NCBI RefSeq assembly: GCF_900107135.1
Contig: NZ_FNOV01000004.1
Location: 62,001-126,000 of the forward strand
Direction of reading: 5' to 3'
Source: Hymenobacter psychrophilus
GTDB lineage: Bacteria > Bacteroidota > Bacteroidia > Cytophagales > Hymenobacteraceae
DNA: 64,000 nt
Under the pieces are notes generated by a model, which was given only the letters and a program-made list of their open reading frames with translations, did no database searches and had not been told where the DNA came from. Below, piece by piece: positions 1 to 64,000 of the stretch; position 1 is the stretch's first letter; every line of letters starts with the position of its first letter. A program made the position numbers and the translations under genes.

Positions 1-1031
1 GGCACAATCTGGTCGAAGGCAAACAGGTCGTTGTACTTGAGGAAGCGCCGCAGCTTGAGGCTGCCGCGGCGGGCCAGGGTTTCCTTGGTGTCGCCGGGCA
101 GCGCAATTAGGGCCCGCAGGCCGTTTACGCGCACCAGGGCAGCGTTTTCGGGGTCGGCGGTGGGTGGGTTGAGTAGCTGGGTGGCGGCGGCCGTTTTTTG
201 CTGGGCCGCCAGCAGCGTCAGCTGGGCGGGGTCGGAGATGGGTACCAGCACGGTGTAGGCGCGGTCGGTGGGCACGGTGGGGGCCAGCAGCCAGCGGTTG
301 TGCTTGGCCAGCTCCTCAGGGTCCTGGCGCAGGCTGGTGGCCAGCAGGCTCAGGGGCTGCCCGGCCGGCGCCGGAAACTCCTGAAACAGCAGCGGCGGCC
401 GCGGATTCAGGTTCAGCGCGGGCTCAAAAGCCACCTTGTGGGCCAGAAACGTGAGTACGTAGCCGTTGGTGCGCTCCGAAATCTCCATTTCGGTGGCATC
501 GTAGTCGGTGGGCAGGGTGTAGGGCTTGGCCCCGGTCAGGCCCAGGTTGTAGCTGATGAGGGAGTTAATCCAGTTATGAAACGTTTTGTTGTTGCGCAGC
601 AGGTACTGGGCCGCCGCCTTCGACGAGGCCACAATATGCTTGCGCTCATCCACCGACTCGTTCATCAGCAGCCCAAAATCCAGGGCTGCCTCGCGCTTGA
701 ACTGCCAGTAGCCCACGGCGTCGCTGATGCTCTGGGCATTGCCCTGCAAGCCGCTTTCATGGATGGCTAGGTAGCGGAAATCCAGCGGCAGCCCTTCCTG
801 CTGAAAAACCCGGTCGATGAGCGGAAAGTAAGCATCGGCCAGCACTACCCGGGCCTGGAAAGAGGCGGGATGACGGCGCAGCGCGTCCACCTTCTGTTGC
901 ACGGCCGCCTGGCCGCCGGGGGTAAGGCGCAGGCGCAGGTTGCCCAGCGTAAGGTTGGCCGGTACAGGCACGGTTTGGGCCACTCCGAGCAGCGGAACCA
1001 GCAGCAGGAGCAGCAGATAAAGTCGTTTCAT
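1..1031 (-). CDS. Lytic transglycosylase (SLT domain), 3' end outside window
   Basis: This is a secreted murein hydrolase of the MltD-like class, which cleaves the MurNAc-GlcNAc bond of peptidoglycan in the periplasm. The protein starts MKRLYLLLLLLVPLLGVAQT, a clear signal peptide with an AQT cleavage site. The SLT domain covers roughly residues 45-190. It carries the catalytic glutamate in AIHESGLQ, then the conserved DAVGYWQF segment and an ISYNLG block. The remaining visible part resembles the linker to C-terminal LysM repeats, but those would lie beyond base 1, so only about 343 residues are seen. Transcription runs leftward off the window. No partner gene is visible upstream. The family assignment is firm; the MltD-like subclass is inferred from the domain order. 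Confidence 0.88.
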   Translation of the reverse strand, partial: MKRLYLLLLLLVPLLGVAQTVPVPANLTLGNLRLRLTPGGQAAVQQKVDALRRHPASFQARVVLADAYFPLIDRVFQQEGLPLDFRYLAIHESGLQGNAQSISDAVGYWQFKREAALDFGLLMNESVDERKHIVASSKAAAQYLLRNNKTFHNWINSLISYNLGLTGAKPYTLPTDYDATEMEISERTNGYVLTFLAHKVAFEPALNLNPRPPLLFQEFPAPAGQPLSLLATSLRQDPEELAKHNRWLLAPTVPTDRAYTVLVPISDPAQLTLLAAQQKTAAATQLLNPPTADPENAALVRVNGLRALIALPGDTKETLARRGSLKLRRFLKYNDLFAFDQIV

Positions 1032-1391
1032 ACAAAGCAGGCAATACGCGGAGCCACTGCGCCAGCCCCGCTGGCCGGCCCCGTCAGCCTACAAAGTAGA
1101 GGAAAAATCGGGTGCGTTCCGTGCTGGGACTCGCGAATCCAAGAGAATGACGGAATTCTACCGCGTAGCAAAGGGCGGTAAGCGGGCAGTGGTTCGCGCC
1201 CGGATCAGTTGCCGCGCAAACCCGGCCAGCGACGCAAGCAGCCCGAATACCGACCCCTTTTATGGCGTTTCGGTTGCTGCACCGATTTTTTTCAAACGTT
1301 TCCGATCAGGTCAGCAAGGGGTTACCTTTCCATCACTCGGCGGCCCGTATATTGACTCAAATGAGCGGGGCAGTATCTCTAGCTTTGCACC
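1032..1391. other. Intergenic gap between divergent genes
   Basis: About 360 bases separate the lytic transglycosylase and the barrel protein that are transcribed away from each other. Apart from a TAnnTTTG-like element immediately before the barrel gene, I see no convincing gene, RNA or repeat. Short open frames in both directions lack any recognisable protein character. Confidence 0.6.
1380..1387 (+). promoter_or_regulatory. Putative Bacteroidota -7 element TAGCTTTG
   Basis: TAGCTTTG matches the Bacteroidota consensus TAnnTTTG and ends only four bases before the ATG at 1392. A transcript from it would be essentially leaderless. A TTG lies at 1352-1354, farther upstream than the usual -33 spacing, so support is moderate. 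Confidence 0.35.
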
Positions 1392-2111
1392 ATGAAACAT
1401 CTATTTATTCCCTTATTCCTACTCGGTTCCGTTGGTTATGCGCAGGGCCAAACCAGTATCAGCGCGGGGCCCGTTATCGGGTTCAACACCAGCACGGCGC
1501 CTTATGAGTACGACCACACCTTTACGACCCACTATCGAACCGGAGGCGCAATTGGCGCACTGGTAAACGTCCAGCGCCAGCACCTGGCCCTACAGGTAGC
1601 GGCACTTTACCAGCAGAAAGGGTTTCGCATAGATGATGAGTACACCTCACCCCAAAGTCTGTACACCCGCCAGAAAAACGACTACCGCCTGAATTACCTG
1701 AATCTACCCGTGCAGGTGGCCTATGCCTTTCGTGCCGACGGACAAGGCCTTCAGGTGTTTGCCGGTGGCTATGTCGGGTTGCTGCTTCGGGGAAAAGCCG
1801 AACTTGACACATACTATGAGGACGCGATGAGTGGAACGAGTGATGCGCGCCAAGCCACCATAAAGCTTAAGCCGGGGCGGGCTACTGATCCTTATTCCAT
1901 TCATTCCTACTCCCAACGGATTGATGCCGGCCTGCAAGCCGGAGTTGGCTACTGCTACGAGCAGCTACTACTGCAGCTGAGCTACAGCTACGGACTGCGT
2001 GACGTTGGCCCCCGGTATGAGGAAGGGGTTGGGGCCGGGTTTATTACGCCCAGCTATTACAATCGGGTAGCACAGGTATCGGTAGCTTATCTGTTTGGGC
2101 ATTCCGAGTAG
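1392..2111 (+). CDS. Outer-membrane beta-barrel protein (PorT-like family)
   Basis: The 239-residue product begins with a signal peptide (MKHLFIPLFLLGSVGYAQGQ) and then alternates short amphipathic strands rich in Tyr, Gly and Gln. This is the pattern of the small eight-stranded barrels common in Bacteroidota (PorT/outer membrane protein beta-barrel family). Barrel-like strands include GAIGALVNVQRQHLALQVAA, LQVFAGGYVGLLLRGKAEL and LLLQLSYSYGLRDVGP, and the C-terminus VAQVSVAYLFGHSE ends close to an aromatic strand. No catalytic motif is present, and its cargo or partner cannot be read from the sequence. It stands alone: its neighbours are divergent upstream and convergent downstream. A long palindrome at 2404-2470 lies downstream. 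Confidence 0.7.
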   Translation: MKHLFIPLFLLGSVGYAQGQTSISAGPVIGFNTSTAPYEYDHTFTTHYRTGGAIGALVNVQRQHLALQVAALYQQKGFRIDDEYTSPQSLYTRQKNDYRLNYLNLPVQVAYAFRADGQGLQVFAGGYVGLLLRGKAELDTYYEDAMSGTSDARQATIKLKPGRATDPYSIHSYSQRIDAGLQAGVGYCYEQLLLQLSYSYGLRDVGPRYEEGVGAGFITPSYYNRVAQVSVAYLFGHSE

Positions 2112-2403
2112 CCTGGGCGGGTACTGGGTTTCAGGATCCTCCGGAAACAGGTAGCCGGAGGCCTACATCGCTCAGCCGTTCACGATATACCCCAATCCGA
2201 GCACGGCTCACCGACCGTTGCAGGGCTGAACGACAGGCAGGGGATGCTGCCGTATGACATGCAGGTGCAGTTAACATGACGGTCGGTTTACGCGGCTTCT
2301 GCAACAGCACAGATCCATTATTTCCATTCTCTCCGGAGAGGATTTGGTGCGCTGCGTAGTTGGTAGCTAGTCAGTGAAGTGGAACCTGGAGTAACGTTTC
2401 GGG

Positions 2404-2470
2404 CGCTGAACCCGCCAAACAGAAGGCCCGCTCCAATCTGGAGCGGGCCTTCTGTTTGGCGGGTTCAGCG
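2404..2470. terminator. Perfect 32-bp inverted repeat with 3-base loop
   Basis: Arms 2404-2435 and 2439-2470 are exact reverse complements, beginning CGCTGAACCCGCC, with only ATC between them. The element sits between two convergent genes and would fold as a very stable hairpin in either transcript. There is no run of T after either arm, so it may stop or stabilise RNA rather than act as a classical intrinsic terminator. Confidence 0.65.
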
Positions 2471-2497
2471 GCAAGCTGGCTGGAAGCGGTAAAGCCG

Positions 2498-2594
2498 CTC
2501 GTCATTCCGAGCACAGCCGAGGAAGCTTGTGGGCTGATGTTAGGGCTACTATTGCAACGCCAGTACGCAAGATGCCTCGACTGCGCTCGGAACG
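2498..2594. repeat. REP-like palindrome, family 1 (degenerate copy)
   Basis: The left arm (CTCGTCATTCCGAGCACAGC, running on into CGAGGAAGCTTG) pairs imperfectly with the right arm at about 2566-2594 (CTCGACTGCGCTCGGAACGAG). The TCATTCCGAGC/GCTCGGAA signature relates it to the other TCAT(C/T)CTGAGC elements in the window. The arms are separated by about 35 bases. Confidence 0.6.
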
Positions 2595-2615
2595 AGGTTT
2601 TAATAGCCAATGTCC

Positions 2616-5564
2616 TTACATTCCGCCGCCCCCGGGCCCACTAAAGCCCCCGCCTCCCGGCCGGCCACCGCCGGGGCGCGGGCCGTCGTTGTTGTTGTCG
2701 CGGCCTTCGCGCTCGGGTGCCGCGCCGGCGCCGCTGCCGAAGCTGCGGATGTTGTAGGTGAAGCTCAGCAGGAAGTAGCGCTGCAGAATATTGGTGCGCA
2801 CGTCTTCGGTGTAGGCGGCGGCAATGTTGCGTTGGATGCTGTTGTTCTGACCCAGCAGATCGAAGGCGAATACCTGAATTTCTCCCCGCTGACTGGCAAA
2901 TATTTTCTTGCCCAGCGAGGCATTCCAAAGCACGAAATTCTGGTTGAAGCCCGCCGCCAGACCCGAGTACAACTGGTGGTTAACATCGGACTTGAGCGTG
3001 ATGCCTTTGCTGATAATCCAGCTTAAGCGCAGGCTGGTGTTCTGGCGGAAATAGCGGCTGTTGAGCTGTTGCTGCAGGCTGTTGCGCACCCAGTTCTGGC
3101 TGGAGTTCGATGAGAGCGTAAAGTCGACCTCGGGGCTGATGTTGCTGCTCAGCGCCAGGCCCAGGTTGGCCGAAGGCGTGCGATTGTAGTTGAGCTCCCC
3201 GAACACCAGGCCTGGCGTCTGGGCGTAGTTGGCGCCGGCATTCACGCTCAGGTTCGACTTGATAAAGGCCAGCGGCTGGCTGTAGTTAGCGAAGCTGCGC
3301 ACCGAGTACTGCTGGCTTAAGTTGACAGGCCGCGTGAGCTGGCCGCCGGCCGGAATAACGATGCCGTCTACGGTCAGTGGGGCGCCGCTGGCGTAAATCG
3401 TGTTGTTGGTGATGTAGTTGTTGACGTAGCTGCCGCCCAGGAACGCGAAGAAGGAGCGCGACTTCTCGGGCACCGCCGACGAGTAGCGCACAAACAGGTT
3501 CTGGCGGGTTTCCTGGCGCAGGTTAGGGTTGCCTGTGGTCAGCTGCAGCGGGTTGGAGTTGTTCACCACTTCCTGCAGCTGGCCCACCGAGGGGGCGTTG
3601 GTGCTGGTGCGGTAGTTGAGGCGCAGGTTCTGCTGCTTCGAGAAATTGTAGCGCACCTGGGCATTGGGCAGCAGGTTAAGGAAAGAGCGGCGGGTTTCGG
3701 CAAGCCGGGGGAATTCCTGGTCGCTCTGCAGGCGGGCGTTCTGCAGCTCCGCGCCCACCGACCACTGCAGGTCCTTGTTTTGGTAGCGGTACGTAAGGCC
3801 CCCCGAATTTGTGAGGTAGTTGCTCTGAAATACCGAGCTGAGCGTGTCGTTGAGGAGGCTGTACTGCTGCTCGCCGGGCACAAAATCGTAGGTGCGCTTG
3901 TCCGATTTGTTGGGCGTGTAGGCAATATCGTACTCGGCCTGCACGGCCCCGTGCTGGCCCAGCGGCTCGGTGTAGTCGAGGCTGCCGCGCCAGTTCCAGC
4001 CGGTCTGGGTCAGCTCCGAAAACTGGTTGAGCGTGCTGGTTACCGGCTGCTGCTGGCGGTAGAAAGTAGTGCTCGACAGCAGGTTGTTGTCGCCCCGATT
4101 ATCGTTGTAGCCGGCGTTGAAACCCGCCGCAAACGTGCGGCCCCGCCGGGCAAAGCGGCGGCGGTACAGCAGCTGGCTGCTGCCCGTGATGCCGGTGAGG
4201 GCCGAGCGGTAGGAGCTGGCGTTGGCTCCCTGGGGCGTGGTGGCGTTGGCCGCATCGGCGGCGGCTACAAACGTGTTGCCGTCGAGCAGGCTATTGCCCG
4301 TGTTGCGCTGCATCGAGAAGCTGGGTCGCCACAGTAGCGAGTTCAGCGAGTCGAATTTGTGGTCGAGGCGCAGGTTGAAGCGGTTGTTGAGGTTGCGACT
4401 GCTGGCACGCGAGTCTTCGGCGTAGCGCAGATCCTGGGGCTGGTCGGTGGTGGGCACGTAGCGGCGCAGCAGGCTGGTGGCGCTGGTGTTGTCGCTCAGG
4501 TTGAAAAAGTAGCTGCCCTGCACAGTGGTTTTCGTGCCCCAGGTGTCGGAGTAGTTTAGGCCTATTGCGTGGGTTTTGCTGATGCCGCCCTGCTGGTTCA
4601 CCAGAAAGTCGCCCGAGTTGTTGCCGCCCCCGCCCTGGCCGCCGCGCCCGCCGCCCCGGCCGCCGCGCCCGCCGCCACCCTGGGCCGAGGAGCCGATGAC
4701 GCCTAACAGGTCGTCGGTGCCGAAATTCTGCTCGTTGATATTATTGCTCTGCGCCACCACGCTCAGCCGACGCTTGCCCTGGAAGCTGTTCAGGTTGCCG
4801 CTTAGCCGGTACCGGTCATCAAGCGGCCCGTAGCCGGCCACCACCCGCCCGAACTTGCCGTTGCGGAATTGCGGCTTGGTGATGATGTTGATGGTTTTCT
4901 GCTGGTTGCCGTCGTCGAAGCCCGTAAACTGGCTTTGGTCAGAAGCCCGGTCGTACACCTGAATCTTGTCGATTACCTCGGCCGGCAGGTTCTTGAGCAC
5001 CGCGTCGGGGTCGTTGCCGAAAAACTCCTTGCCGTCTACCAGCACCCGCTGCACCTGCTCGCCCTGGGCCTGCACCTTGCCGGTGGTAGGGTCCACGGTC
5101 ACGCCGGGCATCTTGCGAATCAGGTCGCCGGCGCTGGCATCGGGGTTGGTTTTAAACGAGCCAGCATTGAACTGGGCCGTGTCGCCCTTCTGCACGGCCG
5201 CGGCGGCCTGGCCTACCACTTCCACGCCCTTCAGCGTCACGCCCCCGGCCTGCAACGTCAGCGCGCCCAGGTTCAGCGGGGCGCTGCCCACTTCTACAAC
5301 CCGCTGAAGGTCCTGATAACCCAGAAACGATACCGTGAGCCGGTAGCGCCCCGCCGGTACACCCGGCACCACAAACGTGCCGTTGGGCTCCACGGCTGCC
5401 CCCCGCCGCACCGAGTCGGGTAGCTGCAGTAGCACCACGTTGGCCCCCAGCAGCGCCGACTGGTCCAGGGCATCAACCACGCGGCCGCTGACGGTCGTCT
5501 GGGCCCGGGCGGTAGTCAGCAAAGAGGTAAACAGCAGCAGGCAAAAGAGGAAACGTACTGTCAT
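2616..5564 (-). CDS. TonB-dependent receptor-like outer-membrane beta-barrel protein
   Basis: This 982-residue protein has a signal peptide (to about residue 21), then a carboxypeptidase regulatory-like beta-sandwich (about 22-105, TTVSGRVVDALDQSALLGAN). A plug domain follows (about 120-235, IRKMPGVTVDPTTGKV and VLVDGKEFFGNDPDAVLKNL), then a long barrel. This is the architecture of the Bacteroidota 'outer membrane beta-barrel family' related to TonB receptors; it is not flanked by a SusD partner. Two parts are unusual. A glycine/arginine-rich loop near residues 295-320 holds tandem GGRGG units. A Pro/Gly/Asn-rich tail of about 45 residues follows what looks like the last strand (LLSFTYNIRSF), whereas barrels normally end on an aromatic residue. 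The substrate is unknown. The gene is monocistronic. Confidence 0.85.
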   Translation of the reverse strand: MTVRFLFCLLLFTSLLTTARAQTTVSGRVVDALDQSALLGANVVLLQLPDSVRRGAAVEPNGTFVVPGVPAGRYRLTVSFLGYQDLQRVVEVGSAPLNLGALTLQAGGVTLKGVEVVGQAAAAVQKGDTAQFNAGSFKTNPDASAGDLIRKMPGVTVDPTTGKVQAQGEQVQRVLVDGKEFFGNDPDAVLKNLPAEVIDKIQVYDRASDQSQFTGFDDGNQQKTINIITKPQFRNGKFGRVVAGYGPLDDRYRLSGNLNSFQGKRRLSVVAQSNNINEQNFGTDDLLGVIGSSAQGGGGRGGRGGGRGGQGGGGNNSGDFLVNQQGGISKTHAIGLNYSDTWGTKTTVQGSYFFNLSDNTSATSLLRRYVPTTDQPQDLRYAEDSRASSRNLNNRFNLRLDHKFDSLNSLLWRPSFSMQRNTGNSLLDGNTFVAAADAANATTPQGANASSYRSALTGITGSSQLLYRRRFARRGRTFAAGFNAGYNDNRGDNNLLSSTTFYRQQQPVTSTLNQFSELTQTGWNWRGSLDYTEPLGQHGAVQAEYDIAYTPNKSDKRTYDFVPGEQQYSLLNDTLSSVFQSNYLTNSGGLTYRYQNKDLQWSVGAELQNARLQSDQEFPRLAETRRSFLNLLPNAQVRYNFSKQQNLRLNYRTSTNAPSVGQLQEVVNNSNPLQLTTGNPNLRQETRQNLFVRYSSAVPEKSRSFFAFLGGSYVNNYITNNTIYASGAPLTVDGIVIPAGGQLTRPVNLSQQYSVRSFANYSQPLAFIKSNLSVNAGANYAQTPGLVFGELNYNRTPSANLGLALSSNISPEVDFTLSSNSSQNWVRNSLQQQLNSRYFRQNTSLRLSWIISKGITLKSDVNHQLYSGLAAGFNQNFVLWNASLGKKIFASQRGEIQVFAFDLLGQNNSIQRNIAAAYTEDVRTNILQRYFLLSFTYNIRSFGSGAGAAPEREGRDNNNDGPRPGGGRPGGGGFSGPGGGGM

Positions 5565-5675
5565 CGGGTAAAGCGGATAGGGTGTTAGCCAGCACAGACA
5601 CTAAAAATCCGCCAGCGTTTAATGGTAGCATATATTTATTTTAATAATGACGTGCTGTTTGAAACTGCTGTCTCT

Positions 5676-6320
5676 TTAGAGCTTGCGCACCAGCAGCAAG
5701 CCGTCGCGCAGGGGCAACAGCACGTTTTCCACCCGCACGTCGGCCTGCACTTTCGCATTGAAGGCCCGCACGGCGTGCGTGTCCTTGTCGGCGGACTTCA
5801 CGGCGTGGAATGGCAATACCTTGCCATTCCACAATACGTTGTCAATCAGCAAAAAGCCCCCTGGCCGCACTTGGGGCAGCACCAGTTCATAGTAGGTGTC
5901 GTTGTTAATTTTGTCGGCGTCGATGAACACTAAATCCCAGGTTTCGGCCAGCGCGGGCACCAGCTGCCGGGCGTCGCCGATGTGCAGCTGAATCCGGTCT
6001 TCCAGGCCCGCCTCGGCCACGTAGCGCCCGATACGGCCCGCCAGCTCAGGGTTCTGCTCCACGGTGTGCAACAGTCCGTCCGGAGTCAGCCCTTCGGCCA
6101 GGCACAGGGCCGAGTAGCCGGTGAAGGTGCCCAGCTCCAGTACCCGCCGCGGCTGCACCATATGGCTCAGCATGCTCAAAAGCCGCCCCTGCGCGTGCCC
6201 CGACAACATGCGGGCGTGCAGCACCTGCACGTGGGTTTCGCGGTTGAGGCGGGCGAGCAGCGCGCTTTCGGGGCTGGTGTGGTCGTCGGCGTAGCGCTGG
6301 GCGTCGTCGGGGGAGTACAT
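5676..6320 (-). CDS. Class I SAM-dependent O-methyltransferase (caffeoyl-CoA type)
   Basis: The 214-residue cytosolic enzyme has the length and motifs of the cation-dependent O-methyltransferase family. The SAM-binding motif RVLELGTFTGYSALCLAEGL lies near residue 50, and the metal/substrate segment DLVFIDADKINNDTYYE near residue 125. A later LIDNVLWNGKV matches the family's conserved DNxLWxG block. Such enzymes methylate catechol-like small molecules, but the natural substrate in this lineage is not known. Its start lies 8 bases after the stop of the SRA-HNH endonuclease gene on the same strand, so the two are probably co-transcribed. Nothing in the protein suggests DNA methylation. Confidence 0.88.
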   Translation of the reverse strand: MYSPDDAQRYADDHTSPESALLARLNRETHVQVLHARMLSGHAQGRLLSMLSHMVQPRRVLELGTFTGYSALCLAEGLTPDGLLHTVEQNPELAGRIGRYVAEAGLEDRIQLHIGDARQLVPALAETWDLVFIDADKINNDTYYELVLPQVRPGGFLLIDNVLWNGKVLPFHAVKSADKDTHAVRAFNAKVQADVRVENVLLPLRDGLLLVRKL

Positions 6321-6328
6321 AAGATGCG

Positions 6329-7219
6329 TTAGAACAAGGTAGGCGCCGAGTGCGGCTGGTAGATGCGGCGGCGGTGGTAATGCAGGTGCAGCGGGTTGAC
6401 CTCGTGGGCCGGAGCCAGGGTCAGGCGGCCCGGCTGGCCTCGCAACGTCCCATCATCGTTCACCGACCAACTGCCCCGGTCGAAAGTTAGGTGGTGGTTT
6501 GGGCACAGGCACAGCAGATTGTCGAGCTTGTCGGGCCCGTGGTGCGGGCCGCCTAGGCCCCGAATGTGGGCCGCTTCGGCGTAGGGCCCGGAGGGCGTAG
6601 GCAACCGGGCCGCGCACACCTGGCAGCTGAAATCGTAGAGTTCCTTCACGATCCGCATCAGGCGCGTATCGCGCACTAATCGGTTGGTTAAGGCCAGTTG
6701 GCGCGGCGTTGGCTCATACGCCACCGCTGGCTCCTGCACCAGTGTCGTTGCCGAATCTAATGCGCTTTCTGCCGCTATCATTTCCAGCCGAAACTGCCAG
6801 ATGAGATGACCCGAGCGCCCCATTTGCGCCGCTGAACGGGTAACCAGATACAGCCCGGCGTACTGGTAAAAGGGAGTTTTACCCTGCCATACCTTCCGAA
6901 TAACGCGCACCGGCGTTTGCTGCTCGAAGCTGAGCTGCAGGGCTAGGTTGCCGCCCTGCAACTGTTGGTCGGCCACCTGCCGGCCCTCCTGGTTGCCGCC
7001 CTCGCCGGTGTATAGTATCACCGAGCCCAAATCCAGGTCGTCCTCGTAGCCGCCCGACAGCACAATAGCCTCCGCCGGGTTGCCTTTGAGGCTGGCAATG
7101 CCCTTAACAGAGTCCCGGTGCAGCCCCGCGGCTTTCACGTCCAGCCGGTTCAAAAACTCGTGCCCTGGCTCGATGCCCGCAACTGAGCCAAGATGAAGAG
7201 GCACCGGACGAGTAGGCAT
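6329..7219 (-). CDS. SRA (YDG)-HNH endonuclease, putative modification-dependent restriction enzyme
   Basis: The 296-residue protein joins an N-terminal SRA/YDG domain (about residues 5-150) to a C-terminal HNH nuclease (about 190-275). SRA hallmarks are VLSGGYEDDLDLGS followed by ILYTGEGGNQ and the AGLYLV strand, closely following the layout of eukaryotic UHRF1 SRA domains. The nuclease shows a CQVC knuckle, AAHIRGLGGPHHG, and CLCPNHHLTFDRG with the paired histidines of the beta-beta-alpha-metal fold. Proteins of this architecture bind DNA carrying 5-methylcytosine or hydroxymethylcytosine and cut it (type IV-like restriction). That activity is inferred here from the family. It lies 98 bases downstream of a stand-alone SRA gene and 8 bases upstream of an O-methyltransferase. 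Confidence 0.88.
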   Translation of the reverse strand: MPTRPVPLHLGSVAGIEPGHEFLNRLDVKAAGLHRDSVKGIASLKGNPAEAIVLSGGYEDDLDLGSVILYTGEGGNQEGRQVADQQLQGGNLALQLSFEQQTPVRVIRKVWQGKTPFYQYAGLYLVTRSAAQMGRSGHLIWQFRLEMIAAESALDSATTLVQEPAVAYEPTPRQLALTNRLVRDTRLMRIVKELYDFSCQVCAARLPTPSGPYAEAAHIRGLGGPHHGPDKLDNLLCLCPNHHLTFDRGSWSVNDDGTLRGQPGRLTLAPAHEVNPLHLHYHRRRIYQPHSAPTLF

Positions 7220-7316
7220 CAGAGAATCGGAGTGGAGTGAGCGGAAGACCAGTACGGTAGTTGGCCCACGGCAAACCTACTAGCATGCGGTACAAAAGCC
7301 AAGCAACTCTTCCTTA

Positions 7317-7751
7317 TTACTCGGGCACCAAGCGAAACTTCCAGACCAGAAAGCCCGCTTTGCCGGCCTCATACACCGCTGCCACCACCCGGTACAACCC
7401 TTCGTAGCGGTAGCCGTGGCCCGAACCAACCGTAATCCGCCGAAAAACCCGCACCGGGCGGCCGGTTTCGAGGCTTTTGTTGAGGTACAGATTCCGACCG
7501 CTCATCTCCTGGTGGGCCGTTTGCCGGCCGGTGCGCGGGTCGCGGCCGCCGCTGCCCGAGTACGTCAGATCATCCTCCCGGAAGTCGTCGTCGGCGTACT
7601 GGTCGGCCAGAATGATGGATTCCGCGCCTTCTTGGGCTGAGCCGCTCACACCCGTGCGGGTGGGCCGGTGCAGCCCCGCCCGGCTTAGTGCCAGCCGGTT
7701 ATCCAGCACATCGCCCGGCCGGTAGTAGCTAACGTGGCCGAAGTGGGGCAT
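7317..7751 (-). CDS. Stand-alone SRA (YDG) domain protein
   Basis: From the ATG at 7751 the protein is 144 residues and is essentially a single SRA domain. Visible blocks are HRPTRTGVSG, ESIILADQYADDDF, LTYSGSGGRDPRTGRQ, and the final strands YRYEGLYRVVAA and GFLVWKFRLVPE. Upstream in-frame codons back to 7859 fall inside an intergenic inverted repeat and lack SRA character, so 7751 is the better start. No nuclease domain follows the stop: the 96 bases before the SRA-HNH gene do not encode an HNH in any frame. The protein is probably a modified-base reader without its own catalytic site. It could be a paralogue of the adjacent SRA-HNH gene, a partner, or a decayed fusion. Its role is not established. 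Confidence 0.8.
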   Translation of the reverse strand: MPHFGHVSYYRPGDVLDNRLALSRAGLHRPTRTGVSGSAQEGAESIILADQYADDDFREDDLTYSGSGGRDPRTGRQTAHQEMSGRNLYLNKSLETGRPVRVFRRITVGSGHGYRYEGLYRVVAAVYEAGKAGFLVWKFRLVPE

Positions 7752-7772
7752 GCGGTGAGATGGTGATTTGGT

Positions 7773-7870
7773 GAAATGGTGAGTTGACGGTCCGCTGGTC
7801 CTGTCGGCGTGGTAGGGGCAGCTTGTGCAAGTGGCGCAATCAGGCCCCTGAAACGTCAACTCACCATCTC
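7773..7870. repeat. Inverted repeat, family 2 (GGTGA arms), copy 1
   Basis: Exact 13-bp arms lie at 7776-7788 (ATGGTGAGTTGAC) and 7855-7867 (GTCAACTCACCAT), extended by further GGTGA units on the left. The core contains GCAAGTGGCGCAATCAGGCC, also found at 16860-16945. The element fills the space between the M16 peptidase stop and the start of the stand-alone SRA gene. Confidence 0.7.
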
Positions 7871-7872
7871 AA

Positions 7873-9105
7873 CTACTCCGGCACGTATTGAAGTACGCTC
7901 AGGTTGTCGTCGGTGAGGATTTCGTTGGCCATTTCCAGCAGCTCGGGGGCCGTTATGCGGCGGATGCGGTCGAAGATTTCGTTGATGGCTTCCACGCGGC
8001 CCAGGTCGAGGGTGCTTTTGGCCAGCAGCTGCATCAGGCCGCTGTTGCTTTCTTCGGCCATGGCCAGCTGGCCCATCAGCTGCTCTTTGGCCGTGTGTAG
8101 CTGCGAGGTGCCCAGGGTTTGCTCACGCAGGCGCTTGAGCTCCTTCTGCACCAGCGAAACGGTGCGGTTTACCTGCTTTTTCTCGGTGCCGAAATAAATG
8201 CCGAACAGGCCCGTGTCGGTGTAGGGCGAGTAAGTGGCGTCGATGGTGTACACGAGGCCGTACTTTTCGCGCACGCCCAGGTTAAGGCGCGAGTTCATGC
8301 CGGGGCCGCCGAGCAGGTTGCTGAGCAAAAAGAACGGAATCCGTCGCTCATCGTGCAACGCGTAGGCGGGCCCGCCGATGAGGCAGTGGGCCTGCGTGAT
8401 GGGTTTGCGCTCCAGCCGCTCCAAGCGCTGGTAGCCGCTGAACCCCAGCCGGGGCCGCGCCCCCAGCCGGGCCGGTAGCGGGGCCAGGTACTTATCGGCC
8501 AGACGCTTCACCTCCTTGAAAGGCAGATTGCTTACCGAGCTGAATACCACCCGGTCGGTGCGCACGTTGTCGGCCAGGAACTGGTGAAAATCGGCCTGCT
8601 GAAAGCCCGACACGCTTTCGCGGGTTCCGAGGATGTTGTGGCCCAGCGTGTGGCGGGCAAATACCACGTCGTCGAAGTCGTCGATAATGGCGTCTTCGGG
8701 CGCGTCATGGTACATGGCCATTTCCTCCAGAATCACGCCGCGCTCCTTCTCAATTTCCTTTTCGGGGAAAGTGGAGTTAAACGTGAGGTCGGTCAGCAGC
8801 TCGAAGGCCCGCTCGAAGTGGGTGCTCAGCAGCGAGGCGTAGAAGCAAATCTTCTCCTTAGTAGTATAGGCGTTCAGCTCGCCGCCCACCGTTTCGAGGC
8901 GGTTGAGGATGTGGAAGCTCTTGCGCTTGTGGGTGCCCTTGAAGGCCATGTGCTCCCAGAAGTGCGCCAGCCCGAGCTGGTGGGGCTTTTCGTCGCGCGA
9001 GCCAATATCGAGCAGAAAGCCGCAGTGGGCAATTTTGGTGTGCGGAACCTGCTTATGCAGCACCCGGATTCCGTTGGGCAACTCGTACAGGTCGTAATCA
9101 GTCAT
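7873..9105 (-). CDS. M16 family (insulinase-type) zinc peptidase
   Basis: The 410-residue protein carries the inverted zinc motif HFWEH near residue 45, with LNAYTTKEKICFYASLL downstream supplying the third ligand region. The second half (AHCLIGGPAY, GGPGMNSRLNLGVREKYGLVY) is the non-catalytic M16 repeat. No signal peptide is seen, so it is probably cytoplasmic; family members cut small or partly unfolded peptides. The start at 9105 (MTDYDLYELPNGIRV) is preferred because the longer frame reads through a palindromic repeat. In addition, a TATCTTTG promoter element at 9207-9214 would start transcription downstream of the longer start. The 3' end abuts the family-2 repeat. Confidence 0.9.
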   Translation of the reverse strand: MTDYDLYELPNGIRVLHKQVPHTKIAHCGFLLDIGSRDEKPHQLGLAHFWEHMAFKGTHKRKSFHILNRLETVGGELNAYTTKEKICFYASLLSTHFERAFELLTDLTFNSTFPEKEIEKERGVILEEMAMYHDAPEDAIIDDFDDVVFARHTLGHNILGTRESVSGFQQADFHQFLADNVRTDRVVFSSVSNLPFKEVKRLADKYLAPLPARLGARPRLGFSGYQRLERLERKPITQAHCLIGGPAYALHDERRIPFFLLSNLLGGPGMNSRLNLGVREKYGLVYTIDATYSPYTDTGLFGIYFGTEKKQVNRTVSLVQKELKRLREQTLGTSQLHTAKEQLMGQLAMAEESNSGLMQLLAKSTLDLGRVEAINEIFDRIRRITAPELLEMANEILTDDNLSVLQYVPE

Positions 9106-9206
9106 TTCGTAGGGTCTGGGAAGCTTAGAGTGCCGGGAGACTCGGACTTTGTATAAGTTACTCCCTGTCCCGGCCTGGTATAACCACGCCAGCGCGTGGT
9201 AGGTTG

Positions 9207-9214
9207 CAAAGATA
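9207..9214 (-). promoter_or_regulatory. Putative -7 element TATCTTTG for the M16 peptidase
   Basis: On the minus strand TATCTTTG matches TAnnTTTG and lies about 100 bases before the ATG at 9105. It supports the shorter M16 start. Confidence 0.45.
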
Positions 9215-9249
9215 CGTTGAGGTGAGATGGTGAAATAGGTAAACAGGCC

Positions 9250-9353
9250 GTCATTCTGAGCGGAGCGAAGAATCTCTACCACTTCGTTGCAGGCGTCAGG
9301 AGTAGCATTGTGGTAGAGATTCTTCGACTACGCTCCGCTCCGCTCAGAATGAC
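9250..9353. repeat. REP-like palindrome, family 1
   Basis: The left arm at 9250-9282 (GTCATTCTGAGCGGAGCGAA and on) pairs with the right arm at 9310-9353. The right arm carries an 11-base insertion (an extra GGAGCGTAGTC-like unit when read in complement). The right end overlaps the last codons of the neighbouring glycosyltransferase gene (stop at 9344). Confidence 0.75.
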
Positions 9354-10384
9354 AGTTCTTTCACTGCCTCTCCCAACACCGCCAGCAGCTGCTCCGTCCG
9401 GATGTCGTGGGCACAGCGGAAGTGGCCCAAGGGGCATGCGGCGTGGCCGTGCAGGCCGCAGGGGCGGCAAGGCAGAGGCTCCTCGATTTCTACGATGCGC
9501 GAAAACGGACTCAGCGGCCCGAAGCCGAAGGCCGGCACCGTGGAGCAGTACACCGCGCATACCGGCGCGCCCACGGCCGAGCACAGGTGCATGGGGGCCG
9601 AATCGTTGACGTAGTTGAGCACCGCCCCGCGCATGAGCACCGCCGAGGCCAGCAGCGAGAGGCGGCCCGACAGATTTACCAGCCCCGGCCGGCCGCTCTG
9701 CACCAGTAGCCGCTGGCAGGCCTCGGTATCGGGCGGCCCGCCGAGCAGGAACACTGTGTACTCGGGCGGCAGCGCGGCCAGCAGCTTCTGCCACTGGGCC
9801 TCCGGAAACTGCTTGGTAAACCACACCGAAGTCGGTGCAAGGCAGATATAAGGCCCACCCCCGGCCGCCGCCACCGCTTCGGCTGCCGCCTGCTCATCGG
9901 CCGCGGAAGGGTAGAGGCGGGGTGGCACCACCGGGCCGCGGTAGTCGGGGGTCAGCAGGTGTAGGTTGCGCGTTACCTCGTGTACGCCGGCTTCGAGCAC
10001 GTGCGGGGCAGTGCGGGTGAAAAACCGGGCCAGCGGGTTCTTATCGAAGCCTACCCGCTCGGGAGCCCCCGAAAAGGCCGTGAGCAAACCGGTGCTCGCG
10101 AAGCGCTGCAACGTAACCACGCGGCCGTAGCTGGTGCGCCGGATTTGCTTCAACAGCTCCAGCAGGCCTTGGTACTTGTCCTGCTTTTTATCCCAGACCA
10201 ACACCTGCCGCACGTGCGGGTGGCCCTTCAGCAGCCCCTCGTTGCCCCGGCGCACCAGAAAATCGACCGGCGTGGCGGGTTCGGTGCGGTGCAGGTACTC
10301 CAGCAGGGCCGTGGCCAGAATCACGTCGCCGATAAAGGCGGTCTGGATGAGTAGGACGGCAGGCGGCGGAGTGGGGGCGGGCAT
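9344..10384 (-). CDS. Glycosyltransferase family 9 (heptosyltransferase-like)
   Basis: The 346-residue protein has the GT-B layout of family 9, whose members add heptose or related sugars to lipopolysaccharide or glycans at the inner membrane face. The N-terminal LLIQTAFIGDVILATALLEY is the conserved FIGD block. The C-terminal domain has ICLAPTSVWFTKQFPEAQW and a nucleotide-sugar site around YVNDSAPMHLCSAVGAPVCA. A Cys-rich end (PCRPCGLHGHAACPLGHFRC) is shared with the second GT9 at 20.9 kb. The start at 10384 is supported by a TATCTTTG element about 20 bases upstream; the longer frame has no family similarity. The last few codons lie inside a family-1 repeat. The acceptor is unknown. Confidence 0.88.
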   Translation of the reverse strand: MPAPTPPPAVLLIQTAFIGDVILATALLEYLHRTEPATPVDFLVRRGNEGLLKGHPHVRQVLVWDKKQDKYQGLLELLKQIRRTSYGRVVTLQRFASTGLLTAFSGAPERVGFDKNPLARFFTRTAPHVLEAGVHEVTRNLHLLTPDYRGPVVPPRLYPSAADEQAAAEAVAAAGGGPYICLAPTSVWFTKQFPEAQWQKLLAALPPEYTVFLLGGPPDTEACQRLLVQSGRPGLVNLSGRLSLLASAVLMRGAVLNYVNDSAPMHLCSAVGAPVCAVYCSTVPAFGFGPLSPFSRIVEIEEPLPCRPCGLHGHAACPLGHFRCAHDIRTEQLLAVLGEAVKELSF

Positions 10385-10403
10385 GGCGGAGGGCGTGAGC
10401 CGG

Positions 10404-10411
10404 CAAAGATA
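10404..10411 (-). promoter_or_regulatory. Putative -7 element TATCTTTG for GT9
   Basis: TATCTTTG on the minus strand ends 19 bases before the ATG at 10384, a typical distance for Bacteroidota promoters in this window. Confidence 0.5.
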
Positions 10412-10430
10412 CTGGTCAGGGTCTGGAGCC

Positions 10431-10877
10431 TTACTCGGCAGTTGCAACGGTGGCCGGGGCTTTTCGGAGCGCGACATGGAGCTTCCAAATGGCTCGTAAT
10501 AAGGCCAACAGTAGCGCCCCTGGTAGCACAATCATTAGCAAGTAGGCCAACAAGCTACTATGGTCGCTGAGCCCGCTAAGTGCCAACAAGATGCGATACA
10601 TCCATCCCAAAAACAGAATTTCCAACCCCAACAGTAGTTGAGACAGCCGTAGCAGCCACCGCCAGTCCAGAATGGCGTGCAGAAAAATGGGTATCCCGCT
10701 CAGAGCAGGCAGTATCGCCAGCGCCCAGATTGTCGCTAGGGGAAACCCAGTTATTTGCATGGAATACAGGCACCAACCAGCTAATACCAAACAGACGAAT
10801 GCCCCAGCTAGCCTAAGCAGCAGCCATCCCAGCCACCGGAGTAGCCACCGTAGTTGCAGTTTGAGGAAAGGATTCAT
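10431..10877 (-). CDS. Small multi-pass membrane protein of unknown function
   Basis: From the ATG at 10877 the product is 148 residues with four likely membrane spans: LAGAFVCLVLAGWCLYSM, TIWALAILPALSGIPIFLHA, LLLGLEILFLGWMYRILLAL and LLAYLLMIVLPGALLLALLR. The N-terminus is basic and Trp-rich (LQLRWLLRWLGWLLLRLAG). I recognise no family. Codons upstream of 10877 are not hydrophobic and look non-coding. It ends 46 bases before the GT9 start on the same strand and could share its transcript, although GT9 seems to have its own promoter. Confidence 0.6.
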   Translation of the reverse strand: MNPFLKLQLRWLLRWLGWLLLRLAGAFVCLVLAGWCLYSMQITGFPLATIWALAILPALSGIPIFLHAILDWRWLLRLSQLLLGLEILFLGWMYRILLALSGLSDHSSLLAYLLMIVLPGALLLALLRAIWKLHVALRKAPATVATAE

Positions 10878-11007
10878 CTGGCAAGCATAAGGCCCAAGAT
10901 ATAGCTTAGAAGGTGGCGAAAGGTAACCATAGCTGCTATTTGGAACGTTGTACCTTGCAACGGGCTGCATGTAAGCGCCCACACAATCCTACCTCATTCC
11001 CGCTACC

Positions 11008-12297
11008 ATGCGCTACGGTCCTATTTCGCCCGATTTGTTCCTTGAAAACCGCCGCCGCTTCCGCGAGCTGCTGCCGCCCAACTCGCTGGCCATCTTCCAG
11101 GCCAACGATATCATGCCCACCAACGCCGACGGCACTATGCCCTTCCGCCAGAACAACGACTTGTTCTACCTGAGCGGCGTTGATCAGGAGGAAAGCATCC
11201 TCGTTATCTGCCCCGACGCCACGCTGCCCCAGCACCGCGAAATCCTGTTTTTAAAGGAAACCAGCCCCGAAATCCTCATCTGGGAAGGCTACAAGCTGAC
11301 CAAGGAGCAGGCCCGCGAGCAAACCGGCGTGCGCACCATTATGTGGCTCGATTCATTCGATTCGGTGCTGCCGGCCCTCATGAACGAGGCCGATAACGTG
11401 TACCTGCCCGCCAACGAGCACATCCGGGCCGCCGTGGCAGTCGAAACCCGCAACGCCCGCTTCATTAAGCGCCTGCAGGCCGCCTACCCGCTGCACCAGT
11501 ACCGCCGCGCCGCCCGCCTGCTCGACCAGTTGCGGGCCATCAAAAGTCCCGAGGAAATCCGGCTCATGCAAAAGGCTGCCGACCTCACCGAGGCGGCTTT
11601 CCGGCGGGTACTGGCTTTCACGAAGCCCGGCGTAATGGAATACGAAGTGGAGGCCGAAATCTTCCACGAGTTCCTGCGTAACGGCTCGCGCGGGCCGGCC
11701 TACGGCTCCATTATTGCCTCGGGGCCCAGCGCCTGCATCCTGCACTACGTCAGCAACGACCGCGAGTGCCAGGCCGGCGACGTGATGCTGCTCGATTTCG
11801 GGGCCGAGTATGGCAACTACGCGGCCGATATGTCGCGCTCCATTCCCATCAGCGGCACCTTCACCAAGCGCCAGCGGGCTGTGTATGAGGCGGTATTGCG
11901 GGTGATGAAACTGGCTACGGCGCGCCTCGTGCCGGGCGGCAACATCGAGGACTACCACGCCGCCGTGGGCCGCGATATGGAGCAGGAGCTCATTGGCCTC
12001 GACTTGCTCAGTGCTTCGGATGTAAAAAACCAGGACCCCGCCGCGCCGCTTTATAAGCAATACTTCATGCACGGCACCAGCCACTACCTGGGCCTCGATG
12101 TGCACGATGTAGGTTTTAAATACCGCACTTTCGAGCCGGGCATGGTGTACACCTGCGAGCCGGGCATCTACATCCCGGCCGAGGGCCTGGGCATCCGCCT
12201 CGAAAACGATATTCTCATTACCAAAACCGGCAACGACGATTTGATGAAGAATATTCCGCTCGAAGCCGACGACATTGAGCGGCTGATGCGCCGCTAA
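11008..12297 (+). CDS. pepP: Xaa-Pro aminopeptidase (M24B, aminopeptidase P)
   Basis: The 429-residue enzyme removes an N-terminal residue that precedes proline, in the cytosol. Residues 1-160 form the aminopeptidase P N-terminal domain (RYGPISPDLFLENRRRF, DLFYLSGVDQEESILVI). The rest is the pita-bread catalytic domain. The dinuclear metal ligands are visible in order: D in LLDFGAEYGNYA, D in ADMSRSIPISG, H in HGTSHYLGLDVHDVG, E in TCEPGIYIP, and E in RLENDILIT. Length and motifs fit the family fully. The gene is monocistronic and followed by an intrinsic terminator at 12343-12390. Confidence 0.95.
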   Translation: MRYGPISPDLFLENRRRFRELLPPNSLAIFQANDIMPTNADGTMPFRQNNDLFYLSGVDQEESILVICPDATLPQHREILFLKETSPEILIWEGYKLTKEQAREQTGVRTIMWLDSFDSVLPALMNEADNVYLPANEHIRAAVAVETRNARFIKRLQAAYPLHQYRRAARLLDQLRAIKSPEEIRLMQKAADLTEAAFRRVLAFTKPGVMEYEVEAEIFHEFLRNGSRGPAYGSIIASGPSACILHYVSNDRECQAGDVMLLDFGAEYGNYAADMSRSIPISGTFTKRQRAVYEAVLRVMKLATARLVPGGNIEDYHAAVGRDMEQELIGLDLLSASDVKNQDPAAPLYKQYFMHGTSHYLGLDVHDVGFKYRTFEPGMVYTCEPGIYIPAEGLGIRLENDILITKTGNDDLMKNIPLEADDIERLMRR

Positions 12298-12342
12298 GCG
12301 CGGGCTGTTCGGGTAGCTTACCGGTAACTCGTAGCCGGGTTG

Positions 12343-12390
12343 GGGCTGGCGGCTGTTTTTGTTCTCGAAAACGGCCGCCAGCCCTTTTTT
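12343..12390 (+). terminator. Intrinsic terminator after aminopeptidase P
   Basis: Arms GGGCTGGCGGC (12343-12353) and GCCGCCAGCCC (12374-12384) are followed by six T residues. The loop is 20 bases. The placement, 45 bases after the stop codon, fits transcription termination. Confidence 0.75.
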
Positions 12391-12651
12391 GTGGTCTGAA
12401 TTCGACTCGCTTAAAAAAAAATTAAGACGGTTTTCAAAGGCTGGTCCGCAATGGGGATTACCGGCAAATTACGGCGCATGCGGCAGCTTAGAAAGTGCTC
12501 GATATGTCTGATCCGGTGCATCATAGCTGGTTTTCAGCCGCCGCCGACCGCAAAATTAAAGACATATTAGAGCAACCTAATTTTGCGCTGAACGGTATAG
12601 GCACCATAGTAAGGCGCGCAGCCGCCGGCGCGGTTCAACGGCCGGAAAAGA

Positions 12652-12659
12652 TACCTTTG
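12652..12659 (+). promoter_or_regulatory. Putative -7 element TACCTTTG for ompA
   Basis: TACCTTTG matches TAnnTTTG and lies 21 bases before the ATG at 12681. No strict TTG is present at the -33 position. Confidence 0.5.
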
Positions 12660-12680
12660 CTTTCTCAAACCTCTTTTCTT

Positions 12681-14156
12681 ATGAAAAAAATCCTAACCTC
12701 CATCGCGGCCTGTGGTCTCGCGATGTTGTCGTTGGCACCCGATGCGCTAGCGCAGACATCGGATCGTAAAACCAACATCAGCGTTTACTACAACTGGCTG
12801 CAGTACCACGGCGACCTGGGGTCGGAGTGGTTCAAGCACGACAAAGTAGAGTACGGCCTTGGTCTGACGGTGAGCCGCTATATCGCTCCGGGCCTCGACA
12901 TCGGTCTGGACTTGAGCTACGGCGACATGAAGTTCTCGGCCGACTATCCAAAGAACATTCAGTTCCCCATCCGGCGCTTTGATGCCAACGTGGTAAACGT
13001 GGGCGTTCCGATCAAGCTGAAGCTCAACAACGGCTGGGCACTGAAGGAGGACGCGTTTATCGCGCCTTACCTGGTGGTACAGCCCGGCGTATTCTTCGCC
13101 AGCCCCGACCTTTACGATATCAACGACAAGGTTGTCGGCAACTCAGACGTATACGCGTTCGATATTTCGGCTGCTGCCGGTATCAAGTTCAACTTCTCCG
13201 AGTCGGTAGGCCTGTTCATCCAGACCGGCCAGCACTACCCGCTCACCGACCAGGTGGATGGTATTACCAACGAGGGCAAGAAAAACGACCGGTACCTGCA
13301 GCACAAGCTGGGCCTGAGCTTCAACCTGGGCAAAGCCAAGGATACGGATGGCGACGGTGTATCGGACCGCAAGGATAAGTGCCCCGACACCCCCGCTGGC
13401 GTAGCCGTGGACGAAAACGGTTGCCCGCTCGACGGCGACAAGGATGGCGTTCCGGATTACCAGGACCAGTGCCCAACGGAAGCCGGTACGGCTGCCATGA
13501 TGGGCTGCCCCGACCGTGACAACGACGGCGTGGCTGACAAAGACGATGAGTGCCCCGACCAGGCTGGCCTGCCCGCTCTGCGCGGTTGCCCTGATGCGGA
13601 TGGTGACGGCGTAGCCGACAAAAACGACAAGTGCCCCGACACCCCGGCCGGTACCCAGGTAGATGCTACCGGTTGCCCCATGGTGATGGACGCTGACGGC
13701 GACGGTGTTGCTGACAACCTCGACAAGTGCCCCAACACCCCGGCCGGCACCCGCGTTGATGCCAATGGCTGCCCAATGGAAGTGAACCCCGCCCTGCGCA
13801 AGCTGGAGCAGCCAATTCGCTTCGAGACGAACAGCACGGTTATCAAGCGCACCTCGTACGGTACTCTCGATAAGATGGTACAGGCCCTCAAAGACAACCC
13901 CGAGTACAGCATCCGGGTAATCGGCCACGCCGATTCGCGCGGTACCGATGAGTACAACCAGGGTCTGTCGGAGCGTCGTGCCGGTTCGGTGAAGCGTTAC
14001 TTCACTGGCAAGGCTCTCGACCCCGCTCGTATCGTGACGGAAGGTAAAGGTGAGTCGGCTCCTGCTGCTCCGAACACCTCGGCCGCCAATATGGCTAAGA
14101 ACCGTCGGGTAGAATTCAAATTTGAATTCTTCATCCCGAATGCTCCCCAGATGTAA
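12681..14156 (+). CDS. ompA: OmpA family outer-membrane protein with TSP3 calcium repeats
   Basis: The 491-residue protein has a signal peptide (MKKILTSIAACGLAMLSLAP, cut near ALAQ). An N-terminal eight-stranded barrel spans roughly residues 30-215. A calcium-binding stalk of thrombospondin type 3 repeats follows (about 219-370; units of DxDxDGVxDxxDxCPxTPAG type, at least five). The C-terminal OmpA peptidoglycan-binding domain covers about 374-491. That domain has IRFETNSTVIKR, IGHADSRGTDEYNQGLSERR with the Asp and Arg that hold diaminopimelate, and NRRVEFKFEF. It tethers the outer membrane to the wall and is typically very abundant. The start at 12681 gives the signal peptide and a nearby promoter. 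A strong terminator follows. Confidence 0.93.
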   Translation: MKKILTSIAACGLAMLSLAPDALAQTSDRKTNISVYYNWLQYHGDLGSEWFKHDKVEYGLGLTVSRYIAPGLDIGLDLSYGDMKFSADYPKNIQFPIRRFDANVVNVGVPIKLKLNNGWALKEDAFIAPYLVVQPGVFFASPDLYDINDKVVGNSDVYAFDISAAAGIKFNFSESVGLFIQTGQHYPLTDQVDGITNEGKKNDRYLQHKLGLSFNLGKAKDTDGDGVSDRKDKCPDTPAGVAVDENGCPLDGDKDGVPDYQDQCPTEAGTAAMMGCPDRDNDGVADKDDECPDQAGLPALRGCPDADGDGVADKNDKCPDTPAGTQVDATGCPMVMDADGDGVADNLDKCPNTPAGTRVDANGCPMEVNPALRKLEQPIRFETNSTVIKRTSYGTLDKMVQALKDNPEYSIRVIGHADSRGTDEYNQGLSERRAGSVKRYFTGKALDPARIVTEGKGESAPAAPNTSAANMAKNRRVEFKFEFFIPNAPQM

Positions 14157-14174
14157 GTCATCGGAAGCAATGTA

Positions 14175-14209
14175 AAAAGCGGCGTACCCCTTGGGTACGC
14201 CGCTTTTTT
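14175..14209 (+). terminator. Strong intrinsic terminator after ompA
   Basis: The arms AGCGGCGTACCC and GGGTACGCCGCT enclose a 3-base loop and are followed by a T run; A residues precede the left arm. It begins about 18 bases after the ompA stop. Confidence 0.9.
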
Positions 14210-14322
14210 GTTGCCGTATTGCGCGTACTTCGTGCCTGTGCGTGCCCAGTGGCCCAACAGCCGGCCCGGTATTGCGTAAAGCAGCAATACCGTATTGTTT
14301 TCCCTTGCTGATATAGATGCTT

Positions 14323-14883
14323 ATGAAAGTTCGTTTCGCTCCATTACTGCTGGCCTTTGCGCTGTTGTGGCTGGCAGGCTGCCGGGCCAGTGGCCCGGGT
14401 ACGCCGGCCCGCACGGTTGCCCAGTTTTTCAACAAGTATGAAAACCGCTCCGGCTTTAAGGCCACCGACTGGAATGCCGGCCTCACCACCCGGTTTTTGC
14501 TGGGCCGCCTGGGCAAGCTTGGCGGCAACTCCGACCTGAGCCAGGCCCTCACTTCCATCCGAAGCGCCAAGGTCCTCACGTTCACGCCCACCAGCAACAG
14601 CGCCCAGCAACTGATGGTAGAAGGGCTGGATAAGGAAGTGGCCGGCCTGTTGGCCAGTGAGCGGTATACGCCCCTGCCCATAACTAATACCGACCCCGAC
14701 ATTCCGAACCAGATGCGCTACTCGGTGCGCGAACAGGGCGACCGGGTAACGGAGTTGGTGGCCATAGGCGGCGAGAAAAACACCGGCTCATTTGTGCTGA
14801 TGGCTATCAGCGGCAGCTTTACCCGCGCGCAGGTTGCCGAGCTGAGCAAAGTGCTGCCCAACGTAACCAGCGGCGGATTCTGA
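14323..14883 (+). CDS. Lipoprotein, DUF4252-like
   Basis: The protein of about 186 residues has a lipoprotein signal peptide ending in the lipobox LAGC (Cys near residue 20), so it is probably anchored to a membrane from the periplasmic side. The rest is a compact alpha/beta domain with ARTVAQFFNKYENRSGFKAT, IRSAKVLTFTPTSN and VTELVAIGGEKNTGSFVLMA. This pattern resembles the Bacteroidota DUF4252 family, for which no function is known. Either of two ATGs (14317 or 14323) could be used; the second leaves the more usual MKVRF start. It is separated from ompA by a strong terminator and so has its own promoter, not identified. Confidence 0.65.
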   Translation: MKVRFAPLLLAFALLWLAGCRASGPGTPARTVAQFFNKYENRSGFKATDWNAGLTTRFLLGRLGKLGGNSDLSQALTSIRSAKVLTFTPTSNSAQQLMVEGLDKEVAGLLASERYTPLPITNTDPDIPNQMRYSVREQGDRVTELVAIGGEKNTGSFVLMAISGSFTRAQVAELSKVLPNVTSGGF

Positions 14884-14893
14884 ACAGATTTCG

Positions 14894-15104
14894 GGGACGT
14901 AGGTTGTAGGGCGTAGCTACTGAAGCTGTTTACAAAGTCGTCTTTTTTACGAGTGTGTCATCCTGAGCGCAGCGAAGGACCTTATCACGACTGAGCCGCC
15001 ATTGTGCCGCCATGGTAAGGTCCTTCGCTGCGCTCAGGATGACAGAATTTTTGACTTTCTAAACAGCTTCACTGTTTAATAGCTACGCCCTACAATCTAT
15101 GCCC
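14894..15104. repeat. Nested inverted repeat: outer GTAGCTAC arms around a family-1 palindrome
   Basis: Outer arms at 14904-14919 (TTGTAGGGCGTAGCTA) and 15080-15095 are exact complements and extend with mismatches to about 14894 and 15103. A second pair, TGAAGCTGTTTA (14921-14932) and its complement at 15060-15071, lies inside. Inside that is a perfect 29-bp family-1 repeat (14956-14984 / 15016-15044) with TCATCCTGAGCGCAGCGAAG. The element separates two convergent genes. Confidence 0.8.
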
Positions 15105-15115
15105 CTGTAATCTGC

Positions 15116-16741
15116 TTAAAAGGCCAGACCGTTGAGGAAGAAAACGTCGCGTACCGGCCCGTGTTCGGGGCGGATGATTTGGTAGCCGACGGCCAGAAAA
15201 TGGCTTCCATACCAGGGCAGAAGGTGTTCCTGATTGGTGTTAAGGACTTTCTCGCCCGTGCCGTCAGTATTGGTGGCGGCCGCAGCGGCGGGCGGGGTGG
15301 TGCGCAGGCGCACCTGCCAGTCGTTGGGCGACGGCTTGGTTTGGTCAACCAGCTTGTAGTACAGCTTATCGTCTTTCAAATAAGCCATTACCATCCGCCC
15401 ATCAGCCAACGGCCGCAGCACAATGGTTTCCTCCAGCTGATAACGGTTGATATCGTCGAGCAGAAAAGCGTTGTCCCACATAAGGTTGCCTTGGCGGTCG
15501 AAGCCGCAGACGATAGCGTGGCTGAAATGGTAGCCATTGGCCGGCCGGCTGCTGCTATTGACGCTGTTGTAGCGCGAGGGGTAGCCGAAGCCTCCCAGCC
15601 CGTAGCCGCCGTAGGGCAGGCCGCCGTAACCATAGCCACCGGGCAGGCCATAGTTGGAATAGCCGCCGCTATAGCGGGCATAATACACCTCCGCTACCAG
15701 TACGAAGCCATTGGGCGTGGGTAGCATGTCGTGCATGAGCAGCTGGTAGCGGTGGCGCTTCTGGCGCGACATCTGCCGCAGCTTGGCCTGGCGCTGGCGC
15801 AGCCGCGCTATCTGGGCCGGCTTCATGAAGTCGAAAAAGTGCTTGAAATTGAGAAAGTCGTAGAACCGCAGGGAGCGGCGTTGGCCGGTAACCGTGATGC
15901 CCGACGTGAGGTCGGCTGCAAACAGGCCCTGCGAAAAGCGCGAGTCGCGCAGCGTGTAGGTGCCGGCCAGCACCCGGGCCGCACTGTCGCCGGAGCTGAG
16001 TTGGGCATCGAGCAGGCCGCGTTCGGAGCCGGCCTGCACAAACTCGGAGTGCAGCAGTTGCCCCTGGTTGTCGAGCTGCTTGAGCTGCAGGCGCGACTTA
16101 AAGCCGTTGTTTTCGCTCAAAATCAGCTCGGCCCGCCGGGTGGTCGAGTCGGCTACCAGCGTAAAGCGGGCGGGCAGCGGCTCGTAAACCGAGGGTAAAA
16201 ACTGAAACTGGGCCGTGCGCGGATTTAACAACAGCACCGTCAGGTGCTGGTCGACCTCCACCGTGGCAAACAGGTTGCCATCGAGGGCAGTAAGGCCATG
16301 AACCTGGCGGGCGCGTTTGGTTTTGAACTCGCCGGTGGCCAGCTCGCCGGTGCGCGTATCGAAAGCGGCCAGCCAGAGCGTGCCCTCCACGGGGCCGCTG
16401 AATAGGGCGTATACATCGGTGCCCTCAGCGCACATGCGCTGAAACGCGTAGCCGCGCGGCACCTCCAAGGGCCTAGCCGGGCCGGGCTGCAACTGGTAAT
16501 CAAGCTTCTGAAAGTAGTAGACAGACCTGCTTGTCAGCCGCCCGTCTTTTTCCACGAGCAGCACTACGCTGCTGTCTTCGGCCAGGGGCTGCACCTGCAC
16601 CTCGCTACTGAAATACTCCAGCGGCAACTCGGTGCGCAGGTGTTGCCGGGGCTCAAACGGGGGCTTTTCTGCCTTGGACTTCTGGGCCAGCAGCCCCGGC
16701 GTGGCACTCAGCAGACAAAAAAACAGTAGTACATATCTCAT
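15116..16741 (-). CDS. Secreted protein of unknown function with Gly/Tyr-rich insert
   Basis: The 541-residue product starts MRYVLLFFCLLSATPGLLAQ, a clear signal peptide. The rest alternates beta-strand-like segments (VVLLVEKDGRLTSRSVYYF, GNLFATVEVDQHLTVLLLNP, HAIVCGFDRQGNLMWDNAFL) reminiscent of a beta-propeller, but no repeat consensus is clear. Around residues 355-400 a low-complexity Gly/Tyr/Pro stretch is inserted (for example GGYGYGGLPYGGYGLGGFGY). The C-terminus does not show a T9SS sorting domain. I do not recognise the family. The nearer ATG at 16741 is chosen because it begins the signal peptide. It has no obvious operon partner. Confidence 0.6.
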   Translation of the reverse strand: MRYVLLFFCLLSATPGLLAQKSKAEKPPFEPRQHLRTELPLEYFSSEVQVQPLAEDSSVVLLVEKDGRLTSRSVYYFQKLDYQLQPGPARPLEVPRGYAFQRMCAEGTDVYALFSGPVEGTLWLAAFDTRTGELATGEFKTKRARQVHGLTALDGNLFATVEVDQHLTVLLLNPRTAQFQFLPSVYEPLPARFTLVADSTTRRAELILSENNGFKSRLQLKQLDNQGQLLHSEFVQAGSERGLLDAQLSSGDSAARVLAGTYTLRDSRFSQGLFAADLTSGITVTGQRRSLRFYDFLNFKHFFDFMKPAQIARLRQRQAKLRQMSRQKRHRYQLLMHDMLPTPNGFVLVAEVYYARYSGGYSNYGLPGGYGYGGLPYGGYGLGGFGYPSRYNSVNSSSRPANGYHFSHAIVCGFDRQGNLMWDNAFLLDDINRYQLEETIVLRPLADGRMVMAYLKDDKLYYKLVDQTKPSPNDWQVRLRTTPPAAAAATNTDGTGEKVLNTNQEHLLPWYGSHFLAVGYQIIRPEHGPVRDVFFLNGLAF

Positions 16742-16859
16742 AGCGGGAACCACCAGGCTTTCGGGGAAAAGGGCTACCGTAAGTTACGCATAAGCCCGGG
16801 CTCTGCCTAACACCTACAGCCCCCGGATGATGCCCGGCTCCGCCAAATTCCACACGCTG

Positions 16860-16945
16860 GAGCGGTGAACTAGTGAACTGATGTTTCGGGGGCCTACCGG
16901 CGCAAGTGGAGCAATCAGGCCCCCGAAACAGCAACTCACCAGCTC
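16860..16945. repeat. Inverted repeat, family 2, copy 2
   Basis: Perfect 14-bp inner arms TGTTTCGGGGGCCT (16882-16895) and AGGCCCCCGAAACA (16917-16930) lie within imperfect GGTGAACTAGTGAACTG/CAACTCACCAGCTCAC outer arms. The core CGCAAGTGGAGCAATCAGGC is nearly that of the copy at 7.8 kb. The right end reaches the EVE gene stop codon. Confidence 0.7.
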
Positions 16946-16946
16946 A

Positions 16947-17360
16947 CTATTTCACCTCTCCCAGCTCCAGCAGCACGTCGAATTCCTCGGCTTTGAGCGG
17001 CATTACCGACAGGCGCGACTGGCGTAGCAGGGCAATCTGGCTCAGGCGCTCATCCTGCTTGATGCGGGCCAGCGACACAGGCGCAGGCAGTGGCTGGCGC
17101 GGCTGCAGGCGCACGGCCACCCAGTCGGTACCGGCGGGGGCGGTGGCATCGGGCGCGGCGGCGGTGGCTACCTCGGCTACGCCTACTATCTGCTTGTCGC
17201 TCACGCTGTGGTAGAACAGCACCAGGTCGGCGGGCTGCATCTGGCGCAGGAAGTTGCGGGCCTGGAAGTTGCGCACACGGGTCCAGTCGGTGCCGCCTTC
17301 GCGCACAAATTCGGTCCAGGAGTACGCCGCGGGTTCCGATTTAACAAGCCAGTAGTTCAT
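16947..17360 (-). CDS. EVE domain protein (putative modified-base binding)
   Basis: The 137-residue protein begins MNYWLVKSEPAAYSWTEFVR, the canonical EVE start. It continues with NFQARNFLRQMQPADLVLFY, HSVSDKQIVGVAEV and the closing IALLRQSRLSVMPLKAEEFD. EVE domains share the PUA-like fold of YTH and SRA-type readers. They are thought to bind modified bases, though many bacterial copies are widespread single genes of unknown role. The start at 17360 is supported by a TATGTTTG element at 17383-17390. The gene ends on a family-2 repeat. No restriction gene is directly adjacent; the SRA genes are 9 kb away. Confidence 0.9.
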   Translation of the reverse strand: MNYWLVKSEPAAYSWTEFVREGGTDWTRVRNFQARNFLRQMQPADLVLFYHSVSDKQIVGVAEVATAAAPDATAPAGTDWVAVRLQPRQPLPAPVSLARIKQDERLSQIALLRQSRLSVMPLKAEEFDVLLELGEVK

Positions 17361-17382
17361 GAAAAGTAGTTGAGATTCGGCG

Positions 17383-17390
17383 CAAACATA
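17383..17390 (-). promoter_or_regulatory. Putative -7 element TATGTTTG for the EVE gene
   Basis: TATGTTTG on the minus strand lies 22 bases before the ATG at 17360. Confidence 0.5.
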
Positions 17391-17461
17391 GCGCAAAACG
17401 GCCCGGCCGCCCACCAAGGGCAGCCGGGCCGGTAAGCCGGTAGCGGCGGCTGACGGGCCGG

Positions 17462-17914
17462 TTAGGGCAGGTAGCGGGCCGTCAGCCGGTCGGTCGTCAC
17501 CGACACAATCTCCAGCCGCATGTCGGGCCGCGAATCATCGGTTACGTGGAGGCGAAAAACGGACTTGCCGGCCTCGTCGCGCTGCCAGGTGAGGGGATGC
17601 GTGGTGGGGCCGGTGCCAATGCCGGGCGCAATGTAGGCGCCCTTGCCGTCGGCGTCGAGCCGGAACCCGTCGCCGCCCTCGAAGGGCATATTGTAGCGCT
17701 GGGGCGGGGTGGTCCAGGTGTAGTCGGCGGGCCGGTAAGTGGGCGTCTCGTCGGGGCGGGCTTCGTAGGAATTCACCCACATCTTGCCAAACAGCAGGGC
17801 GTCGTCGGTTGAGGCAGCCCCGGATTTTTCGGGGTTGGCGTCGGGGGCAGTAGGCGTGCAGGAATCCAGCGCCAGGGCGGCGGCAGCCAGCATTGTCAGC
17901 AGGAAAATACGCAT
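17462..17914 (-). CDS. Small lipoprotein, tandem paralogue 3 of 3
   Basis: The 150-residue protein has a signal peptide ending in LDSC, a lipobox-like site. The mature part carries LLFGKMWVNSYEA, DGFRLDADGKGAYIA, LTWQRDEAGKSVFRLHV and MRLEIVSVTTDRLTARYL. The same order of blocks (G-K-x-W, G-F-x-L...G, W, then an LxIVS-like strand) is seen in the next two genes, so the three appear to be diverged duplicates. The all-beta pattern suggests a lipocalin-like sandwich of the kind common in Bacteroidota lipoproteins. No function can be given. It is last in a same-strand run of three. Confidence 0.6.
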   Translation of the reverse strand: MRIFLLTMLAAAALALDSCTPTAPDANPEKSGAASTDDALLFGKMWVNSYEARPDETPTYRPADYTWTTPPQRYNMPFEGGDGFRLDADGKGAYIAPGIGTGPTTHPLTWQRDEAGKSVFRLHVTDDSRPDMRLEIVSVTTDRLTARYLP

Positions 17915-17980
17915 CGAATGAAGTAAACTAAAAAGGTGGAGTGATAGGGGGGAATAGCTGGCTAACGAACAGCATCTGAA

Positions 17981-18361
17981 TCAGTTGTCGCGGCGGGCCT
18001 GCAGCTGGGTGGCTGTTGGTTTGCTGATGAGCAGCAGATAGCCCTTGCGGGAGGGGTCGTGGAAAGTAATACGGTACTTCTGGCTGCTTTCCCGCTGCCA
18101 GGTGCCCGGCCGGCTTTCCGGGCTATCGACGGGGTTGAGGCCATACTCCAGGAAGCTGCCATCGGTGTTGAGGCGGAACCCATCGTGGAACCAGGGCAGG
18201 TTGGGGTTGGTGGTGGAGAAAATCAGGTGCCCATCGTCGCCCGGCTGATACGTGTTGTACCAGCTTTTACCAAAAACATAGTCTGGTGTCGGTTCTTCCG
18301 ACTTTTTGCAACCGGCCGCAAGTAGGAGGGATGCTGCGAATAAATAGGGCGAAAAACGCAT
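17981..18361 (-). CDS. Small lipoprotein, tandem paralogue 2 of 3
   Basis: The 126-residue protein has a clear lipobox (LLLAAGCKKSEEPT). Its mature part matches its neighbours: YVFGKSWYNTYQPG, DGFRLNTDGSFLEYGLNPVD, RPGTWQRESSQKYRITF and YLLLISKPTATQLQARR. It shares FGK-W and DGFRL-DG with the downstream gene and the GLNPVDS-type turn with the upstream one. It is probably cell-envelope anchored with a small beta-sandwich; the role is unknown. It sits 66 bases upstream of the next lipoprotein start and is likely co-transcribed. Confidence 0.62.
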   Translation of the reverse strand: MRFSPYLFAASLLLAAGCKKSEEPTPDYVFGKSWYNTYQPGDDGHLIFSTTNPNLPWFHDGFRLNTDGSFLEYGLNPVDSPESRPGTWQRESSQKYRITFHDPSRKGYLLLISKPTATQLQARRDN

Positions 18362-18435
18362 AAAGTGAGCGGTAAGAAATCAGGCAAAAGCACCTGCCAG
18401 CAAGAGCCAATGGCCCGCCGAGCGGTTGCAGTTGC

Positions 18436-18840
18436 CTATAAATCTTTGCGCCGCACCTTGAGCACGTTGTTTTCCAGCGACACAATTTCGAGCGCGTAGC
18501 CGGAGTCCGGCTGGTCGTCGAGGTCGATGAGCAGGGTATTGTCTTTCTGCACTTTCCAGCGGCCCTTGTGGCCTTCGAGGCCATCGGTGGGGGCAATGTC
18601 GTACTGCGTGAATAAGCCGTTGCGCTCGAAGGCAAAGCCCGTACGGCCCCGCGAGGGCGGAAAGGCGTAGGTGTTGGGCCGGTACACGAGCACGTCGGCC
18701 TGGTCTTCCTCGTGGGCGTGCAGCCAGGTGCCTTCCAGCTGCTTCAGGTTCGGGGGCAGGCGCGAGTCCTGCGACTCGGGCCTGCAGGTAGCGGCCAGCA
18801 AGAGTACGCTTAAGGCCGCAAAGAGGGTAAATAGACGCAT
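18436..18840 (-). CDS. Small lipoprotein, tandem paralogue 1 of 3
   Basis: The 134-residue protein begins MRLFTLFAALSVLLLAATCR, a lipoprotein signal with Cys at about residue 19. The mature blocks LEGTWLHAHEEDQ, TGFAFERNGLFTQYDIAPTD, KGRWKVQKDNTLLIDL and YALEIVSLENNVLKVRRKDL line up with the two downstream paralogues. LEGTW is the common opening of lipocalin-like domains. It heads the three-gene run, and its start faces the PolX gene across a 164-base divergent region. Confidence 0.62.
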   Translation of the reverse strand: MRLFTLFAALSVLLLAATCRPESQDSRLPPNLKQLEGTWLHAHEEDQADVLVYRPNTYAFPPSRGRTGFAFERNGLFTQYDIAPTDGLEGHKGRWKVQKDNTLLIDLDDQPDSGYALEIVSLENNVLKVRRKDL

Positions 18841-18990
18841 GGCGAAGGCAGTAGTAGGTGAGAAAGGAGTGAGGAGGAAAGTTATACAGTTTACAGGTTA
18901 AAGCACCGGCAGGTTGGCAAAAGAGCCTCAACGCGGCGGCCCGCCGGCCAACTTCCGCGCCCATAAACCGTCTAACTTCGTTGCACCCCC

Positions 18991-18998
18991 TACCTTTG
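18991..18998 (+). promoter_or_regulatory. Putative -7 element TACCTTTG for polX
   Basis: TACCTTTG lies six bases before the ATG at 19005, which implies a very short or absent leader and argues against the upstream TTG at 18981 as start. Confidence 0.45.
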
Positions 18999-19004
18999 CC
19001 TGCC

Positions 19005-20759
19005 ATGGACAACCGCGCCCTAACCCGAGCCTTCCGCCTGGCCGCCCAGCTGCTGGAGCTGCACGGCGAAAATCCGTTTAAAATAAGGGCCTACGAAGGC
19101 ACCGCCAGCGCCCTGGAGGCCCTGAGCTTCCCGGTGGCCGACGTGGAGCGTACCGGCCTGCCCGACCGCACCGGCCTAAGCAAAACCGCCGCCGCCAAAG
19201 TGGCCGAAATGCTCGATACCGGCTCGTTCGAGGAGCTCGACCGGCTGCTGGCCACTACCCCGCCCGGCGTGGTAGAGCTGCTGAAAATAAAAGGCATCGG
19301 CCCCAAAAAAATCCGCAGCCTGTGGAAGGACCTGGGCATTGAGGACGGCACCCAGCTGCGGGCGGCCGCCGAAAACGACGAGGTCAGCAAGCTGAAGGGC
19401 TTCGGCCAGAAAACCCAGCAGTCCATCCTCGACGCCCTCGACTTTACCGACCAGAGCCGCGGCAAGCTGCTGTACCCGCAGGGCGAGGAGCTGGCCCACG
19501 AGCTGCTGGCCCACCTCGAAGCCGCGCCCGGCACCGCGCAGGCGGCCGTGAGCGGGGAAGTGCGCCGCCGCCTCGAAACCATCGAAACCGTGCTGCTGGT
19601 GGCCGCCACCACCGATGCCGCTACCGCCCGCCAGGTGCTCAATGGCCTCGACGGCCTTACGGCCGACCCGCGCCGCAGCGGCCCGTTTGCCTGGCGCGGT
19701 ACGGCCACGGCCTCGGGCGTGCAGGTAGAAGTGCGGCTGGTTTCGCCCGCCGAGTTCGTCAACCAGCTCCTGCTCACTTCGGCCACCGACGCCCACCTGA
19801 ACGGCGCCCTGACCGACGAACTGCTGCCCGGCCAGCCGGCCAGCCTGCGCCAGTGGCTGAAGCGCGAGCAGTTCGCCACCGAAACCGAGCTTTACCAGCG
19901 TGCCGGCCTGCAGTACATCGAGCCCGAGCTGCGCGAAGGCCTCTGGGAGCTGCCGCTGGCCCGCCAGCAGAAGCTGCCTCAGCTGCTGGAGCCCGGCGAC
20001 CTGCGCGGCTCGCTGCACAACCACAGCACCTACTCCGACGGCACCCACAGCCTGCGCGAAATGGCCACTTTCCTGCGCGACGGCGGCTACGAGTACCTGG
20101 GCATCTGCGACCACTCGCAGGCTGCCCACTACGCCAACGGCCTGCCGGTGGAGCGGGTGCGCCAGCAGCACCAGGAAATCGACCAGCTAAACCAGGAATT
20201 GGCGCCGTTCCGCATTTTCAAGGGCATCGAGTCGGATATTCTCTCGGATGGTGGGCTGGATTATGCGCCGGCCGTGCTCGAGACCTTCGACTTTATTGTG
20301 GCCTCGGTGCACTCGAACCTGAAAATGGACGAGCGCAAAGCCACGACGCGGGTGCTGCGGGCCATCGAAAACCCCTACACCACCATGCTCGGCCACCCCA
20401 CCGGCCGGCTGTTGCTGCGCCGCGAAGGCTACCCGCTCGACCACAAGGCCATTATCGACGCCTGCGCCAAGCACAACGTCATCATCGAAATCAACGCCAA
20501 CCCCTGGCGCCTCGACCTCGACTGGCGCTGGGTGCATTACGCGTTGGAGCAGGGCGTGCAGCTCAGCATCAACCCCGACGCCCACCACACCAGCGGCTAC
20601 GCCGATATGCGCTACGGCGTGCTGATGGGCCGCAAGGGCGGCCTCACCAAAGCCACAACCTTCAATACGAAGTCGGTGGAAGAAGCCGCCGAGTACTTTG
20701 CCCGGCGTAAAGCCGGAATCAAGCCGCCACTGGATTTCCAGGATTCGCTGTTTGGGTAA
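19005..20759 (+). CDS. polX: PolX-type protein: helix-hairpin-helix plus PHP domain, polymerase site degenerate
   Basis: The 584-residue protein has the order of bacterial PolX: an N-terminal 8-kDa-like region (LLELHGENPFKIRAYEGTAS), helix-hairpin-helix elements (LLKIKGIGPKKIRSLW, LKGFGQKTQQSIL), a nucleotidyltransferase-like middle (about residues 170-320) and a C-terminal PHP domain. The PHP metal motifs look intact: HNHSTYSDGT (near 338), GICDHSQ, GIESDI, VASVHS, GHPTGRLLLRREGY and NPDAHH. The middle does not: where canonical PolX has K-D-L-D after the RRxxET segment, this protein reads RRRLETIETVLLVAAT, and the third Asp position is Glu (VEVRLV). DNA synthesis is therefore unlikely, while PHP-dependent 3'-5' exonuclease activity is plausible. 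Exonuclease-only non-canonical PolX proteins are known. Confidence 0.85.
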   Translation: MDNRALTRAFRLAAQLLELHGENPFKIRAYEGTASALEALSFPVADVERTGLPDRTGLSKTAAAKVAEMLDTGSFEELDRLLATTPPGVVELLKIKGIGPKKIRSLWKDLGIEDGTQLRAAAENDEVSKLKGFGQKTQQSILDALDFTDQSRGKLLYPQGEELAHELLAHLEAAPGTAQAAVSGEVRRRLETIETVLLVAATTDAATARQVLNGLDGLTADPRRSGPFAWRGTATASGVQVEVRLVSPAEFVNQLLLTSATDAHLNGALTDELLPGQPASLRQWLKREQFATETELYQRAGLQYIEPELREGLWELPLARQQKLPQLLEPGDLRGSLHNHSTYSDGTHSLREMATFLRDGGYEYLGICDHSQAAHYANGLPVERVRQQHQEIDQLNQELAPFRIFKGIESDILSDGGLDYAPAVLETFDFIVASVHSNLKMDERKATTRVLRAIENPYTTMLGHPTGRLLLRREGYPLDHKAIIDACAKHNVIIEINANPWRLDLDWRWVHYALEQGVQLSINPDAHHTSGYADMRYGVLMGRKGGLTKATTFNTKSVEEAAEYFARRKAGIKPPLDFQDSLFG

Positions 20760-20780
20760 GAACGGTTGGATTGGTACGGA

Positions 20781-20885
20781 TAACACCGCCTGTCATCCTG
20801 AGCTTGCGAAGGACCTTATTACATTAGTACAAGCCGTTTTTACGTGATAAGGTCCTTCGCAAGCTCAGGATGACAGGCGGTGTTA
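20781..20885. repeat. Perfect 39-bp inverted repeat, family 1
   Basis: Arms 20781-20819 and 20847-20885 are exact complements (outer end TAACACCGCCTGTCATCCTG) around a 27-base spacer. This is the longest perfect member of the TCATCCTGAGC family here. It lies between polX and a co-directional GT9 gene and could end or process the polX transcript. Confidence 0.88.
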
Positions 20886-20911
20886 CCTGAAGCTTCCAAG
20901 TAAAAATTCAC

Positions 20912-21976
20912 ATGAAGATTCTGATTCTGCGGTTTTCCTCCATCGGCGACATCGTGCTGACGACGCCCGTTATCCGGGCCGTGAAGCAGCAGGTGGCGGG
21001 GGCCGTGGTGCACTTTGCCACCAAACCCGCCTTCCGCGGAATCGTGGAAAACAACCCGCACGTGAGCCGGGTGCACTGCCTGACGGGCAGCCTGGGCGAG
21101 CTGGTGGCCGAACTGCGGGCCGAGCAGTTCGACTTCATCATCGACCTGCACCACAACCTGCGCACTGCCCTGATCAAGGCCCGGCTGGGCGTAAAAGCCA
21201 GCAGCTTCGACAAGCTGAATGCCCGCAAGTGGCTGCTGGTAAACTGGAAGCTTGATACCCTGCCGAAGGTGCACATCGTGGACCGCTACCTGGCCGCCGC
21301 CGCGCCACTGGGCGTGCGCAACGACAACCAGGGGCTCGATTATTTCATTCCGGAAGAAGACGAGGTAGAGGTGGAGGAGATGCTGCCGCCCGCTTTCCGC
21401 AACGGCTACGTGGCCTTCGCCATTGGGGCCCAACACGCCACCAAGCGCCTGCCCACCGAGCGGATTATCGAGCTGTGCGGGCTGTTGCGCCAGCCGGTGC
21501 TGCTGCTTGGCGGCCCCACCGACGAAAGCACCGGCCACGTAATCGAGCTGGCGTTTGATGCGGGTGCGGCCACCTCGCCACCCGCGCCGCCCCAACTACC
21601 CGAAAGCCCTTATTACTTCCCAAAAGCCCCAGGTGTTCAGGCCGCCCGCACAATTATCTACAATGCCTGCGGCAAATTCAACCTCAACCAATCGGCCTCG
21701 CTGGTGCGGCAGGCGCAGTTGGTGGTAAGCCACGACACCGGGCTGATGCACATAGCGGCGGCATTCCAAAAGCAAATCTTCAGCGTGTGGGGCAATACTG
21801 TGCCCGAGTTCGGCATGTATCCCTACCGCACCGAGTTCCGGCTGCTGCAGGTGGAAGGGCTTTCTTGCCGGCCCTGCTCAAAAATCGGTTTCGACAAGTG
21901 TCCGCAGGGCCATTTCAAATGCATGCGCGACATCGTCTTTAACCTCGACCTGCCCCCGGCCCGCGACGGCCGCTAG
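20912..21976 (+). CDS. Glycosyltransferase family 9 (heptosyltransferase-like), second copy
   Basis: The 354-residue protein opens MKILILRFSSIGDIVLTTPV, the family's SSIGD block. A conserved DFIIDLHHNLRTAL region follows, and a C-terminal nucleotide-sugar domain has LVVSHDTGLMHIAAAFQKQI and FSVWGNTVPEFGMYPY. It shares the Cys-rich ending CRPCSKIGFDKCPQGHFKCM with the GT9 at 9.3 kb, although the two differ widely elsewhere. It probably adds a sugar to lipopolysaccharide or another envelope glycan at the inner membrane. A Pro-rich insert (SPPAPPQLPESPYYF) interrupts the second domain near residue 225. The gene is separated from polX by a long palindrome. Confidence 0.88.
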   Translation: MKILILRFSSIGDIVLTTPVIRAVKQQVAGAVVHFATKPAFRGIVENNPHVSRVHCLTGSLGELVAELRAEQFDFIIDLHHNLRTALIKARLGVKASSFDKLNARKWLLVNWKLDTLPKVHIVDRYLAAAAPLGVRNDNQGLDYFIPEEDEVEVEEMLPPAFRNGYVAFAIGAQHATKRLPTERIIELCGLLRQPVLLLGGPTDESTGHVIELAFDAGAATSPPAPPQLPESPYYFPKAPGVQAARTIIYNACGKFNLNQSASLVRQAQLVVSHDTGLMHIAAAFQKQIFSVWGNTVPEFGMYPYRTEFRLLQVEGLSCRPCSKIGFDKCPQGHFKCMRDIVFNLDLPPARDGR

Positions 21977-22271
21977 GGGTGGCCATTGCTGAGAGAAACG
22001 GGGAGCGGCAAAGAAATACCGCAACAGGGCAGTTGTTTGTCTTTAGAGAAGGTTGGGAGCAGCGAAGCCAGGTAGGTACATCGGTTGAGCTTGGATCTGA
22101 GCCCCTGAAAAATAGGCTGTTAAATTTATTGCCCCATGGTGGGCAATATGTCAGAAAAATGTTAATTTTCGGCGAAATTCAGCTGAGCCGAGTGCCCCTT
22201 TTAGCAGGTATGGGCGTCGGTAAGTCGGATGGCTTACTTTCCTCTTTTTTTATTTCCCCCTTTTCAATTTG

Positions 22272-22928
22272 ATGAAAACTTCTACCCTTAACCTAGGGGC
22301 TGTGGCCCTGCTATGCCTTTTCCTGACGGCTTGCGGGCCTTCTATCTATCTGGCCAATGATTTCCGGGCGTATGCGCCCAAGCACAAAACGGTAGCCATT
22401 CTGCCGGCATCGGTAACCATGGAGTTGCGGCCCAACCAGGCCCGCAACACGCCGCCCGAGCAACGGCTGTCGATGGAAGAGAAGAGCGGCATTGATTTTC
22501 AGGAGCAGATTTTTGCCTGGCTACTGCGCCGCAGCCAGCAGCGCGGCTACACCGTGCAGTTTCAGAGCGTGATGGAAACCAACGCCCTGCTGCGCGAAAG
22601 CGGCATTCCGACGGCCGAGCTGCGCAGCCACACGCCGCAGGAGCTGGCCGATCTGCTGGGCGTAGATGCCGTGCTGACGACCAGCGTCCGGACTTCCAAG
22701 CCCATGAGCGACGGGGCTGCCGTGGCCGTGGGGCTGTTGGTGGGTGCCTGGGGTAGTACCAACCAGGCCAATATCAGCGTCAATATTCATGAGGCCGAGG
22801 CGGGTAAGCTGCTCTGGAAATATGATTATGTGGCCGCCGGCTCGGTGTTCAGCTCCTCGGCTACGGTAGTAGAGGCGCTGATGCGCAACGCTTCCAAGAA
22901 ATTCCCTTACACCAGCCCCAAGTCCTGA
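22272..22928 (+). CDS. Lipoprotein of unknown function
   Basis: From the ATG at 22272 the product is 218 residues with the lipobox LTACG (Cys at about residue 18). Mature features include KTVAILPASVTMELRP, a helical middle (FAWLLRRSQQRGYTVQF), the segment LADLLGVDAVLTTSVRT, a hydrophobic GAAVAVGLLVGAWGS and a closing WKYDYVAAGSVFSSSATVVE. This order (ILP..., D-A-V/I-L, then GxLLW) resembles envelope lipoproteins of the GNA1162/CsgG-like type, but the match is only by eye. An A/T-rich leader precedes it and an intrinsic terminator follows, so it is monocistronic. Confidence 0.62.
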   Translation: MKTSTLNLGAVALLCLFLTACGPSIYLANDFRAYAPKHKTVAILPASVTMELRPNQARNTPPEQRLSMEEKSGIDFQEQIFAWLLRRSQQRGYTVQFQSVMETNALLRESGIPTAELRSHTPQELADLLGVDAVLTTSVRTSKPMSDGAAVAVGLLVGAWGSTNQANISVNIHEAEAGKLLWKYDYVAAGSVFSSSATVVEALMRNASKKFPYTSPKS

Positions 22929-22966
22929 TTGGGCAGCTACCCGACCCGTAACCTGCTTTTTTTCGG

Positions 22967-23005
22967 GGGCCGCTTGTGCGTAATGCACGAGCGGCCCTTT
23001 GTTTT
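22967..23005 (+). terminator. Intrinsic terminator
   Basis: Arms GGGCCGCTTGTGC (22967-22979) and GCACGAGCGGCCC (22985-22997) pair with one G-U and are followed by TTTGTTTT. It lies about 40 bases after the lipoprotein stop. Confidence 0.75.
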
Positions 23006-23081
23006 GCCGGCCCGCCCCGCCTAAAGCACAACGGTTGGCAAGCGGCTGCGTACTTCTGCTAGCGCCTTTCCCTAAACAGTC

Positions 23082-23387
23082 ATGAAAACCTACGACACGC
23101 TTAGCGGGGCCATCCGCGACCTGCAGCAACACGGTTACGACCAGGATTTCAACCTCGCCGACGACCACCTGCACTGCCCCGGCCTGGATTTGAAGCTGCA
23201 CCCCGCCAATTTCCAGGTGCGCGAGTTCTACCGCTTCGAGGGCGATACCGACCCCGCCGACGAAAGCATCCTCTACGCCATTGAGTCGGATGCGGGCGTG
23301 CGCGGGCTGCTGGTGAGTGCCTACGGCGCGTACTCGTCGCCGGCCAACGACGCGCTGATGCAGAAGCTTACCATGCCCATTGCCTGA
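23082..23387 (+). CDS. Small conserved Bacteroidota protein (often labelled PRPP synthetase in error)
   Basis: The 101-residue cytosolic protein reads YDTLSGAIRDLQQHGYDQDF, NLADDHLHCPGLDLKLHPAN, FRVREFY-like VREFYRFEGDTDPADESILY, and VRGLLVSAYGAYSSPANDAL. The FYRFEGDTDPxDE block defines a small family found throughout Bacteroidota. From memory, such genes are often named phosphoribosylpyrophosphate synthetase, but the protein is a third of that enzyme's length and lacks its PRPP-binding loop, so I do not adopt the name. It is followed three bases later by an OsmC gene, which suggests a shared transcript and perhaps a stress role. Confidence 0.75.
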   Translation: MKTYDTLSGAIRDLQQHGYDQDFNLADDHLHCPGLDLKLHPANFQVREFYRFEGDTDPADESILYAIESDAGVRGLLVSAYGAYSSPANDALMQKLTMPIA

Positions 23388-23390
23388 ACG

Positions 23391-23840
23391 ATGATAGATA
23401 CCTCTCCCAATACCTATACAGTGCTGGTAAAAGTCGGTCCCGAGGCCCTGACGGCCGATGTGCAGGCCGGCCGCCACACCTGGCTCGTCGATGAGCCCGT
23501 AAGCGTGGGCGGCCACGACCGGGGCCCCACGCCCTACGACCTGCTGCTCTCGGCCCTCGGAGCCTGCACTGCCATTACGTTGCGCCTCTACGCCAGCCGC
23601 AAGCAGTGGCCGCTCGAAGGCGTGGAAGTGCGCCTGCGCCACGGCCGCGTACACGCCCAGGACTGCGAACAGTGCGAAGAAGCCGGCCAGCTACTCGAAC
23701 AGGTGGATAAGGAGTTGCGCTTGCTGGGGCCCCTCACGCCCGAGCAGCGGCAGCGTCTGGAAACCGTTTCCTCCAAGTGCCCCGTCCAGAAAACGCTGCA
23801 GGCCAGCCTGCGCATTATTACCACGCTGGTTGATGCCTAG
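23391..23840 (+). CDS. OsmC family peroxiredoxin-like protein
   Basis: The 149-residue protein contains the OsmC fold signature GHDRGPTPYDLLLSALGACT, followed by AITLRLYASRKQWPLEGVEV, and near the end the second cysteine in SSKCPVQKTLQ. Paired cysteines in these two places are the peroxidatic and resolving residues of OsmC/Ohr proteins, which reduce organic hydroperoxides. The middle also holds a third pair (DCEQCEEAG), which is typical of the OsmC-like subgroup often linked to hydrolases rather than Ohr. The gene follows the small conserved protein by three bases. Confidence 0.88.
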   Translation: MIDTSPNTYTVLVKVGPEALTADVQAGRHTWLVDEPVSVGGHDRGPTPYDLLLSALGACTAITLRLYASRKQWPLEGVEVRLRHGRVHAQDCEQCEEAGQLLEQVDKELRLLGPLTPEQRQRLETVSSKCPVQKTLQASLRIITTLVDA

Positions 23841-23979
23841 CTGATAACAGGCCATAGGTTGTAGGAGTCGGGTAAGCTCAACAGCAGCCTGTCTGGGTCT
23901 GATGAGGGTATATTTGTTGTCCTGGTTTCTCCCTGAACTGCCGGCGCATGTGTGCTGGCGGAGTGGCCGGCCGTCGCCT

Positions 23980-24549
23980 ATGTCGCTTTCCCCCGATTCC
24001 ATCCTGGCCCGCCTGCGCCAGGAAACCCGACCTTACCACGATGCGCTGGAGGCGCAGCCCTTCAACCAGGCCCTGCGTACGGGCGCGCTCACGGCGGCCG
24101 GCACCCGCCACTTCCTGCAGAAGCTCTACGGGTTTGTGGTACCGTTTGAGGCGCAGCTTCAGGCCCACGAAGCGGAGTTTGGTGCCGAGTGGGAGCTGGC
24201 CCGCCGCTACCGCGCCCAACTGCTGCGCCAGGATTTGCCCAATGCCGACCAGCTGCCCCACGCCCCCAACCTGCCCCCGCTCGATACCCGCGCCCGGCTG
24301 CTGGGCGCCCTCTATGTGCTCGAAGGCTCGACGCTGGGCGGGCAGGTAATTGCCCGCCAGCTGGCCGCGGCCGACATTACGACCCGCACCTACTTTGCGG
24401 GCCGCGGCGCCCAGACCGGGCCCCTCTGGAAGTCGTTTACCGCGCTGCTGGAGGCCGAAGTAGCTGCTGAGCCTGCCCTGGCCGATGACGTGGTGGCCTC
24501 GGCCGCCCTCACTTTTCAACGCCTGCACGCATGGATAGAACTGGCCTGA
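23980..24549 (+). CDS. bphO: Biliverdin-producing heme oxygenase
   Basis: The 189-residue cytosolic enzyme would open heme to biliverdin IX-alpha with release of iron and CO. The proximal heme ligand is probably the His in RPYHDALEAQPFNQ, and the distal helix is visible as GALYVLEGSTLGGQ, matching bacterial HO families. Its last codons overlap the start of the bacteriophytochrome gene by 19 bases, the classical pairing in which this enzyme supplies the chromophore of its neighbour. The start at 23980 (MSLSPDSILARLRQE) is preferred: the longer frame adds a non-conserved segment. No TAnnTTTG element was identified close by. Confidence 0.92.
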   Translation: MSLSPDSILARLRQETRPYHDALEAQPFNQALRTGALTAAGTRHFLQKLYGFVVPFEAQLQAHEAEFGAEWELARRYRAQLLRQDLPNADQLPHAPNLPPLDTRARLLGALYVLEGSTLGGQVIARQLAAADITTRTYFAGRGAQTGPLWKSFTALLEAEVAAEPALADDVVASAALTFQRLHAWIELA

Positions 24550-26870
24550 CACTCACCGACGAAAGCCTGGCCGGGCAGCCCGTTACGCTCACCAACTGCG
24601 ACCGGGAGCCCATTCATATACCCGGGGCCATCCAGCCCTACGGCCTGCTGCTTTGCCTGGCGCCCGACACCCACCGCATTGTGCAGGCCAGCGCCAACAC
24701 TGCCGCGCTGCTGGCCCTGCCGGCCGAAACCCTGCTGGGGCGGGGGCTCGACTGCCTGTTTGCCGGGCCCCGCCAGGCCGAGGTAGCGACCTGGCTGCCC
24801 ACCCTGCGCGAGCAGCCCAAGCTGCTGGGCGTGCGCCTCGACGCGCTGCCCGGGCAGCCTTTCTTCAAGCTTATCGGCCATCAGTTTGATAACCTGCTGT
24901 GGCTGGAGCTGGAGTCCGTGGCCGAACCGGAGGCCGCCAGGCCGCTGAATTTGCCCTCGCTCAACGACGCGCTGGCCGAGCTGCTGGCCGCCGAGTCGGT
25001 GGCCGACTTCTGCCAGGCCGCCGTGCGCCAGGTACGCGACCTGACGGGCTTCGACCGGGTGATGACCTACCGTTTCGGGGCCGACGGCAGCGGCGAGGTA
25101 GTGGCCGAAGCGGCCCGCGCCGACCTCGAACCGTTTCTGGGGCTGCGCTACCCGGCCACCGACATTCCGCAGCAGGCCCGGGCCATGTACCTCAAAAACT
25201 GGCTCCGCTTTATTCCCGACGTCGATTACGTGCCCGTGCCGCTGGTTCCGGCGTTCAACCCCTTGAGCGCCCGCCCGCCCGATATGACGTACTCGGTGCT
25301 GCGGAGCGTGTCGCCCATCCACCTCGAATACCTCAGAAATATGGGCGTGGCGGCTACCATGGCCATTTCCGTAATTCGTGACGGGGAGCTGTGGGGGCTT
25401 ATTGTGTGCCACCACGCTACGCCCCGGCTCGTGAGCTACGAGCTGCGTGACCTGTGCCTGTTTCTGGGTAAGACGTTTTCGGCCCTGCTGCGCGGCAAGG
25501 AACAGGCCGACGATTACGCCTCCCAGCTGCGGCTGCGCGAGCACCAGGTCCACTTGTTCGGGCTGCTGGCCGAAGCTGCCGACTTCCGCGAGGCCCTTTA
25601 CGACCACCTGCCGGCCGTGCAGGCCGTGTTCGACTGCGGCGGGCTGCTGGTGCGCTTCGATGGCGAGCTGCGCACCGTTGGCAGCGTGCCCGAACCCGCC
25701 CAGGTAACCGCATTGCTGGACTGGCTGCACCACGAAGCCCCTGCCACCGCCGACGTATTTGCCACTAATTCCTACGTCCGTCACCGGCCGGCCGGGGTGG
25801 CGGCCCGCGCTACGGCCAGCGGCCTGCTGGCCATCTGCCTCGACCCCACGGCCGGCGACTATATTGTGTGGCTGCGCCCCGAGCTGCTACAAACCGTAAC
25901 CTGGGCCGGCCGCCAGCAAAAGGCCGAGGAACTGCGCGACGGGCAGGTGTTTCTTTCGCCCCGGCAGTCGTTTGAGGCCTGGAGCCAAGCCGTGGAAAAC
26001 ACCGCCACCCCCTGGAAACCCATCGAGCTGGAGGCCGCCCGCGAAATCCGGCTGCGCATTGCCGATATCCGCCTGCGCCAGCTTGGCGAGGTGCAGGCCC
26101 GCGCGCGGGCCCTGAACGCCCTCAATGCCGAGCTTGCCCGCAGCAACAACGACCTCGACTCCTTCGCCTACGTGGCCTCGCACGATTTGAAGGAGCCGTT
26201 GCGCGGTATTCATAACTACTCCATTTTCCTGCTTGAAGATTACGCCGACCAGCTCGATGCCGAAGGCGTGAATAAGCTGCAGACGCTGGTGCGCCTGAGC
26301 CAGCGCATGGAGGCCCTGATTGAGTCGCTGCTGCGCATTTCGCGGGTGGGCCGCCTGGAGCCCGAATTGCAGGCCGTGGACGTGAATCAGGTGGTGGCCG
26401 AAGTGCTCGACCTGCTGCACCCGCGCCTGACCGAAACCGGCACTACCGTAAGCGTACCAGTGGCCCTGCCCATGGTACAAGCCGACCCGGTGCGCCTGGG
26501 GGAGGTATTCAATAATCTGATAACGAACGCCATGCGCTACAACGACCAGCCGCACAAGGCCGTGAGCATTCTGGCAATGCCGGCGGGCAGCGTGGTCGGC
26601 CCGCAGGGTCCCATCGACCCGGCCCGCTACCAGGTGCTGGCCGTGCGCGACAATGGTATTGGTATCGAGGCCCGCCACTTTGAGAATATCTTCAAGCTGT
26701 TTAAGCGTCTGCATGGGCAGGATAAGTACGAGGGCGGCACCGGCGCCGGGCTGGCCATCGTCCGGAAAATGATTGAGAGCCTGGGTGGTCAGGTATGGCC
26801 CGAGTCAACCCCGGGCCAGGGTACCACGTTCTACTTTACTATCCCCACCTTCACGCCCCCTGCCCCATGA
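24531..26870 (+). CDS. bphP: Bacteriophytochrome histidine kinase (PAS-GAF-PHY-HK)
   Basis: The 779-residue red/far-red light sensor kinase carries biliverdin on Cys23 in the stretch TLTNCDREPIHIPGAIQPYG. It has a PAS domain (about 25-115), a GAF domain (about 140-310) with LGLRYPATDIPQQARAMYL, and a PHY domain whose tongue shows PRQSFEAW (about 477). A HisKA domain has the phosphoacceptor His in YVASHDLKEPLRG (about 551), and an ATPase domain shows NNLITNAMRYND, VRDNGIGIEARHF and GTGAGLAIVRKM. No membrane span is present, so it is cytosolic. One small difference is IQPYG where many relatives have IQPHG. It overlaps bphO upstream and the response-regulator gene downstream (ATGA). Confidence 0.96.
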   Translation: MDRTGLTLTDESLAGQPVTLTNCDREPIHIPGAIQPYGLLLCLAPDTHRIVQASANTAALLALPAETLLGRGLDCLFAGPRQAEVATWLPTLREQPKLLGVRLDALPGQPFFKLIGHQFDNLLWLELESVAEPEAARPLNLPSLNDALAELLAAESVADFCQAAVRQVRDLTGFDRVMTYRFGADGSGEVVAEAARADLEPFLGLRYPATDIPQQARAMYLKNWLRFIPDVDYVPVPLVPAFNPLSARPPDMTYSVLRSVSPIHLEYLRNMGVAATMAISVIRDGELWGLIVCHHATPRLVSYELRDLCLFLGKTFSALLRGKEQADDYASQLRLREHQVHLFGLLAEAADFREALYDHLPAVQAVFDCGGLLVRFDGELRTVGSVPEPAQVTALLDWLHHEAPATADVFATNSYVRHRPAGVAARATASGLLAICLDPTAGDYIVWLRPELLQTVTWAGRQQKAEELRDGQVFLSPRQSFEAWSQAVENTATPWKPIELEAAREIRLRIADIRLRQLGEVQARARALNALNAELARSNNDLDSFAYVASHDLKEPLRGIHNYSIFLLEDYADQLDAEGVNKLQTLVRLSQRMEALIESLLRISRVGRLEPELQAVDVNQVVAEVLDLLHPRLTETGTTVSVPVALPMVQADPVRLGEVFNNLITNAMRYNDQPHKAVSILAMPAGSVVGPQGPIDPARYQVLAVRDNGIGIEARHFENIFKLFKRLHGQDKYEGGTGAGLAIVRKMIESLGGQVWPESTPGQGTTFYFTIPTFTPPAP

Positions 26871-27310
26871 TTGCTGCTCCTCTAAAACCCGTGCTGGTTG
26901 TGGAAGATAGCCTGGAAGACTTTACGGCCCTGGGCCGCGCCTTCCGCAAGCACGCGCTGCAAAATCCGGTGCTGCGGTGCGAAGACGGCGACCAGGCCCT
27001 CGACTACCTGCTCGGCTACGGCCACCGCGCCCCCTGGCCTTCGGTGTTGCCCGCCCTGATTCTGCTCGATCTGAATATGCCCGGTACCGACGGCCGCGCC
27101 GTGCTCGATCAGGCCAAGCACGACCCCCAGCTAAGCTCCATCCCGATTGTAGTGTTCAGCTCCTCGGCCAATGCCCGCGATATTGAAGACTGTTATCGGC
27201 TGGGGGCCAACAGCTACGTAACCAAACCCATCGGCTACGGTGCGCTGGAAGAGAAAGTGCAGCAAATTGTGCGCTATTGGCTGAGCACGGTGGAACTGCC
27301 CGTAAACTGA
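26867..27310 (+). CDS. Single-domain response regulator (Rcp-type) for the phytochrome
   Basis: The 147-residue protein is a lone receiver domain with the acidic pair in VLVVEDSLEDFTAL, the phosphorylatable Asp68 in LILLDLNMPGTDG, the Ser/Thr position in VVFSSSA and the Lys in VTKPIGYGALEE. It has no output domain, like the Rcp1 partners of cyanobacterial phytochromes. Its ATG overlaps the phytochrome TGA (ATGA), implying translational coupling and direct phosphotransfer. The longer upstream frame lies inside the kinase gene and is rejected. Confidence 0.94.
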   Translation: MIAAPLKPVLVVEDSLEDFTALGRAFRKHALQNPVLRCEDGDQALDYLLGYGHRAPWPSVLPALILLDLNMPGTDGRAVLDQAKHDPQLSSIPIVVFSSSANARDIEDCYRLGANSYVTKPIGYGALEEKVQQIVRYWLSTVELPVN

Positions 27311-27339
27311 TTTGGCCCCCTGACGCTAGCCCCGCGCCC

Positions 27340-28533
27340 GTGAAAAAGATCTTATTGGCCGACGACAACGAACCCGACCGGGTACTTTACCGCCGCTTTC
27401 TGGGTCGGCAGATGGGCTTTCAGCGCCTGGAATTTCACGAAGCTACTTCGGGCCAGCAGGCCGTGGAGCAGTTTACCCGGTTGCGGCCCGACTGTGTGCT
27501 GCTCGATTACCACCTGCAGGATATGGATGGGCTGGAGGTGCTCGAACAGTTCCGCCGACTGGTGCCAGCCGAGGGCCTGTGCGTGGTAATGATAACGGGC
27601 AGCGGCAACGAAAAACTAGCCGTGCGGGCGCTGCAAAGCGGCGCGCTCGACTACCTGATGAAGGGGCAGTTCGACCAAGAACTGCTGACCAAAACGGTAA
27701 CTCATGCCATCGAAAAAAATGAGTGGCGCCAGTACCAGGCCCGCTACCATACCGAGGTGGAAACCGTTAACCAGGCCCTGCGGACCTCCCTGGCCGAGCT
27801 GACCGAAACCCGCCAGCTGCTGCAGGCCCGCAACCAGCAGTTGGCCCGCACCAACGCCGACCTCGACAACTTTGTATACGCCGCCTCCCACGATTTGCGC
27901 CAGCCGGTACACAATCTGGCGGGCCTATTTGAGGAGTTGCGCCGCTCGGCAACTTTCGCCGACCCCGACGAGGCGCAGCTGCTGGGCTTGATTGACAGTT
28001 CGCTGCAGGCCCTGACCACCACCATCGACGACCTGGCCATTGTGGTGCAGGAACAGCGCCGCGCCGAACCCACGGCCACCGAACAGGTGCTGTTCCAGGA
28101 AATCGTGGATGATGTGTGCCAGGCCCTGCGGCCCCAGATCCTGGAAAGCCGGGCCCGCATCAGTACCGAGTTTGGGGCCCTGCCCACGCTGCTCTACAGC
28201 CGGGTGAACCTGCGTACCGTGCTGCTCAATCTGGTGTCCAACGCCCTCAAATACCGTCACCCCAGCCGCGCCCCACACATCATCGTCCGCACCAGCCAGC
28301 CCCAGGGCCGGGCCCTGCTCGAAGTGCAGGACAACGGCCGGGGCTTCGATCTGGCGCGCCACGGCTCCGAACTGTTCCAGCTCTTCCGCCGCTTCCACCC
28401 CGATGTGCAGAACGGTACCGGCGTAGGCCTGTTCCTCGTCAACCGGCTGGTACAAACCGCCGGCGGCCACATCGAAGTCGAAAGCCAACCTGACGAAGGC
28501 AGCACGTTCAAGGTATTTCTGGCGGAGGAGTAG
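27340..28533 (+). CDS. Receiver-histidine kinase hybrid, cytosolic
   Basis: From the GTG at 27340 the 397-residue protein has an N-terminal receiver domain (KILLADDNEPDR, phosphoacceptor Asp56 in LLDYHLQDMDG, Lys in DYLMKGQFDQ). A coiled-coil linker follows (about 140-175, LTETRQLLQARNQQLARTNA). Next is a HisKA domain with His184 in YAASHDLRQPVHN and an ATPase domain (NLVSNALKYRH, VQDNGRGFD, GTGVGLFLVNRLV). It has no sensor or membrane segment, so it is best read as a second relay step driven by the phytochrome or its response regulator. The REC-first order is less usual than HK-REC hybrids. The start is uncertain: an upstream TTG at 27277 would overlap the preceding gene, while the GTG gives the natural receiver start. 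Confidence 0.88.
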   Translation: MKKILLADDNEPDRVLYRRFLGRQMGFQRLEFHEATSGQQAVEQFTRLRPDCVLLDYHLQDMDGLEVLEQFRRLVPAEGLCVVMITGSGNEKLAVRALQSGALDYLMKGQFDQELLTKTVTHAIEKNEWRQYQARYHTEVETVNQALRTSLAELTETRQLLQARNQQLARTNADLDNFVYAASHDLRQPVHNLAGLFEELRRSATFADPDEAQLLGLIDSSLQALTTTIDDLAIVVQEQRRAEPTATEQVLFQEIVDDVCQALRPQILESRARISTEFGALPTLLYSRVNLRTVLLNLVSNALKYRHPSRAPHIIVRTSQPQGRALLEVQDNGRGFDLARHGSELFQLFRRFHPDVQNGTGVGLFLVNRLVQTAGGHIEVESQPDEGSTFKVFLAEE

Positions 28534-28550
28534 GCCAACCGAAAAAAGGA

Positions 28551-28601
28551 AACGTCATTCAGCGCATGCTGCGCTTAGAGCAGCATGCGCTGAATGGCGT
28601 T
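28551..28601. repeat. Inverted repeat, family 1-like (AACGTCATTCAGCGCATGC arms)
   Basis: Arms 28551-28572 and 28580-28601 differ at one position and enclose a 7-base loop. The element separates the convergent kinase and serS genes and is a likely bidirectional transcript end. A sister element with similar arms lies at 37.5 kb. Confidence 0.75.
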
Positions 28602-28632
28602 CTTCTAATTACTCCGTCACCGAATCACCCTA

Positions 28633-29910
28633 CTACTCAATCGACTCAAACCCGCAGTACGAGTGCAGCACCTGGGGCAGGCGGATGCCTTCGGACGTCT
28701 GGTTGTTTTCGAGCAGGGCAGCCACGATGCGGGGCAGGGCCAGGGCCGAGCCGTTGAGCGTGTGCAGTAGCTGGGTTTTGCCACCAGCCTCGGGGCGGTA
28801 ACGGAGCTTGAGGCGGTTGGCCTGGTAGGTTTCGAAGTTGGAAGCCGAACTGACTTCCAGCCAGCGCTGCTGGGCCGCGCTCCACACCTCCAGATCGAAG
28901 GTGAGGGCCGAGGTGAAGCCCATGTCGCCGCCGCAGAGGCGCAGTACGCGGTAGGGTAGCTCCAGTTTCTGCAGCAGGCTTTCGATGTGCGCCACCATCA
29001 CCTCTAGGGCCGCGTAGCTGTTTTCGGGCTGCGTGATGTGCACGATTTCCACCTTATCAAACTGGTGCAGGCGGTTGAGGCCCCGCACGTGCGCGCCCCA
29101 CGAGCCGGCCTCGCGGCGGAAGCAGGGCGTGTAGCCGGTGTTGCGGATAGGCAGCCGCTCGGTGGCAATAATGTCGTCGCGGTAGAGGTTGGTAATGGGC
29201 ACCTCAGCCGTCGGAATCAGGTACAGGTCGTCGGCGGTGGCGTGGTACATCTGGCCCTCCTTATCGGGCAGGTTGCCGGTGCCGTAGCCGCTGGCCTCGT
29301 TCACTAGAATTGGAACCTGCACTTCGGTGTAGCCAGCGGCACGAGCTTCGTCCAAGAAAAAGTTGATGAGCGCCCGCTGTAGCCGCGCACCTTTATCCTT
29401 GTACACCGGGAAGCCGGCGCCGGTAATTTTGTTGCCCAGCGCGAAGTCGATAATGTCGTACTGCTCAATCAGGTCCCAGTGGGGCTTGGCGTCGGCGGCC
29501 AGCTCGGGCTTGGTGCCCCACTCGCGCACTACCTCGTTGTCGTCGGCTCCGCGGCCTTCTGGCACGCTCTCGTGGGGCAGGTTTGGTAGCTTGTAGAGCA
29601 GCTGCTGGAGCTGCTTTTCGGTGTTGGCCAGCTCGTCGGAGTGCGTTTTGGTTTGCTGCTTCAGCTCGCCAGTGCGGACTTTGAGGGCTTCAGCCTCGGC
29701 TTTCTGGCCTGTTTTCATCAGGCCGCCAATCTGGCGGGCCAGCTCGTTGGCTTCAGCCTGGGCTTGGTCGTGGCCGGTCTGTAGCTCGCGGCGGCGCTGG
29801 TCGAGGTCGAGCACAGCCTGCACGTCGGCCTCGGCAGTGGGGTAGTGGCGCTTGGCCAGGGCGGCCAGTACGGCGGCGGTATTTTCTTTCAGGACGGCAA
29901 CTTGCAGCAT
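28633..29910 (-). CDS. serS: Seryl-tRNA synthetase
   Basis: The 425-residue class II synthetase charges tRNA-Ser. An N-terminal antiparallel coiled coil (about residues 25-100, rich in Gln, Glu and Lys) would contact the long variable arm of the tRNA. Class II motifs are visible: motif 2 in GYTPCFRREAGSWGAHVRGL, the serine pocket region VLRLCGGDMGFTSALTFDLE, and motif 3 in LNGSALALPRIVAALLENNQ. The start at 29910 (MLQVAVLKENTAAVLAALAK) is the standard SerS start; the frame extended to 30249 is low-complexity and rejected. It is monocistronic, convergent with the phytochrome operon. Confidence 0.96.
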   Translation of the reverse strand: MLQVAVLKENTAAVLAALAKRHYPTAEADVQAVLDLDQRRRELQTGHDQAQAEANELARQIGGLMKTGQKAEAEALKVRTGELKQQTKTHSDELANTEKQLQQLLYKLPNLPHESVPEGRGADDNEVVREWGTKPELAADAKPHWDLIEQYDIIDFALGNKITGAGFPVYKDKGARLQRALINFFLDEARAAGYTEVQVPILVNEASGYGTGNLPDKEGQMYHATADDLYLIPTAEVPITNLYRDDIIATERLPIRNTGYTPCFRREAGSWGAHVRGLNRLHQFDKVEIVHITQPENSYAALEVMVAHIESLLQKLELPYRVLRLCGGDMGFTSALTFDLEVWSAAQQRWLEVSSASNFETYQANRLKLRYRPEAGGKTQLLHTLNGSALALPRIVAALLENNQTSEGIRLPQVLHSYCGFESIE

Positions 29911-30473
29911 ATCGGCGGGGCAGAAAAGGCAGATTCGGAAGCCCAAAAATAGCCGTTTGATTTCGGCCGCCAAGCACCGGCTGTTTCCGGGTCGCCAAAC
30001 TGGCCCCCGCCCGCCCCGGGAACCCGGCAAGCCGCTGCCTTCGTTACCCTGACAACCGGCTCGCGGTAGCGGCTCACGGCATCCTTTTAGAGCCGTCGGC
30101 CGTATGCGTCGGTAGCGGGTTGCCACACGGCTGGTCGCTGGCTTTTTCGGGGCTGCTTCTCCCTGCGTCGTGGCCGTGGGGCCACCTGTACAAGGCTGAG
30201 TGGCCGGATTGAAACCCGATTTGGCAGTTCCCGCATATTCCGTTAACATTGCACATACAAGTCGGCTTTAGCTGGCGGGCCCGTTAGCTGTTTTATTCTT
30301 TACGCCCCGCCCGTCTTCGCCCCGCGCCAGCCGGTTTCACTTACCCCATTTCCTGCTTTTCCCTGCATCAGGCCCCGCACCGCGGTTGCTGCTGATGTCC
30401 GGAATGCCCCTTACCCCATCTGTGTGGGGTGCGCGCGGCCCCGAACCCCCTTTTTTGCCCCCCCCATCAGTAT
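29911..30473. other. Divergent intergenic region between serS and rho
   Basis: This region of about 560 bases must carry promoters for two essential genes. It is GC-rich and pyrimidine-rich towards rho (runs of C and T near 30450-30467). I could not identify a convincing TAnnTTTG box, a riboswitch or a hairpin leader in it, although the length leaves room for rho autoregulation. Confidence 0.5.
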
Positions 30474-32654
30474 ATGTACACCATCGACGAGCTAAAGGAC
30501 CGTTTGTTGTCCGAGTTGAAGGAAATTGCCGAAACCATTCAGGTGGGCAATTTCAAAAAGCTAAGCAAGCAGGACCTTATTTACAAGATTTTAGATCACC
30601 AGGCCAAGGGCCCCGCGCCCAAACCCGCGCCGCGGGCCGCCGCCGAAGCAGCCCCCGAAACGGCGGAGGTAGCACCCCAGAAGCCGGCGGCCCGCGCCCC
30701 CAAAGAAGCCGCTGCTAAAAAGCCCGCCGCCCGCCCGGCCGCCAGCCGCACGAAAGCCGCTGCCGCCGCCGCCGCCGCCGAGCAGGCTCCTATCGAAACC
30801 GCACCCGCCGAGAAGCTGGCCCCCGAGCCCGAGGCGGCTCCTGAAGCCAACGCTCCGGTCGTGCCGGTTTCCTCGCCTACTTTCGACGACGTAACGCTAC
30901 CCGCCGCGTCTGCCGAATCGGCCATCACCACTACCGACGGCCCCGCTGGTGCCGACCGCCCGGTTAAGCTCTACCAGCGTCCCGAGCGCCGTACGCGCAC
31001 CGACCGCGCCGGTCGTCCTATTGCCGCTTCCGATATTTCCCTGGTCGATGCGGCACTGACCGACGTGGCGCTTTCCGACGACATGGCCGAAAGCGCTGCT
31101 CCCACCGAGGCAGCCCGCGAGATGACCGACGCTGCCCGCAACGGCCGCTCCGACCAGCCCCGCAACTTCCGCGACGACCGCCTCGAAAACGCTGGCCGGG
31201 ATGGCCGCGAAAATCGTGATGGTCGGGAGAATCGCAACGACCGCGAAAACCGCAACGACCAGCCCCGCAACGATCAGCCACGCGAAGGCCGCCAGCGCGA
31301 CGGCAACCGCCCCGATAGCCGCGAGCAGCGGGAGCAGCGCCGCGGAGAGCGGTTTGCTGCCCGCGAGCTGGCCCGCCAGCAGCGTCTGGCCGAGCGCCAG
31401 AATGGCGGCGCCGAGGCCGGCCGCTCAGATTCGGGCCGGCAGGAGCAACGCCAGGACCGCCAGGACCAGCCGCGTAACGACCGGCAGGACCAGCAGCAGC
31501 GCGGCAACGAGCAGCGTGGCAATAAGCTGCCGGAAATGGACCTCGTAATTCCCGGCGACGGTACGCTGGAAATGATGCCCGACGGCGGCTACGGCTTCCT
31601 GCGGAGCCCGTTCTACAACTACCTGACTTCGCCCGACGACATTTACGTGTCGCCGCAGCAGGTCAAGCAGTTCGCCCTCAAGGCCGGCGACTCGGTGAAG
31701 GCCACTATCCGCCCGCCCCGCGAAGGCGAGAAGTATTTTGCCCTGGTAGGCGTGGAAAGCGTAAACGGCCGCTCGGTAGAAGAGGCCCGCGACCGAATTC
31801 CGTTCACCAACCTCACGCCTCTCTTCGCCGAGGAACGCCTCAAGCTCACCACCAAGCCGACCCAGTACAGCACCCGGATTCTCGACCTGTTCGCCCCCAT
31901 CGGCAAGGGCCAGCGGGGCCTGATTGTAGCCCAGCCCAAAACCGGCAAAACGGTGCTGCTCCAGGAAATTGCCAACGCCATTTCGGAAAATCACCCCGAG
32001 GTGTACCTGATGATTCTGCTCATTGATGAGCGCCCGGAAGAAGTAACCGATATGGCCCGCACCGTAAAGGCCGAAGTGCTCAGTTCGACCTTCGACGAAA
32101 CGGCCGACCGCCACGTAAAAATTGCCACCATCGCGCTGGAGAAGGCCAAGCGCCTCGTCGAGTGCGGCCACGATGTGGTGATTCTGCTCGACTCGATTAC
32201 CCGCCTGGCCCGCGCCTACAACGCCGTGCAGCCCGCTTCGGGCAAAATCCTTTCGGGGGGTGTCGATGCCAACGCCCTGCACAAGCCCAAGCGCTTCTTC
32301 GGCGCGGCCCGCAACGTGGAGGACGGCGGCTCGCTCACTATTATTGCCACGGCCCTCATCGAAACCGGCTCCAAAATGGACGAGGTAATCTTCGAGGAAT
32401 TTAAAGGCACCGGCAACATGGAACTGCAGCTGGACCGCAAGCTGGCCAACAAGCGCATCTTCCCCGCCATCGACGTACCCGCTTCCGGCACCCGCCGCGA
32501 AGACCTGCTCATGAGCAAGGACGAGCTCAACCGCATCTGGGTGCTGCGCAAGTTCATGTCCGACATGACGGCCTCCGAGGCCATGGAGTTCCTGAAAGAC
32601 CGCATGAAAGGCACCAAGGACAACGAAGAGTTCCTGCTGGCCATGAACGGCTAG
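30474..32654 (+). CDS. rho: Transcription termination factor Rho with long disordered insert
   Basis: The 726-residue protein is far longer than the roughly 420 residues of enterobacterial Rho. Residues 1-45 are the Rho N-terminal domain ([20 protein letters not shown]). About 300 residues of low complexity follow, first Ala/Pro/Glu-rich, then Arg/Asn/Asp/Gln-rich (units such as [10 protein letters not shown]). The RNA-binding OB fold (from about 355, [19 protein letters not shown]) and the ATPase come next: Walker A in [12 protein letters not shown], the [12 protein letters not shown] segment, [13 protein letters not shown], and the R-loop region [10 protein letters not shown]. Long disordered inserts are known in Bacteroidota Rho and have been linked to condensate formation in Bacteroides. 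The start at 30474 is chosen as the conserved one. Confidence 0.95.
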
Positions 32655-32671
32655 TCAACCATGGGTAAAAC

Positions 32672-32718
32672 CACAAAAATGGCCCGTTTCGCGCTGCGCG
32701 AAACGGGCCATTTTTGTG
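32672..32718. terminator. Bidirectional intrinsic terminator between rho and the next gene
   Basis: Perfect 22-bp arms (32672-32693 and 32697-32718) with a 3-base loop carry A5 on one side and T5 on the other, so the hairpin can end transcription in both directions. Confidence 0.88.
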
Positions 32719-32744
32719 ATGGACCAGAACAAAAAGCGCCGAAT

Positions 32745-33476
32745 CTACGGTTGCCGCTTATCCAGCACCTGTTCCAGCACGAAGTCAATCTTCGTTCCAT
32801 CGTAGAAGCGGTAGTGCATTTCGGTGAAGCCGTACTGCGGATGGAAGTAGAAATCGAGGTAGCTCTTGCCCAGCTTACTATGCTCCCCTACTGCCTTAAT
32901 CAGCCAGCAGCCGGGCAAGGATAATGCGCCGTACTGGCGGGTTTCCTGCTTTTCGACCTGGTAGCGGTTGGTGGCTTTCCCATTGAAGGCACCCTGAAAT
33001 AAGAAGACCATTTTGCCTCCCCAACCCAGGCCGGCTACCAATGAATCCTGTTTCACTTCCGGGAATGGCGCCACTTCGGTATAGTTATACTGATTGTCGC
33101 GAATAGGATGGATCCACACTTCCTGCTTATCCTCCTTTGCCCCGGTAGTATAACTTTTGATCCAATTGTAACGCTTCGGCTTATCCGGGCCCTTCGACTC
33201 CGGGTTCAGGCGAACGGAGAAGGTTGCTGAATCTTGCGGTGAATTGTTGAAGATGACCCGAAAAGCAGTCTGAACTTTCTTCTGGGCTATCCACGGCTCC
33301 CCAGAGGGCTGCAATGTTACCCGCTCGCGGCTCAGCGTATCGCCGGTGGGGCTGATAAATACGGCGCGGTAGTGATAGGTGCGGTTGGCATTGAAGATGA
33401 TGAGGCTGTCGGTGGGGCCGGAGCCGGGGGGCGGCAGCGGGGTGGTGAGACTGAGTAAAGCGGCCAGTAAAAACAT
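32745..33476 (-). CDS. Secreted DUF3108-like protein
   Basis: The 243-residue product starts with a hydrophobic segment (MFLLAALLSLTTPLPPPGSG) that looks like a signal peptide. The mature part is beta-rich with IIFNANRTYHYRAVFISPTG, WIHPIRDNQYNYTEV, VAGLGWGGKMVFLFQG and FYFHPQYGFTEMHYRFYDGT. The closing HPxxG-x-x-x-x-Y-FYDG-like block is reminiscent of DUF3108 proteins, which are periplasmic beta-sandwiches of unknown role. It ends against the rho terminator. A small hairpin (33518-33542) lies upstream, between it and the T9SS gene. Confidence 0.6.
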   Translation of the reverse strand: MFLLAALLSLTTPLPPPGSGPTDSLIIFNANRTYHYRAVFISPTGDTLSRERVTLQPSGEPWIAQKKVQTAFRVIFNNSPQDSATFSVRLNPESKGPDKPKRYNWIKSYTTGAKEDKQEVWIHPIRDNQYNYTEVAPFPEVKQDSLVAGLGWGGKMVFLFQGAFNGKATNRYQVEKQETRQYGALSLPGCWLIKAVGEHSKLGKSYLDFYFHPQYGFTEMHYRFYDGTKIDFVLEQVLDKRQP

Positions 33477-33517
33477 CTGAGTAGAATAAAAAGCCGCCTG
33501 CTATGGTGCAAACAGCC

Positions 33518-33542
33518 CGTTGCGCAAAGTACGCAACGGGCC
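33518..33542 (-). terminator. Short hairpin after the T9SS gene's neighbour region
   Basis: CCCGTTGCG and CGCAACGGG form a 9-10 bp stem with a short loop, just downstream of the T9SS gene stop in its direction of transcription. No strong T run follows, so its role as a terminator is tentative. Confidence 0.45.
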
Positions 33543-33570
33543 GATAAGGTGAGCAAATGAGCGGGCGCAG

Positions 33571-34851
33571 CTATTGCCGCACAAAACGCTGGACGTGGCG
33601 CTGACCGTCGGTAAGGAGTTCGAGCAGGTACAGGCCGGCCGGAATCTGTTGTACGTCCAGGGCAGTACCGCCGGCCCCGTGGCCGGCCAGCACGGTGCGG
33701 CCGGTGGCCGTGTAGATGCGGTAGCGAATGGCCTGTTCTGCTCCGGCGGGTAGGGTAATAGTCGTTGTGCCGGGGTTGGGGTAAATGCGGGCCTCCAACT
33801 GTTGCCGGCCGGTAGCTACTGCTACCGCGGAAAACACTTCGCTACCGTCGTGGTCGGTTTGGCGCAGGCGGTAGTAGCCCGAGCCGGGCAGGGGCGCAGT
33901 ATCGGTGAAGCTGTAGGTAGCTCCCGAACTGGTGTTACCCGCGCCGGGTACTCTACCAATCGGGGCGAAAACCCGGCCGTCGGCGCTGCGCTGCACCTCA
34001 AAGTAGTCGTTGTTGAGTTCGGTGGCCGTTGCCCAGTCGAGCTTCACGCCAGAAGGGAGGGCCTGGGCCGTAAAGCGAACGAGCGTGACGGGTAGGGGCT
34101 GGCCGCAGGTTGGGTCGTTGCTCGCCGGGGCCGTTTGCATGGGGCCGGTAGAGGGGCAGCTGCCGAGGCCTAGTTTGCCCTCTATGCACACGAGCAAGTT
34201 GCCACTGAACACGTTGTGGGTGCCTCCGTTTACTCCCGTAAAAACCCCGACGACATGTGTGCCCGCAGGCCGCAAGCCTGAACCGGTACCTTCAATAGAA
34301 CCATTGCCGTTGGAAACATCAATGTTGCCCGCCACGGTGAGCAGGGCATTTTCGGCGAGTTCAATGCCCCCCTGGTTGCCGATCATCAGGCAGGTAACCT
34401 GGACAGCCGAATTGGCTTCTAGGCTCACCAGCGCATCGAAGTTGCCCCGCTGGGTGTAAGCAACTTCGAGAACCGATATGCGCAACCGCGGTACGCTACG
34501 GTTAGCCACCGCCTGCACCCGCAGAATGCCGTGGCTGATAGTGAGGGTGCGGGAAGTGGCGTCTTCCAGCAACGACCCGGTAGGGCTGATGATGATGCTA
34601 CCGGACGTTTTGTTGTTAGTAGTGCCCGACACCGTGAAATTCTGGTTGAGCGTAACCTGGTGGTTGATAATGATAGTGCTGAGCGAGGCCGGCAAGCTCG
34701 GACACCCTGAACCACCCGACGTAGCATAAATAGTAGGGTCATTGAAGTTGCCGTCCCGAATGGTGGTGTAAGTACACTGGCCCAGCGCGGTTTCGGAGCC
34801 TGCCAGCAGCAAGGCTACCAGCAGGAGAATAGGGGAGAAGAGAGTTTTCAT
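33571..34851 (-). CDS. Secreted protein with T9SS type A sorting domain
   Basis: The 426-residue protein has a signal peptide (MKTLFSPILLLVALLLAGSE) and a repetitive beta-helix-like middle (INHQVTLNQNFTVSGTTNN, SIIISPTGSLLEDATSRTLT). A fibronectin-like segment (VKLDWATATELNNDYFEVQR) follows. The C-terminal type IX secretion sorting domain is ARIYPNPGTTTITLPAGAEQ through IPAGLYLLELLTDGQ to QRFVRQ. The YPNP start and GLYxLEL motif identify type A cargo, exported across the outer membrane and attached to surface lipopolysaccharide. The passenger function is unknown; the middle resembles cell-surface adhesin fragments. The gene is preceded by a very AT-rich segment. Confidence 0.88.
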   Translation of the reverse strand: MKTLFSPILLLVALLLAGSETALGQCTYTTIRDGNFNDPTIYATSGGSGCPSLPASLSTIIINHQVTLNQNFTVSGTTNNKTSGSIIISPTGSLLEDATSRTLTISHGILRVQAVANRSVPRLRISVLEVAYTQRGNFDALVSLEANSAVQVTCLMIGNQGGIELAENALLTVAGNIDVSNGNGSIEGTGSGLRPAGTHVVGVFTGVNGGTHNVFSGNLLVCIEGKLGLGSCPSTGPMQTAPASNDPTCGQPLPVTLVRFTAQALPSGVKLDWATATELNNDYFEVQRSADGRVFAPIGRVPGAGNTSSGATYSFTDTAPLPGSGYYRLRQTDHDGSEVFSAVAVATGRQQLEARIYPNPGTTTITLPAGAEQAIRYRIYTATGRTVLAGHGAGGTALDVQQIPAGLYLLELLTDGQRHVQRFVRQ

Positions 34852-34879
34852 GGTGGATCATCCGCATAGCGAGGTTAAA

Positions 34880-34995
34880 TGGTGAAAAAAGATGTACTTC
34901 TCTGAATCTTACTTTATGTATAATATACGAATAAATTATGTGTATATTAATAATATATATAAATTATAGTAAAATAGTTATATAAAAAGACTGTG
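34880..34995. promoter_or_regulatory. AT-rich island upstream of the T9SS gene
   Basis: About 115 bases are overwhelmingly A and T (for example TATGTATAATATACGAATAA), in a window that is otherwise GC-rich. The island lies 30-145 bases before the T9SS gene start and ends about 70 bases before the divergent DsbA-like gene. It probably contains promoter elements for one or both. No single box could be singled out. Confidence 0.5.
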
Positions 34996-35067
34996 CGTCT
35001 CCCTGACTTTCCTGCATATTTTCCTCCGATTTGGCTAAGCTGATTTCGCATCGGTACTTTGCCGCCC

Positions 35068-35745
35068 ATGCAGCCTACTCCAACTCCCGACCTGCCCGAA
35101 CTCCTCTACCTCTACGACGCACACTGCGGCTGGTGCTACGGCATGAGCTCCGTAATGCAGCGCGTGGAAGCCAGTTTTACGGGCCGCCTGACTATTTCTG
35201 TACTGAGCGGCGGTATGCTGGCCGGCGAACAGGCCGAGCCCATCGCAGACTCCTGGGGCTACATAGCAGGCGCTATGTCCCAGGTAGAGCAGGCCACCGG
35301 CGTGCGGTTCGGCGAGGCCTACAAGCAGCTTGGCGCGGCCGGTACTTACTTTCAGGATTCCGAAGCCCCGGCGCGGGCCCTGTACGTAGTGCGGCAGCTC
35401 GATGCGCAGGGGCGGGTGCTGAATTTTGCCCACGAGGTTCAGTTGGCCCTGTTTGCGCGCGGCGAGGACCTGAACGACGTGCGTACCTACAAGCCGCTCG
35501 TGCAGGCGCTGAACCTTGAGTTCGACGAATTTGCGCGCCGGTTTGCGTTGCCCGAAACCGGAGCCGCAGTGCGCCGCGAGTTCGAGGCGGTAGCCCGCAT
35601 CGGCGTGCAGGGCTTTCCCACCATTATTCTCCGGGCCGGCTCGCAGGGTTACGTGCTGAGCCGCGGCTTCCAGCCGTACGAAGCCTTCGCCCGCAACCTC
35701 GAAGACGCCCTCGCGCAAGTAGCCGAAGAGCAGGCGGGCAGCTGA
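35068..35745 (+). CDS. DsbA family thioredoxin-fold protein (FrnE-like)
   Basis: The 225-residue protein has the redox motif CGWC in LYLYDAHCGWCYGMSSVMQR close to the N-terminus. A helical insert follows (residues about 60-170), then the cis-proline loop VQGFPTIILRAGSQ, the layout of the DsbA/2-hydroxychromene isomerase/FrnE group. It has no signal peptide, so it is probably a cytosolic oxidoreductase rather than a periplasmic disulfide donor. The ATG at 35068 is preferred to an upstream TTG. A GTACTTTG element seven bases upstream resembles the promoter box with one base deleted, and a similar GTACTTTGCCGCC occurs before the gene at 51.7 kb. Confidence 0.88.
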   Translation: MQPTPTPDLPELLYLYDAHCGWCYGMSSVMQRVEASFTGRLTISVLSGGMLAGEQAEPIADSWGYIAGAMSQVEQATGVRFGEAYKQLGAAGTYFQDSEAPARALYVVRQLDAQGRVLNFAHEVQLALFARGEDLNDVRTYKPLVQALNLEFDEFARRFALPETGAAVRREFEAVARIGVQGFPTIILRAGSQGYVLSRGFQPYEAFARNLEDALAQVAEEQAGS

Positions 35746-35811
35746 TTAAAAGTAGGCTTAAATGGACAGGTAGGCCGGCTGGTTAACTGTTTGTGCCGCC
35801 TAGCCGAGCAG

Positions 35812-36444
35812 TTAAGGCAGGTGTACGACCTGCTTGCTGAGCGGCGACCAAGCCAGGTGGCGGCGGTCTTCTTTGCCTACCAGGTAGTTGAAACGCACGG
35901 CATCGGGGCGCTGGCGCAGGTCATTCCAGGTGGCGCGGTCGGGGCTGGCGGGGGCGGGGCTGGGGTAGGCAGCCGTTGGGGCCAGGGCCGGCCGCTGAAA
36001 GTTGGTAGCGGCGAAGAACTCCTGCACCCGGCGGCGCACGTAGGCCTCGCGCTCGGCCTGGGTGGCGGTAGGCGTTTTCATCTCGTACACCAGCGCCGCC
36101 TCCAGCTCGGGCGAGGTCATAATTTCCCGGAAGATGACCTCGCCCGTAGCCGTGGTGATGGTGAAAGTAGCCTCGCCGCTGAGCACCGACGGGCCGCGGA
36201 GCACCAGTGTAAATACGTCGGGAGCGGCCGGGTTCGAGAATACATGGCGGTTGCGGCGCACCAGCAGCGTATCGGACTGGGCATTGACCGTGGCAGCGCG
36301 GGCCGTATCGAGTGGTTCCGGCGCGGCGGCTCCGGTCGTATCGGGGGCAACCGCAGTGGTAGCCGAACCGGCCGGTTGGTCGGCGGGGCCGGAGCAGGCG
36401 GCGGCCAGCGGAAGCAGGGCAGGTAATAGCAGGCGTAAGCGCAT
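35812..36444 (-). CDS. Lipoprotein of unknown function
   Basis: The 210-residue protein has a lipobox (LPLAAACSGPAD, Cys about residue 17), a Pro/Ala/Thr-rich spacer and then a domain with LVRRNRHVFSNPAAPDVFTL, VLRGPSVLSGEATFTITTAT and GEVIFREIMTSPELEAALVY. The end (HLAWSPLSKQVVHLP) is compact. I recognise no family. It is the last gene in a run of four on this strand after the UbiA gene (120-base gap), but its connection to them is uncertain. Confidence 0.6.
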   Translation of the reverse strand: MRLRLLLPALLPLAAACSGPADQPAGSATTAVAPDTTGAAAPEPLDTARAATVNAQSDTLLVRRNRHVFSNPAAPDVFTLVLRGPSVLSGEATFTITTATGEVIFREIMTSPELEAALVYEMKTPTATQAEREAYVRRRVQEFFAATNFQRPALAPTAAYPSPAPASPDRATWNDLRQRPDAVRFNYLVGKEDRRHLAWSPLSKQVVHLP

Positions 36445-36564
36445 AGCAGAGAAGGGGAGGTGTATAGGGCTTTCTACGCAAGGATAAACCCGGCAGTTAG
36501 GCCGCCCGATGCCGCCGGAGCTCCATCCACTGCCAGGGCGTTGGCCCGGCCATCAGCCCGATAC

Positions 36565-37437
36565 CTAGAAAAACAGCATCAGCACGAAGGCCAGGCTCAT
36601 ACACAGCGAAGAAACCTGGTTCATGCGCATTGTGTGGTCGAAGTTGGCGGCAGCCGAGTCGTGCCAGACGGCCCAGGCCCAGCGCCCGAACAGCCACACC
36701 ACCGGGCCGGTGGCCACCAGAAACAGGAGCAGGTGCGTTGACTCGTGGCGGCGCAGGTAGGTGTAGGCCAGCAGTCCGGCTCCGGCCGCCAGGGCCAGCC
36801 CGGCAAACACAAACGTGCCCCGGATGCCCAGGCGCAAGCTCAGTGTCCGGTCGCCGCGGCGGGCGTCCTCGGCGTGCTGGTACACCTGGGTGAGGGGGTA
36901 GGAGCCGCACAGAAACAGGCTGCTCACCAGGGCCAGCAGCAGGTTGTCGGGGGCCAGCAGTTGGCCGGTGGTGGCGCCTACGCCCACCTGGGTCATCAGA
37001 AACGTGTAGGCTCCCTGAAACACCACCACCACGGCCGTGCTCAGCAGCGGATACTTTTTGAGGCGGATGCCCTCGTAGCTATAGGCCTTCGATACCAGCA
37101 GGTACACCGCCACCAGCCCCGCAAAGGCCGGGCTCAGCAGCCAGGCGCCTGCCACCGCCAGCGCGTCGAACAGCCACACCAGATGCAGCAGCTCGGGCGA
37201 CACTTTCGGGGGCGTGCGCAGGCCGCCGATGCTGCCTTCGTCGCGGTCGTAGTAACTGTTGTAGCCATTGGAAGCGGGGTAGGCCAGCAGGTGCAGGACC
37301 ACAAACACGCCCGCCGCCCGCCACGGGCTAAACGACCCTGGCAACGCGCTTAGTCCGAACCAGAACACCGGCATCAGGTATACCGAAAATGGTATCCGTA
37401 GTAGCGGCAGGGCCTTTTTGTACTTGGTAATTGTCAA
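36565..37437 (-). CDS. UbiA family prenyltransferase (membrane)
   Basis: The 290-residue protein has eight or nine membrane spans and the two aspartate-rich motifs of UbiA enzymes: NGYNSYYDRDEGSIGG near residue 58 and YQHAEDARRGDRTLSLRLG near residue 187. These bind the magnesium-diphosphate of the prenyl donor. The first motif departs from the usual NDxxD order, so it may act on a less common acceptor rather than a quinone precursor. It is followed by a lipoprotein and preceded on the same strand by a methyltransferase and a small membrane protein, which suggests a small lipid-modifying unit. The substrate cannot be given. Confidence 0.82.
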   Translation of the reverse strand: MTITKYKKALPLLRIPFSVYLMPVFWFGLSALPGSFSPWRAAGVFVVLHLLAYPASNGYNSYYDRDEGSIGGLRTPPKVSPELLHLVWLFDALAVAGAWLLSPAFAGLVAVYLLVSKAYSYEGIRLKKYPLLSTAVVVVFQGAYTFLMTQVGVGATTGQLLAPDNLLLALVSSLFLCGSYPLTQVYQHAEDARRGDRTLSLRLGIRGTFVFAGLALAAGAGLLAYTYLRRHESTHLLLFLVATGPVVWLFGRWAWAVWHDSAAANFDHTMRMNQVSSLCMSLAFVLMLFF

Positions 37438-37491
37438 TTGATAAGGCCGGTGAAGTAAGAGCGAAAGGCGAAGTTACGGGAGTTGAGAAAG

Positions 37492-37542
37492 AACGTCATT
37501 CAGAGCATGCGGCACTATGCGTCACATGCTCTGAATGACGTT
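37492..37542. repeat. Inverted repeat, family 1-like, contributing a gene end
   Basis: Arms AACGTCATTCAGAGCATG (37492-37509) and the exact complement at 37525-37542 surround 15 bases. The methyltransferase stop codon (37522-37524) and its last codons (encoding KNVIQSM) lie in the right arm. The arms resemble those at 28.5 kb. Confidence 0.75.
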
Positions 37543-38346
37543 TTTACCACTCTCCTCCCTTTCTGTCCGGGGCACACCAATCAAATACGTTACCTGGGGC
37601 CCCCACCAGTGGCGCACTTTGCCAGCCTGCCAGCTAAAGCTGCCGGTTGGGTCGGCACGGTGGGCCAGGGCCAGCAGCTGCGCGGGCGGATACATGCGCA
37701 GAATGCTCACGCAGCCGTCCCAGATGGTAAAGAGCGGAATCAGAGGCACCACATAAGTGAAAAACAGCCGGCCGAGGCGGAATGGCCGGATGAAGGGCGT
37801 GATGAGCAACTGGGCTACCGGCAGCACCGTGAGGGCCAGCAGCAGCTCCAGCCAGTGCTTGCCCGCGCCCTCAAACACCCCAATGCCCGTGCGCTGCCGC
37901 ACGGCATCGGCCAGCAGGGCCTCGGCGGCAGCGGGCGGGAAGTGGTGGAAAGCCGAAAAAATAGTGCGGAAGCCCGGTAGCCCGGCCGGCACGGCCAACG
38001 CGTTTACCGGGGCCGGCTCGAATTCCAGGCCGGGGGTACTGGCTTGCAGCGGCTGCCAGGCGGCGGGCTGGGGGTAGAGGTCGGTGAGGCAGACGCGGGC
38101 CTCGGGCAGGCCGCCCGCCCGCAGGTCGCGCAGTACGCCGGCCGTGCCGCCGCCCGCCCCGGCACCCAACTCCAGCACCCGCGTCTGGTCGGTGTGGCGC
38201 AGGGCTGCCAGCAGCAGGGGCACAATGGGCGAGTAAGTGCCTAGGGCCGAAATCATGAACCGCAGGTAATCCATCATCCCGGCCCGAATCACTTTCGGAA
38301 ACCAGGGTAAATCCTCGAACTCGAACAGGTGCAGGCGCAGCTTCAT
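37522..38346 (-). CDS. Class I SAM-dependent methyltransferase
   Basis: The 274-residue protein has the SAM-binding motif TRVLELGAGAGGGTAGVLRD near residue 60, an acidic motif II region (ARVCLTDLYPQPAAW) and a post-motif segment (FRTIFSAFHHFPPAAAEALL). The C-terminal half has strongly hydrophobic stretches (LELLLALTVLPVAQLLITPF, LFFTYVVPLIPLFTIW), so it may sit on the membrane, which fits a lipid-like substrate shared with the UbiA neighbour. Its final residues are encoded by a palindromic repeat, suggesting that the original 3' end was replaced. Target unknown. Confidence 0.82.
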   Translation of the reverse strand: MKLRLHLFEFEDLPWFPKVIRAGMMDYLRFMISALGTYSPIVPLLLAALRHTDQTRVLELGAGAGGGTAGVLRDLRAGGLPEARVCLTDLYPQPAAWQPLQASTPGLEFEPAPVNALAVPAGLPGFRTIFSAFHHFPPAAAEALLADAVRQRTGIGVFEGAGKHWLELLLALTVLPVAQLLITPFIRPFRLGRLFFTYVVPLIPLFTIWDGCVSILRMYPPAQLLALAHRADPTGSFSWQAGKVRHWWGPQVTYLIGVPRTEREESGKNVIQSM

Positions 38347-38408
38347 GCCGTGGGCTTACGGGCAGAACGGACCTTGCGTTGGCGGGCCCGGCCGAAACAG
38401 GCAGCGGG

Positions 38409-38843
38409 TTAGCGGGTCCGTTGCGAGGGGGCGGCCACGTGCCGGGCAGGACCATAGAGCCAAAGCACACCTAGCACTGCCGCAATACCGTAAGGCAGCG
38501 AAAACGGCAGCAGCTCGGCCACCGAGTTCATAGGGATAAGACCGAGCAGGACTTGGTTGGCCAGCAGGAAAAACAGGATGATGCCCGTCAGGGCCACCGT
38601 GCGGCGCGGCCAGTCGGCCTGCAGGCGGCTCATGAGCACGAAGAAAGGCACCACTAGCGGCACAATGGCCAGCGACGTCAGCGCCGCCGTCAGGCCGACC
38701 ATCAGGGCAATCGGGTAATCCTCGAGCCGCTCGTAGGCAAAATCCAGCGTTAGCCACAGGGTGCCCCCGATGTTGCTCAGCAGCCACAGAATAAGCGTGC
38801 GGATAATAGTGGAGTAGTTGGACGGAGTGTAAGCGTAGGTCAT
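38409..38843 (-). CDS. Small four-span membrane protein, unknown function
   Basis: The 144-residue product has four likely spans: TLILWLLSNIGGTLWLTLDF, ALMVGLTAALTSLAIVPLVV, VALTGIILFFLLANQVLLGL and LPYGIAAVLGVLWLYGPARH. No family is recognised. It lies 62 bases upstream of the methyltransferase gene on the same strand and heads the possible UbiA unit. Confidence 0.6.
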   Translation of the reverse strand: MTYAYTPSNYSTIIRTLILWLLSNIGGTLWLTLDFAYERLEDYPIALMVGLTAALTSLAIVPLVVPFFVLMSRLQADWPRRTVALTGIILFFLLANQVLLGLIPMNSVAELLPFSLPYGIAAVLGVLWLYGPARHVAAPSQRTR

Positions 38844-39248
38844 AAGGGTAGGCGGTTAGGGAAATGAGAAGGAAATAAATATGGCCGGGAGTGGGGCGAA
38901 CCACGCCCCGGCAGTGGGGCAATCGATGCAAGAACTTACGCCCCAAAAGTTCCCTTTGGATTGATTTAAAGCAGTTTTTTGATGGGAAAACCTCGTGTCA
39001 AAATGGGCCAGCTGCCAGTAGCCCACAGCGTGGTGGCAGCACGGTTTCGGTTGCATTTGGCAACCTCTTGTCCGCCGCCGATAACTCATTTTGGGACGGG
39101 TTCGACCACCTGACTGCGGGCTGCGGGGCCTGCGGCCTCCGGCAAAACCACTCGGCTGGAGGCGAGGCCCTGACAAAAAAGAAGCGACAGTGCTTGGGAA
39201 ACCGGCGAAATATTGTTTGCTTTGTAGTGCAAAGTTCTTTCTGAAAAT
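38844..39248. other. Divergent intergenic region with small hairpins
   Basis: The 405-base region separates two membrane-protein genes. It contains short hairpins (GGGGCG/CGCCCC at 38893-38909, GAACTT/AAGTTC at 38932-38952) and, next to the right-hand gene, the palindromic operator at 39220-39234. No coding sequence is convincing. Confidence 0.55.
39219..39240 (+). promoter_or_regulatory. Putative operator CTTTG-TAGTG-CAAAG before the membrane gene
   Basis: The inverted repeat CTTTG (39220-39224) and CAAAG (39230-39234) is followed by TTCTTT and lies 14 bases before the ATG at 39249. Essentially the same element occurs at 40341-40360, which suggests that one regulator binds both. The winged-helix gene between them is the natural candidate. 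Confidence 0.6.
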
Positions 39249-39887
39249 ATGGCCCAGCCTACTCCCGACCCGCTCGCCCAACTCACCGAGATTCGCGCCA
39301 TCATGGAGCGGTCGTCGCGCTTTATTTCCCTGAGCGGACTGGCCGGGGTAGGGGCGGGGCTGGTGGCGCTGGCCGGGGCCGGATTCGGCCATTGGTACCT
39401 GAACGGGCTGTATCCGTATGCCGGCTACCTGGGGCTGCTGGAAAGCTCGGCCGCCGAGCGGCGGGCAGTGCTGCCGTTTCTGCTGGGGCTGGCAGCGGTA
39501 ATCGTGGTGTTGGCGCTGCTGGTGGCCACGTTCTTTACGTTGCGCCGGGCGCGCCGCAACGGGCAGCCGCTCTGGAGCGCGCTGGGCCGGCGGCTGGCCA
39601 TCAGCCTGGCCATTCCGCTGGTGGCGGGCGGACTGTTCTGCATTGCGCTGTACCTGGATGGCGCGGTGGCGCTGGTGGTGCCGGGCATGCTGCTGTTCTA
39701 CGGCCTGGCCCTGCTCAACGCCAGCAAGTACACCCTCGACGAAATCCGCTGGCTGGGCCTCACCCAAATCGGCCTCGGGTTGGTTGCCATGTTGATTCCC
39801 GGCCTGGGCCTGCTGTTCTTTGCACTCGGTTTCGGCCTGGGCCACATCGGCTACGGGTTGCTGATGTACAACCGCTACGAGCGGTGA
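39249..39887 (+). CDS. Membrane protein of unknown function (regulator-linked)
   Basis: The 212-residue product begins with a short soluble segment (LAQLTEIRAIMERSSRFISL) and then six or so membrane spans: LAGVGAGLVALAGAGFGHWY, VLPFLLGLAAVIVVLALLVA, AISLAIPLVAGGLFCIALYL, LVVPGMLLFYGLALLNASKY, and GLGLVAMLIPGLGLLFFALG. The motif EIRAIMERSSRF at the N-terminus recurs in Bacteroidota proteins encoded beside winged-helix regulators, but the function is unknown. Its stop codon lies in the left arm of a family-2 repeat. It is followed by the regulator gene and is preceded by the operator copy. Confidence 0.7.
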   Translation: MAQPTPDPLAQLTEIRAIMERSSRFISLSGLAGVGAGLVALAGAGFGHWYLNGLYPYAGYLGLLESSAAERRAVLPFLLGLAAVIVVLALLVATFFTLRRARRNGQPLWSALGRRLAISLAIPLVAGGLFCIALYLDGAVALVVPGMLLFYGLALLNASKYTLDEIRWLGLTQIGLGLVAMLIPGLGLLFFALGFGLGHIGYGLLMYNRYER

Positions 39888-40012
39888 GGTGGTGATTTGG
39901 TGATTTGGTGAGTTTGACGTTCAACAGTCCTACTTGCGCCAAATGCACCGTTAGCACCATTCGCGCCATCAGGACCCCTCGAACATCAAAATCACCAAAT
40001 CACCACCTCACC
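39883..40012. repeat. Inverted repeat, family 2, copy 3 (21-bp perfect arms)
   Basis: Arms 39883-39903 (GGTGAGGTGGTGATTTGGTG and one more base) and 39992-40012 are exact complements. Inner arms TTTGACGTTC/GAACATCAAA differ once, and the core includes ACTTGCGCC as in the other copies. The upstream gene's TGA lies in the left arm, and the regulator's TTG start begins 12 bases after the right arm. Confidence 0.8.
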
Positions 40013-40023
40013 AAATCACCACT

Positions 40024-40317
40024 TTGAAGCACCTGATTCACACGCTTAATAAGGCTTTCGACAACCGGGTGCGGTTGGGCGTGATGGCGGTGCTCATGGC
40101 CAACGAGGTAGTTAGCTTCACCGAGCTCAAGGAGGCCCTCGACCTGACCGACGGCAACCTGGCCAGCCACGTCGCGGCCCTCGAGAAGGTCGGCTACGTG
40201 AGCGTCAGCAAGCAATTCGTTGGCAAGAAGCCCAACACCACGTACTCGGCTTCCAAGGAAGGTAAGACGGCTTTCCAGGAGCATCTGGAGGTGCTGGAAA
40301 AACTGTTGCGCGGATAG
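40024..40317 (+). CDS. Winged-helix transcriptional regulator (ArsR-like fold)
   Basis: The 97-residue protein is a single winged-helix domain: LNKAFDNRVRLGVMAVLMAN, VVSFTELKEALDLTDGNLAS, HVAALEKVGYVSVSKQFVGK and KPNTTYSASKEGKTAFQEHL. The TDGNLASHVAALE recognition helix is typical of a Bacteroidota family usually encoded next to membrane proteins. The likely start is the TTG at 40024, since the homologous opening (LKHLIHTLNKAFDNR) begins there and no ATG or GTG is nearby. The end of a family-2 repeat lies immediately upstream and may have displaced the original start region. It probably represses the two units that carry the CTTTG-CAAAG operator. Confidence 0.82.
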   Translation: MKHLIHTLNKAFDNRVRLGVMAVLMANEVVSFTELKEALDLTDGNLASHVAALEKVGYVSVSKQFVGKKPNTTYSASKEGKTAFQEHLEVLEKLLRG

Positions 40318-40340
40318 TGGCCCTCTTTTTTTGCCTTTAA

Positions 40341-40360
40341 ACTTTGAAATACAAAGTTCT
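40341..40360 (+). promoter_or_regulatory. Putative operator ACTTTG-AAATA-CAAAGT before the DUF4153 gene
   Basis: Perfect 6-bp arms (ACTTTG at 40341-40346, CAAAGT at 40352-40357) followed by TCTTTTAAA lie just before the ATG at 40373. The same layout occurs at 39219-39240. Confidence 0.6.
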
Positions 40361-40372
40361 TTTAAAAAATAT

Positions 40373-42004
40373 ATGACGACATTCACTTCCCCGGCAGCCT
40401 CGGCGCCGGCCTTCCCGCCCGCGGTTGCTGCCCGCCGGATTCCGCTGCCGCTCACGGCCCTCCAGAAACTGCTGCTGCCCCTGGGCGCGGTGCTCTTCGA
40501 CGTGCTGTTCTACCGGCAGGGGGTGGGGCTGAATCTGGCCCTGTACACGCTGTTTGTGGTGGCAGCTACGCTGGTGGGCCTGCCCCGACACGCGGCAGTC
40601 TGGCGCTCGGGCTACTTCCGGCTGCTGCTGGCCGGTACAATGTTGAGCGCGGGCGCCGTGCTGTGGTATGGCTCGGGAGCCGCCTGGCTGGCCTGCGTGG
40701 CCTCGCTCGTCATGCTGCTGGGCCTCGTCAATCAGCCCCACCTGCGGCTGCTGGCCTTCGCGTTGCTCACGGCGCTGGGCGCGGCCGCGCGGGTGCTGCC
40801 GGGGCTGCTGCCCTACCTGCGGCTACCCCAGGCCGGAGCGGGCCGCTGGGGGAGCACGCGCTTTTACGGCCGTTTGCTGCTGGCGCCGCTGGCGGTGCTG
40901 GTCGTTTTCCACTTCCTGTTCGTGCTGGCCAACCCGCGCTATGCTGCCCTGGCCGGGCAGGTATTCGAGCGGCTGGGCGACTGGCTGCTGGCGCTGCTAC
41001 CCGCTATTTCCATCCCGCACCTGCTGTTTTTTCTGGTCGGACTCGCACTTACGGCCGGGACGCTGGTCGTCGTGCCGCTGCACTTCTTCCAGGACCGGGA
41101 GTCGCGGCTGGGCGAATTTGTGCGGCGGCAGCGCGACCGGGTGGCCTCACTGGGCGTGCGCCGGCCCGATTTCCGGACCCTCAACCGCAAAGCCCTCGAT
41201 TTACGCAAGGAATACCTGGCGGCCCTGGCCGTATTCGGCCTTGTGAACGGACTGCTGCTGGTCGTCAACGTCATTGATATCCGCTGGATCTGGTCTGGCT
41301 TCGTGCCGGCCCCCGGCTTCGACCTGACCCAGTTCGTGCACGAAGGCACCTACGTGCTCATTTTCAGCATTCTGGTGGCCATGGGCATTGTGCTGTGGTT
41401 TTTCCGGCGCAACCTCAACTTCTACCAGCCCGGCCTGGTGGCCCTGCGCTGGGGTGCTACCGTCTGGGTGGTGCAGAACGCGGTGTTGGTGGTGTCGGTG
41501 GGGCTGCGCAACTACTACTACATCCAGTACACGGGCCTGGCCTACAAGCGCATAGGGGTGTACGGGTTTCTGCTGCTGACTTTCTTCGGCTTGGTTACCG
41601 TGCTGCTTAAAATCTGGCAGCGCCGCTCGGCCTTTGCGCTGGTGCGCCTCAACTCGCTGGCCGCCTACGGGCTGCTGCTGCTGCTGGCGCTGGGCAACTG
41701 GGAAATCTGGATTGGCCGCTACAACCTCAACGCCCGCTTCCAAACCCTCGACCTGGGCTTCCTGCTCGAAATGCCCGCCCGGGTGCTGCCCGAGCTGGCC
41801 GCCCGCCAGCAGGTACTCGACGGCATGAGCCGCATCATTATCAGCCCACCCGGCTCCTACACCGCAGAAACGGCCCCACCTACCGAAGCCCGCGCCCTCC
41901 TTCAGCGCCGCCTTGCCAACTGGCGGCTGAACTATCCGCGCCAGCGCACCTGGCAAAGCTGGACCGCCGCCGAATCGGCGGCGTTTGCTGAGGCCTCAAA
42001 GTAG
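40373..42004 (+). CDS. DUF4153/DUF4173-type polytopic membrane protein
   Basis: The 543-residue protein has a dozen or so hydrophobic spans, such as LPLGAVLFDVLFYRQGVGLN, ASLVMLLGLVNQPHLRLLAF, APLAVLVVFHFLFVLANPRY and FGLVNGLLLVVNVIDIRWIW. The FVHEGTYVLIFSILVAMGIV and YYYIQYTGLAYKRIGVYGFL blocks are characteristic of the DUF4153/DUF4173 group seen in Bacteroidota and Firmicutes, whose role is unknown. The C-terminus is soluble (about 70 residues). A longer upstream frame overlaps the regulator gene and is rejected. It directly follows the operator and is probably the chief target of the regulator. Confidence 0.8.
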   Translation: MTTFTSPAASAPAFPPAVAARRIPLPLTALQKLLLPLGAVLFDVLFYRQGVGLNLALYTLFVVAATLVGLPRHAAVWRSGYFRLLLAGTMLSAGAVLWYGSGAAWLACVASLVMLLGLVNQPHLRLLAFALLTALGAAARVLPGLLPYLRLPQAGAGRWGSTRFYGRLLLAPLAVLVVFHFLFVLANPRYAALAGQVFERLGDWLLALLPAISIPHLLFFLVGLALTAGTLVVVPLHFFQDRESRLGEFVRRQRDRVASLGVRRPDFRTLNRKALDLRKEYLAALAVFGLVNGLLLVVNVIDIRWIWSGFVPAPGFDLTQFVHEGTYVLIFSILVAMGIVLWFFRRNLNFYQPGLVALRWGATVWVVQNAVLVVSVGLRNYYYIQYTGLAYKRIGVYGFLLLTFFGLVTVLLKIWQRRSAFALVRLNSLAAYGLLLLLALGNWEIWIGRYNLNARFQTLDLGFLLEMPARVLPELAARQQVLDGMSRIIISPPGSYTAETAPPTEARALLQRRLANWRLNYPRQRTWQSWTAAESAAFAEASK

Positions 42005-42116
42005 CACCCCCTCTCCCGGAGGATGTCGCGCATCGAGCGAGGTGGGGCGGGGGTGGGGTGCGCCGTCTGAACGAAGCTCAACGAAAATCATATCGAACCG
42101 CTAACAGCTCAAAACC

Positions 42117-42347
42117 ATGAATTTCTTCCTCTCTTTCCTGGGCCTGTTCTGGTGCGTGGGCAGCATTGTGGTGCTGGCCACGCTGCTCACCTGGCACGAG
42201 CGGGCCGCCACACCGCCCGAGCGGAGCCGCCGGCTGCTGGCTGTGGTGCTGCCCGCGGCGGCTCTGCTGCTGGGTTCCGTCCTCTGGGCGCTGTTGCATG
42301 TAATGCTGCTCTGGGGCCCGGGCGCGGCGGCCGTAGCGGTGCGGTAA
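42117..42347 (+). CDS. Small two-span membrane protein
   Basis: The 76-residue product has two spans (FFLSFLGLFWCVGSIVVLAT and LLAVVLPAAALLLGSVLWAL) around a short basic loop. Its stop is immediately followed by the ATG of the next gene (TAAATG), and two further membrane genes come after it, which argues that it is real. No family is recognised. Confidence 0.6.
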   Translation: MNFFLSFLGLFWCVGSIVVLATLLTWHERAATPPERSRRLLAVVLPAAALLLGSVLWALLHVMLLWGPGAAAVAVR

Positions 42348-42728
42348 ATGGTTATGCACTCGACTATTGCCACCTCTCCCGGCCGCTGCTTGGCGGTGCT
42401 GCTGGCCACTTGTGCCTTACTCTGGACCGTCTGGCAGCTACCCGGCTGGTACCGCCTGGGCTCCACCGACGCGGCCGGCCTCGCTATGCTGGTGCGGCTG
42501 TGGCAGCAGCCGTTGCTGGTGGCCCTGCTGCTGGCCGCGGCCAATGCCGGGGTGCTGTACCGGGCCACGCTGCCGCTGGCGCTGCCCGATACGCCGGCCT
42601 CGTTGCTCGACCGGCCCCGCTACCAGGCCGATTTCGTGTTCTGGCTCTGCGTGGTTTTTCATCTGGGCACCCTACTGTTTCTGCTGCTGTTTGGCGCCGG
42701 CTGGCTGCACCTCAATCCGCTGCCATGA
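42348..42728 (+). CDS. Small membrane protein of the 42-43 kb cluster
   Basis: The 126-residue product starts directly after the previous stop (or at the ATG two codons later) and has three spans (CLAVLLATCALLWTVWQLPG, PLLVALLLAAANAGVLYRAT, FVFWLCVVFHLGTLLFLLLF). It ends in an ATGA overlap with the next gene, a sign of translational coupling. Function is unknown. Confidence 0.62.
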   Translation: MVMHSTIATSPGRCLAVLLATCALLWTVWQLPGWYRLGSTDAAGLAMLVRLWQQPLLVALLLAAANAGVLYRATLPLALPDTPASLLDRPRYQADFVFWLCVVFHLGTLLFLLLFGAGWLHLNPLP

Positions 42729-43099
42729 AACCGACCGAATCGTATCCGACGCAGCTACGCCGGTTTTTGTGCCAGGTGCTGCTGCCGGCCGTGCCACGTC
42801 CGGTAGGGTGGGCGCTGGGCCTGATTGGTTTTAGCGCCCTCAATCTGCTGTTTGTCGAGGAGCTATGGCCGCATTTTCCGCAGGCTGAAAAGTGGTTTGG
42901 GCTTTTGCTGGTGTCCGGCCTGGGAACCCTGCCGTGGCTGGCCGCTGCCACCGCCGGGCGGGTGCAACGGCGGATGCGGGGTTTGTGGTGGCGGGGGATT
43001 TGGCAACTGGCCACCATCGGCACCTATGTGGTAGCGGTGTTACTGTCGATGCTGCTTTTCGTTGGGTTTCTGCTTTTGCTGGCAAACAATCAATGGTAG
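42725..43099 (+). CDS. Small membrane protein, translationally coupled
   Basis: From the ATG overlapping the previous TGA, the 124-residue product has a soluble, basic start (YPTQLRRFLCQVLLPAVPRP) and three spans (VGWALGLIGFSALNLLFVEE, GLLLVSGLGTLPWLAAATAG, LATIGTYVVAVLLSMLLFVG). No family is recognised. It is third in a tightly packed run of membrane genes. Confidence 0.6.
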   Translation: MKPTESYPTQLRRFLCQVLLPAVPRPVGWALGLIGFSALNLLFVEELWPHFPQAEKWFGLLLVSGLGTLPWLAAATAGRVQRRMRGLWWRGIWQLATIGTYVVAVLLSMLLFVGFLLLLANNQW

Positions 43100-43110
43100 C
43101 CGCAACCGCA

Positions 43111-43118
43111 TAATTTTG
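43111..43118 (+). promoter_or_regulatory. Putative -7 element TAATTTTG
   Basis: TAATTTTG matches TAnnTTTG, seven bases before the ATG at 43126, and would give a nearly leaderless transcript for the last membrane gene of the cluster (or a 45-base leader if the ATG at 43171 is used). Confidence 0.45.
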
Positions 43119-43125
43119 CTAGCTT

Positions 43126-43566
43126 ATGGCGCAACTTCCGGTAACGTCACCGGCCACTAACTCACCCCTCATGGCCCGCACCTCCCTCCTGATTCTGCTT
43201 GTTGTGGCCCTGCTGTTCGAGCTGCTGCTGACCGCGGGCGGCTTCTTTGCCCCCGACATGCTACTGGAAAAATTCGGAGCCGGCGTTACGGCCGACACCC
43301 GGTTTCTGGCGTTCGTGGTGGCCTGGTTGCTGCTATTCGTGAGTCTGGCCATCGTACTGGCCCTCGTGTGGGTGGGGCGGCGCCATGCGGGCTACCCGGC
43401 TTTATGCTACCTGCTGGGCTTCTGGTGGATGGGTATCGGGCTGGGCCTGTACCTGGTATATGGCCGCTTCGATAACCTGTTGCTCGACGGGCTGAAAGGT
43501 CTGCTGCTGGTGCTGGCTACCTGGGCCACCCGCCGGGCGGAGGCCAATCGGCTAACAGGGAGTTAG
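43126..43566 (+). CDS. Four-span membrane protein, unknown function
   Basis: The 146-residue product (or 131 from the ATG at 43171) has four spans: SLLILLVVALLFELLLTAGG, RFLAFVVAWLLLFVSLAIVL, YPALCYLLGFWWMGIGLGLY and LDGLKGLLLVLATWATRRAE. A conserved-looking FGAGVTADTRFL lies between the first two. It appears to have its own promoter and overlaps the convergent membrane gene by 4 bases at the 3' end. Function is unknown. Confidence 0.62.
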   Translation: MAQLPVTSPATNSPLMARTSLLILLVVALLFELLLTAGGFFAPDMLLEKFGAGVTADTRFLAFVVAWLLLFVSLAIVLALVWVGRRHAGYPALCYLLGFWWMGIGLGLYLVYGRFDNLLLDGLKGLLLVLATWATRRAEANRLTGS

Positions 43567-44129
43567 CCTGCCGCATCAGCCTGCCAACTGCCTCCCGGCA
43601 GCAAGTCGCGGTTGACGTACCAGGCCGAGGCCAGCGCCGCGAGTAGCCAGGGAAACGCGCAAACGGAAAATATGCGGACGACACCCAGTACTATATCGGA
43701 TTGGCTCGTTAGGTACTGCCAGTAACTCAGGCGATGCGCAGGCCCCTCCAGCCACATATACAGTGAAAAAAGGCCGGCCGCAACGGCAGCGTAGCTGATA
43801 AAGACCACCAAGGTGCCGATAAGCAGCGTAGCAGCGCGTCCCCAGGGGGTAACTAGCTGACTTACTACATTAAATAATCGCCGCATGACTGGCTCCCGCA
43901 GGAAGGCGAATAGTAGCGCCGGTACTATCCCCACGACCAATAGCATGCCACTCATTTGAAGGAATAAGATGAAACCACGTTCTATTGACGTTTCCGGGCC
44001 AATGCCGGCAATCAAGCCGCCTACTACCAACGGCACCAGTACGGCCCCGCCGCCCACCGTGAGCGAGGTATGCTGTTTGGTGCGGGTTGCGGCGTCGTAG
44101 GCCATCGGAATGGGTGGAGTCAGCGGCAT
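43563..44129 (-). CDS. Membrane protein of unknown function
   Basis: The 188-residue product has four or five hydrophobic spans (VGGGAVLVPLVVGGLIAGIG, GFILFLQMSGMLLVVGIVPA, AATLLIGTLVVFISYAAVAA, SVCAFPWLLAALASAWYVNR). No domain is recognised. Its base composition is slightly less GC-rich than its neighbours'. It converges on the previous membrane gene with a 4-base overlap, and its start faces that of PBP1A. Confidence 0.58.
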   Translation of the reverse strand: MPLTPPIPMAYDAATRTKQHTSLTVGGGAVLVPLVVGGLIAGIGPETSIERGFILFLQMSGMLLVVGIVPALLFAFLREPVMRRLFNVVSQLVTPWGRAATLLIGTLVVFISYAAVAAGLFSLYMWLEGPAHRLSYWQYLTSQSDIVLGVVRIFSVCAFPWLLAALASAWYVNRDLLPGGSWQADAAG

Positions 44130-44244
44130 AGGCTAGGTATATTGGCGTGCGTGAGTCCGCCCTGTAGCACCTTGCGGTACGGGAGGGCGGCCCGGCAAAC
44201 CAAGGTACACACCGTTGCTTTCTCGGCGGCCCGGCCGCAACTGG

Positions 44245-44252
44245 TATATTTG
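44245..44252 (+). promoter_or_regulatory. Putative -7 element TATATTTG for PBP1A
   Basis: TATATTTG matches TAnnTTTG and lies 50 bases before the ATG at 44302, which favours that start over the upstream TTG at 44215. Confidence 0.5.
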
Positions 44253-44301
44253 CGGCTCCGCTGCCGGCCTGTCCGGCGCTGCCTGCTACCCCGCGCCCTG
44301 C

Positions 44302-46686
44302 ATGTCTGCTTCCCAAAGCCCTCAACCAACTGATTCTGCCGCTGCTGCCCGGCCCGGGCGGCGCTGGCCCAACCGCGTTTCCCGGCTCCTGTGGGCTGGT
44401 TTTGTGGTGGGGCTGGGCGTGTTTCTGCTCTACCCGATTCTGGTGAGCATGAACTTCATGTACCTGTTTGGTAAGTCGCCGAGCCTGGAAGAGCTGGAGA
44501 GCCCGCGCGTTGAGCAACCCTCGCAGGTGTTTACGGCCGATGGCGTGCTGCTGGGCCGTTACTTCCGCGAAAACCGCAGTCCGGTACCGCTCAGCAAAAT
44601 GTCGCCCTGGCTGATTAAGGCGTTGGTGGCTACCGAAGATGCCCGCTTTCAGGACCACTCGGGCATCGACCCCATTGCCATTGGCCGGGCCGTGGCCGGC
44701 GTGGCCACCGGCGGCAGCGGGGGCGGGGGCTCTACCATCACCCAGCAGCTGGCCAAAAACCTGTACAAAACCCGCCGCAAGGAAAACACCGGCGCCCTGG
44801 GCCGGATACCGCTGCTGGGCACCGTCATCAGCAAAACCAAGGAGTGGCTGACGGCCGTGGAGCTGGAGCGGCGCTACACCAAAAACGAAATCCTGGCCCT
44901 GTACTTCAATACCGTCGAGTACGGCTCGCAGGCGTTTGGGGTGAAAGTAGCCGCCAAAACGTTCTACAGCACCTCGCCCGACTCGCTCACCGTCGAGCAG
45001 GCGGCCATGCTGGTGGGCATGCTCAACAACCCCACGGCCTTCAACCCCCAGTTCCATCCCGAAGCCGCCAAGCGCCGCCGCGACTTAGTGCTCACGCGCA
45101 TGGGCCAGGCCGGCGTGCTGTCCGCCGATGAGGTTGTTGCCCAGCAGGCCACGCCCATCGTGCTCCAATACCAAGTCGAAAAGCACGTCGATGGGCCCGA
45201 AACCTACTACCGCAGCGCCATCGGCCAGCGAGCCAACGAGTGGTGCAAGGCCAACGGCTACGACCTGTACCGCGACGGCCTGAAGGTGTACACCACCATC
45301 GATTCGCGTATGCAGACTCACGCCGAAGAGTCGGTGGATAAGAAGATGAAGAGCCTGCAGCAGGCCTTCGACCGGTTCTGGCGCAACCGCGGCACCGACC
45401 CCTGGGTGGACGAAGACGGCAACGTGATTCCGAACTTCATCGAAACCCAGATTAAGCGCACTCAGCAGTACAAGCGACTGGCCCTGAAGTACAAAGACCA
45501 GCCCCAGCGCCTGGATTCGGCCTTGAACGCCAAGCGGCCCATGAAGGTGTTTACCTGGAAGGGCGACCGGGATACCACGCTGCTGCTCTCGCCGCTCGAT
45601 TCGCTGGCCTATTACAAGCACTTCCTGCACGCCGGCCTGATGACCATGGACCCCTCCACGGGCCAGATCAAGGCCTGGGTGGGCGGCATCGACTACCGCT
45701 TTTTCCAGTATGACCACGTGAAGCAGGGCAAGCGCCAGGCCGGCTCCACCTTCAAGCCCTTCGTGTACCTGACGGCTCTCGACAACGGCTACGCCCCCTG
45801 CGACCGAATCCGGGACGAGCGCGTGACCATTAACTACGTGGAAAATGGCAAGCCCATGGAGTGGAAGCCCGACAACGTGACCCGCGAATACACCGGCATG
45901 AACATGACGCTGCGCTACGCCATGGCCCGCTCGGTGAACTCGGTTACGGCCCAGCTCACCGAGAAAGTCGGCTGGGACAACGTGGCCAAGTACGCCCACA
46001 AGGTGGGCATCAAAAGCAAGCTGCTGGGCGTGCCCAGCATCGGCCTGGGCTCGGGTGGTGATGTGAGCGTGTACGAAATGGTGAATGCCTACAGCACCTT
46101 CGTCAATCAGGGTTTCCGGCCCGAGCCCATGCTTATTACCCGCATCGAAGACCAGAACGGCAACGTGCTGGTGCAGTTCGACCCGCGCCAGAAGCGCGTG
46201 ATTCCGGCCGAAACGGCCTGGCTGATGACGTACATGCTGCGCGGCGGCATGGAGGAGCCGGGCGGCACCTCGCAAGCACTCTGGGACTATGAGCTCTGGA
46301 AGAAAAACAACCAGATTGGTGGCAAAACCGGTACCACCAGCAACTACTCCGACGGCTGGTACATGGGTATTACCAAAGACCTGGTAACCGGCGTGTGGGT
46401 GGGCGGTGAAGACCGCAGCATCCACTTCGTGGGCTCGCAGCAGGGCGAGGGCGGCCGTACGGCGCTGCCCATCTTCGGTACCTACATGGAGAAGCTGTAC
46501 CAGGACCCCGAGCTGGATATCAAAATGGGCCCCTTTCCGCAACCCACCGTCAAAATCAACAAGAAGTACAACTGCATCACCGCTGAACCCCGCCGCCGCC
46601 CCGAGCCCGTGGATAGCCTCGTGGTAGATGATTTACTGGAGAAGATAAACAGCGGCCTGGCCATCCCCGACAGCATCAAGCTGTAA
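44302..46686 (+). CDS. mrcA: Class A penicillin-binding protein (PBP1A type)
   Basis: The 794-residue bifunctional enzyme polymerises and cross-links peptidoglycan at the inner membrane. After a cytosolic N-terminus it has one membrane span (about 27-50, LLWAGFVVGLGVFLLYPILV). The glycosyltransferase 51 domain follows with the catalytic Glu in LVATEDARFQDHSGID, then GGSTITQQLAKNLY and ELERRYTKNEILALYFNTVE. The transpeptidase domain has the active Ser in AGSTFKPFVYLTAL (about 481), SVNSVTAQL and the KTGTTSN box (about 674). The tail ends with a short basic/acidic extension. The start at 44302 (MSASQSPQPTDSAAAARPGR) is supported by the promoter. The 3' end overlaps the next gene by 11 bases on the other strand. 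Confidence 0.96.
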   Translation: MSASQSPQPTDSAAAARPGRRWPNRVSRLLWAGFVVGLGVFLLYPILVSMNFMYLFGKSPSLEELESPRVEQPSQVFTADGVLLGRYFRENRSPVPLSKMSPWLIKALVATEDARFQDHSGIDPIAIGRAVAGVATGGSGGGGSTITQQLAKNLYKTRRKENTGALGRIPLLGTVISKTKEWLTAVELERRYTKNEILALYFNTVEYGSQAFGVKVAAKTFYSTSPDSLTVEQAAMLVGMLNNPTAFNPQFHPEAAKRRRDLVLTRMGQAGVLSADEVVAQQATPIVLQYQVEKHVDGPETYYRSAIGQRANEWCKANGYDLYRDGLKVYTTIDSRMQTHAEESVDKKMKSLQQAFDRFWRNRGTDPWVDEDGNVIPNFIETQIKRTQQYKRLALKYKDQPQRLDSALNAKRPMKVFTWKGDRDTTLLLSPLDSLAYYKHFLHAGLMTMDPSTGQIKAWVGGIDYRFFQYDHVKQGKRQAGSTFKPFVYLTALDNGYAPCDRIRDERVTINYVENGKPMEWKPDNVTREYTGMNMTLRYAMARSVNSVTAQLTEKVGWDNVAKYAHKVGIKSKLLGVPSIGLGSGGDVSVYEMVNAYSTFVNQGFRPEPMLITRIEDQNGNVLVQFDPRQKRVIPAETAWLMTYMLRGGMEEPGGTSQALWDYELWKKNNQIGGKTGTTSNYSDGWYMGITKDLVTGVWVGGEDRSIHFVGSQQGEGGRTALPIFGTYMEKLYQDPELDIKMGPFPQPTVKINKKYNCITAEPRRRPEPVDSLVVDDLLEKINSGLAIPDSIKL

Positions 46687-47911
46687 GCTGCGAGTGTTGG
46701 CGGCGGGGGCGCAGCCCCCGCACCCCGGCCAGCAACCCCGCCGCTACCAGCGCCGACAGCAGCTGAAACCAACCGCGCCAGCCCATTGAGCCCCGGATTT
46801 CGCGGCTGGCCTCTACCGAGTTTCCCCAGGCAATAAAGGCATCGGCGATGGGCAGCTGCCCGAACAGGTAGCGTTTGCCAGCTGAGGTGGTAAGCGCCAC
46901 CCCGAAGCCTTCAATGCTGTTGCGCAGGCCCACGGCCGTGGTGCTGTCGGCGTAGCACTGCATGGTGCGGCGGCCCACCAGCGAGGCCGCGCCACCCACG
47001 CCCCAAACCACCGGGCCCGAGTCAATATCGTCGGTTGGGGGCGCACCATGGGCGGCCTCGCGAATGCCCGGCAGGCCCAGGCGGGAGGTGAGGAAGTGGC
47101 GGCGGTAGTTCTGGAACTGCTGGCGGGCGAACGTGGAATCAACCTCCAGCAGAAAGTTGAGCAACTGGCTCTGAGAGGAGCCCCGGGCGTCTTCCCCGCT
47201 CTGGCCGTTGCTAGCCGCCGCACGATGCGGAATCAGCCCCCGCTGATCGAGGTGGCCCTTTACCTGTTGTACCCACTGCCGCAGCAGGGGCTGGTAGCGG
47301 GCCGGATACAGCCGGTCGTGCCCGGCCAGCGCGGCCACGCCCAGCACGCCATCGGCGGGCCAGGCCGCCCCGGCATACGATTCGAGGTAGGGCGAGGGGC
47401 TGGCGGCCAGTGCCCGGGCAATCAGGGCGCACTGCCGCCGGAACCGGCCCACATCGGCCGTGTCGCGGCGGTGGGCGGGCTGGGCGGCCAGGTAGCGCCC
47501 CAGCACGTAGGCCGACCAGCCCTGGTAAAAGGCGCCGTTGGGCAGCGGTAAATCGGGGTTGATAAACTGCGCGGAGCCATTCGGCGACTGGATTTCGCGC
47601 ACCGCCCAACCCGCTTCCGCCAAGCCCTCCTCATACATCGGGGTCTGCGGGGCCAGATGTGGGAGCAGTTCCAGCCAGGCCAGCGCGTACAGCGCGTTCA
47701 GGTACACGAAGCCCTCGGGGTAGAGGCCCTGCATTTGCTGGCCGGCCCCGGCGTGCATGGGCCCGCGCAGAAACCGCAGCTGCGCCACCACATCGCGGTT
47801 GATGGGCTGGCCGTTTTCGGGGCTGAAATCGGGACGGTAGTACAGGCGGATGTTCAGGTAGCCAAGCGCCAGTAGCAGGCCCAGCAGAATTCCTTGGCCC
47901 AGGCGGCGCAT
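46676..47911 (-). CDS. Membrane-anchored protein of unknown function, alpha-barrel-like
   Basis: The 411-residue product starts with a membrane anchor (MRRLGQGILLGLLLALGYLN) and ends with a second hydrophobic helix before a basic tail (FQLLSALVAAGLLAGVRGLR). Between them is a soluble domain of paired helices with aromatic-rich turns: EGFVYLNALYALAWLELLPH, GWSAYVLGRYLAAQP, YAGAAWPADGVLGVAALAGH and GPVVWGVGGAASLVGRRTMQ. This is reminiscent of (alpha/alpha)6 barrel enzymes acting on glycans, but I cannot name a family. It overlaps the PBP1A 3' end by 11 bases and its start is 8 bases after the epimerase stop, so it may be co-transcribed with the epimerase. Confidence 0.62.
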   Translation of the reverse strand: MRRLGQGILLGLLLALGYLNIRLYYRPDFSPENGQPINRDVVAQLRFLRGPMHAGAGQQMQGLYPEGFVYLNALYALAWLELLPHLAPQTPMYEEGLAEAGWAVREIQSPNGSAQFINPDLPLPNGAFYQGWSAYVLGRYLAAQPAHRRDTADVGRFRRQCALIARALAASPSPYLESYAGAAWPADGVLGVAALAGHDRLYPARYQPLLRQWVQQVKGHLDQRGLIPHRAAASNGQSGEDARGSSQSQLLNFLLEVDSTFARQQFQNYRRHFLTSRLGLPGIREAAHGAPPTDDIDSGPVVWGVGGAASLVGRRTMQCYADSTTAVGLRNSIEGFGVALTTSAGKRYLFGQLPIADAFIAWGNSVEASREIRGSMGWRGWFQLLSALVAAGLLAGVRGLRPRRQHSQLTA

Positions 47912-47919
47912 CAGCGGCC

Positions 47920-48834
47920 CTACTTATCGTCGCCGTAGAACGACTCCAGGGCTGGTTTCAGGGTGGGGAATTCAAACTGGAAGCCCCGGCCCAGCACTTT
48001 TTCGGCACTCACCCGCTGCGAGGCCAGCACAATTTCGCTCATCTCGCCCATCATCAGCTTCAGGCCAAACTCGGGTACTTTGGGCAGCACCAGCGGCCGG
48101 TGTAGCACCTCGGCCAGGGTTTCGGTGAACTCCTTGTTGGTAACCGGGTTGGGCGCCACGGCATTGTACAGGCCACGCCACTGCTCGTCCTCAAGGGCCT
48201 TAATAAAGAGCCGGCACAGGTCGTCGAGGTGAATCCAGGACATGTACTGCTTGCCCGAACCCAGCGGGGCACCAGCCAGCAGCTTCACGGTGCGGGCCAG
48301 TGGCACCAGCGCCCCGCCCTCGGGGCTGAGCACGATGCCGATGCGCAGGATGGCCGTGCGGATGCCATCCTGCTCCACATACTCGGCTGCCTGTTCCCAC
48401 TGCCGGCACACATTGGCCAGGAAATCGTCGGGGGCGGATGAGGTTTCCTCGGTCAGGAGCTGGTCGCCCTGGTCGCCATAAATACCGATGGCCGAAGCCG
48501 ATACGAAGCCGCGCACGTGGTGGCCGGGTTTGCGCAGCTCCTGGGCCAGCAGCTGCGTGCCCGCCACCCGGCTCGACAGAATCTGCCGCTTGCGCTCCTG
48601 CGTCCACTTGCCATCCGATACGCTGCTGCCGGCCAGGTTGATGATGAAGTCGGCGTAGGGCACGGCTGCCTCGTCGATGGTGCCGGCCAGCGGGTCCCAG
48701 CGGAAGCTGAAGTAGCGGTTGTTGCCGGGCGTACGGCTCAGCAAGGCCACCTCGTAACCGCCATCAATCAGCATTTCGGCTAGCCGGGTGCCAATCATGC
48801 CGGTACCTCCCGTTATCAGAACCTTACGCGACAT
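47920..48834 (-). CDS. TIGR01777 family NAD(P)-dependent epimerase/oxidoreductase (YfcH-like)
   Basis: The 304-residue short-chain dehydrogenase-type protein has the dinucleotide motif RKVLITGGTGMIGTRLAEML at the N-terminus and the family segments DFIINLAGSSVSDGKW, FVSASAIGIYGDQGD, RIGIVLSPEGGALVPLARTV and MSWIHLDDLCRLFIKALEDE. The C-terminal DUF1731 region includes GLYNAVAPNPVTNKEFTETL. YfcH/SulA relatives are widespread but lack a known substrate. It heads a possible two-gene unit with the membrane-anchored protein. Confidence 0.9.
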   Translation of the reverse strand: MSRKVLITGGTGMIGTRLAEMLIDGGYEVALLSRTPGNNRYFSFRWDPLAGTIDEAAVPYADFIINLAGSSVSDGKWTQERKRQILSSRVAGTQLLAQELRKPGHHVRGFVSASAIGIYGDQGDQLLTEETSSAPDDFLANVCRQWEQAAEYVEQDGIRTAILRIGIVLSPEGGALVPLARTVKLLAGAPLGSGKQYMSWIHLDDLCRLFIKALEDEQWRGLYNAVAPNPVTNKEFTETLAEVLHRPLVLPKVPEFGLKLMMGEMSEIVLASQRVSAEKVLGRGFQFEFPTLKPALESFYGDDK

Positions 48835-48839
48835 ATCTT

Positions 48840-48876
48840 TTTAAGCTTCTAGCTATCAGCTATTAGCCGTTAGCTT
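48840..48876. repeat. AGCTATTAGC-type AT-rich repeat, single side
   Basis: TTCTAGCTATCAGCTATTAG followed by CCGTTAGCTTA consists of alternating TAGCTAT/AGCTATTAG units, as also seen on both sides of 60.9-61.1 kb. It lies just upstream of the TIGR01777 gene start. Confidence 0.5.
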
Positions 48877-48954
48877 ATATTTTGGAGTGAAAAATCGGAA
48901 TCGAAACGGCAAGCTACTACCGAACCGCGTATCGTCAGACAACCGCCAACAGCT

Positions 48955-49638
48955 TCACTTGCCAATCAGGCGCAGAAACTCCTGGCGTAGGGCAGCATCC
49001 TGACCGAAGGCGCCACCGTATTCGGCCGTGAGCGTGCTGCTGCTCGTGTCGTTTACTCCCCGGCTCATCACGCACAGGTGGTCGGCCTCAATAAGTACGG
49101 CCACGTCGTCGGTGCCCAGGCTCTGCTTAAGCTCCTCGGCAATCTGGCGCGTCAGGCGTTCCTGCACCTGGGGGCGGCGGGCAAAGTACTGCACCACCCG
49201 GTTCAGCTTGCTCAGGCCTACCACGTTCTCGCCGGGCAGGTAAGCCACGTGGGCTTTGCCAATAATAGGCACGAAATGATGCTCGCAGCATGAGAACAGC
49301 GTGATGTCGCGTTCCACCAGCATCTGCCGGTACTGGTAGCGGTTTTCAAACAGGCGCACCTCGGGGCGGTAGGCCGGGTTGAGGCCCCGGAACCACTCCT
49401 GCACGTACATTTTGGCCACCCGCCGGGGCGTGCCAGCCAGACTGTCGTCGGTCAGGTCGAGGCCCAGCACCTGCATAATTTCGCGAAAATGGCCGGATAT
49501 GGCTTCAATCTTGGCGTCTTCGCTTAACTCAAAAGCGTCGGCTCGCAGGGGCGTACGCAGGTCGGGGGGAAGTTGGGTGTCGGTGGCGGCGGCGGCGGGG
49601 CCGCCAGCCACTGCTGCCGACAGCGGCAGGTTATCCAT
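48955..49638 (-). CDS. folE: GTP cyclohydrolase I
   Basis: The 227-residue enzyme converts GTP to 7,8-dihydroneopterin triphosphate, the first step to folate and queuosine. Visible blocks are LAGTPRRVAKMYVQEWFRGL, the zinc ligands in FSCCEHHFVPIIGKAHVAYL (Cys and His), GLSKLNRVVQYFARRPQVQE and DHLCVMSRGVNDTSSSTLT with the second Cys. The protein has a short extra N-terminus (about 25 residues, Ala/Pro-rich). Its start overlaps the 3' end of the QueD gene by 8 bases, so the two are co-transcribed and most likely serve the preQ0/queuosine branch together. Confidence 0.95.
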   Translation of the reverse strand: MDNLPLSAAVAGGPAAAATDTQLPPDLRTPLRADAFELSEDAKIEAISGHFREIMQVLGLDLTDDSLAGTPRRVAKMYVQEWFRGLNPAYRPEVRLFENRYQYRQMLVERDITLFSCCEHHFVPIIGKAHVAYLPGENVVGLSKLNRVVQYFARRPQVQERLTRQIAEELKQSLGTDDVAVLIEADHLCVMSRGVNDTSSSTLTAEYGGAFGQDAALRQEFLRLIGK

Positions 49639-50038
49639 GGTATTCTACAAAGTTGCGTTCGGTCTCGTACAGCGTAACCGATAAAGCTAACTGCGGCGCC
49701 AGGTGGGGCCGCAGCCGGTTCCAACTTACTACCGCAATGTTTTCGGCTGTTGGGTTGAGGTTGCGGAACTCGGCCACATCGAGGTTCAGATTCCGATGGT
49801 CAAAGGTATCGAGAATCTCCCGTTTGATGAGGTCACTCAGCTTCTTCATATCGTACACGTAGCCCGTTTCCGGATCAATTTCCCCCGTCAGGCGCACGAT
49901 GAGCTGGTAATTGTGGCCGTGGTAGTTGGGGTTGTTGCACTTGTCGAACACCTGTTGGTTACGCTCGTCGGACCAGGCCGGATTGTGCAGGCGGTGGGCG
50001 GCGTTGAAGTGCTCTTGTCGGCAGATAGTTATGGTCAT
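49631..50038 (-). CDS. queD: 6-carboxytetrahydropterin synthase (QueD)
   Basis: The 135-residue tunnelling-fold enzyme converts dihydroneopterin triphosphate to 6-carboxytetrahydropterin in queuosine synthesis. It carries the zinc histidines in FNAAHRLHNPAW and NYHGHNYQLIVRL, the catalytic Cys in KCNNPNYHGH, DHRNLNLD and the substrate Glu in SVTLYETERNFVEY. The ATG at 50038 fits family length; the frame extending to 50113 is unsupported. The paired folE is directly downstream with an 8-base overlap. No preQ1-type riboswitch is obvious in the upstream region. Confidence 0.93.
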   Translation of the reverse strand: MTITICRQEHFNAAHRLHNPAWSDERNQQVFDKCNNPNYHGHNYQLIVRLTGEIDPETGYVYDMKKLSDLIKREILDTFDHRNLNLDVAEFRNLNPTAENIAVVSWNRLRPHLAPQLALSVTLYETERNFVEYHG

Positions 50039-50195
50039 AGTCAGCACGCAACCTGTTGCAGGTGGCTTTTGTTCAGTGCACCTGCTCAGGAAATAAGTTT
50101 GGCATATAAGCAAGTTGCTATATGAAGTTTCCTTTAAAAGTCTAATTTCCTGAAAAAAAACAATCCGGAGTATAGTAACATGCAGGTAGGGTAGT

Positions 50196-50203
50196 TAAAT
50201 TTG
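50196..50203 (+). promoter_or_regulatory. Putative -7 element TAAATTTG
   Basis: TAAATTTG matches TAnnTTTG, 73 bases before the ATG at 50277, within a locally AT-rich divergent region. Confidence 0.35.
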
Positions 50204-50276
50204 GTCAGTCGGAAAGCCATTATCTGGCCTTATTGCCGTCGCGCAAGCTTTTCTTTTTCAATCTATTGCTCTCCTT

Positions 50277-50987
50277 ATGAAACGAAGCGTACTTTTTCCG
50301 CTGCTGCTGGTGCTGGTATCGTCGGTAGCCGGCTTCGCACAGACCTCCCCGGTAGACGAAACCGAAATGGCCATTAAAGGCATCCCGCGCAAAGGCCAGC
50401 GGATTTCCATGCAGCTCGACAGCAAGCGGGTAGAAGAGTCGTGGAAGAAGCAGCTCGACTCGCAGTTCGGCAACAAAGTAAAGTCCGATAAGGGTATTTA
50501 CACAATGGACGGGGTGGTCATCGACGCTCTTTCTAAAACGCCGGTGCGCGTTATCAGCAAGGTGGATGCTGTGCCTACGGGCACCACCATCTGGTGGTCG
50601 ATTGACTTGGGCAACGCTTACCTGAGCAAAGATGCCACGCCCGTAGAATGGAAGTCAGCTGAAGGCTATCTGAAGGACTTCTCCGTTAAGCTCTACCGCG
50701 AAGACATGGCCGTGCAGGTGATGGCCGCCGAAAAATCACTGCAGCAGGCCCAGGACCAGCACATTGCGGTTATTGCCAAGGCCGATGCCTTCAAGCGGGA
50801 TATCGAAAAAAACAAGCAGAAGAAAGTGGAGATTCAGCAGCAGCTGGCCCAGAATGGCGCCGAGCTGCAGCAGCTCAACAATCAGGTTGATACGAACCTG
50901 AAGGAGCAGGAAGGTGCCCGCGCCGACATCGTTAACATGCGTGTTGCGCTGGAGGCCGTAAAAGAGCGCCTCAACAAAATTCAGTAG
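50277..50987 (+). CDS. Secreted protein with C-terminal coiled coil
   Basis: The 236-residue product has a signal peptide (MKRSVLFPLLLVLVSSVAGF, cut after AQT-type FAQ). A beta-rich N-terminal half follows (KVKSDKGIYTMDGVVIDALS, VRVISKVDAVPTGTTIWWSI). The C-terminal helical half is a predicted coiled coil: EKSLQQAQDQHIAVIAKADA, KVEIQQQLAQNGAELQQLNN and VNMRVALEAVKERLNKIQ. No lipobox is present. The function is unknown; the shape suggests a periplasmic scaffold or adaptor. It is followed by an intrinsic terminator and is monocistronic. Confidence 0.7.
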   Translation: MKRSVLFPLLLVLVSSVAGFAQTSPVDETEMAIKGIPRKGQRISMQLDSKRVEESWKKQLDSQFGNKVKSDKGIYTMDGVVIDALSKTPVRVISKVDAVPTGTTIWWSIDLGNAYLSKDATPVEWKSAEGYLKDFSVKLYREDMAVQVMAAEKSLQQAQDQHIAVIAKADAFKRDIEKNKQKKVEIQQQLAQNGAELQQLNNQVDTNLKEQEGARADIVNMRVALEAVKERLNKIQ

Positions 50988-51036
50988 GCGCTCCGGTTAA
51001 GCCGCCCTTTCGGCTGCAACTCCTTGTACGAGCTAG

Positions 51037-51075
51037 CAAAGCGCCCCGTCGGCTAAACCGGCGGGGCGCTTTTTT
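51037..51075 (+). terminator. Intrinsic terminator
   Basis: Arms AGCGCCCCGTCGG and CCGGCGGGGCGCT (one G-U pair) are followed by T6. It lies about 50 bases after the coiled-coil gene stop. Confidence 0.82.
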
Positions 51076-51094
51076 GTGCCCGCTAGTTGCCCGC

Positions 51095-51679
51095 TTACCT
51101 CATCCATTGCCGAACCAGCAGGCTGGCGGCCTTCTCATCTTTCCAGCCAACGATGCGCGTGTTGGGGGCGCGGTGGCGGAACCACAGGTCGAGGAAGGGC
51201 CGCACGCCGGGATACACCCGTCTGAGGCTGGCCCAATCGGTGGCCTGGGGCAGAATGCGCTGGCTGGGCCGTGCCGGCACGGCTACTACCACCGGGCGTA
51301 GGAGCCCGTCTACATCGAGCATGAGCAGGGCGATGGGCAGCACTTCGAGCACGGTGCCGGCGGGTTGGCTTTCGGCCAGCAGCAGGGCGGGCAATGGCTG
51401 GCCCGGCTGGCCCTGGGCCTCATCGGGTGGGCTGGTGCCGGGCACGAAACCCAGGTTGCCGGGCGCGGGCAGAAACTCGACCACGGCCTCCAGCCCCGCC
51501 AGCCTCAACGGCTCAAATGCATTGGTTGTGGGGTTGTACCGCTGCTCGTGGTTGGTGCCGGCCGGCGTTTCTACTACCAGCTGCAGCAACTTGCGCTCGA
51601 CCGAAAACGTGGGCAAATCGGCGTGGCGCGGGCCGCAGCCAGCCAGTAGCAGGCAGAAAATGGAGAGGCATCGGCGCAT
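51095..51679 (-). CDS. Inorganic pyrophosphatase-like lipoprotein with degraded active site
   Basis: The 194-residue protein has a lipobox (IFCLLLAGCGPRHAD) and a domain whose sequence order follows soluble inorganic pyrophosphatases: LLQLVVETPAGTNHEQRY, VVEFLPAPGNLGFVPGT, then LPALLLAESQPAGTVLEVLP, LDVDGLLRPVVVAVP and IVGWKDEKAASLLVRQW. The catalytic residues do not match. The GDPxD-V-L-V block, which supplies three metal-binding Asp, reads GQPLPALLL. The NYGY tyrosine is NLGF, and the D-x-K at the later site reads L-R-P. It is probably a pseudoenzyme or envelope-located binding protein. The ATG at 51679 starts the signal peptide. It is monocistronic, facing the coiled-coil gene. Confidence 0.75.
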   Translation of the reverse strand: MRRCLSIFCLLLAGCGPRHADLPTFSVERKLLQLVVETPAGTNHEQRYNPTTNAFEPLRLAGLEAVVEFLPAPGNLGFVPGTSPPDEAQGQPGQPLPALLLAESQPAGTVLEVLPIALLMLDVDGLLRPVVVAVPARPSQRILPQATDWASLRRVYPGVRPFLDLWFRHRAPNTRIVGWKDEKAASLLVRQWMR

Positions 51680-51873
51680 GGCGGCAAAGTACTGGCAAAA
51701 GGGCGCAACCGCAACCAGATAGGTCAAAGGGGGCGAATTACTGCGCCAAAAGCAACTGTCGGTACCGGAAATTACAGCCAGAAGGGCACCCATATTAGCC
51801 CGCAGAACAACAACGCCCGGCCGCGTAATGCGGACCGGGCGTCGGCGGGGGGTAAGCATAAAACAGGGCTGGC

Positions 51874-54852
51874 CTACTGGGCCAGTCGTTGGTTCAGGAC
51901 GCGGAAGGGGCTCAGCTCTTCGAAATGAAAAACAAAGCGGATCTGGTCGGTGAACTCCTTGCGGCTACCAGGCAGCCCGTTGCCGTACTGGCTGCCGACC
52001 AGGGGCAGGTAAAGGCGCAGGATATTATTGGGTATGGGCAGCAGTAGTCTGGTTACGGGCAGTACCAGCCCGGCATCATAGTAGCCGTTTACGCGGCCAG
52101 AATTCGACTGACCGGCCCGGTTTACCAAGCCGAAATCGGCAAAAATTACCAGTGGGGTAACAGGCAGATCGGCTTCGAGGCCCAGGGTGGTAAGCCACTT
52201 CTGAGAAGCTACGGGCAAATAAGCCTTAAATCCGCCGTCCCGATCATCAGTTTGGTTGAATTGGGCCGGATACGTATGGGAAATCTGCCGGCGGTCCAGG
52301 AACATCGTCTGGCGGCGGTAGTCGAAGCTGCCACTCAGGCCCATGGCAAACGGGCTCTCACTCCCCGAGTTCAGGAAGGCGCCGCCAAATAAGCGGGCCC
52401 GGATTTGTTTGGTGGGATTGTAGTAGCGGCCGTAGGTGGCGGTGGCCCGCAACAAGGTCGCGTTCTGGCTGGTGTTGTCCGATGCTGCGTTGGGGCTGAG
52501 CTGGTTGAGCTCCACGTGGCCCGACCAGTTTTGCAGGGCGTTGCCGTCGCGCACCAAGTACTCCAGGGTCTGAATGCGGGTAGTCTGGCGGCGGTCCTGG
52601 TCGCGGATATTGGTATTGGCAAACCGCACGAGGTGCTGGGCCCGGTTGAAAGCAGAGTGGGGTAAGTGCAGCGTCAGGCTGGGCTCAATTTTGCGGTAGC
52701 GCTCGAAGCGGGTTAGCTGCACGGTGGTCAGCAGCTGGCGGGCCCGCGCCTGGGGCAGCACGTTCAGCGTCAGCATCCCAATGCCATTGAGCTCCCGGCG
52801 GTTGAAGCTGTACATCGGCATGGCCAGGTAGTTTAGCCGTTTGGGCACCAGCAGGTTGTTGTAGAAGGCCACCCCGAGCATAAACTTGTCGGAGGTATTC
52901 GCTCCCAGCACCGGCATCCAGTTGATAGCCTGCTGGTCCCAGCGCTCCAGGCTGGCCAGGGGACGCAGGTGCAACGGTTCGAGGCGCCGCAAAGTACCGC
53001 CAACCTTCATTCGGTCGTCGCGGCGGTTGAGCTGGGGCGTGAGGTAGCCCGCATCGATTACCACGGCCGTCACGCCGGCGGCACGAAAGTCGAGCTGGGT
53101 TTCGTCCTTCGTATCATCGTCGGTGCCGCCGAAAGCGGGCGTCCATTTGGTTTCCAGCACCCGGCCCCGGGCATCGAGGGTAGAAACGGGCACGGCAAAT
53201 GGGGCGGGCGAGTCGTTGCGCACCAGCACCTTCAGCGTTTCGCCCTGCACCAGCAAATCCGACAGGGCCGCTTCGTAGGGGTGTTGGCTCGTGAGCATCT
53301 GCTGGAAAAACCAGTCCAGTTTTTGGCCCGTTGCCTGCTCGAATGCCGCCTGCATATCCTCAGGGTAGGGGTGGTGGAACTGCCACTGCTGGTAGTAGGC
53401 GCGCATGGCCGCATCGAATCGCTCCTGCCCCAGGTAACCGGCCAGGTATTGCAGCAGCAGCGCCGTTTCCGAGTACGTGATGAGGGTATAGTTGAAACGG
53501 CCGTAATCAGCCGAGGTAACCCCGCTCACGGGCTGGTCGAAGCCGCGGGCCGCCAGGGCAGCAATGGGCAACCGGTCCAGGGCCACGGCCGGTAAGTCGG
53601 CGATGCCCGTGGCAGTTTCTACTAAGGGCCACCTGGACAGCAAGCCCATTGCTCCACCGGCGGCCGTGTCGCGTTCGGCCACGCGCTTCTGCGTGTATGT
53701 GTTCAGGCCCTCATCCATCCAGGCAAAGTCCCGCTCGTTGGAGCCCAGAACACCATAAAACCAGTTGTGGCCCACCTCGTGCACAATGGCTACGGGCGGG
53801 GTTATGGTTACCATCGGATATTCCATGCCCGCGCCGGCACTGCCTACCCCATCTACGGCCGTAGCGGAGGCGTACGGGTACTCGCCCACCCAGCGAGAGT
53901 AGTAGGAGAGGGCCTCATTGACGTCCTGAAGGCCTTTTATCCACTGCGTTGCCTCCCGGTTGGTGAACATCACCCAGGAAGTGACCGTGCGGCCCGAAGG
54001 CAGCGTGATGCCGCTTTTGAGCACGTTGAAGCGCTTGTCGGCAAACCAGGCAAAGTCGTGGATGCGGTCCTGCACGTAGCGCAGGGTTTTGGTTTCGGGA
54101 GCCGAAGCCGGGAATTTGAGGTCGGAGCCAAAGTCTTCGGCCGTTTTCTTGCTGGCTCCGATGGCGGCCAGCGCATCCAGGCGCGCCAGTTCCTCGGGGT
54201 TTTGCAGTACGCCGGTAGCTCCTACCACGTAGTTGGCCGGCAGCGTAATGCGCACATCAAACGAGCCAAATTCGGAGTAGAATTCGCCCTGACTGAGGTA
54301 GGGCATCGGGTGCCAGCCCTTACGGTCGTACACGGCGGGCTTGGGGTACCACTGGGTTATCTGGTAGTGCTGGCCCACGTGCGCCAACCGGGAAAACGAA
54401 TCCGGAATTTTCACCCGGAAGGGCGTGGTGATGGTGATACTGGCGCCGGCTGCCAGCGGCTGGGGTAGCAGCAGCCGGGCCATGTCGGGGTTGTCAGTGT
54501 CGTACTCCAGGCGGGCGGACTGGCCATTCACCCGAAATTCCAGGCTGTCGATGAAGCCGCGCTGGGCGGGCGTAGCAAACTGGAACGCCCGGTTGCCGTT
54601 GCGCAGCTGCTGGCGGGCAAAGGCCGTCGTATTGTCGCGGTAGGCATTGGGCCAGAGGTGAAACCAAATAAAGGGCAGCACGTCGGGCGAATGGTTGGTA
54701 TACACGATTTGCTCGTGCCCCCGAAGTTCGTGGCGCTGGTCGTCGAGCGCTACCTCGATGGAGTAGTTGGCCTGCTGCTGCCACTCGGTGGCGGGCTGCT
54801 GGGCCAGGGCTGGCAGGGCCAGCAGACAGAGTAGGTAGAGGATTGTTTTCAT
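51874..54852 (-). CDS. M1 family metallopeptidase with C-terminal barrel-like domain
   Basis: The 992-residue protein has a signal peptide (MKTILYLLCLLALPALAQQP) and an M1 aminopeptidase-type N-terminal beta-sandwich (YSIEVALDDQRHELRGHEQI). The catalytic domain has the zinc motif HEVGHNWFYG near residue 357 and the third ligand in DFAWMDEGLNTYTQKR. From about residue 640 onward the sequence changes to alternating strands with Tyr, Gln and Asn, including MYSFNRRELNGIGMLTLNVL, TYGRYYNPTKQIRARLFGGA and LSGSFDYRRQTMFLDRRQIS. It closes with an aromatic-rich VFHFEELSPFRVLNQ, the appearance of an outer-membrane barrel. The peptidase may thus be anchored by its own C-terminus. Length is about 350 residues above typical M1 proteins. 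Confidence 0.82.
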   Translation of the reverse strand: MKTILYLLCLLALPALAQQPATEWQQQANYSIEVALDDQRHELRGHEQIVYTNHSPDVLPFIWFHLWPNAYRDNTTAFARQQLRNGNRAFQFATPAQRGFIDSLEFRVNGQSARLEYDTDNPDMARLLLPQPLAAGASITITTPFRVKIPDSFSRLAHVGQHYQITQWYPKPAVYDRKGWHPMPYLSQGEFYSEFGSFDVRITLPANYVVGATGVLQNPEELARLDALAAIGASKKTAEDFGSDLKFPASAPETKTLRYVQDRIHDFAWFADKRFNVLKSGITLPSGRTVTSWVMFTNREATQWIKGLQDVNEALSYYSRWVGEYPYASATAVDGVGSAGAGMEYPMVTITPPVAIVHEVGHNWFYGVLGSNERDFAWMDEGLNTYTQKRVAERDTAAGGAMGLLSRWPLVETATGIADLPAVALDRLPIAALAARGFDQPVSGVTSADYGRFNYTLITYSETALLLQYLAGYLGQERFDAAMRAYYQQWQFHHPYPEDMQAAFEQATGQKLDWFFQQMLTSQHPYEAALSDLLVQGETLKVLVRNDSPAPFAVPVSTLDARGRVLETKWTPAFGGTDDDTKDETQLDFRAAGVTAVVIDAGYLTPQLNRRDDRMKVGGTLRRLEPLHLRPLASLERWDQQAINWMPVLGANTSDKFMLGVAFYNNLLVPKRLNYLAMPMYSFNRRELNGIGMLTLNVLPQARARQLLTTVQLTRFERYRKIEPSLTLHLPHSAFNRAQHLVRFANTNIRDQDRRQTTRIQTLEYLVRDGNALQNWSGHVELNQLSPNAASDNTSQNATLLRATATYGRYYNPTKQIRARLFGGAFLNSGSESPFAMGLSGSFDYRRQTMFLDRRQISHTYPAQFNQTDDRDGGFKAYLPVASQKWLTTLGLEADLPVTPLVIFADFGLVNRAGQSNSGRVNGYYDAGLVLPVTRLLLPIPNNILRLYLPLVGSQYGNGLPGSRKEFTDQIRFVFHFEELSPFRVLNQRLAQ

Positions 54853-55009
54853 GCAGAAACCAGATACAGCCGGAAGAGAGGAAGAATATGAAGCTAAAAA
54901 TAGCCTCTCCGGCCGCGAGATGCGCTACAACCTTTCGCGGTTGCCCGCGTTTGCACGGAATAGTATTTTCCATGCCGCCATTTTAGCAGCGGCCTAACCA
55001 TTCTTTCGC

Positions 55010-55432
55010 ATGTCCTTCCACAAAATCCCCAAAGACGACACTCAGCACCAGGTTCACCTCGACGGCGCTATCACGCTACTCGGCAACAACTTGCAGGATG
55101 AAGCCAGCCGCGCCGGTCTCGACAACCACTTCCAGCGCTGGATTGAAGACCTTAAGGATGTCGACAACCCCCAACTCCACCAGATTGTGGTAGACCTGCA
55201 GGAGCTGAAGGCCCACTTCGGCGGTGGAGTTGTGAGTGAGGATACTGTTACCCGGCTCATGTCGCGCTTGGGTGCTAACACCGTGTCGGCTGCTGTTTTC
55301 GCCGACAACCCAAACACGGCTGAGCGCATTACTAAGCTGGGCGAAGCCCTCAGTGCGGCCTCCAAGCAATTGGGGCATAACGAAAACACGCCCGCCCAGG
55401 ACCTGAAGAAGGACTCGGCCCAGAACAAGTAA
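55010..55432 (+). CDS. Small cytosolic protein of unknown function
   Basis: The 140-residue product has no signal or membrane segment. It is predicted mostly helical with ALSAASKQLGHNENTPAQDL near the end and a Lys/Gln-rich tail; HFQRWIEDLKDVDNPQLHQI and LSRLGANT-like RLMSRLGANTVSAAVFADNP are visible. I recognise no family. It is followed by two hairpins (55438-55488 and 55501-55536) and is separated by 157 bases from the divergent M1 gene. Confidence 0.55.
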   Translation: MSFHKIPKDDTQHQVHLDGAITLLGNNLQDEASRAGLDNHFQRWIEDLKDVDNPQLHQIVVDLQELKAHFGGGVVSEDTVTRLMSRLGANTVSAAVFADNPNTAERITKLGEALSAASKQLGHNENTPAQDLKKDSAQNK

Positions 55433-55437
55433 TACTG

Positions 55438-55488
55438 CCTGTTATCCTGCGTATGCTGCTTAATGCGCTACATATGCAGGATAACAGG
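55438..55488. repeat. Inverted repeat, family 1-like
   Basis: Arms CCTGTTATCCTGCGTATG (55438-55455) and its one-mismatch complement at 55471-55488 surround 15 bases. It lies 5 bases after the small cytosolic gene's stop codon. Confidence 0.7.
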
Positions 55489-55500
55489 AATTTTTACATG

Positions 55501-55536
55501 AAAAAGCCGGCTTCCCTAAAGAGGAGCCGGCTTTTT
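55501..55536. terminator. Bidirectional intrinsic terminator before rplS
   Basis: AAAAAGCCGGCT (55501-55512) and AGCCGGCTTTTT (55525-55536) form a 12-bp stem with A5 on one side and T5 on the other, placed between convergent genes. Confidence 0.85.
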
Positions 55537-55558
55537 CTATGCAGGAAAGCAACGCTGC

Positions 55559-55939
55559 TTACGCGGCTACTACTTTGGGGGCGTTCAAACGACGCTCCTT
55601 GATACGAGCTGCTTTGCCCGACAGGCCACGCAGGTAGTACAGACGGGCACGACGCACCTTACCACGACGGATAACTTCTACCTTCTCGATGTTAGGCGAG
55701 AGCAGGGGGAAAATACGCTCGGTACCAATCTGGTTCGAGATTTTACGCACGGTGAACGTTTCACCGTTCGTGCTGGTGTTCTTGCGCTGGATTACAACGC
55801 CCTGGAACTGCTGCACGCGCTCCTTGTTGCCCTCGCGGATTTTTACGTGGACGTTGATGGTGTCGCCGGCGGCAAAACGGGGGAAGCTGGCGCGGCGCTC
55901 CTGGGACTCTTGCTCAATAAAATCGAGTAGTACGCTCAT
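55559..55939 (-). CDS. rplS: 50S ribosomal protein L19
   Basis: The 126-residue protein matches bL19 throughout: [60 protein letters not shown] and [20 protein letters not shown]. It sits at the 30S-50S interface. It is last in the rpsP-rimM-trmD-rplS order. It also has its own TATATTTG box at 55999-56006 and lies 140 bases after trmD, so it may be transcribed separately as well. Confidence 0.97.
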
Positions 55940-55998
55940 GGTTGAAAAGACGATAAAGGACGGTCGCGCCGCCCCGAGAGGTTTCGGGTAAAGAAGCG

Positions 55999-56006
55999 CA
56001 AATATA
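55999..56006 (-). promoter_or_regulatory. Putative internal -7 element TATATTTG for rplS
   Basis: TATATTTG on the minus strand lies 60 bases before the rplS ATG, inside the four-gene set and downstream of a GGTGAAAT-type repeat fragment at about 56021-56047. Confidence 0.45.
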
Positions 56007-56079
56007 GCGCTCTGTTTTTAAATGGTGAAATCGTGAGGTGGTGAAAGGCTGGCAGTTGCCGGCTGGTTCCTTCTGCTCA

Positions 56080-56754
56080 CTATTCCAGTAAGTCCGGGCG
56101 GCGCTGTTGGGTGCGGGCCAGGGCTTGTTCGTGGCGCCAGACGTCAATTTTCGGGGTGTTGCCCGAAAGCAGAATATCCGGCACCGGTTGGCCCCGCCAT
56201 TCAGCGGGCCGGGTATAGATGGGCGGCGAAAGCAGGTTGTCCTGGAACGAGTCGCTCAGGGCCGATTCTTCGTTGCCCAGCACGCCGGGCAACAGCCGAA
56301 CTACGGCATCAACCAGCACTGCCGCGCCCAGCTCACCCCCGCTCAGCACGTAGTCGCCTACACTGATTTCGTGGGTGATATAGGCCGTCCGAATCCGCTC
56401 ATCGACGCCCTTGTAATGTCCGCAGAGCAACAGCAGGTTGCCACTGAGCGACAAACGGTTGACCAGCGGCTGGCGCATGGTTTCGCCGTCGGGCGTGAGG
56501 TAAATGATGGCATCGTAGGTGCGTTGTGCCAACAGCTCGTCGAAACAGGCTGCAATTGGCTCCACGCGCAACACCATGCCCGCACCACCTCCGAATACGT
56601 AATCGTCAATCTGGCCGTGCTTGTTGATGGCATAGCGGCGCAGATCATGCAAGTGAATTTCGGCCAGCCCTTTTTCCTGCGCGCGTTTCACGATGGAATG
56701 CGCAAAGGGACTAACCAGCAAATCCGGCTGGCACGTGACGATGTCAATCCGCAT
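56080..56754 (-). CDS. trmD: tRNA (guanine37-N1)-methyltransferase
   Basis: The 224-residue SPOUT enzyme methylates G37 next to the anticodon, preventing frameshifts. The family blocks are [48 protein letters not shown] and [17 protein letters not shown], forming the trefoil-knot SAM pocket. The C-terminus is basic ([18 protein letters not shown]). It lies 11 bases downstream of rimM and is followed by rplS after a 140-base gap that carries a GGTGA repeat fragment. Confidence 0.97.
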
Positions 56755-56765
56755 AGGTTGAACGG

Positions 56766-57353
56766 TTACGCGGCCGGCTCAGCGTCGTCCGAATCCTGCT
56801 CGTCGTTGGGCGAGGAAGGGCTCAGGTACACGTCGAGCAATCCGTCGGGCAGCTTCACCAGCAAGCGGCGGGCCGCTTGGTCGGCGCGCAGAATCAGCTC
56901 ATCCACCACCGGAATCAGAACTTCCTGGCCCTGGTAGCGCATGCCCAATACGTCCTGCCGGGGCAGTTCGTAGAAAGCCTCCACAATGCCCAGCTCGCCC
57001 AGCGCCTCATCCACCACGAGGTAACCTACCACGTCGTGAAAGTAGAACTGGTCGTCGGCCAGAGCGGGTAGCTCGGCCAGCGGGCGCCAGAGTTTAGCGT
57101 TGCGCAGGGGCTCGGCGTCCTCAATTCGGTCGATGCCTTTCAGCTTGAACAAAACCTTGTTGTCGGTCTGGGGCTGAAATTTCTCGACTCCGTGGGCTAC
57201 AAGTTTGCCGGGGGCGGCGGGCATTTCCAGCCACACCGTCTGCAGTTTGCGGTAGTCGTTGAGGTCGTCCACATCGAAGAAGGCCACCACAAACCCTTTC
57301 AGGCCGTGGGGCTTCCCGAGGGAGCCCAGTTGGTAGCAGTCGTCGATTTTCAT
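56766..57353 (-). CDS. rimM: Ribosome maturation factor RimM
   Basis: The 195-residue protein has the RimM N-terminal beta-barrel ([20 protein letters not shown]) and the PRC-barrel domain ([40 protein letters not shown]). It ends in an acidic tail rich in Asp and Glu. It assists assembly of the 30S head around S19. It precedes trmD by 11 bases. Confidence 0.94.
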
Positions 57354-57380
57354 GGGTGGGTTGAGCGTATAGTAGGATAA

Positions 57381-57439
57381 GTTGAGCAGTTGGAGGGTTG
57401 AAGGGCTAGTACCGCCTCTCCGCTTTCCAACTGCTCAAC
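57381..57439. repeat. Inverted repeat between rpsP and rimM
   Basis: GTTGAGCAGTTGGA (57381-57394) and TCCAACTGCTCAAC (57426-57439) are exact 14-bp complements, about 31 bases apart. The element is inside the ribosomal operon, directly after the rpsP stop, and could act as a processing hairpin. Confidence 0.65.
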
Positions 57440-57446
57440 TCACTAA

Positions 57447-58022
57447 CTATTCGGCAGCGGCTTCGGTGGTTTCTTCGGTCGAAGCAGCAGCTTCGGTCGT
57501 TTCGCCTTCGGCTTCCGCAGCAACTTCCTCAGCTACGGGAGCTGGGGCGTTGGCGGCATCGATGGCGGCCTGCTTGGCGCGTTGAGCTTCCGAACGGGCT
57601 TCCTTTACCTTGGTTTCGGCGGCCAGACGCTGCTGACGAGCCTCATCCTTGGCGGTGCCGAGGACGGTGCGCTTGCCTTCGATCTTGGAGTCCTTGTCTT
57701 CCTTCCAGTCAGTGTAGCGCTGGTCGGCAGTTTCCTGCGAAATAGCGCCTTTGATAACACCCAACTGCAGGTGCTTGCGGTAAAGCACACCCCGGTACGA
57801 GAGCATGGCCCGTACGGTATCGGTGGGCTGGGCACCTTTCATAATCCAGTCGAACGCCTTGTCGCCATCGAAGTTGATGGTGGCGGGATTGGTCTGGGGG
57901 TTGTAGGTACCGATTTTCTCGATGAAGCGACCATCACGCGGAGCGCGCGAGTCAGCAATAACGATGTCGAACATTGCGGCCTTCTTGCGGCCGCGGCGGG
58001 CGAGGCGGATTTTAACTGCCAT
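57447..58022 (-). CDS. rpsP: 30S ribosomal protein S16 with acidic tail
   Basis: The 191-residue protein opens with the conserved VKIRLARRGRKKAAMFDIVI. RDGRFIEKIGTYNPQTNP and AFDWIMKGAQPTDTVRAMLS follow. From about residue 110 it carries a long Lys/Glu/Ala-rich tail ending in repeated EETTEAAAE-like units, far beyond the roughly 80-residue E. coli S16; extended tails are usual in Bacteroidota. It heads the rpsP-rimM-trmD-rplS set. A TACCTTTG box at 58075-58082 lies 52 bases upstream. Confidence 0.96.
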   Translation of the reverse strand: MAVKIRLARRGRKKAAMFDIVIADSRAPRDGRFIEKIGTYNPQTNPATINFDGDKAFDWIMKGAQPTDTVRAMLSYRGVLYRKHLQLGVIKGAISQETADQRYTDWKEDKDSKIEGKRTVLGTAKDEARQQRLAAETKVKEARSEAQRAKQAAIDAANAPAPVAEEVAAEAEGETTEAAASTEETTEAAAE

Positions 58023-58074
58023 AAACCGGTTGGGTTAAGCGACGCATCCCGTGCGTCTGGTTGAAAATGAGGTG

Positions 58075-58082
58075 CAAAGGTA
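58075..58082 (-). promoter_or_regulatory. Putative -7 element TACCTTTG for rpsP
   Basis: TACCTTTG on the minus strand, about 50 bases before the rpsP ATG, is the likely main promoter of the ribosomal set. Confidence 0.5.
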
Positions 58083-58161
58083 CTCACATATTGCGCGGAT
58101 TAAAAGGATTGCCCGGATTCAAATCTGCTCCTTTTGCCTTTGCTTAGGTTGGAATCAATAA

Positions 58162-58193
58162 AAAAGGGTTTCCCCACGCGGAGAAACCCTTTT
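58162..58193 (-). terminator. Intrinsic terminator of the desaturase gene
   Basis: Stem AAAAGGGTTTC/GAAACCCTTTT with a 10-base loop; read on the minus strand the right arm is followed by a T run. It begins 24 bases after the desaturase stop. Confidence 0.8.
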
Positions 58194-58216
58194 CAATACC
58201 GTAAGTATCCAGCCGA

Positions 58217-58972
58217 TTAAGCGGCCATTTGCACGTCTTCCTGCCACTTGCGTTTGATTTTCACCACTTTGACTTTATCAAGCGCCCAGATGAAGGCGTA
58301 GGTAGGGTCAAGCTCCCACTTCCGCACGGCAAAGTTGACGCGCATGGGCAGCTTGTGGTGGTTGTTCTGGAACAGTTCGCCAAACGCTAGAAAATCGAAG
58401 GGCAGGGTGTTCTTGGAGTGGTCGTGGTTGTCGAAGTTCTGATAGCCGTACTTGTGGCCGCCCCAGTTCACGATGGCGCCATGAATCGGGCCCATCAGGA
58501 AGTGCAGCGGCAGCAGCAGAAACTGCCACCAAGCAGTAGCGAAGTTTACATAGAACAGCACGTAAAATGTGCCCCAGGCCACGCGGGAGTACCATTTGTC
58601 GCCCAAGTTCTCGATGAGGCTCCACTCGGGATAGTCACCCTCGAACCGTTCGGCGGCGGCATAGTCACGGTTGAGCACGGCATTGTAGATGTTCTTGGTC
58701 TTCCACATCATCGTGAAAGCATTCGACGAGTACAGCGGCGAGTGCGGGTCCAACTCGGTATCGGAGTAGGCGTGGTGCATGCGGTGCAGCAACGCGTAGG
58801 CCCGCGGCGACAGGAAAGAGGAGCCCTGGCAGATGTAGGTGAACAGGAAGAAGAACTTCTCCCAGAACTTGTTCATCGTAAACATCTTATGCGCCGCATA
58901 GCGGTGCAGGTAGAAAGTCTGCGTGAACAGCGACAAATAATAGTGCGCAACGAAGAAAATGAGTATTGCCAT
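58217..58972 (-). CDS. Acyl-CoA / fatty acid desaturase (membrane)
   Basis: The 251-residue membrane enzyme has the histidine boxes of non-heme diiron desaturases: HRYAAHKMF, LHRMHHAYSD with HSPLYSSNAF, and NNHHKLPMRVNF. Hydrophobic spans are visible near residues 1-25 and 125-165. It would introduce a double bond into fatty acyl chains, so it probably helps adjust membrane fluidity. It is somewhat shorter than stearoyl-CoA desaturases (about 300), as is usual for this Bacteroidota subgroup. A TATTTTTG element lies about 100 bases upstream. Confidence 0.92.
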   Translation of the reverse strand: MAILIFFVAHYYLSLFTQTFYLHRYAAHKMFTMNKFWEKFFFLFTYICQGSSFLSPRAYALLHRMHHAYSDTELDPHSPLYSSNAFTMMWKTKNIYNAVLNRDYAAAERFEGDYPEWSLIENLGDKWYSRVAWGTFYVLFYVNFATAWWQFLLLPLHFLMGPIHGAIVNWGGHKYGYQNFDNHDHSKNTLPFDFLAFGELFQNNHHKLPMRVNFAVRKWELDPTYAFIWALDKVKVVKIKRKWQEDVQMAA

Positions 58973-59071
58973 GAAGAGGGCAGAAAGAGTGAGGAGGTCG
59001 AAGTCAGGGAGCCGCCGAAGCGTATGAGCAGCAAAGCGCGGAAATGCTATATAAGTTCAGCAGTTGTACCG

Positions 59072-59079
59072 CAAAAATA
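59072..59079 (-). promoter_or_regulatory. Putative -7 element TATTTTTG for the desaturase
   Basis: TATTTTTG on the minus strand matches TAnnTTTG about 100 bases before the desaturase ATG. Confidence 0.4.
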
Positions 59080-59180
59080 CGCTTACCCCCACCGCCAGTG
59101 CAATTTCCCTGCCTAAAAGGCCATAATGTTGTTGCGGTTGGCAAGGTTGGAAGGCACATGTGCCCGAAAACCAAGCCAAC

Positions 59181-59212
59181 ATTCTCCGCGAAGCGGAGTC
59201 GAAGAATGACGG
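59181..59212. repeat. Family 1 half-element
   Basis: ATTCTCCGCGAAGCGGAGTC followed by GAAGAATGAC contains the GAAGAATGAC signature of family 1 and a small CTCCGC/GCGGAG hairpin, but the matching partner arm is missing or short. Confidence 0.5.
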
Positions 59213-59234
59213 TCTTTCCGTTACCTGTCAGCGG

Positions 59235-59942
59235 CTAGCAATACGTCTCGGCAACCTTCCAGTGGGCAATGTCCGGTAGCGGCGCCACAATGCGCATATC
59301 TTCTTTCGTAACCGGGTGTTTAAACTGTAGCTCGCGAGCGTGCAGGGCAATGCTCACATCGGGCAGTGGGGCCAGAAAACCGTACTTCACGTCGCCGACG
59401 ATGGGCGTGCCCAGGCCGGTGCTCAACTGCACCCGAATCTGGTGAGGGCGTCCCGTGATGGGGTTTACCTGCACCAGATAGCGGTTGCCAGCTTCGCCCA
59501 GCACTTGGTAATCGAGGTCCGACTTCTGGCCTTGGCCGTGGCGCTCGGGGTAAGCTTTCGTGACGTTGCGAATGGGGTCCTTAACCAGCCAGTGGGTGAG
59601 GTGGCCTTCGATGGGAGCAGGGCATTTGCCGGTCAGGGCCCAATAGGTTTTGCTGATTTTGTTGTCGCGGAACAGCTCGTTCATGCGGCTCAGCGCCTTG
59701 CTGGTTTTGGCCAGCACCACCACGCCGCTTACCGGCCGGTCGAGGCGGTGCACCACGCCCACGAAGGCGGCGCCGGGCTTCTTGTACTTGAAGCGCAGGT
59801 ACTCCTCAGCCTTGTTGGAAAGGGGCTCGTCGCCGGTAGCGTCGCCCTGTACGAGCAGACCAGCGGGCTTGTTGATGATGAGCAGGTGGTTGTCTTCGAA
59901 CAGAATTTCTTTCTGCTCCGACCACAGGTTGGGACGGTTCAC
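59235..59942 (-). CDS. RluA family pseudouridine synthase
   Basis: The 235-residue RNA-modifying enzyme has the catalytic Asp in HRLDRPVSGVVVLAKTSKAL, an opening ILFEDNHLLIINKPAGLLVQ, and YLVQVNPITGRPHQIRVQLS near the end. No S4 domain is present. The target base cannot be named from sequence. The gene is flanked upstream by an AT-rich inverted repeat (59951-60057). Confidence 0.92.
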   Translation of the reverse strand: MNRPNLWSEQKEILFEDNHLLIINKPAGLLVQGDATGDEPLSNKAEEYLRFKYKKPGAAFVGVVHRLDRPVSGVVVLAKTSKALSRMNELFRDNKISKTYWALTGKCPAPIEGHLTHWLVKDPIRNVTKAYPERHGQGQKSDLDYQVLGEAGNRYLVQVNPITGRPHQIRVQLSTGLGTPIVGDVKYGFLAPLPDVSIALHARELQFKHPVTKEDMRIVAPLPDIAHWKVAETYC

Positions 59943-59950
59943 TCGGTGGT

Positions 59951-60057
59951 TAATTATGAATTATGGAATATGAATTTTGAATTGGAAGCGCATGACTCAA
60001 TTATTCGAGTGCACGCCAATCAATTGGCCAATTCATACTCCATAATTCAACAGTCAT
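59951..60057. repeat. AT-rich inverted repeat (AATTATGGAATATGAATT type)
   Basis: The left arm (TTAATTATGAATTATGGAAT and on) pairs with the right arm at about 60030-60062, with one short insertion. The core holds GCGCATGACTCAATTATTCG. It fills the space between panB and the pseudouridine synthase gene and is unlike the GC-rich repeat families. Confidence 0.65.
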
Positions 60058-60065
60058 AATTAAAA

Positions 60066-60881
60066 TCAATACGCTTCGTCCGCAGTAGGGAAGCCGCGGG
60101 CTTTTACGTCACTGATGTAGCGCTGCACGGCGTCGTGCATAGCGTCGCCGAGGTCGGCGTAGCGGCGCAGGAAACGCGGCTTGAACTCCTTGGTAATGCC
60201 CAGCATATCGTGCACGACCAGCACCTGCCCGTCTACGTCGGGGCCGGCACCGATGCCGATAACCGGAATGGTGAGCTGCTCGGCGACCTTCTTGGCCAGG
60301 CCCGATGGGATTTTCTCCAGCACGAGGGCAAAGCACCCGATTTCCTGCAAGAGCAGCGCATCCTCAATGAGTTTCTGAGCCTCCACTTCTTCCTTGGCCC
60401 GCACCGAGTACGTGCCAAATTTATAAATACTTTGCGGAGTAAGCCCCAGATGGCCCATTACCGGAATGCCAGCCGTCAGAATCCGGGTGATGCTATCCTT
60501 GATTTCGGCCCCGCCTTCGAGCTTAATACCGTGCCCGCCCGACTCCTTCATGATGCGGATGGCCGAGCGCAGGGCTTCCGACGAATTGCCCTGATAAGAG
60601 CCAAACGGCATATCCACCACCACAAAGGCCCGTTTCACGGCCCGCACCACGCTCTGGGCGTGGTAAATCATCTGGTCGAGCGTGATGGGCAGCGTGGTTT
60701 CGTGGCCGGCCATCACGTTGGAGGCCGAGTCGCCGACGAGTAGCACGTCGATGCCTGCACCGTCCAGAATCTGGGCCATCGAGAAGTCGTAGGCCGTGAG
60801 CATGGAAATTTTCTCGCCGCGCTCCTTCATGGCCAGCAACTGGTGCGTGGTCACGAGTTTCACTTCCTTGTGTTGGGACAT
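60066..60881 (-). CDS. panB: 3-methyl-2-oxobutanoate hydroxymethyltransferase
   Basis: The 271-residue enzyme makes ketopantoate, the first committed step to pantothenate and coenzyme A. Family blocks are [40 protein letters not shown] (the Mg ligand Asp), [20 protein letters not shown] and [20 protein letters not shown] with the catalytic Glu. It is monocistronic as far as can be seen: no panC neighbour lies in the window. Confidence 0.96.
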
Positions 60882-60885
60882 GTGT

Positions 60886-61116
60886 TTTAGCTGTTAGCTA
60901 GTAGCTGATGGCTGTCAGCTTCTGTTCGGTAGAATAATTTTCTCCTGGAAAGTCGCCCAAACCTCTCGTAACTGTGCATAAGGAGCTGGGAGCAAAGCAC
61001 AGGATTGCTTTGCCGGCTTTAGGCGACGCTCACCGGGGACGGAGAGCAACGCGGTGGGTCCTTTGGGGAAACCCGAACAAAGCTAATAGCTATTAGCTTA
61101 CAGCTGATAGCTAAGT
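60886..61116. repeat. AGCTATTAGC-type repeats flanking a 150-base unexplained insert
   Basis: TTTAGCTGTTAGCTAGTAGC followed by TGATGGCTGTCAGC (60886-60920) and the complementary AGCTAATAGCTATTAGCTTA followed by CAGCTGATAGCTAAG (61080-61114) enclose about 150 bases. The insert contains a GCAAAGCA/TGCTTTGC hairpin (60993-61013) and a GGGT/ACCC hairpin (61056-61074). It has no ORF and matches no RNA family I recognise. Confidence 0.55.
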
Positions 61117-61120
61117 ATAC

Positions 61121-64000
61121 CTACAGGTTGTTGAGGAAGGTGCGGTTGCGGCTCAGCTTGAGGCTTTGCAGCAGCGCCGATTTGGCAGCAATGGTAATAA
61201 AGTAGCCACGGGCCGGCCCGAAGGGTGTCCAGGTGCCGTTTATTTGCCAGCAGTGCAAGTCCTTGGTGAGGTCGAGGCGGGTGAAAGCAGGCGTTTTGTT
61301 CACAAAGTCGTAGTTGCTGCTGAAGCCGAAGCGCAGGGATTCAGTCAGTTTCACCGAGCCGTTCAGGTTGAGCGAGGCGGCCGTGTAAGGGCCCGGGCGC
61401 ACCCGGCCAAACCGCGCCGGTAGCGGCCCCTGGTTCTGGTAGGTAAGGCCAAAAGTGGTGTTCAGCTCCCAGGGAATCTCGAAGTTTACGTAGTCTTCGT
61501 AGGGGTTGAGCGGGGTAACGGCCCCAAGCTGCGGATCATTGAGCGGTGCGACGTCGCGCTTCACGGCCGATTTGCGGTTGCCCTGGCTGGGATTGAACTG
61601 GTAGCTCAGGTTTAGGCTGGCGCTGGTGAGGCGGGCCAGTCGCACCTTGGACTGTTGCCACAGATACTTATCGCGCAGCCGGCCCAGCGAATCCTGCTGG
61701 TAGGGGTTGAGGCTGCCGTTGATGAACACCGTGAGCTTGCGGGCCACCTCGGTATTGAACGAGAACGAAATTGGCTCCAGCTGAAACGTGTCGCGGCCCA
61801 AATCGTAGCCGCCCGAAAAGGTCAGGTCCCGAATCAGCGACACCTTGTTGAAGGGCGTGGTGCCGGTGGTGTCGTCGGAGTTGCGCACCTTCATTTCCAC
61901 CGAGTTCTGCAGCTGGAAAGACAGGCGCCGGTTGGAACGGTTGAGCGGTACGCCGTAGATGAAGTTGTTGAACTGCGGAAACGGCACGCCATCCCCATAC
62001 AGTGGGTTGGAGGAGTAGAGCTGGCCGGTAGCGGGGTCGCGCAGGTCGTCGAGTTTTACGTTCTGGAAAGCTGCCGAACCCGGCAACTTTCCGGGGGCGT
62101 AGCTGAAACCCACACTAGGCGTAACCTTGTGGCGCAACGCCTGAAACTTGTGGTTGCCCTTGCGGATAATAGTACCGTAAAACGACGTGTTCAGGTTGAT
62201 ATTGGCCGAGCCCGTAGGCAGACGGTTAAAGCTGACCACCGTATCGATGGCCACGGCCCGGGCTAATGGGTTGTAGCTGTATTCGAGCCGCTTGAAGTAC
62301 CACACCTCGTTGTAGGTAATGCCGGGGCTGATATTGATGTGCTTGACGGTGTAGCTGCCCAGCGTAATGTTGAAGTCGTGCTTCATGCCCGTCTGGGAGT
62401 TGCGTAGCAGCTGGCTTAGGTTGCCGAGCTTGATGGGCACAATGTAGGGCTCGCGCGAGCCGCCCAGCAGCGGAATGGATCCGCTATTGAGCAACCGGGC
62501 CGGTACATTGTTGGTCAGGCTGTTCTGGAACGTGAGGTTGTAGGAAAACGCCAGCTGCTCGTAGGCCTTGCGGGGCCGGATTTTCAGAATGTCGTACACG
62601 TATTGCCGGGCCAGGCCCACCGTCAGGTCGGGCAGGTTGGCCGTCATCGTGCCCAGCCGGGTATCCTGGGTTTGGCTGAGTTGCAGCGAGTAGTTGATGG
62701 GCGCGTTGCGCAGCTGCTTGGAGTAGGTGATGTTCGACTGAAAGGCCGCGCTCAGGTAGTTGCGCTGGTTGAACACGGCACTGCGCTGGTAGGCGCCGTT
62801 GCTCGACGTCAGGTTCACGCTGGCCGAAAACCGCCCGCCTCCTGGCTGCGGTACCGGCGTGTGCCGCCACGAAAGGAAGAACGAATTCTGGGAGCTGGGC
62901 GGCGTGTAAGTAGGGTTGGTGTTGGCGTCGGTGCTATTGAAGGTGCGCTCGATAGGGTTCGAATTGAAGCCGAACGAGAACAGTCCGTTGTACTTGTAAC
63001 GGGTGATGTACTGCATCTCGGCCGTGCCCCGCCAGCCGCCGAACCGGTCGCCATTGCCGGCGTAAATGTCGCCCGTCAGGCGCACACCAATGTGGTCGTT
63101 GGCGGCCCAGTAGTAGCCGCCGTTGCGCAGAAAGAAGCCCCGGTCGGCGGCCTGGCCGAAAGTAGGAATGATGAGACCCGAAGCCCGCTTGTTGGATTTA
63201 GGCGTGGGGAAGTAGCCAAACAGGAAGCCCAGCGGCGTCGGAATATCCCCGATAACCAAGTTGAAAGGCCCGGTGATAACCTGCTGCCCGGGGATGAGCT
63301 TCATCTTGGAAGCATTGATATAGAAGTGCGGGTGCTCGAGGTTGCAGGTGGTGTAGCTGCCGTGCAGGCCATTGATGTCGCCGTTGGGCTGGCGCTTGAT
63401 TTTTTCGGCATGAATGAAGCCCTCGCCCTGCTGGGTCACCACATCGGTAATGCGGCCGCGCTTGCTCTTGATGTTGTAGTCGATGCGGCCGGCCTGGTAG
63501 GTTTCGGCTCCCTGCGTGAACAGCGGCCGGTCCTGCATCTTGCCCGTCGAGTCGGCCACGCCCTCGGCCGTTACCAGGTTGCGCTCGTAATCCACCGTAA
63601 TCAGGGCTGCCTTCAGGTTCACGTCGCCGTAGGTTACATCGGCTTTATCGAAGAGAATGGCGCGTTTATTCTGCACCTCGAACCGGATGGAGTCCTTGGC
63701 CTTATAAAGCACGGTCGTCTCCACGGCACCCTTGCGGCCCACGCCCAGGCCCACCGAGTCGGGCGTGCCGCCTACCCGCAGGCCGGTGGTATCGGCGCGC
63801 ACGCGGCCGTCGGGCTTGGGCGGATTCACGATGGTAGGCAGCGGGCGCACATCGCCCTGCACGTTGGTGCTCGGCGACACTTGGGTGCCGGGCGCCGGGG
63901 TTGGCTGGGGCACCTGCTGGGCCGGCAGCGGCTGCTGGCGGGTAGGCGTCGGCGTTGTCTGGGCCCGGGCCGGAGCCGTCAGCAACCCCAGGCTCAGCAG
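61121..64000 (-). CDS. lptD: LPS-assembly protein LptD-like (OstA) outer-membrane protein, 5' end outside window
   Basis: About 960 codons are visible; the sequence at the right edge still reads as a signal peptide (LLSLGLLTAPARAQ), so the true start lies just beyond 64000. A Pro/Gln/Thr-rich spacer is followed by the OstA/LptA-like jelly-roll (about residues 95-290: AILFDKADVTYGDVNLKAAL, VDYERNLVTAEGVADSTGKM) and a long barrel with many Tyr/Asn-rich strands. The C-terminus is SRNRTFLNNL after AAKSALLQSLKL. In the known family this protein inserts lipopolysaccharide into the outer leaflet with an LptE lipoprotein; Bacteroidota versions are diverged. The TTG at 63985 is not the start. Confidence 0.82.
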   Translation of the reverse strand: MLSLGLLTAPARAQTTPTPTRQQPLPAQQVPQPTPAPGTQVSPSTNVQGDVRPLPTIVNPPKPDGRVRADTTGLRVGGTPDSVGLGVGRKGAVETTVLYKAKDSIRFEVQNKRAILFDKADVTYGDVNLKAALITVDYERNLVTAEGVADSTGKMQDRPLFTQGAETYQAGRIDYNIKSKRGRITDVVTQQGEGFIHAEKIKRQPNGDINGLHGSYTTCNLEHPHFYINASKMKLIPGQQVITGPFNLVIGDIPTPLGFLFGYFPTPKSNKRASGLIIPTFGQAADRGFFLRNGGYYWAANDHIGVRLTGDIYAGNGDRFGGWRGTAEMQYITRYKYNGLFSFGFNSNPIERTFNSTDANTNPTYTPPSSQNSFFLSWRHTPVPQPGGGRFSASVNLTSSNGAYQRSAVFNQRNYLSAAFQSNITYSKQLRNAPINYSLQLSQTQDTRLGTMTANLPDLTVGLARQYVYDILKIRPRKAYEQLAFSYNLTFQNSLTNNVPARLLNSGSIPLLGGSREPYIVPIKLGNLSQLLRNSQTGMKHDFNITLGSYTVKHINISPGITYNEVWYFKRLEYSYNPLARAVAIDTVVSFNRLPTGSANINLNTSFYGTIIRKGNHKFQALRHKVTPSVGFSYAPGKLPGSAAFQNVKLDDLRDPATGQLYSSNPLYGDGVPFPQFNNFIYGVPLNRSNRRLSFQLQNSVEMKVRNSDDTTGTTPFNKVSLIRDLTFSGGYDLGRDTFQLEPISFSFNTEVARKLTVFINGSLNPYQQDSLGRLRDKYLWQQSKVRLARLTSASLNLSYQFNPSQGNRKSAVKRDVAPLNDPQLGAVTPLNPYEDYVNFEIPWELNTTFGLTYQNQGPLPARFGRVRPGPYTAASLNLNGSVKLTESLRFGFSSNYDFVNKTPAFTRLDLTKDLHCWQINGTWTPFGPARGYFITIAAKSALLQSLKLSRNRTFLNNL

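Follow-up and report, generated by a model that had tools for sequence, protein, structure and literature searches.

The stand-alone SRA gene described here (S) appears from its sequence to be a near-core gene specifying a nuclease-free, predicted reader of modified cytosine with a plug residue specific to its class. It lies in a 64,000-nucleotide stretch of Hymenobacter psychrophilus DNA (contig NZ_FNOV01000004.1, positions 62,001 to 126,000), hereafter the window, where it stands next to H, a gene for a TagI-like SRA-HNH endonuclease. An earlier note had pointed to this arrangement and taken S for a possible partner of the nuclease; the observation was right and the interpretation mostly was not. 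Since most of the Hymenobacter genomes examined keep S, usually without H, S probably has its own function. On balance we favour the view that S is an independent near-core Hymenobacter gene, a nuclease-free modified-cytosine reader leaning to a binding-only role on modified foreign DNA, in which it would overlap with the SRA-HNH enzymes.

Both open reading frames, one with and one without an HNH domain, were confirmed head to tail on the minus strand of the window. S (7317..7751; ATG at 7751, stop ending at 7317) codes for 144 amino acids, in which no second domain was found, and H (6329..7219) for 296 amino acids. The slot which they share is bordered, on the same strand, by a gene for an M16 peptidase upstream (7873..9282; Pfam Peptidase_M16) and by one for an O-methyltransferase downstream (OMT, 5676..6320; Pfam Methyltransf_3, and by synteny). 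The spacers measure 121 bp between M16 and S, 97 bp between S and H, and 8 bp between H and OMT. The SRA parts of S and H are just 40% identical over 139 amino acids, from which it follows that they diverged long ago and, in agreement with the earlier note, are not recent duplicates. The motif layout said to be shared by the two (G-Y-E-D/A-D-D) stands except at the first motif of S, which reads Q-Y-A-D-D-D and lacks the G-Y. The M16-S spacer (7752..7872, minus strand) holds an inverted repeat at 7757-7870, consisting of GAGATGGTGAGTTGACG and its near-complement, which recurs in the genome; partial matches were located at 14 other places and it therefore looks like an interspersed, REP-like element.

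Pfam analysis of S revealed a SAD_SRA domain (E 1e-38, residues 3-142) and no other family at E 0.001; no HNH match was found by Pfam in this 144 amino acid protein. Against PF02182 it scored 132.9 bits (cut-off 30.7) and covered positions 1-143 of the 148 in the profile, making it a full-length member of the family. An AlphaFold2 model (mean pLDDT 93.5, pTM 0.87) was submitted to Foldseek, the best match being TagI (6ghs; TM 0.86 by query length). The model resembles the SRA domains of TagI, KRYPTONITE, UHRF1 and SUVH5, the 50 matches listed having TM values of 0.79-0.91 by query length. TagI is also the closest solved structure by sequence, for S and H alike. In the viral library, S was matched at E 0.001 or better only by an SRA protein of a haloarchaeal virus and by one protein of a mimivirus.

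The roles of Tyr55, Tyr67 and Asp58 in the base pocket of TagI are described in PMC6212794. The residues of S which correspond to them are Tyr52 (codon 7596..7598), forming one wall of the pocket, Tyr64 (7560..7562), forming the second wall, and Asp55 (7587..7589), the carboxylate for the cytosine edge; all three codons are on the minus strand. In the 101 stand-alone rows from the genus, Tyr52 and Asp55 were each found in 100, the exception being a truncated copy in genome G025, and Tyr64 in 99, the exceptions being the same truncated copy and one cut by a contig end. Copies that are not truncated or contig-cut all keep the whole pocket of two tyrosines and a carboxylate. The NKR finger of UHRF1-type hemimethyl-CpG readers is absent from S, which has GRQ at the aligned place.

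H contains SAD_SRA (E 5.9e-41, residues 9-148) and HNH_2 (E 1.3e-10, residues 199-254) domains. Its residues 11-286 align to TagI (6ghs) through both domains with an E-value of 1e-43, the Cys, His and Asn residues of the HNH part falling at matching positions. With an N-terminal SRA and a C-terminal HNH in a single chain, H has the TagI-type architecture, by which it is an ordinary member of this group and a predicted modification-dependent endonuclease. Assignment to the phosphorothioate-dependent restriction enzymes (NF045808) was rejected, the score being 49.5 bits against a cut-off of 180 and confined to the HNH part.

The distribution of the two genes was studied in 120 genomes of the genus (code g1), 111 of which were matched by a PF02182 search. 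S only was present in 77 genomes (the truncated copy of G025 included), H followed by S in 16, S followed by H in 7, H only in 11, and neither in 9, four of the last being fragmented or under-complete drafts (G093, G097, G099 and G108). In total, S is carried by 100 of the 120 genomes, 77 of them without H, and H by 34, 11 of them without S. The earlier note had proposed to look for the pair in other genomes, and S plus H does recur in 22 genus genomes beyond the window; the association between the genes is negative, with an odds ratio of 0.24 (Fisher p 0.006, 120 genomes), or 0.13 (p 0.0004) when ten fragmented or truncated genomes are excluded. An obligate S-H pair, or two-component SRA/SRA-HNH system, was rejected on this odds ratio and on the genomes that carry one gene without the other. 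On a locus tree built from M16 and OMT, the state of H requires 27 changes and that of S 16. Among 20 independent pairs differing in H, S differed in the opposite direction in 8.2 and in the same direction in 1.1 (median p 0.039, range 0.012-0.18). The state of the slot differs in 30 of 86 close pairs (M16 identity >0.965). We take the negative association to indicate independence and possible overlap rather than proven redundancy, and it may be partly mechanical, one allele replacing another. S is dispensable: in the clade formed by G075, G076 and G102 there is no SRA gene, and M16 and OMT lie about 20 bp apart.

A total of 112 loci were compared, namely regions from 110 genomes, the window, and one extra contig from G107. 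All except one (111/112) occupy a single chromosomal slot beside M16 and/or OMT. M16 lies upstream of the SRA gene or genes in 110; of the other two, L164 starts at a contig end and has OMT downstream, and L139 lies elsewhere. Where both sides are visible the slot holds S alone (75 loci), H alone (11), H then S (15) or S then H, the order of the window (7); H has been gained or lost on either side of S across the genus. The rows closest to the window on the locus tree are G003, G087, G079, G035 and G114. The slot is older than its contents, because in two related genera M16 adjoins OMT without any SRA gene (4/4 genomes). In the sister group g96 all eight SRA-bearing genomes hold the gene in the slot (7 S, 1 H), and in genus g2 six SRA-HNH genes have no M16 and no OMT in the 12.5 kb retrieved. 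SRA genes are scarce elsewhere, occurring in 9 of 395 genomes of a phylum sample (three of the nine in the genus) and 18 of 194 of an order sample (twelve in the genus). The sole genus S outside the slot is that of L139, from G096, a draft of about 680 contigs. It lies directly behind genes matching SbcC (AAA_23, SbcC_Walker_B) and SbcD (Metallophos, SbcD_C) on the same strand (L139 938-6246), so that one S does have a nuclease-type neighbour, a single case which we regard as a lead for recruitment.

Rates of substitution point to purifying selection on S. The median dN/dS was 0.15 for S, 0.108 for OMT and 0.047 for M16, computed over 120 pairs, the closest among 374 close ones and not mutually independent. 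SRA pieces of fewer than 120 amino acids, namely those of G025 (truncated) and G107 (cut by a contig end), were left out of the trees and of the rate work. The median dS ratio to M16 was 1.58 for S (71 pairs), 1.39 for the flanking glycosyltransferase GT9 (75 pairs) and 1.15 for OMT, with outliers for S reaching 5.5; the descent of S is mostly vertical, with occasional exchange. At E 1e-5, S-like proteins were found on one of 72,556 plasmids and none of 50,697 phages. Copies of S beside an upstream H gave a median dN/dS of 0.29 (12 disjoint pairs) versus 0.18 (28 pairs; p 0.011). In these same pairs M16 and OMT rise too, so no claim of relaxed selection is made.

The residue that sets S apart from the nuclease-fused proteins is Arg32 (codon 7656..7658, minus strand). 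It occupies the place of Gln35 in TagI, the thumb residue that fills the space of the flipped base (PMC6212794). Arg was found here in 107 of 109 stand-alone SRAs, the exceptions being G027 and G209 with Gln, and in none of 46 HNH-fused ones. The SRA of G145 (L159_S), a stand-alone protein with a Gln thumb and its pocket Asp changed to Asn, was left out of this count. The 46 fused rows possess Gln (30), Tyr (8), Ile (2), Val (2), Met (2), Gly (1) or Ala (1). From its translation, the H of the window has Val38 at this position (codon 7106..7108, minus strand) and not the TagI-type Gln; since the residue varies within the family, Gln is not a strict mark of SRA-HNH proteins.

Four HNH-fused SRAs (L055, L124, L134 and L156), all with a Gln thumb, are nested in the stand-alone clade, and a single clade of all genus and g96 H was rejected (p-AU 0.014; 141 rows, discriminating columns removed). 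Four HNH-less SRAs (G060, G061, G063 and G085) carry Arg and lie closer to the H rows. The first tree placed them within the H clade, but after removal of the discriminating columns 2 changes of the H label suffice for the genus set, so that they may instead sit next to that clade; it is the nesting of the four H in the S clade alone that has the backing of the AU test. A search with S-type sequences retained 80 of 135 relatives, and 48 of the 80 named loci were from Hymenobacter; one of the two scan patterns itself selects an Arg thumb, and L267 was matched by that pattern alone. The 32 named loci outside Hymenobacter comprise six stand-alone SRAs (5 Arg, 1 Gln), 25 HNH fusions (0 Arg; two of them missed by the motif search and assigned HNH by eye) and one SRA with a long NTPase-like extension (Gln). 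In Spirosomataceae, whose genomes partly overlap this set, five further HNH fusions have Gln and four stand-alone SRAs have Arg, with a sixth HNH case lacking a readable thumb. That a single thumb residue seems to divide stand-alone from nuclease-fused SRAs is striking, and statistically unproven on the tree because there are just three to four independent switches of architecture. We tentatively suggest, as a possibility, that the Arg-thumb stand-alone SRAs constitute a distinct class of bacterial modified-cytosine readers without a fused or dedicated nuclease, which might for instance interfere with modified foreign DNA through binding alone, near-core in a whole genus, and switching the plug residue with gain or loss of the nuclease. 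An SRA in Actinosynnema (L255, 2935 onward), with a Gln thumb, runs in frame into some 560 amino acids that hold a P-loop motif recognized by eye.

C5-methyltransferases were searched for with the single family PF00145. They were found in 45 of the 120 genus genomes, being present in 29 of 77 with S only, 10 of 23 with S and H, 4 of 11 with H only and 2 of 9 with neither; on the locus tree no association of these enzymes with S or H was found. Because just 45 of 120 genomes have such an enzyme, S cannot be a reader of genus-wide host 5mC, and this candidate was rejected, and some S could read host DNA in the genomes that do. As most hosts are without a C5-methyltransferase, the ligand is likelier to be on incoming DNA than to be a host mark. 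The genome of the window has a C5-methyltransferase-like gene (G000:C9:1859-3022, a 427-aa open frame) alongside its SRA-HNH gene.

Candidate effectors for S were also considered. Relatives of the HNH part were found at E 1e-5 in 51 of 120 genomes, 34 of these matches being the fused genes (E <1e-36), among which those of G035 and G117 include one stop. After the fused genes comes a relative in G031:C11 (E 9e-20), and the remainder do not reach 1e-13. A split HNH nuclease acting in trans was rejected, since the close HNH relatives are fused genes only and none is kept in S-only genomes. In 37 loci there is more than 500 bp to spare between M16 and OMT; the part of their ORFs that was scanned by Pfam revealed no nuclease family. 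In four loci of Fibrisoma and Fibrella a stand-alone Arg-thumb SRA is followed directly by a gene of cytidine-deaminase fold (L250 3429-4157, L251 3420-4148, L252 3443-4150 and L253 3456-4202), whose product has an N-terminus that looks signal-peptide-like by eye. This deaminase was rejected as a general partner of S: of the 12 carriers among 200 Spirosomataceae genomes, 4 have it beside an SRA and 8 have no SRA at all, no deaminase motif was found within 1.5 kb of a fifth stand-alone SRA (G816), and no match was obtained at E 1e-5 in the six Hymenobacter genomes tried.

In the mechanism that we favour, S would flip a 5mC- or 5hmC-type cytosine into the pocket of Tyr52, Asp55 and Tyr64, and Arg32 would fill the vacated space from the minor-groove side, where TagI-type nucleases mostly have Gln. 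Because a catalytic domain is absent and no conserved nuclease partner was found, we infer that S acts by occupying its site or by recruiting. Its role would be binding-only against, or in the handling of, modified foreign DNA, and would overlap with that of SRA-HNH; H would have entered and left the slot repeatedly, in some cases next to S and in others in its place. S might alternatively be a house-keeping reader of the host chromosome, directed at modified or damaged cytosine or serving replication, repair or regulation, which was domesticated from an old SRA-HNH and has no part in defence. Such a gene could well show what S shows, namely near-core presence on the chromosome, mainly vertical descent, near absence from plasmids and no match in the phage set; roughly one in three S-only loci has S 30 bp or less from M16, and the SbcC/SbcD-type neighbours in G096 also fit. 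We nevertheless consider this rather unlikely, as the 75 genomes without PF00145 leave no genus-wide 5mC to read, the negative association of S with SRA-HNH hints that it overlaps with a restriction enzyme, and a whole small clade is missing S.

The partnership put forward in the earlier note, in which S would set the specificity of H, protect host sites or antagonise cleavage, is improbable. It draws on the adjacency and common direction of S and H in 23 of 120 genomes and on the short spacers (12-36 bp) in 15 of the 16 loci with H upstream; the many genomes with one gene and not the other, and the negative association, argue the opposite. C5-methyltransferases are about equally frequent among genomes having H with and without S, and the protector model in particular is disfavoured because the tracking of these enzymes by S or H, which it predicts, is not seen on the tree. 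Hardly credible is the reading of S as what is left of a decaying SRA-HNH after loss of the nuclease, for which the earlier note had named truncation with loss of the base-flipping residues as the sign. One truncated copy (G025) and the position of the HNH-less SRAs of G060, G061, G063 and G085 nearer the H rows are in its favour. It is contradicted by the dN/dS of S, which is also low within those four genomes (0.08-0.14), and by conservation of the pocket, and S forms an old, separate, genus-wide clade.

Bacterial SRA domains are presented as targeting modules of restriction enzymes (PMC6212794, PMC3874153, PMC7641849, PMC7461809). Among the TagI-type SRA-HNH proteins (TagI, ScoA3IV, TbiR51I), TagI is matched by H in both domains and by S in the SRA fold and the Tyr and Asp of the pocket, but S is without HNH and has Arg in place of Gln35, and the H of the window has Val. 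The eukaryotic UHRF1/UHRF2 and SUVH readers resemble S in having an SRA without a nuclease and with conserved pocket residues; theirs, however, are embedded in multidomain proteins, whereas S consists of 144 amino acids alone. In addition to lacking the NKR finger, S differs in its thumb, which in the sequence alignments is Arg as against Gln in SUVH5 and Val in UHRF1 (Val446). The nearest parallel in concept is provided by the stand-alone EVE proteins of prokaryotes, single-domain PUA-fold readers of modified bases apart from nucleases; in the account of PMC7641849 these occur with toxin-antitoxin or restriction operons, whereas none was found in the slot of S. The McrB specificity domain likewise flips the modified base, Tyr41 of McrB-N occupying the space left, although by what PMC3874153 describes as a different base-flipping fold; the Tyr thumb of the second H lineage may act in the same way. 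The titles and abstract openings listed by full-text searches of an open-access library named no work on stand-alone SRA proteins of bacteria or on SRA in Hymenobacter. A nuclease-free SRA kept by most species of the genus, mostly without a methyltransferase to make its ligand, raises the question of what function is left to a reader lacking an effector. The locus offers a natural test set, with one slot in which closely related species carry S, H, both genes or none, and a single residue parting the two classes.

The slot also receives other genes. Of the 37 loci with more than 500 bp left over, 19 hold a DUF4184-like membrane protein, as determined by Pfam on the copies from L065 (5000-5773), L107 (5130-5942), L108 (5290-6174) and L168 (691-1497); it is found as well in the slot of G032, a genome without SRA. 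Pfam analysis of 15 other slot ORFs revealed a PAS sensor kinase, KaiC, KaiB, an aldo/keto reductase, curlin repeats and weak hydrolase/thioesterase matches, with seven belonging to no family. In L074 (1598-5719) a four-gene insert on the opposite strand codes for a PAS sensor kinase, KaiC and two KaiB-like proteins, three of these ORFs having been assigned by Pfam, and ORFs similar to these in size and likeness were observed in L072, L150 and L158.
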